DNA from: Rhodospirillaceae bacterium CCH5-H10
GTDB taxonomy: Bacteria > Pseudomonadota > Alphaproteobacteria > Reyranellales > Reyranellaceae
Length of the DNA: 10,504 nucleotides
Assembly (NCBI GenBank): GCA_001557035.1
Contig: LSKJ01000147.1
Location: 7,501-18,004, forward strand
Direction: 5' to 3'
Shown: in pieces, positions 1 to 10,504 of the stretch
How positions within the stretch are numbered: position 1 is the stretch's first letter
Layout of the letters: each line of letters opens with the position of its first letter
The notes under the pieces: model-generated
Told to the model about the DNA's origin: nothing
The model's database searches: none
What the model saw: only the letters and a program-made list of their open reading frames with translations
Position numbers and translations under genes: made by a program

Positions 1-109
1 AGGGTGGAAGGAATGGGTAACAAGGCCGTTTTCGGAGTGGGGGTCGTCCCCTGCACGGAACGAGCCGATAGGACGATCGCAAGATCGTTCCATCGCTGAC
101 AAAACGTGA
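1..109 (+). other. 3' end of 16S-23S internal transcribed spacer
   Basis: This is spacer between an unseen 16S gene and the 23S gene. It holds no tRNA; Ile and Ala tRNAs, if present, lie upstream of the window. Two structures are visible. An imperfect hairpin at 71-91 has arms GGACGATC and GATCGTTCC, a GCAA loop and one bulged T. The left arm of the pre-23S processing stem lies at 51-63. Identity as spacer follows from its position directly before an unmistakable 23S 5' end. Confidence 0.9.
51..64 (+). other. Left arm of pre-23S processing stem
   Basis: Bases 51-63 (CTGCACGGAACGA) are the exact reverse complement of 2842-2854 (TCGTTCCGTGCAG), just beyond the 23S 3' end. A G-U pair at 64/2841 extends the helix. 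In bacteria the two flanks of 23S rRNA pair into a long stem that RNase III cleaves to release pre-23S, and a 13-bp perfect match at these positions fits that role. The pairing is read directly; the cleavage is inferred. Confidence 0.85.
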
Positions 110-2839
<2,730 letters not shown>

Positions 2840-2840
2840 A

Positions 2841-2854
2841 TTCGTTCCGTGCAG
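2841..2854 (+). other. Right arm of pre-23S processing stem
   Basis: Bases 2842-2854 pair perfectly with 51-63, and T2841 wobble-pairs with G64. The same bases also form the left arm of a local hairpin (2847-2875), so the two structures are mutually exclusive. See the corresponding finding. Confidence 0.85.
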
Positions 2855-2875
2855 CGGTCGACATCCGCTGCACGG
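2847..2875 (+). other. Hairpin in the 23S-5S spacer
   Basis: This is a perfect 11-bp hairpin: CCGTGCAGCGG (2847-2857), a seven-base loop, then CCGCTGCACGG (2865-2875). No T-run follows directly, so it does not look like a terminator. It shares eight bases with the right arm of the pre-23S stem and may form after, or in competition with, that stem. Confidence 0.7.
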
Positions 2876-2901
2876 CCTTGTGCACGACTTTTAAGACCTC
2901 A

Positions 2902-3051
2902 CCTTTTGCATTCTGACGATCCGGTGGCTCTAGCGAGAGGTGTACACCCGATCCCATTCCGAACTCGGACGTGAAAACTCTCAGCGCCAATGGTACTGTG
3001 TCTCAAGGCACGGGAGAGTAGGTCGCTGCCGGATCTTCCGAATGCAAAGGG
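2902..3051 (+). other. 5S rRNA processing stem (arms 2902-2913 and 3040-3051)
   Basis: CCTTTTGCATTC at 2902-2913 pairs with GAATGCAAAGGG at 3040-3051 over 12 bp with one G-U pair, enclosing the 5S gene with a few unpaired bases on either side. This extends the normal 5S helix I outward and is most simply read as the precursor stem for 5S maturation. The pairing is seen directly; the nuclease involved is not. Confidence 0.75.
2918..3035 (+). rRNA. rrf: 5S ribosomal RNA, complete
   Basis: This is the structural RNA of the large subunit's central protuberance. The boundaries come from helix I, GATCCGG (2918-2924) with CCGGATC (3029-3035), giving about 118 nt. The mature ends may lie one or two bases further out. 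The conserved segments CCGATCCCATTCCGAACTCG and the CGCCAATGGTACTG stretch are both present. It lies 78 bases after 23S, the normal order in an rrn operon. Confidence 0.95.
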
Positions 3052-3089
3052 CACATTCCGATACGACGATCACTGCACGCGGGATTTGA

Positions 3090-3171
<82 letters not shown>

Positions 3172-3173
3172 TG

Positions 3174-3204
3174 AAAGCCGTTCTCGAAAGAGGACGGCTT
3201 TTTT
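3174..3204 (+). terminator. Intrinsic terminator of the rRNA operon
   Basis: The stem AAAGCCGTTCTC pairs with GAGGACGGCTTT (one G-U pair) around a stable GAAA tetraloop and runs into six Ts ending at 3204. It lies eight bases after the tRNA CCA end, so it should end rrn transcription. It also separates the rRNA operon from the metabolic operon that starts 29 bases later. Confidence 0.92.
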
Positions 3205-3221
3205 GCGTCGGCATGCCGGCT

Positions 3222-3226
3222 AGGAG
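3222..3226 (+). promoter_or_regulatory. Ribosome binding site deciding the start of the Mo-enzyme gene
   Basis: AGGAG lies seven bases before the ATG at 3234. The in-frame ATG at 3213 has no Shine-Dalgarno sequence and lies only nine bases after the terminator T-run, so 3234 is the better start. Confidence 0.8.
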
Positions 3227-3233
3227 ATCGCAG

Positions 3234-5597
3234 ATGCTTGGACCGCAGAAGATCCCGGCCTTTTGCACGCAATGCCGGTCGCGCTGCGGCTGCCTGGCCA
3301 TCGTCGAAGACGGGCGCTTGCGGGGGATCGAGCCCTTGCCGGATCATCCGACCGGCCAGGCGCTTTGTCCGAAGGGCCGGGCGGCACCCGAGCTCGTCTA
3401 TCATCCCGACCGCGTGACGACTCCTCTTCGGCGCACCCAACCGAAGGGCGCGGCCGATCCGGGGTGGACGCCGATCGGGTGGGGCGAGGCCCTGGCGGAA
3501 ATCACCTCTCGCCTGTCCGGCATCCGCGAGCTGCACGGCGCCGAGCAGGTGGCCTTCTCCGTCACCACCCCGAGCGGCTCTCATATTTCGGATTCGATTT
3601 CCTGGGTCGAGCGCTTCATTCGCGCCTTTGGCAGTCCGAACACGATCTACGGAACCGAAATCTGCAACTGGCACAAGGACTATGCCTCGCGCTTCACCTA
3701 CGGCCACGATATCGGCACGCCGGATTTCGCGAACACGGACTGCGTCGTGCTGTGGGGCAACAATCCCGCGGCGACCTGGCTGGCGCGCCAGGTAGAGATT
3801 CAGAAAGGCCTCAAGAACGGCGCGCGCATGATCGTGATCGATCCGCGGCCCACGGCGCTGGCGAAACGCGCCACTCAATGGCTGCGGGTGCGTCCCGGGA
3901 CGGACCAGGCGGTTGCCCTCGGGCTGGCGAACCTGCTGGTCTCGAGCGGACGCTTCGATCGCGCCTTCGCCGCGACCTGGACGAACGCCGGCCTGCTGGT
4001 GCGCTCCGACACGGGCCGCTTTCTGCGCCAAAGCGACCTGCAAGCCGATGGCCGGAGCGACGTTCTGTTTTCCCATGCCGGCGACGGCGGTGGCCTGTTG
4101 GCCGTCGATCCGACAAGCGAAGGTTCCGCCACGCCCGTCCTGAGGTGGAGCGGCACGGTCGAAACGCTGTCCGGTCCCGTCCTGTGTCACACCGCGCTGG
4201 AGTTGTTCGCGCGGGAAGCTGCCGAATTTCCGCCGGAGCGTGTCGCCGAAGTGAGTGGCATCGAGCCCGGCGACCTCGCAAAGGCCGCCGACATCATCGC
4301 CGGCGCGAAATCGGTTGCCTATTACGCGTGGAACGGCGTCGGGCAGAGCGTCACGGCCACCCAGACCGATCGCGCGATTTCGATTCTTTACGCCCTCACC
4401 GGCAGCTATGGCCGCAAGGGCGGCAACGTGCCGGGCGGCGCGGCGCCCTTCGTCGACATTTCCGGCCAGGATCTCCTGTCCGCGACACAGCGCGACAAGG
4501 CGCTCGGTCTTGCCGAGCGGCCTCTCGGTCCCGGCCTTCAAGGCTGGGTCACGGCCCGCGATGTCTACAAGGCCGTGCTGACGAACGCGCCCTATCCCGT
4601 GCGCATGTTGATGTCGTTCGGCACCAATCTCCTGTTGTCGCAGCCGGATACGGAAATCGCCCGCCAGGCGTTGTCGGCGCTGGAATTCCACGTCCACGCG
4701 GATTTCTTCGTCAACGCGACGGCCCGATACGCCGACATCATCCTCCCCGTCGCGACTTCGTGGGAGCGGGAAGGCTTGCGCACCGGTTTCGACGGCAGTC
4801 TCGAGGGACTGCGACATGTCCAGCTCCGGCCGCCCGTCGTCGCGCCCGTCGGCGAGGCCCGCTCCGACACCGACATCGTGATGGGGCTCGCCGCCGGGCT
4901 CGGCCTCGGTGATCGGATGTTCGACCTCGATGCCGATCGAGGCCACGACGCTGCCCTGGCCAAAACGGGACTGACCGTCGAGATGTTGCGCGGTTCTCCG
5001 GCGGGCCTCGTGGTCGAGGGCACAGCGCAGCTCGACGCCCAGACGGCTATGTCCGACGGCCGTCCCCGCGGCTACCCGACCCCGACCGGCAAAATCGAAA
5101 TCTATTCGGAGCGGCTGCTGCTCGCCGGCTACCGGCCGCTCCCCGGCCTCGACGTCAAAGATCTTTTGCCGGCCGACGCGAATTATCCGCTGCGCCTCGG
5201 CAGTGCCAAGAGCGTCGCCTATTGCCACAGCCAGCATCGCAATATCGATTCGCTGCGCCGGCTGGTCCCCGACCCGGTCGTGGAGATCTCGCCGGACGAT
5301 GCGGCGGCCCGCTCGATCGTTCAGCGCGACTGGGTTCGCATCAGGACGCGGAGCGGCGACGTGGTTGCCCGGGCCGCCATCGTGCCGGGACTCGCGCCCG
5401 GAGCCGTGTTCGGCCAGCACGGCTGGTGGGTCGATGGGAGCGACGGCACGCCGTATGATCGCAATCACCCCTTGGCGGCGAACCTGAACGGTGCGATCGC
5501 CACCGAGCGCGCCGATCCCGTCAGCGGTTCGATCCCGCTGCGGGCCTCATGGTGCGAGATCGAAAAGCTGAGCCGTCATGTCCAGCGATCCGATTGA
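3234..5597 (+). CDS. Molybdopterin-dependent oxidoreductase, 4Fe-4S, DMSO reductase family
   Basis: This is a 787-residue catalytic subunit of the Mo/W-bis-PGD (BisC/COG0243) superfamily. An N-terminal 4Fe-4S site is formed by C11-x2-C14-x3-C18-x26-C45, followed by the conserved CPKG lysine K47. The large molybdopterin core (about 55-620) includes C144 in EICNWHKD, placed where family members carry the Cys, SeCys or Ser ligand to the metal, then VVLWGNNPA, VIDPRPT and the ADIILPVATSWE stretch around D501-E511. PTPTGKIEIYSERL leads to the C-terminal cofactor-binding beta domain (about 650-775) with CHSQHRN at 664-670 and a late HGWW. There is no twin-arginine or hydrophobic leader, so it is probably cytoplasmic. 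No ferredoxin-like beta subunit follows it. The single-subunit layout recalls formate dehydrogenase-H or acetylene hydratase, but the residue after C14 is Arg, not the Asp used by acetylene hydratase. Family is confident; the substrate is unknown. Its end overlaps the next gene by 20 bases. Confidence 0.93.
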   Translation: MLGPQKIPAFCTQCRSRCGCLAIVEDGRLRGIEPLPDHPTGQALCPKGRAAPELVYHPDRVTTPLRRTQPKGAADPGWTPIGWGEALAEITSRLSGIRELHGAEQVAFSVTTPSGSHISDSISWVERFIRAFGSPNTIYGTEICNWHKDYASRFTYGHDIGTPDFANTDCVVLWGNNPAATWLARQVEIQKGLKNGARMIVIDPRPTALAKRATQWLRVRPGTDQAVALGLANLLVSSGRFDRAFAATWTNAGLLVRSDTGRFLRQSDLQADGRSDVLFSHAGDGGGLLAVDPTSEGSATPVLRWSGTVETLSGPVLCHTALELFAREAAEFPPERVAEVSGIEPGDLAKAADIIAGAKSVAYYAWNGVGQSVTATQTDRAISILYALTGSYGRKGGNVPGGAAPFVDISGQDLLSATQRDKALGLAERPLGPGLQGWVTARDVYKAVLTNAPYPVRMLMSFGTNLLLSQPDTEIARQALSALEFHVHADFFVNATARYADIILPVATSWEREGLRTGFDGSLEGLRHVQLRPPVVAPVGEARSDTDIVMGLAAGLGLGDRMFDLDADRGHDAALAKTGLTVEMLRGSPAGLVVEGTAQLDAQTAMSDGRPRGYPTPTGKIEIYSERLLLAGYRPLPGLDVKDLLPADANYPLRLGSAKSVAYCHSQHRNIDSLRRLVPDPVVEISPDDAAARSIVQRDWVRIRTRSGDVVARAAIVPGLAPGAVFGQHGWWVDGSDGTPYDRNHPLAANLNGAIATERADPVSGSIPLRASWCEIEKLSRHVQRSD

Positions 5598-6354
5598 TCT
5601 CTTCCGCCTGAAAGGGCGCACCGCCCTGGTGACCGGCGCCCGCCGGGAAATCGGCCGGGCCATCGCGCTCGCGCTGGGCCGCGCCGGTGCGCAGGTTGCA
5701 GTTCACCATGCAGGCACGTCCGAGGAGGAAGCGGATGCCAGGGCCGTCGCCGGCGAGATCGAACGGGATGGCGGAACCGCGCGCGCCTTCGCGCAGGACT
5801 TCGCGCTCGACGATGCCGGGCGCCGGCTGGCCGAGACCGTGTCGGCCTGGTCGCCGGTCGACATCCTGGTGCTGAACGCCTCGATCGAAATGCCGGAACC
5901 CTTCGAGGCGATCGATCGCGAGCGGTTCGACCGGCAGATCGCGGTCAACCTGCGGAGCCCGATGGAACTGCTGCAGGAACTGGTCCCGCCGATGGGGCGC
6001 CGCGGCTGGGGACGCGTCGTCACGATCGGCAGCGTCCAGCAGGTCAGGCCGCATCCCCGCATGCTGGTCTATGCCGGGACCAAGGCGGCGCAGTTGAACT
6101 GGGCCTGGAATCTCGCCCGGCAATTTGGTGGCCAGGGCGTCACGGTGAACAATCTCGCGCCCGGCGCCATCCTGACAGCGCGCAACCGCGAACAGATGGC
6201 GGTCGAGGGCGAGGCGCTGGCTCAACGCATTCCGACGGGCCGGCTCGGTCGGCCCGACGACCTGGTGGGCGCGGCCCTGCTTCTGTGCTCGGACGCCGGC
6301 GCCTACATCAACGGCGTCAATCTTTACGTCGATGGGGGACGCTCGATCGCCTAG
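5578..6354 (+). CDS. SDR-family NAD(P)-dependent dehydrogenase
   Basis: This 258-residue protein has the normal length for a classical short-chain dehydrogenase/reductase, which interconverts alcohols and ketones with NAD(P)H. Order of motifs: the Rossmann cofactor loop T19-G-A-R-R-E-I-G26, LNAS at 99-102 where NNAG is usual, N124, S152, then Y165-x3-K169. The N-S-Y-K catalytic tetrad is complete with correct spacing. GAYINGVNLYVDGG near the C-terminus is the usual tail. The middle glycine of TGxxxGxG is Glu24, and the NNAG element is altered, so cofactor binding may differ from the textbook enzyme. It starts inside the end of the Mo-enzyme gene and lacks a clear Shine-Dalgarno sequence, suggesting translational coupling. 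The nearest general label is 3-oxoacyl-ACP reductase/glucose dehydrogenase-like; the substrate is not recognisable. Confidence 0.93.
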   Translation: MSSDPIDLFRLKGRTALVTGARREIGRAIALALGRAGAQVAVHHAGTSEEEADARAVAGEIERDGGTARAFAQDFALDDAGRRLAETVSAWSPVDILVLNASIEMPEPFEAIDRERFDRQIAVNLRSPMELLQELVPPMGRRGWGRVVTIGSVQQVRPHPRMLVYAGTKAAQLNWAWNLARQFGGQGVTVNNLAPGAILTARNREQMAVEGEALAQRIPTGRLGRPDDLVGAALLLCSDAGAYINGVNLYVDGGRSIA

Positions 6355-6383
6355 GATCGAAGCCGTACGTCAACAGGGTTCAC

Positions 6384-6860
6384 ATGGCCGCCGCTCCCGA
6401 GACCCGACTTTCAGACGCCGAACGAGACGAGCTCGGGAAAATCGCCGGGACGATGGTTCCCGCAGACACAGCCCTCGGCATGCCGGGGGCCGACGATCCC
6501 CTCATCCTGGACGACATCGTGAGATCGCTGGGCCGCGATCTTCCGCTGGTGCGCGAGGCGCTCGCCGCCCTCTCGGCGAAGTCCGGCGGGGCGTTCGCCG
6601 CCAAGGACCAGGAGGCAAGGGAAGGGCTGATCAACGACTGGTATGCCGGCGGAGGTGCGCCCGCCGCCGCTCTCGGACGGGTGATCGTAAGTGCCTACTA
6701 TCGCGACGATCGCGTTTTGCGGGCGCTCGGGCACGAGGCGCGCGCGCCTTTCCCGAAGGGTTACGTGCTGGAGCAAGGCGACTGGTCTCTGCTCGACGTC
6801 GTGCGCAACCGGCCGAAGCTCTGGCGCGACGATCGAACCCTCCCGACGGGAGAGCGCTGA
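6384..6860 (+). CDS. Small subunit resembling gluconate 2-dehydrogenase subunit 3
   Basis: This 158-residue protein is probably the small partner of the GMC dehydrogenase encoded one base downstream. Its N-terminal LSDAERDELGKIAGTMVPAD (residues 9-28) followed by an Asp/Pro-rich segment resembles the opening of gluconate_2-dh3 proteins (L..L...I.PAD). The middle is helical and Ala-rich. Known members are small subunits of membrane or periplasmic FAD dehydrogenases and carry a Tat signal that exports the complex. This one begins directly with the domain and has no twin-arginine or hydrophobic leader, so the complex would stay in the cytoplasm. The start at 6384 has AGGG five bases upstream. 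A longer frame from 6285 overlaps the SDR gene and adds only Arg-rich shadow sequence. The family call is by resemblance plus context and is moderate. Confidence 0.72.
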   Translation: MAAAPETRLSDAERDELGKIAGTMVPADTALGMPGADDPLILDDIVRSLGRDLPLVREALAALSAKSGGAFAAKDQEAREGLINDWYAGGGAPAAALGRVIVSAYYRDDRVLRALGHEARAPFPKGYVLEQGDWSLLDVVRNRPKLWRDDRTLPTGER

Positions 6861-6861
6861 C

Positions 6862-8466
6862 ATGGCCGCGAACGAAAAGGTCGATGTCCTGATCATCGGC
6901 TCGGGCGCGTCGGGTGCGGCCGTGGCCTGGAGCCTGGCCGAAACGAAGATGCGGATCCTGTGCCTGGAGCAGGGCGACTGGATGAAGCCGACCGACTTCC
7001 CCAGCAACGGCCGCGACTGGGAGGCACGGCGCTACACCGATTTCGAGATCAGTCCCAACCGGCGCGGCCGCGACATCGACTATCCGATCAACGACGACAA
7101 TTCGCTGATGAAGATCGCCAACTTCAACGGCGTCGGCGGCGGCACGATCATCTACACCGCCCACTGGCCGCGCATGCATCCCTCGGATTTCCGGGTGAAG
7201 TCGCTGGATGGTGTGGCTGACGACTGGCCCGTCGACTACTGGGCGCTCGAAAAGTTCTACGACGAGAACGACCGGATGATGGGCGTCTCGGGCCTTGCCG
7301 GCGATCCCGGCGTACCCCCGCGCCATCCGCCGATGCCGCCGATCGGGCTCGGCAAGACCGGTACACGTTACGGCCAGGCGATGAACCGGCTGGGCTGGCA
7401 CTGGTGGCCGTCCGACAGCAGCATCGCCACCACCGACTATGAAGGCCGGGCCGGCTGCATCAATCTTGGCCATTGCACGCCGGGCTGCGCGCAGGGCGCC
7501 AAGGCCAGTACCGACATCACTTACTGGCCGCTGGCGCTGCGGGCCGGAGTCGAACTGCGCACGCGCTGCCGGGTGCGCGAGATCACCACCGACGAGCACG
7601 GCATGGCGGCCGGCGCGGTCTATTACGATGCCGATGGTGTCGAGCATTTCCAGCCGGCCGAGGTCGTCATCCTGGCCTGCAACGGCGTGGGCACGCCGCG
7701 CCTGCTGCTGAATTCGGCCTCCGCGAAGTTTCCGAACGGTCTCGCCAATTCGTCGGGCCTCGTGGGCAGGAACCTGATGCTTCATCCCTGGCCGATGGTG
7801 TCGGGGTATGTCGAGGAGCCGCTCGACGGCGGACGCGGTCCCATCAACACGATCTGGAGCAAGCAGTTCTACGAGACCGATCCGTCGCGCGACTTCGTCC
7901 GCGGCTACACGCTGCAGTTCAGCCGTGGCACCGGTCCGGTCAACCAGGCGATCGTGGGCGCTGCCTCCGGCCTCCTGCCGTGGGGCCGCGATCATCATCG
8001 CCAGTACCGGCAGATGCTGGATCGCCGGCTGAACATCGGTGTCGCCTGCGAGGACCTGCCGGAGGAGCACAACCGGGTCACGCTCGATCCCGTCCTGAAG
8101 GACAGCAACGGCATACCGGCGCCCAGGATCGACTACACGATCAGCGAGAACACGCGCCGCATGATGGAGCACGGCATTGCCCGTGCCGAGGAGATCCTGA
8201 CGGAAGCCGGCGCCACACGACTCTACTGCTCGCGCACGGCGCTGAACTATCCGGGCCACTTGCTCGGCACGGCGCGGATGGGCACCGATCCCGAGCGCTC
8301 GGTGGTGAACGAATGGGGCCGGAGCCACGACGTCAGGAACCTGTTCATCGTCGACGGCAGCATCTGGGTCACGTCGGGCGGCGTGAACCCGACCTCGACC
8401 ATCCAGGCCCTGGCGCTCTACATCGCCGATCAGATGAAGCAGCGGCTGGCCACGCTTTTCGACTGA
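6862..8466 (+). CDS. GMC-family FAD dehydrogenase with predicted Fe-S cluster
   Basis: This 534-residue catalytic subunit of the glucose-methanol-choline flavoprotein family oxidises an alcohol or sugar hydroxyl. The FAD-binding start is G13-S-G-A-S-G18, with E36 ending the second strand (LCLEQGD). NGVGGGTIIY is the second flavin loop, and NGVGTPRLLLNSAS is the second GMC signature. The C-terminal domain has H466 in GHLLGTARMG and N509 in GGVNPTST, the expected catalytic His/Asn pair. C199-x5-C205-x3-C209 (GCINLGHCTPGC) matches the spacing that binds a 3Fe-4S cluster in bacterial FAD-glucose dehydrogenase. Relatives include gluconate, fructose, sorbitol and glucoside 3-dehydrogenases. No signal peptide is present. 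GGGAGAG-type Shine-Dalgarno (6848-6854) lies seven bases before the ATG, and the gap to the small-subunit gene is one base. No cytochrome c subunit gene is in the window, so the electron acceptor is unknown. Confidence 0.93.
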   Translation: MAANEKVDVLIIGSGASGAAVAWSLAETKMRILCLEQGDWMKPTDFPSNGRDWEARRYTDFEISPNRRGRDIDYPINDDNSLMKIANFNGVGGGTIIYTAHWPRMHPSDFRVKSLDGVADDWPVDYWALEKFYDENDRMMGVSGLAGDPGVPPRHPPMPPIGLGKTGTRYGQAMNRLGWHWWPSDSSIATTDYEGRAGCINLGHCTPGCAQGAKASTDITYWPLALRAGVELRTRCRVREITTDEHGMAAGAVYYDADGVEHFQPAEVVILACNGVGTPRLLLNSASAKFPNGLANSSGLVGRNLMLHPWPMVSGYVEEPLDGGRGPINTIWSKQFYETDPSRDFVRGYTLQFSRGTGPVNQAIVGAASGLLPWGRDHHRQYRQMLDRRLNIGVACEDLPEEHNRVTLDPVLKDSNGIPAPRIDYTISENTRRMMEHGIARAEEILTEAGATRLYCSRTALNYPGHLLGTARMGTDPERSVVNEWGRSHDVRNLFIVDGSIWVTSGGVNPTSTIQALALYIADQMKQRLATLFD

Positions 8467-8522
8467 TCGCCCAGCGGTCATGGCTGGCGCGGCGGAAGAT
8501 GTTGCGCCACAGTCGGGACGAC

Positions 8523-9275
8523 ATGCGCGCCATCATCATCGGAGCCGGGCGGGGCAGCCGGCTCATGCCCACCACCGAAGACGCCCCCAAATGCTATGCC
8601 GAGATCCAGGGCAAACGCATCCTGGACTGGACGGTCGAAGCCTTGAGAGGCGGCGGCTGCACCGAGATCGTATTCATCGGCGGCTATCGCATCGACTCGG
8701 TGAAGCGCGACTATCCGGATTTCATCTTCCGCGAGAACGTGGACTGGCCGAACAACAACATCCTCGTCTCGCTGATGTGCGCCGAGGACCTGATGGACCG
8801 GCCCTTCGTCACCAGCTACTCGGACATCCTGTTCACGAAGGAGGTCGTGCGCGGCCTGGTCGACTCGAAGGACGAGTTGGCGCTCGGCGTCGATACCGAC
8901 TGGCGGGAGCATTACAAGCCCAGGACCCAGCATCCGCCGCATGACGCGGAGAAGGTGATCACGCGCGGCGATCGGGTCGAGCGCGTCTACCGCACGATCC
9001 CCTACGAGGATGCGACCGGCGAATTCATCGGCGTGGCGAAGTTCGGCGCCGAGGGCGCGCGCCGGTTCCGCGAGTTCTATCATCTCCGCAAGGCCGAGTT
9101 CTGGGACAAGCCCTATCGCGAGGCGGCGATCTTCCAGAAGGCGTACCTGATCCACATGTTCCAGGACATGATCGAGCAGGGAATGTCGTTCGGCCACGCA
9201 GACACGCCGGGCAAGTATCGCGAGATCGATACGCAGGAAGACATGAATCTGGCCCAGACCCTGTGGAAGCCTTGA
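8523..9275 (+). CDS. Nucleotidyltransferase, phosphocholine cytidylyltransferase/LicC-like
   Basis: This 250-residue single-domain nucleotidyltransferase transfers a nucleotide from an NTP to a phosphorylated small molecule. The GAGRGSRLMP loop (7-16) with K23 (APKCYAEI) binds the NTP. D101 in SYSDILF and D236 in REIDTQEDM are the expected metal-binding pair. The middle, with NNNILVSL, the TDWREHY segment, AEKVI and GEFIGVAKF at 166-174, follows the pattern of phosphocholine and alcohol- or phosphonate-type cytidylyltransferases more than hexose-phosphate enzymes. That narrower call is tentative. Start at 8523 is chosen because the protein then begins MRAIIIGAGRG as in the family, with GGGA four bases upstream. 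An in-frame ATG at 8499 would add eight residues. The 56-base gap before it is the largest in the operon. No kinase or downstream transferase that would explain its product is present. Confidence 0.88.
   Translation: MRAIIIGAGRGSRLMPTTEDAPKCYAEIQGKRILDWTVEALRGGGCTEIVFIGGYRIDSVKRDYPDFIFRENVDWPNNNILVSLMCAEDLMDRPFVTSYSDILFTKEVVRGLVDSKDELALGVDTDWREHYKPRTQHPPHDAEKVITRGDRVERVYRTIPYEDATGEFIGVAKFGAEGARRFREFYHLRKAEFWDKPYREAAIFQKAYLIHMFQDMIEQGMSFGHADTPGKYREIDTQEDMNLAQTLWKP
9265..9269 (+). promoter_or_regulatory. Ribosome binding site of the MetE-like gene, inside the preceding gene
   Basis: GGAAG lies seven bases before the ATG at 9277, entirely within the last codons of the nucleotidyltransferase gene. 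Stop and start are one base apart, a layout that favours coupled translation of the two proteins. Confidence 0.65.
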
Positions 9276-9276
9276 A

Positions 9277-10338
9277 ATGAAGACCCTGCCGCTGTTTCCC
9301 GCCTCCATCGTCGGTTCGATCCCGCGCCCGCTCGTGGTGCGCGAGCTGATCGAGAAGCCCGAGTGGGACGAGACCGACCGAAACACGATGGACGCCGCCA
9401 TCCGCTTCGTCGTGGCGCTGCAGGAACGCGCCGGCCTGGACGTGGTGAACGATGGGGAATGGCGTCGCCGCTCGTACATCGGCGTGATCGCCGAGTTGGC
9501 GCACGGCTTCACCCTGGAGATCAATCCGGCGGACGGGCGGCCCTGGACCGTCGTCACTGAGAAACTGACGCCCAAGCCGGCCGGCTTCATCGCGGCCGAG
9601 GCGAAGTTCGTGAAGGAGATCGCGAAGGTCGCCACCAAGATCACGCTGCCGGCGCCGGCGTTGCTGGGCGAGCGGCTGTGGGACAAGGGACGGTCGGGGA
9701 AGGCCTATCCGAAGCGCGAGGACTTCGTGCGCGACTGCGTGGCGCCTCTGCGTGCCGAGATCGCGCTGCTGCAGGACATGGGCGTCGAGATCGTGCAGAT
9801 CGACGATCCGCATCTTTGCCTGTTCGTCGATCCCGACGTGCGCCGGAGCTACGAGGATCCCGATCGCGCCGCCGACTTTGCCGTCGAGATGATCAACGAG
9901 ACGGTGAAGGGCTTCGACGGGATCAAGTTCGCCGTCCATCTCTGCCGCCGTGCCGGCGCGCGCGTGCGCGGCGAGAAGCACCATGCCGGCACCTACGGGC
10001 CGATCCTGAACCAGCTCAACAGGCTCGAGGTGCAGCATCTCACGATGGAGTTCACCGCCGCCGGCGCCGACGATCTCGAGAGCCTGGGCCGCCTGCGCGA
10101 GGATTTCGAGCTGGGTCTCGGCGTCGTCGACGTGACGCCGGGTGCGCCGGAGGCTGCCGCGCTGATCGTGTCGCGGGTCGAGCGGGCGCTGACCCGCATC
10201 GACAAGAAGCGCATCACCCTCAACCCGGACTGCGGCTTCGCTCCGGGCTCGGCGGCGAAGGTCGATACCGACGAGGTCTATCTCAAGTTGAAAGCCGAAG
10301 CCGAGGCGGCACGGACGCTGCGCGCGAAGTACGCTTAG
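9277..10338 (+). CDS. MetE C-terminal-domain-like zinc enzyme (core-MetE type)
   Basis: This 353-residue protein matches only the catalytic C-terminal half of cobalamin-independent methionine synthase, about half the length of full MetE (roughly 750 residues). All four zinc ligands are recognisable: H221-x-C223 in VHLCRR, E258 in LTMEF, and C319 in NPDCGF. N-terminal SIVGSIPRP and GLDVVNDGEWRR, then EIVQIDDP, are the conserved barrel elements of the family. Family members use zinc to activate a thiolate that attacks an alkyl donor. Besides true methionine synthases, the group includes epoxyalkane:coenzyme M transferase and several uncharacterised short forms. The N-terminal half that helps bind the folate in full MetE is missing, so a normal folate-dependent reaction is not assured. 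Placement at the end of a redox operon suggests a dedicated thiol-alkylation step rather than housekeeping methionine synthesis. The specific substrate is unknown. Confidence 0.9.
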   Translation: MKTLPLFPASIVGSIPRPLVVRELIEKPEWDETDRNTMDAAIRFVVALQERAGLDVVNDGEWRRRSYIGVIAELAHGFTLEINPADGRPWTVVTEKLTPKPAGFIAAEAKFVKEIAKVATKITLPAPALLGERLWDKGRSGKAYPKREDFVRDCVAPLRAEIALLQDMGVEIVQIDDPHLCLFVDPDVRRSYEDPDRAADFAVEMINETVKGFDGIKFAVHLCRRAGARVRGEKHHAGTYGPILNQLNRLEVQHLTMEFTAAGADDLESLGRLREDFELGLGVVDVTPGAPEAAALIVSRVERALTRIDKKRITLNPDCGFAPGSAAKVDTDEVYLKLKAEAEAARTLRAKYA

Positions 10339-10372
10339 CGTCGTTCCAAGCGGAACCGGATCACACTCCCGA
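10339..10372 (+). other. Short intergenic stretch after the operon
   Basis: A small 5-bp hairpin (GTTCC/GGAAC, 10343-10356) follows the stop codon but has no T-run, so it is not a convincing terminator. Nothing else is seen before the palindromic element. Confidence 0.5.
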
Positions 10373-10476
10373 CCTCATGCTGAGGAGCGCTCCAAAAGAG
10401 CGCGTCTCGAAGCATGGGCATCAGCACCACGTTTGTTGCCCATCCTTCGAGACGGCCCTTCGGGTCTCCTCAGGAT
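10373..10476. repeat. Large imperfect palindromic element, truncated by the sequence end
   Basis: Nested inverted arms are visible. CTGAGGAG (10380-10387) pairs with CTCCTCAG (10466-10473), and CGTCTCGAAGCATGGGCA (10403-10420) pairs with TGCCCATCCTTCGAGACG (10437-10454) with one mismatch, around a 16-base loop. Smaller side hairpins (GCGCTC/GAGCGC at 10388-10402 and a GACGGCCCTTCGGGTC-type one at 10451-10466) sit within the arms. This resembles dispersed palindromic repeats common between genes of several Alphaproteobacteria; the family assignment is from memory of the CTGAGGAG...CGTCTCGAAG...CTTCGAGACG pattern. It lies 34 bases after the last gene and could also fold as a transcription stop. 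The outermost right arm (matching CCTCATG) is lost to the adapter. Confidence 0.82.
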
Positions 10477-10504
10477 CTGTCTCTTATACACATCTCCGAG
10501 CCCA
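10477..10504. other. Illumina Nextera transposase adapter (non-genomic)
   Basis: Bases 10477-10495 are CTGTCTCTTATACACATCT, the Tn5 mosaic end used in Nextera libraries. Bases 10496-10504 (CCGAGCCCA) continue as the read-2 adapter does. A 28-base exact run of this kind at a sequence end is untrimmed adapter, not a resident Tn5 insertion, because no transposon sequence follows. Confidence 0.97.

Follow-up and report, generated by a model that had tools for sequence, protein, structure and literature searches.

Layout of the locus

Six closely spaced genes lie on one strand of the window (the whole stretch of DNA analysed, 10,504 nucleotides), and the question they raise is whether they form one operon serving one pathway, as the initial annotation proposed, or separate modules lying side by side. 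All six open reading frames (+) were confirmed, with an overlap of 20 bases followed by gaps of 29, 1, 56 and 1 bases, and their coordinates bore out the spacing described in that annotation. The gene identities it had assigned (Mo enzyme, SDR, GMC pair, LicC-like nucleotidyltransferase and core MetE) also held in family matches, the 158-aa small subunit being without a Pfam family. The window is Reyranella-like, with features in the following order:

110 to 2839, + strand: 23S rRNA (Rfam RF02541, 2702 bits)
2920 to 3034, + strand: 5S rRNA (Rfam RF00001, 88.9 bits)
3090 to 3166, + strand: tRNA-Met (CAT), upstream boundary of the variable segment (ARAGORN)
about 3174 to 3204, + strand: terminator-like hairpin after tRNA-Met, with a stem of about 12 pairs, a GAAA loop and a T run (by eye)
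3234 to 5597, + strand: Mo, single-subunit molybdopterin oxidoreductase with Fe4S4 domain (Pfam PF00384, PF01568, PF04879)
5578 to 6354, + strand: SDR oxidoreductase (Pfam PF13561/PF00106)
6384 to 6860, + strand: GMC small-subunit-like protein, 158 aa (no significant Pfam match)
6862 to 8466, + strand: GMC oxidoreductase, FAD-glucose/fructose dehydrogenase large-subunit type (Pfam PF05199/PF00732; PDB matches)
8523 to 9275, + strand: NTP, LicC/PntC-type nucleotidyltransferase, first gene of the conserved pair (NTP transferase family)
9277 to 10338, + strand: MetE-like core enzyme, second gene of the conserved pair (Meth_synt_2 catalytic domain)

The six-gene run began directly downstream of the rRNA-5S-tRNA-Met cluster, a setting absent from the initial annotation, and the window ended in what we take to be Nextera adapter sequence, likewise not mentioned there. 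An in-frame ATG for Mo was also present at 3213, the start at 3234 being favoured by an upstream AGGAG. The promoter and terminator scan did not list the hairpin at about 3174-3204; it returned 1 promoter site (0.7 expected from shuffles) and 3 terminator sites (2.8 expected), neither number exceeding the shuffles.

Conservation of the six genes among relatives

The window was compared with genome G001 and other relatives of its genome, in which gene calls were crude (GC3-based). An exact short-pattern contig scan, which reaches close relatives only, yielded 42 loci found with NTP; these are not independent: Reyranella and its close relatives contribute many, and L031 and L032 are the contigs of G001 and G034. 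Close orthologues of SDR and GMC lay near the NTP and MetE-like genes in 3 of the 42 loci and Mo in none, the L032 and L033 contigs stopping short of where Mo would be. Distant SDRs (27-38% to SDR references), left out of the count for the window's SDR, occurred in several of the 42 loci and adjoined the pair in L054 and L072. The full six-gene order was found again in one further genome (L127), and also in G034 (the genome of L032), where it was split over two contigs with Mo, SDR and the GMC genes at another contig end.

Among 37 genus genomes, matches of at least 80% for NTP, at least 81% for the GMC orthologue and at least 86% for Mo were found in 10, 22 and 8 genomes, respectively. NTP and GMC occurred together in 6 genomes, with 5.9 expected under independence, and NTP and Mo in 2, with 2.2 expected. 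Where NTP and GMC were both present, one genome (G034) had them adjacent and another (G001) at a distance of about 5.7 kb, and in the four others they fell on separate contigs; in G001, Mo and NTP were also on different contigs. At the Reyranella loci L034, L037 and L040, PhnCDE-like genes occupied the place of Mo, SDR and GMC upstream of the pair, and the downstream flank of the pair was the same in L034 and L037.

A single operon and pathway would agree with the tight spacing on one strand, with the repeated order in L127 and G034, and with dN/dS of 0.04-0.33 across the six genes (against L127), by which all six look like real, constrained genes. The scarcity of close SDR and GMC genes and the lack of Mo in the 42 loci, co-occurrence no higher than chance and the PhnCDE genes upstream of the pair nevertheless make this reading very improbable. 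Adjacency in relatives was the test that the initial annotation had itself named, and the six-gene pathway was rejected on it: apart from L127 and the split G034, relatives neither kept the six genes adjacent nor carried them together beyond chance. The six neighbours are separate modules joined in a few close relatives, not one ancient pathway. The window is an example of how modules that accumulate downstream of a tRNA gene can pass for an operon. Among 12 loci scanned, tRNA-Met was found upstream of the pair in L127 and L036, each time after 23S and 5S.

Mo and SDR are guest genes beside the pair, Mo being unlinked to it in most relatives. The GMC small subunit was near GMC in all 30 loci inspected for it (L073-L102), and a close SDR (74-95%) adjoined the GMC genes in L074, L075, L077-L081 and L103. 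The GMC protein matched FAD-glucose and fructose dehydrogenase chains (PDB 6a2u, E 4e-61; 7w2j, E 1.2e-56) and carries C-x5-C-x3-C, presumably the 3Fe-4S motif of these dehydrogenases. Of the reaction sequence first suggested, nucleotide activation and thiol alkylation could be retained for the last two genes, with an organophosphorus compound as the proposed substrate, while the GMC, SDR and Mo steps found no support.

Conservation and distribution of the NTP and MetE-like pair

The conserved unit in the window is the NTP and MetE-like pair, not the six genes, and it recurs in bacteria that are only distantly related. The two were adjacent in all 42 loci, with gaps of -13 to +19 in 40 and of 111 and 209 in the remaining two. 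Members of the MetE-like family, scoring 642-656 bits against 177 for the next paralogue, were found in 10 of 61 relatives, in the same 10 genomes and on the same contigs as NTP. Pairwise distances of NTP and MetE-like were correlated (r=0.95 over 41 full pairs, with 0 of 2000 permutations as high), as expected for linked genes, and dN/dS for the pair was 0.10 and 0.04 (against L127).

A phylum-wide MetE-like profile search (E <= 1e-70) matched 1 of 398 genomes, G001 itself, and a class-wide NTP profile search (E <= 1e-40) matched 10 of 385, five at E below 1e-138 and five at E 4e-51 to 2e-42. Four of these five weaker NTP matches (all but G224) were followed outwards for 19 kb or as far as the contig reached, and no MetE-like match lay around them. 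Homologous clusters numbered 4532 for MetE-like (E <= 1e-30, of 7999 candidates scored) and 5055 for NTP (E <= 1e-20, of 7996 scored), counts which may include neighbouring families. Among the best 120 matches of each, those named were of the '...homocysteine methyltransferase' or 'methionine synthase II family' kind for MetE-like, and of the 'phosphocholine cytidylyltransferase family protein', 'choline kinase' or 'L-glutamine-phosphate cytidylyltransferase' kind for NTP. In viral contigs, 22 stretches matched a pattern and none encoded a relative. NTP matched 63 plasmid records, all below 60% identity, and the 25 plasmid matches listed were 24-32% identical to it, with no methionine synthase named under the match. 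A description of the pair was not found in the literature searched, as far as the portions available extend (PMC12478193, PMC7857596, PMC10590968, PMC12366243, PMC10574752 and PMC6697681 among it).

Predicted folds and active-site residues

NTP displayed the nucleotidyltransferase fold and family of PntC and LicC. The best structural match of its predicted model was PntC, followed by LicC; inositol-phosphate and sugar nucleotidyltransferases ranked after LicC within 1 Z, so that the NTP fold does not show the substrate. According to PMC6697681, PntC Glu104 and LicC Asp105 contact the substrate amine. At this position, two before the metal Asp, all 43 NTP sequences carried Tyr99 and none the acidic residue, which weighs against an amine-bearing substrate. 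PntC D106 aligns with NTP D101, so E104 corresponds to Tyr99, while the LicC-to-NTP profile alignment is shifted by one and that mapping rests on the x-x-D motif. The comparison covers the first amine contact, the second being PntC E196 / LicC D192.

The MetE-like protein (353 aa, PF01717 over residues 7-343) consists of the catalytic domain without the N-terminal folate domain, and its predicted model best matched MesD and MetE. The Zn ligands H221, C223, E258 and C319 (MetE H641, C643, E665 and C726) were conserved in all 41 covering sequences of 43. By alignment to T. maritima MetE, the homocysteine residues S14 and E61 (MetE S433 and E484) were found in 43/43, and D176 (MetE D599) in 41/41 covering sequences. 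Just past the Zn ligands, an Arg-rich stretch (R224, R225 and R229 in 41/41, R231 in 40/41) faces a gap in T. maritima MetE and is present in part in the Listeria protein 1ypx; it would suit an anionic donor.

Gene neighbours of the pair

Organophosphorus-type transporters were found near the pair in 30 of 42 loci, PhnCDE-type in 14, Ugp-type in 16 (2 shared) and OPA-type in 2, and a SpdA- or PehA-like hydrolase in 16. The UgpB-, SpdA-, PehA- and OPA-type neighbours scored below NCBIfam equivalog cut-offs, and the PhnD neighbour below the equivalog but above the subfamily cut-off; UgpA and UgpE matches at L063 were 28-30%, L042, L043, L055 and L056 had one transporter gene only, at or near a contig edge, and the L061 hydrolase was named by eye, with no NCBIfam match. 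In 11 of the 42 loci a PhnD-like gene lay no more than about 10 kb from the pair, against a background of about 1 per 3.8 Mb (24 matches, one beside the pair, in about 91 Mb of 15 Reyranella genomes). Other neighbours were named by eye (TetR, GST, carotenoid oxygenase, beta-lactamase-like, DUF4198, enoyl-CoA hydratase).

These importer-type and catabolic genes, as the recurrent neighbours of the pair, speak against a biosynthetic role in which a CMP-activated head group is made for lipids or surface glycans and MetE-like is a tailoring alkyl transferase; neither a PEP mutase nor a LicD was noticed next to the pair. LicC and PntC do serve head-group biosynthesis (PMC6697681), and the distant NTP relatives L129-L132, four in number, had biosynthetic-looking neighbours (by eye) with no MetE-like match; we nonetheless hold such a role to be decidedly improbable.

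Genes for 2-aminoethylphosphonate (AEP) were near the pair in 2-3 of 42 loci. PhnW and PhnY at L058, and PhnX, PbfA and an AEP-binding protein at L062, scored above NCBIfam cut-offs, and the L062 PhnW was 86% identical to that of L058. L062 also encoded a FAD-GcvT protein, whose GcvT-like and sarcosine-oxidase-like matches fell short of the cut-offs. As a general partner of the pair, FAD-GcvT was rejected: relatives occurred in 11 of 12 genomes, near the pair only at L062, besides a 26% match in L038.

The FAD-GcvT and AEP genes of L062 would fit a folate- and cobalamin-independent methionine synthase that uses an N-methyl donor. Here NTP would form CDP-choline or CMP-trimethyl-AEP from phosphocholine or N-trimethyl-AEP, and MetE-like would move an N-methyl to homocysteine, by analogy with betaine-homocysteine methyltransferase and betaine. 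The closeness of NTP to PntC and LicC agrees with this, and Ugp-type transporters with SpdA/PehA-like hydrolases, or Phn-type transporters, could each supply the head groups. Tyr99 in place of the acidic residue, an N-methyl group that CMP does not chemically activate and a FAD-GcvT gene close to the pair at a single locus make this unlikely.

Alternatively, the substrate may be an O-methyl or O-alkyl phosphate or phosphonate, in which cytidylylation improves the leaving group at P-O-CH3 and the Zn-thiolate takes the methyl. This would give activation and methyl transfer a chemical reason for staying together, and in Ada a Zn-thiolate attacks methyl phosphotriesters. The same reading is favoured by the SpdA/PehA-like hydrolases, seen in 16 of the 42 loci, and by the missing acidic residue at the first amine contact. 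Such a substrate is without direct evidence, nothing on point was found in the literature searched, and the AEP catabolism genes of L058 and L062 indicate an aminophosphonate instead, so we regard this version as quite unlikely.

Proposed function of the pair

The reading we prefer, and to which we give about an even chance, is that the pair performs cytidylylation of an organophosphorus compound followed by Zn-thiolate methyl transfer to homocysteine, the redox genes having come to adjoin it through local rearrangement. It builds on the observed pair and how well it is conserved, together with the predicted folds, the residues of the active sites and the neighbouring genes. The compound entering the cell would be either a phosphonate or a phosphomonoester freed from a phosphodiester. 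NTP would then use CTP to attach CMP to it and set pyrophosphate free, the kind of reaction that PntC carries out on AEP and LicC on phosphocholine. MetE-like would hold homocysteine as a zinc thiolate and take a methyl (less likely another alkyl) from the CMP-linked compound, giving methionine or S-alkyl homocysteine. In this scheme the use of the NTP product by MetE-like, the choice of CTP as nucleotide and the direction of the reaction are inferred. Candidate substrates would be N-methylated AEP or phosphocholine, a methyl ester of phosphate or phosphonate, and methylphosphonate.

Several observations count against this model. The counted transporters were absent from 12 of 42 loci and from the window, some contigs being short; in the window's relatives G394, G034 and G001 no PhnD closer than a distant paralogue (33-36%) was found, although the pair remains under constraint (dN/dS against L127); and AEP genes were beside the pair at so few loci. 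Should the model hold, it would account for a step in organic phosphorus use through an enzyme pair that is widespread and apparently uncharacterised, and would provide a new chemical route to methionine. The further claim that MetE-like represents a fifth type of core methionine synthase, one that draws its methyl from a cytidylylated organophosphorus compound and thus from a nucleotide-activated donor other than SAM, is tentative and somewhat unlikely; if true, phosphonate or phosphodiester use would be linked to methionine supply without folate or cobalamin.

Comparison with known systems

In clusters for AEP catabolism (PhnW, PhnX, PhnY, PbfA), the pair lay in or beside one at L058 and L062; the words nucleotidyl- and cytidyl- were missing from the main text of the phosphonate catabolism papers examined. 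NTP was 18-21% identical to PntC and LicC (PDB 6pd2, 1jyk), from which it differs by Tyr99 at the first amine-contact position and by having importer-type genes and a MetE-like enzyme as neighbours. The CTP:phosphoglutamine cytidylyltransferase type (Cj1416-like), of the same superfamily as NTP, is approached by the database relatives named L-glutamine-phosphate cytidylyltransferase and by some plasmid relatives annotated with a gamma-glutamyl-gamma-aminobutyrate hydrolase family protein; the five listed with this neighbour were 28-32% identical to NTP. The core methionine synthases MesA-MesD share with MetE-like the catalytic domain alone, HCEC and the S/E/D residues, MesD (PDB 3rpd) being 22% identical over the structural alignment. 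MesD is partnered by MesX (DUF1852), which was not found among the six window proteins, whereas the partner of MetE-like is a nucleotidyltransferase, and the Arg-rich stretch after the Zn ligands sets MetE-like apart from MesA-MesD.

Gene content of the window

Six same-strand genes followed the rRNA and tRNA genes in the window:

110-2839, +, 23S rRNA, at the start of the window
2920-3034, +, 5S rRNA
3090-3166, +, tRNA-Met (anticodon CAT)
about 3174-3204, +, terminator-like hairpin after tRNA-Met (by eye)
3234-5597, +, molybdopterin oxidoreductase (Mo)
5578-6354, +, SDR oxidoreductase
6384-6860, +, GMC small subunit
6862-8466, +, GMC oxidoreductase
8523-9275, +, LicC/PntC-type nucleotidyltransferase (NTP)
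9277-10338, +, MetE-like protein (core-MetE catalytic domain)

ORF coordinates confirmed the strand and gaps claimed in the initial annotation, and Pfam and NCBIfam backed its broad gene families, except for the GMC small subunit, which matched no family in either. By NTP, the window was nearest to Reyranella (R. aquatilis, 95%). The window closes at 10475-10504 with what is presumably a transposase adapter (Illumina Nextera), so the terminal ~30 bases are probably non-genomic and the ORF running off this end is an artefact there. Directly before the adapter lies an inverted repeat (10403-10454; 21-nt arms, 90% complementary, 10 nt spacer), in which we see a likeness to an intergenic palindromic element of alphaproteobacteria. 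The minus-strand ORF at 3123-5468 (781 aa) is likely spurious. Another ORF, antisense over the tRNA-Met gene (2981-3301, -), encodes a RGQDLNLRPSGYEPDELPG-type peptide, a common false protein.

Conservation of the NTP and MetE-like pair

The MetE-like gene adjoined the NTP gene in all 42 loci obtained from an NTP-based pattern scan of 84,980 species (one genome per species); in L035, L059 and L060 the contig ended within it. The initial reading of all six genes as a single operon and pathway did not hold among relatives. Close SDR/GMC genes were near NTP in only three of these loci, with GMC ~5.7 kb away in L031, both GMC genes at a contig edge in L032, and SDR and both GMC genes in L033. Mo was seen near NTP in none of the 42; in L031 it is not adjacent to the pair, and the L032 and L033 contigs stop short of its position. 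Among 37 genus genomes (from 61 relatives; thresholds of at least 80% for NTP, 81% for GMC and 86% for Mo), NTP was found in 10, GMC in 22 and Mo in 8; NTP occurred with GMC in six and with Mo in two, the level of independent presence. In these six, the genes were together only in G034 and, at 5.7 kb distance, in G001. Coordinates place L032 and L031 on the contigs of these same genomes, so the locus scan and genus survey overlap; since completeness varied between genomes, single absences carry little weight.

The pair is rare and patchy. In the 61 relatives, the MetE-like family scored 642-656 bits versus at most 177 for other MetE-like paralogues, and its 10 members shared genomes and contigs with the 10 NTPs. 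Strong NTP matches numbered five in 385 class genomes, and the MetE-like protein was found once in 398 phylum genomes. The 42 loci included records named Verrucomicrobia, Planctomycetaceae, Poribacteria, Rokuibacteriota and Betaproteobacteria (MAG names possibly wrong), and identity to the window MetE-like protein was 50-65% for the most distant members aligned.

Origin of the six-gene run

The six genes seem to have come together through exchange of a module in the interval from tRNA-Met to the pair, as the downstream flank recurred in several loci while upstream content changed (17 loci compared). The complete order was found in one further genome, G394 (locus L127; 86-97% identity), directly behind 23S, 5S and tRNA-Met, and was divided between two contig ends in G034. 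Four genes 3' of MetE-like (TetR-, GST-, DUF4198- and enoyl-CoA hydratase-like, named by eye) co-recurred in L127, L031, L033, L036 and L037; L034 had three of them, L032, L039 and L042 had one each, and the remaining eight loci lacked all four (L035 and L040 end shortly past the pair). Upstream of the pair, L034, L037 and L040 carried PhnC-D-E-E; L036 and L039 carried different, non-Phn genes; L031 and L033 had the SDR-GMC trio; and the window and L127 had Mo plus the trio. In L036, too, rRNA and tRNA-Met lay upstream. With dN/dS of 0.04-0.33 against L127, none of the six genes appears to be decaying. Mo orthologues in L103 (G034) and L108 (G025) each carried one in-frame stop, reflecting either assembly error or decay.

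Transporters and phosphonate catabolism near the pair

Counted transporters accompanied the pair in 30 of 42 loci: PhnC/D/E-type in 14 (L034, L035, L037, L038, L040, L041, L042, L045, L047, L055, L056, L057, L062, L064), Ugp-type in 16 (L038, L043, L044, L045, L046, L048-L054, L058, L059, L063, L065) and OPA-type in two (L066, L071). SpdA-like (14/42) and PehA-like (2/42) phosphodiesterases and RpiR-type regulators (10/42) were also neighbours. NCBIfam backed these names mostly at subfamily level, PhnD scoring over the TIGR01098 but under the TIGR03431 cut-off, and UgpB, SpdA, PehA and GlpT/PgtP-type matches under theirs. PhnD lay within ~10 kb in 11 of 42 loci, far above chance, kinship allowed for, given a background of ~1 PhnD-like gene per 3.8 Mb (24 in 15 Reyranella genomes). 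Against a link to organophosphorus import stand the 12 loci without counted transporters (L031-L033, L036, L039, L060, L061, L067-L070, L072) and the lack of a closely related PhnD copy elsewhere in the window's close kin. An FGGY pentulose kinase and an SDR recurred near the pair in L058, L072 and L128.

In L058 and L062 (MAGs named Beta-proteobacteria), the pair sat among 2-aminoethylphosphonate (AEP) catabolism genes, with PhnW and PhnY in L058 and PhnX, PbfA and an AEP-binding protein in L062, all above NCBIfam cut-offs; PhnW of L062 was 86% identical to that of L058. Close to these genes, L062:17750-20164 encoded a FAD-dependent oxidoreductase fused to a GcvT domain, which could be an N-methyl-AEP demethylase. 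Upstream in L041 were a permease whose best match, under cut-off, was PhnU2 and a binding protein of AEP type, 51% identical to its L062 counterpart.

Proposed mechanism

The PntC/LicC-like NTP probably joins CMP to its substrate, either a phosphonate or a phosphomonoester. For its part, the MetE-like protein retained the residues required for a zinc-homocysteine thiolate and lacked the folate domain; this thiolate would take an alkyl group from the CMP-linked compound, which the constant pairing of the two genes suggests as donor. Both O-alkyl and N-methyl compounds are candidate donors: an O-alkyl phosphate or phosphonate would give up its alkyl group more readily once linked to CMP, and on an N-methyl donor CMP would act as a handle. 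Methylphosphonate is a remote option. This scheme would assign no step to Mo, SDR or GMC.

Comparison with known systems

Literature searches found no published description of the pair, and the main text of the phosphonate catabolism papers examined had no nucleotidyl- or cytidyl- wording. Distant NTP relatives in L130, L131 and L132 were near genes resembling gamma-glutamyl hydrolase by eye, as in phosphoramidate synthesis. NTP lacks the acidic amine-contact residue of PntC/LicC but shares their fold. Unlike the system in which core methionine synthase is partnered by MesX (DUF1852), the window has no MesX; its MetE-like protein nevertheless displays the sequence features of core methionine synthase.
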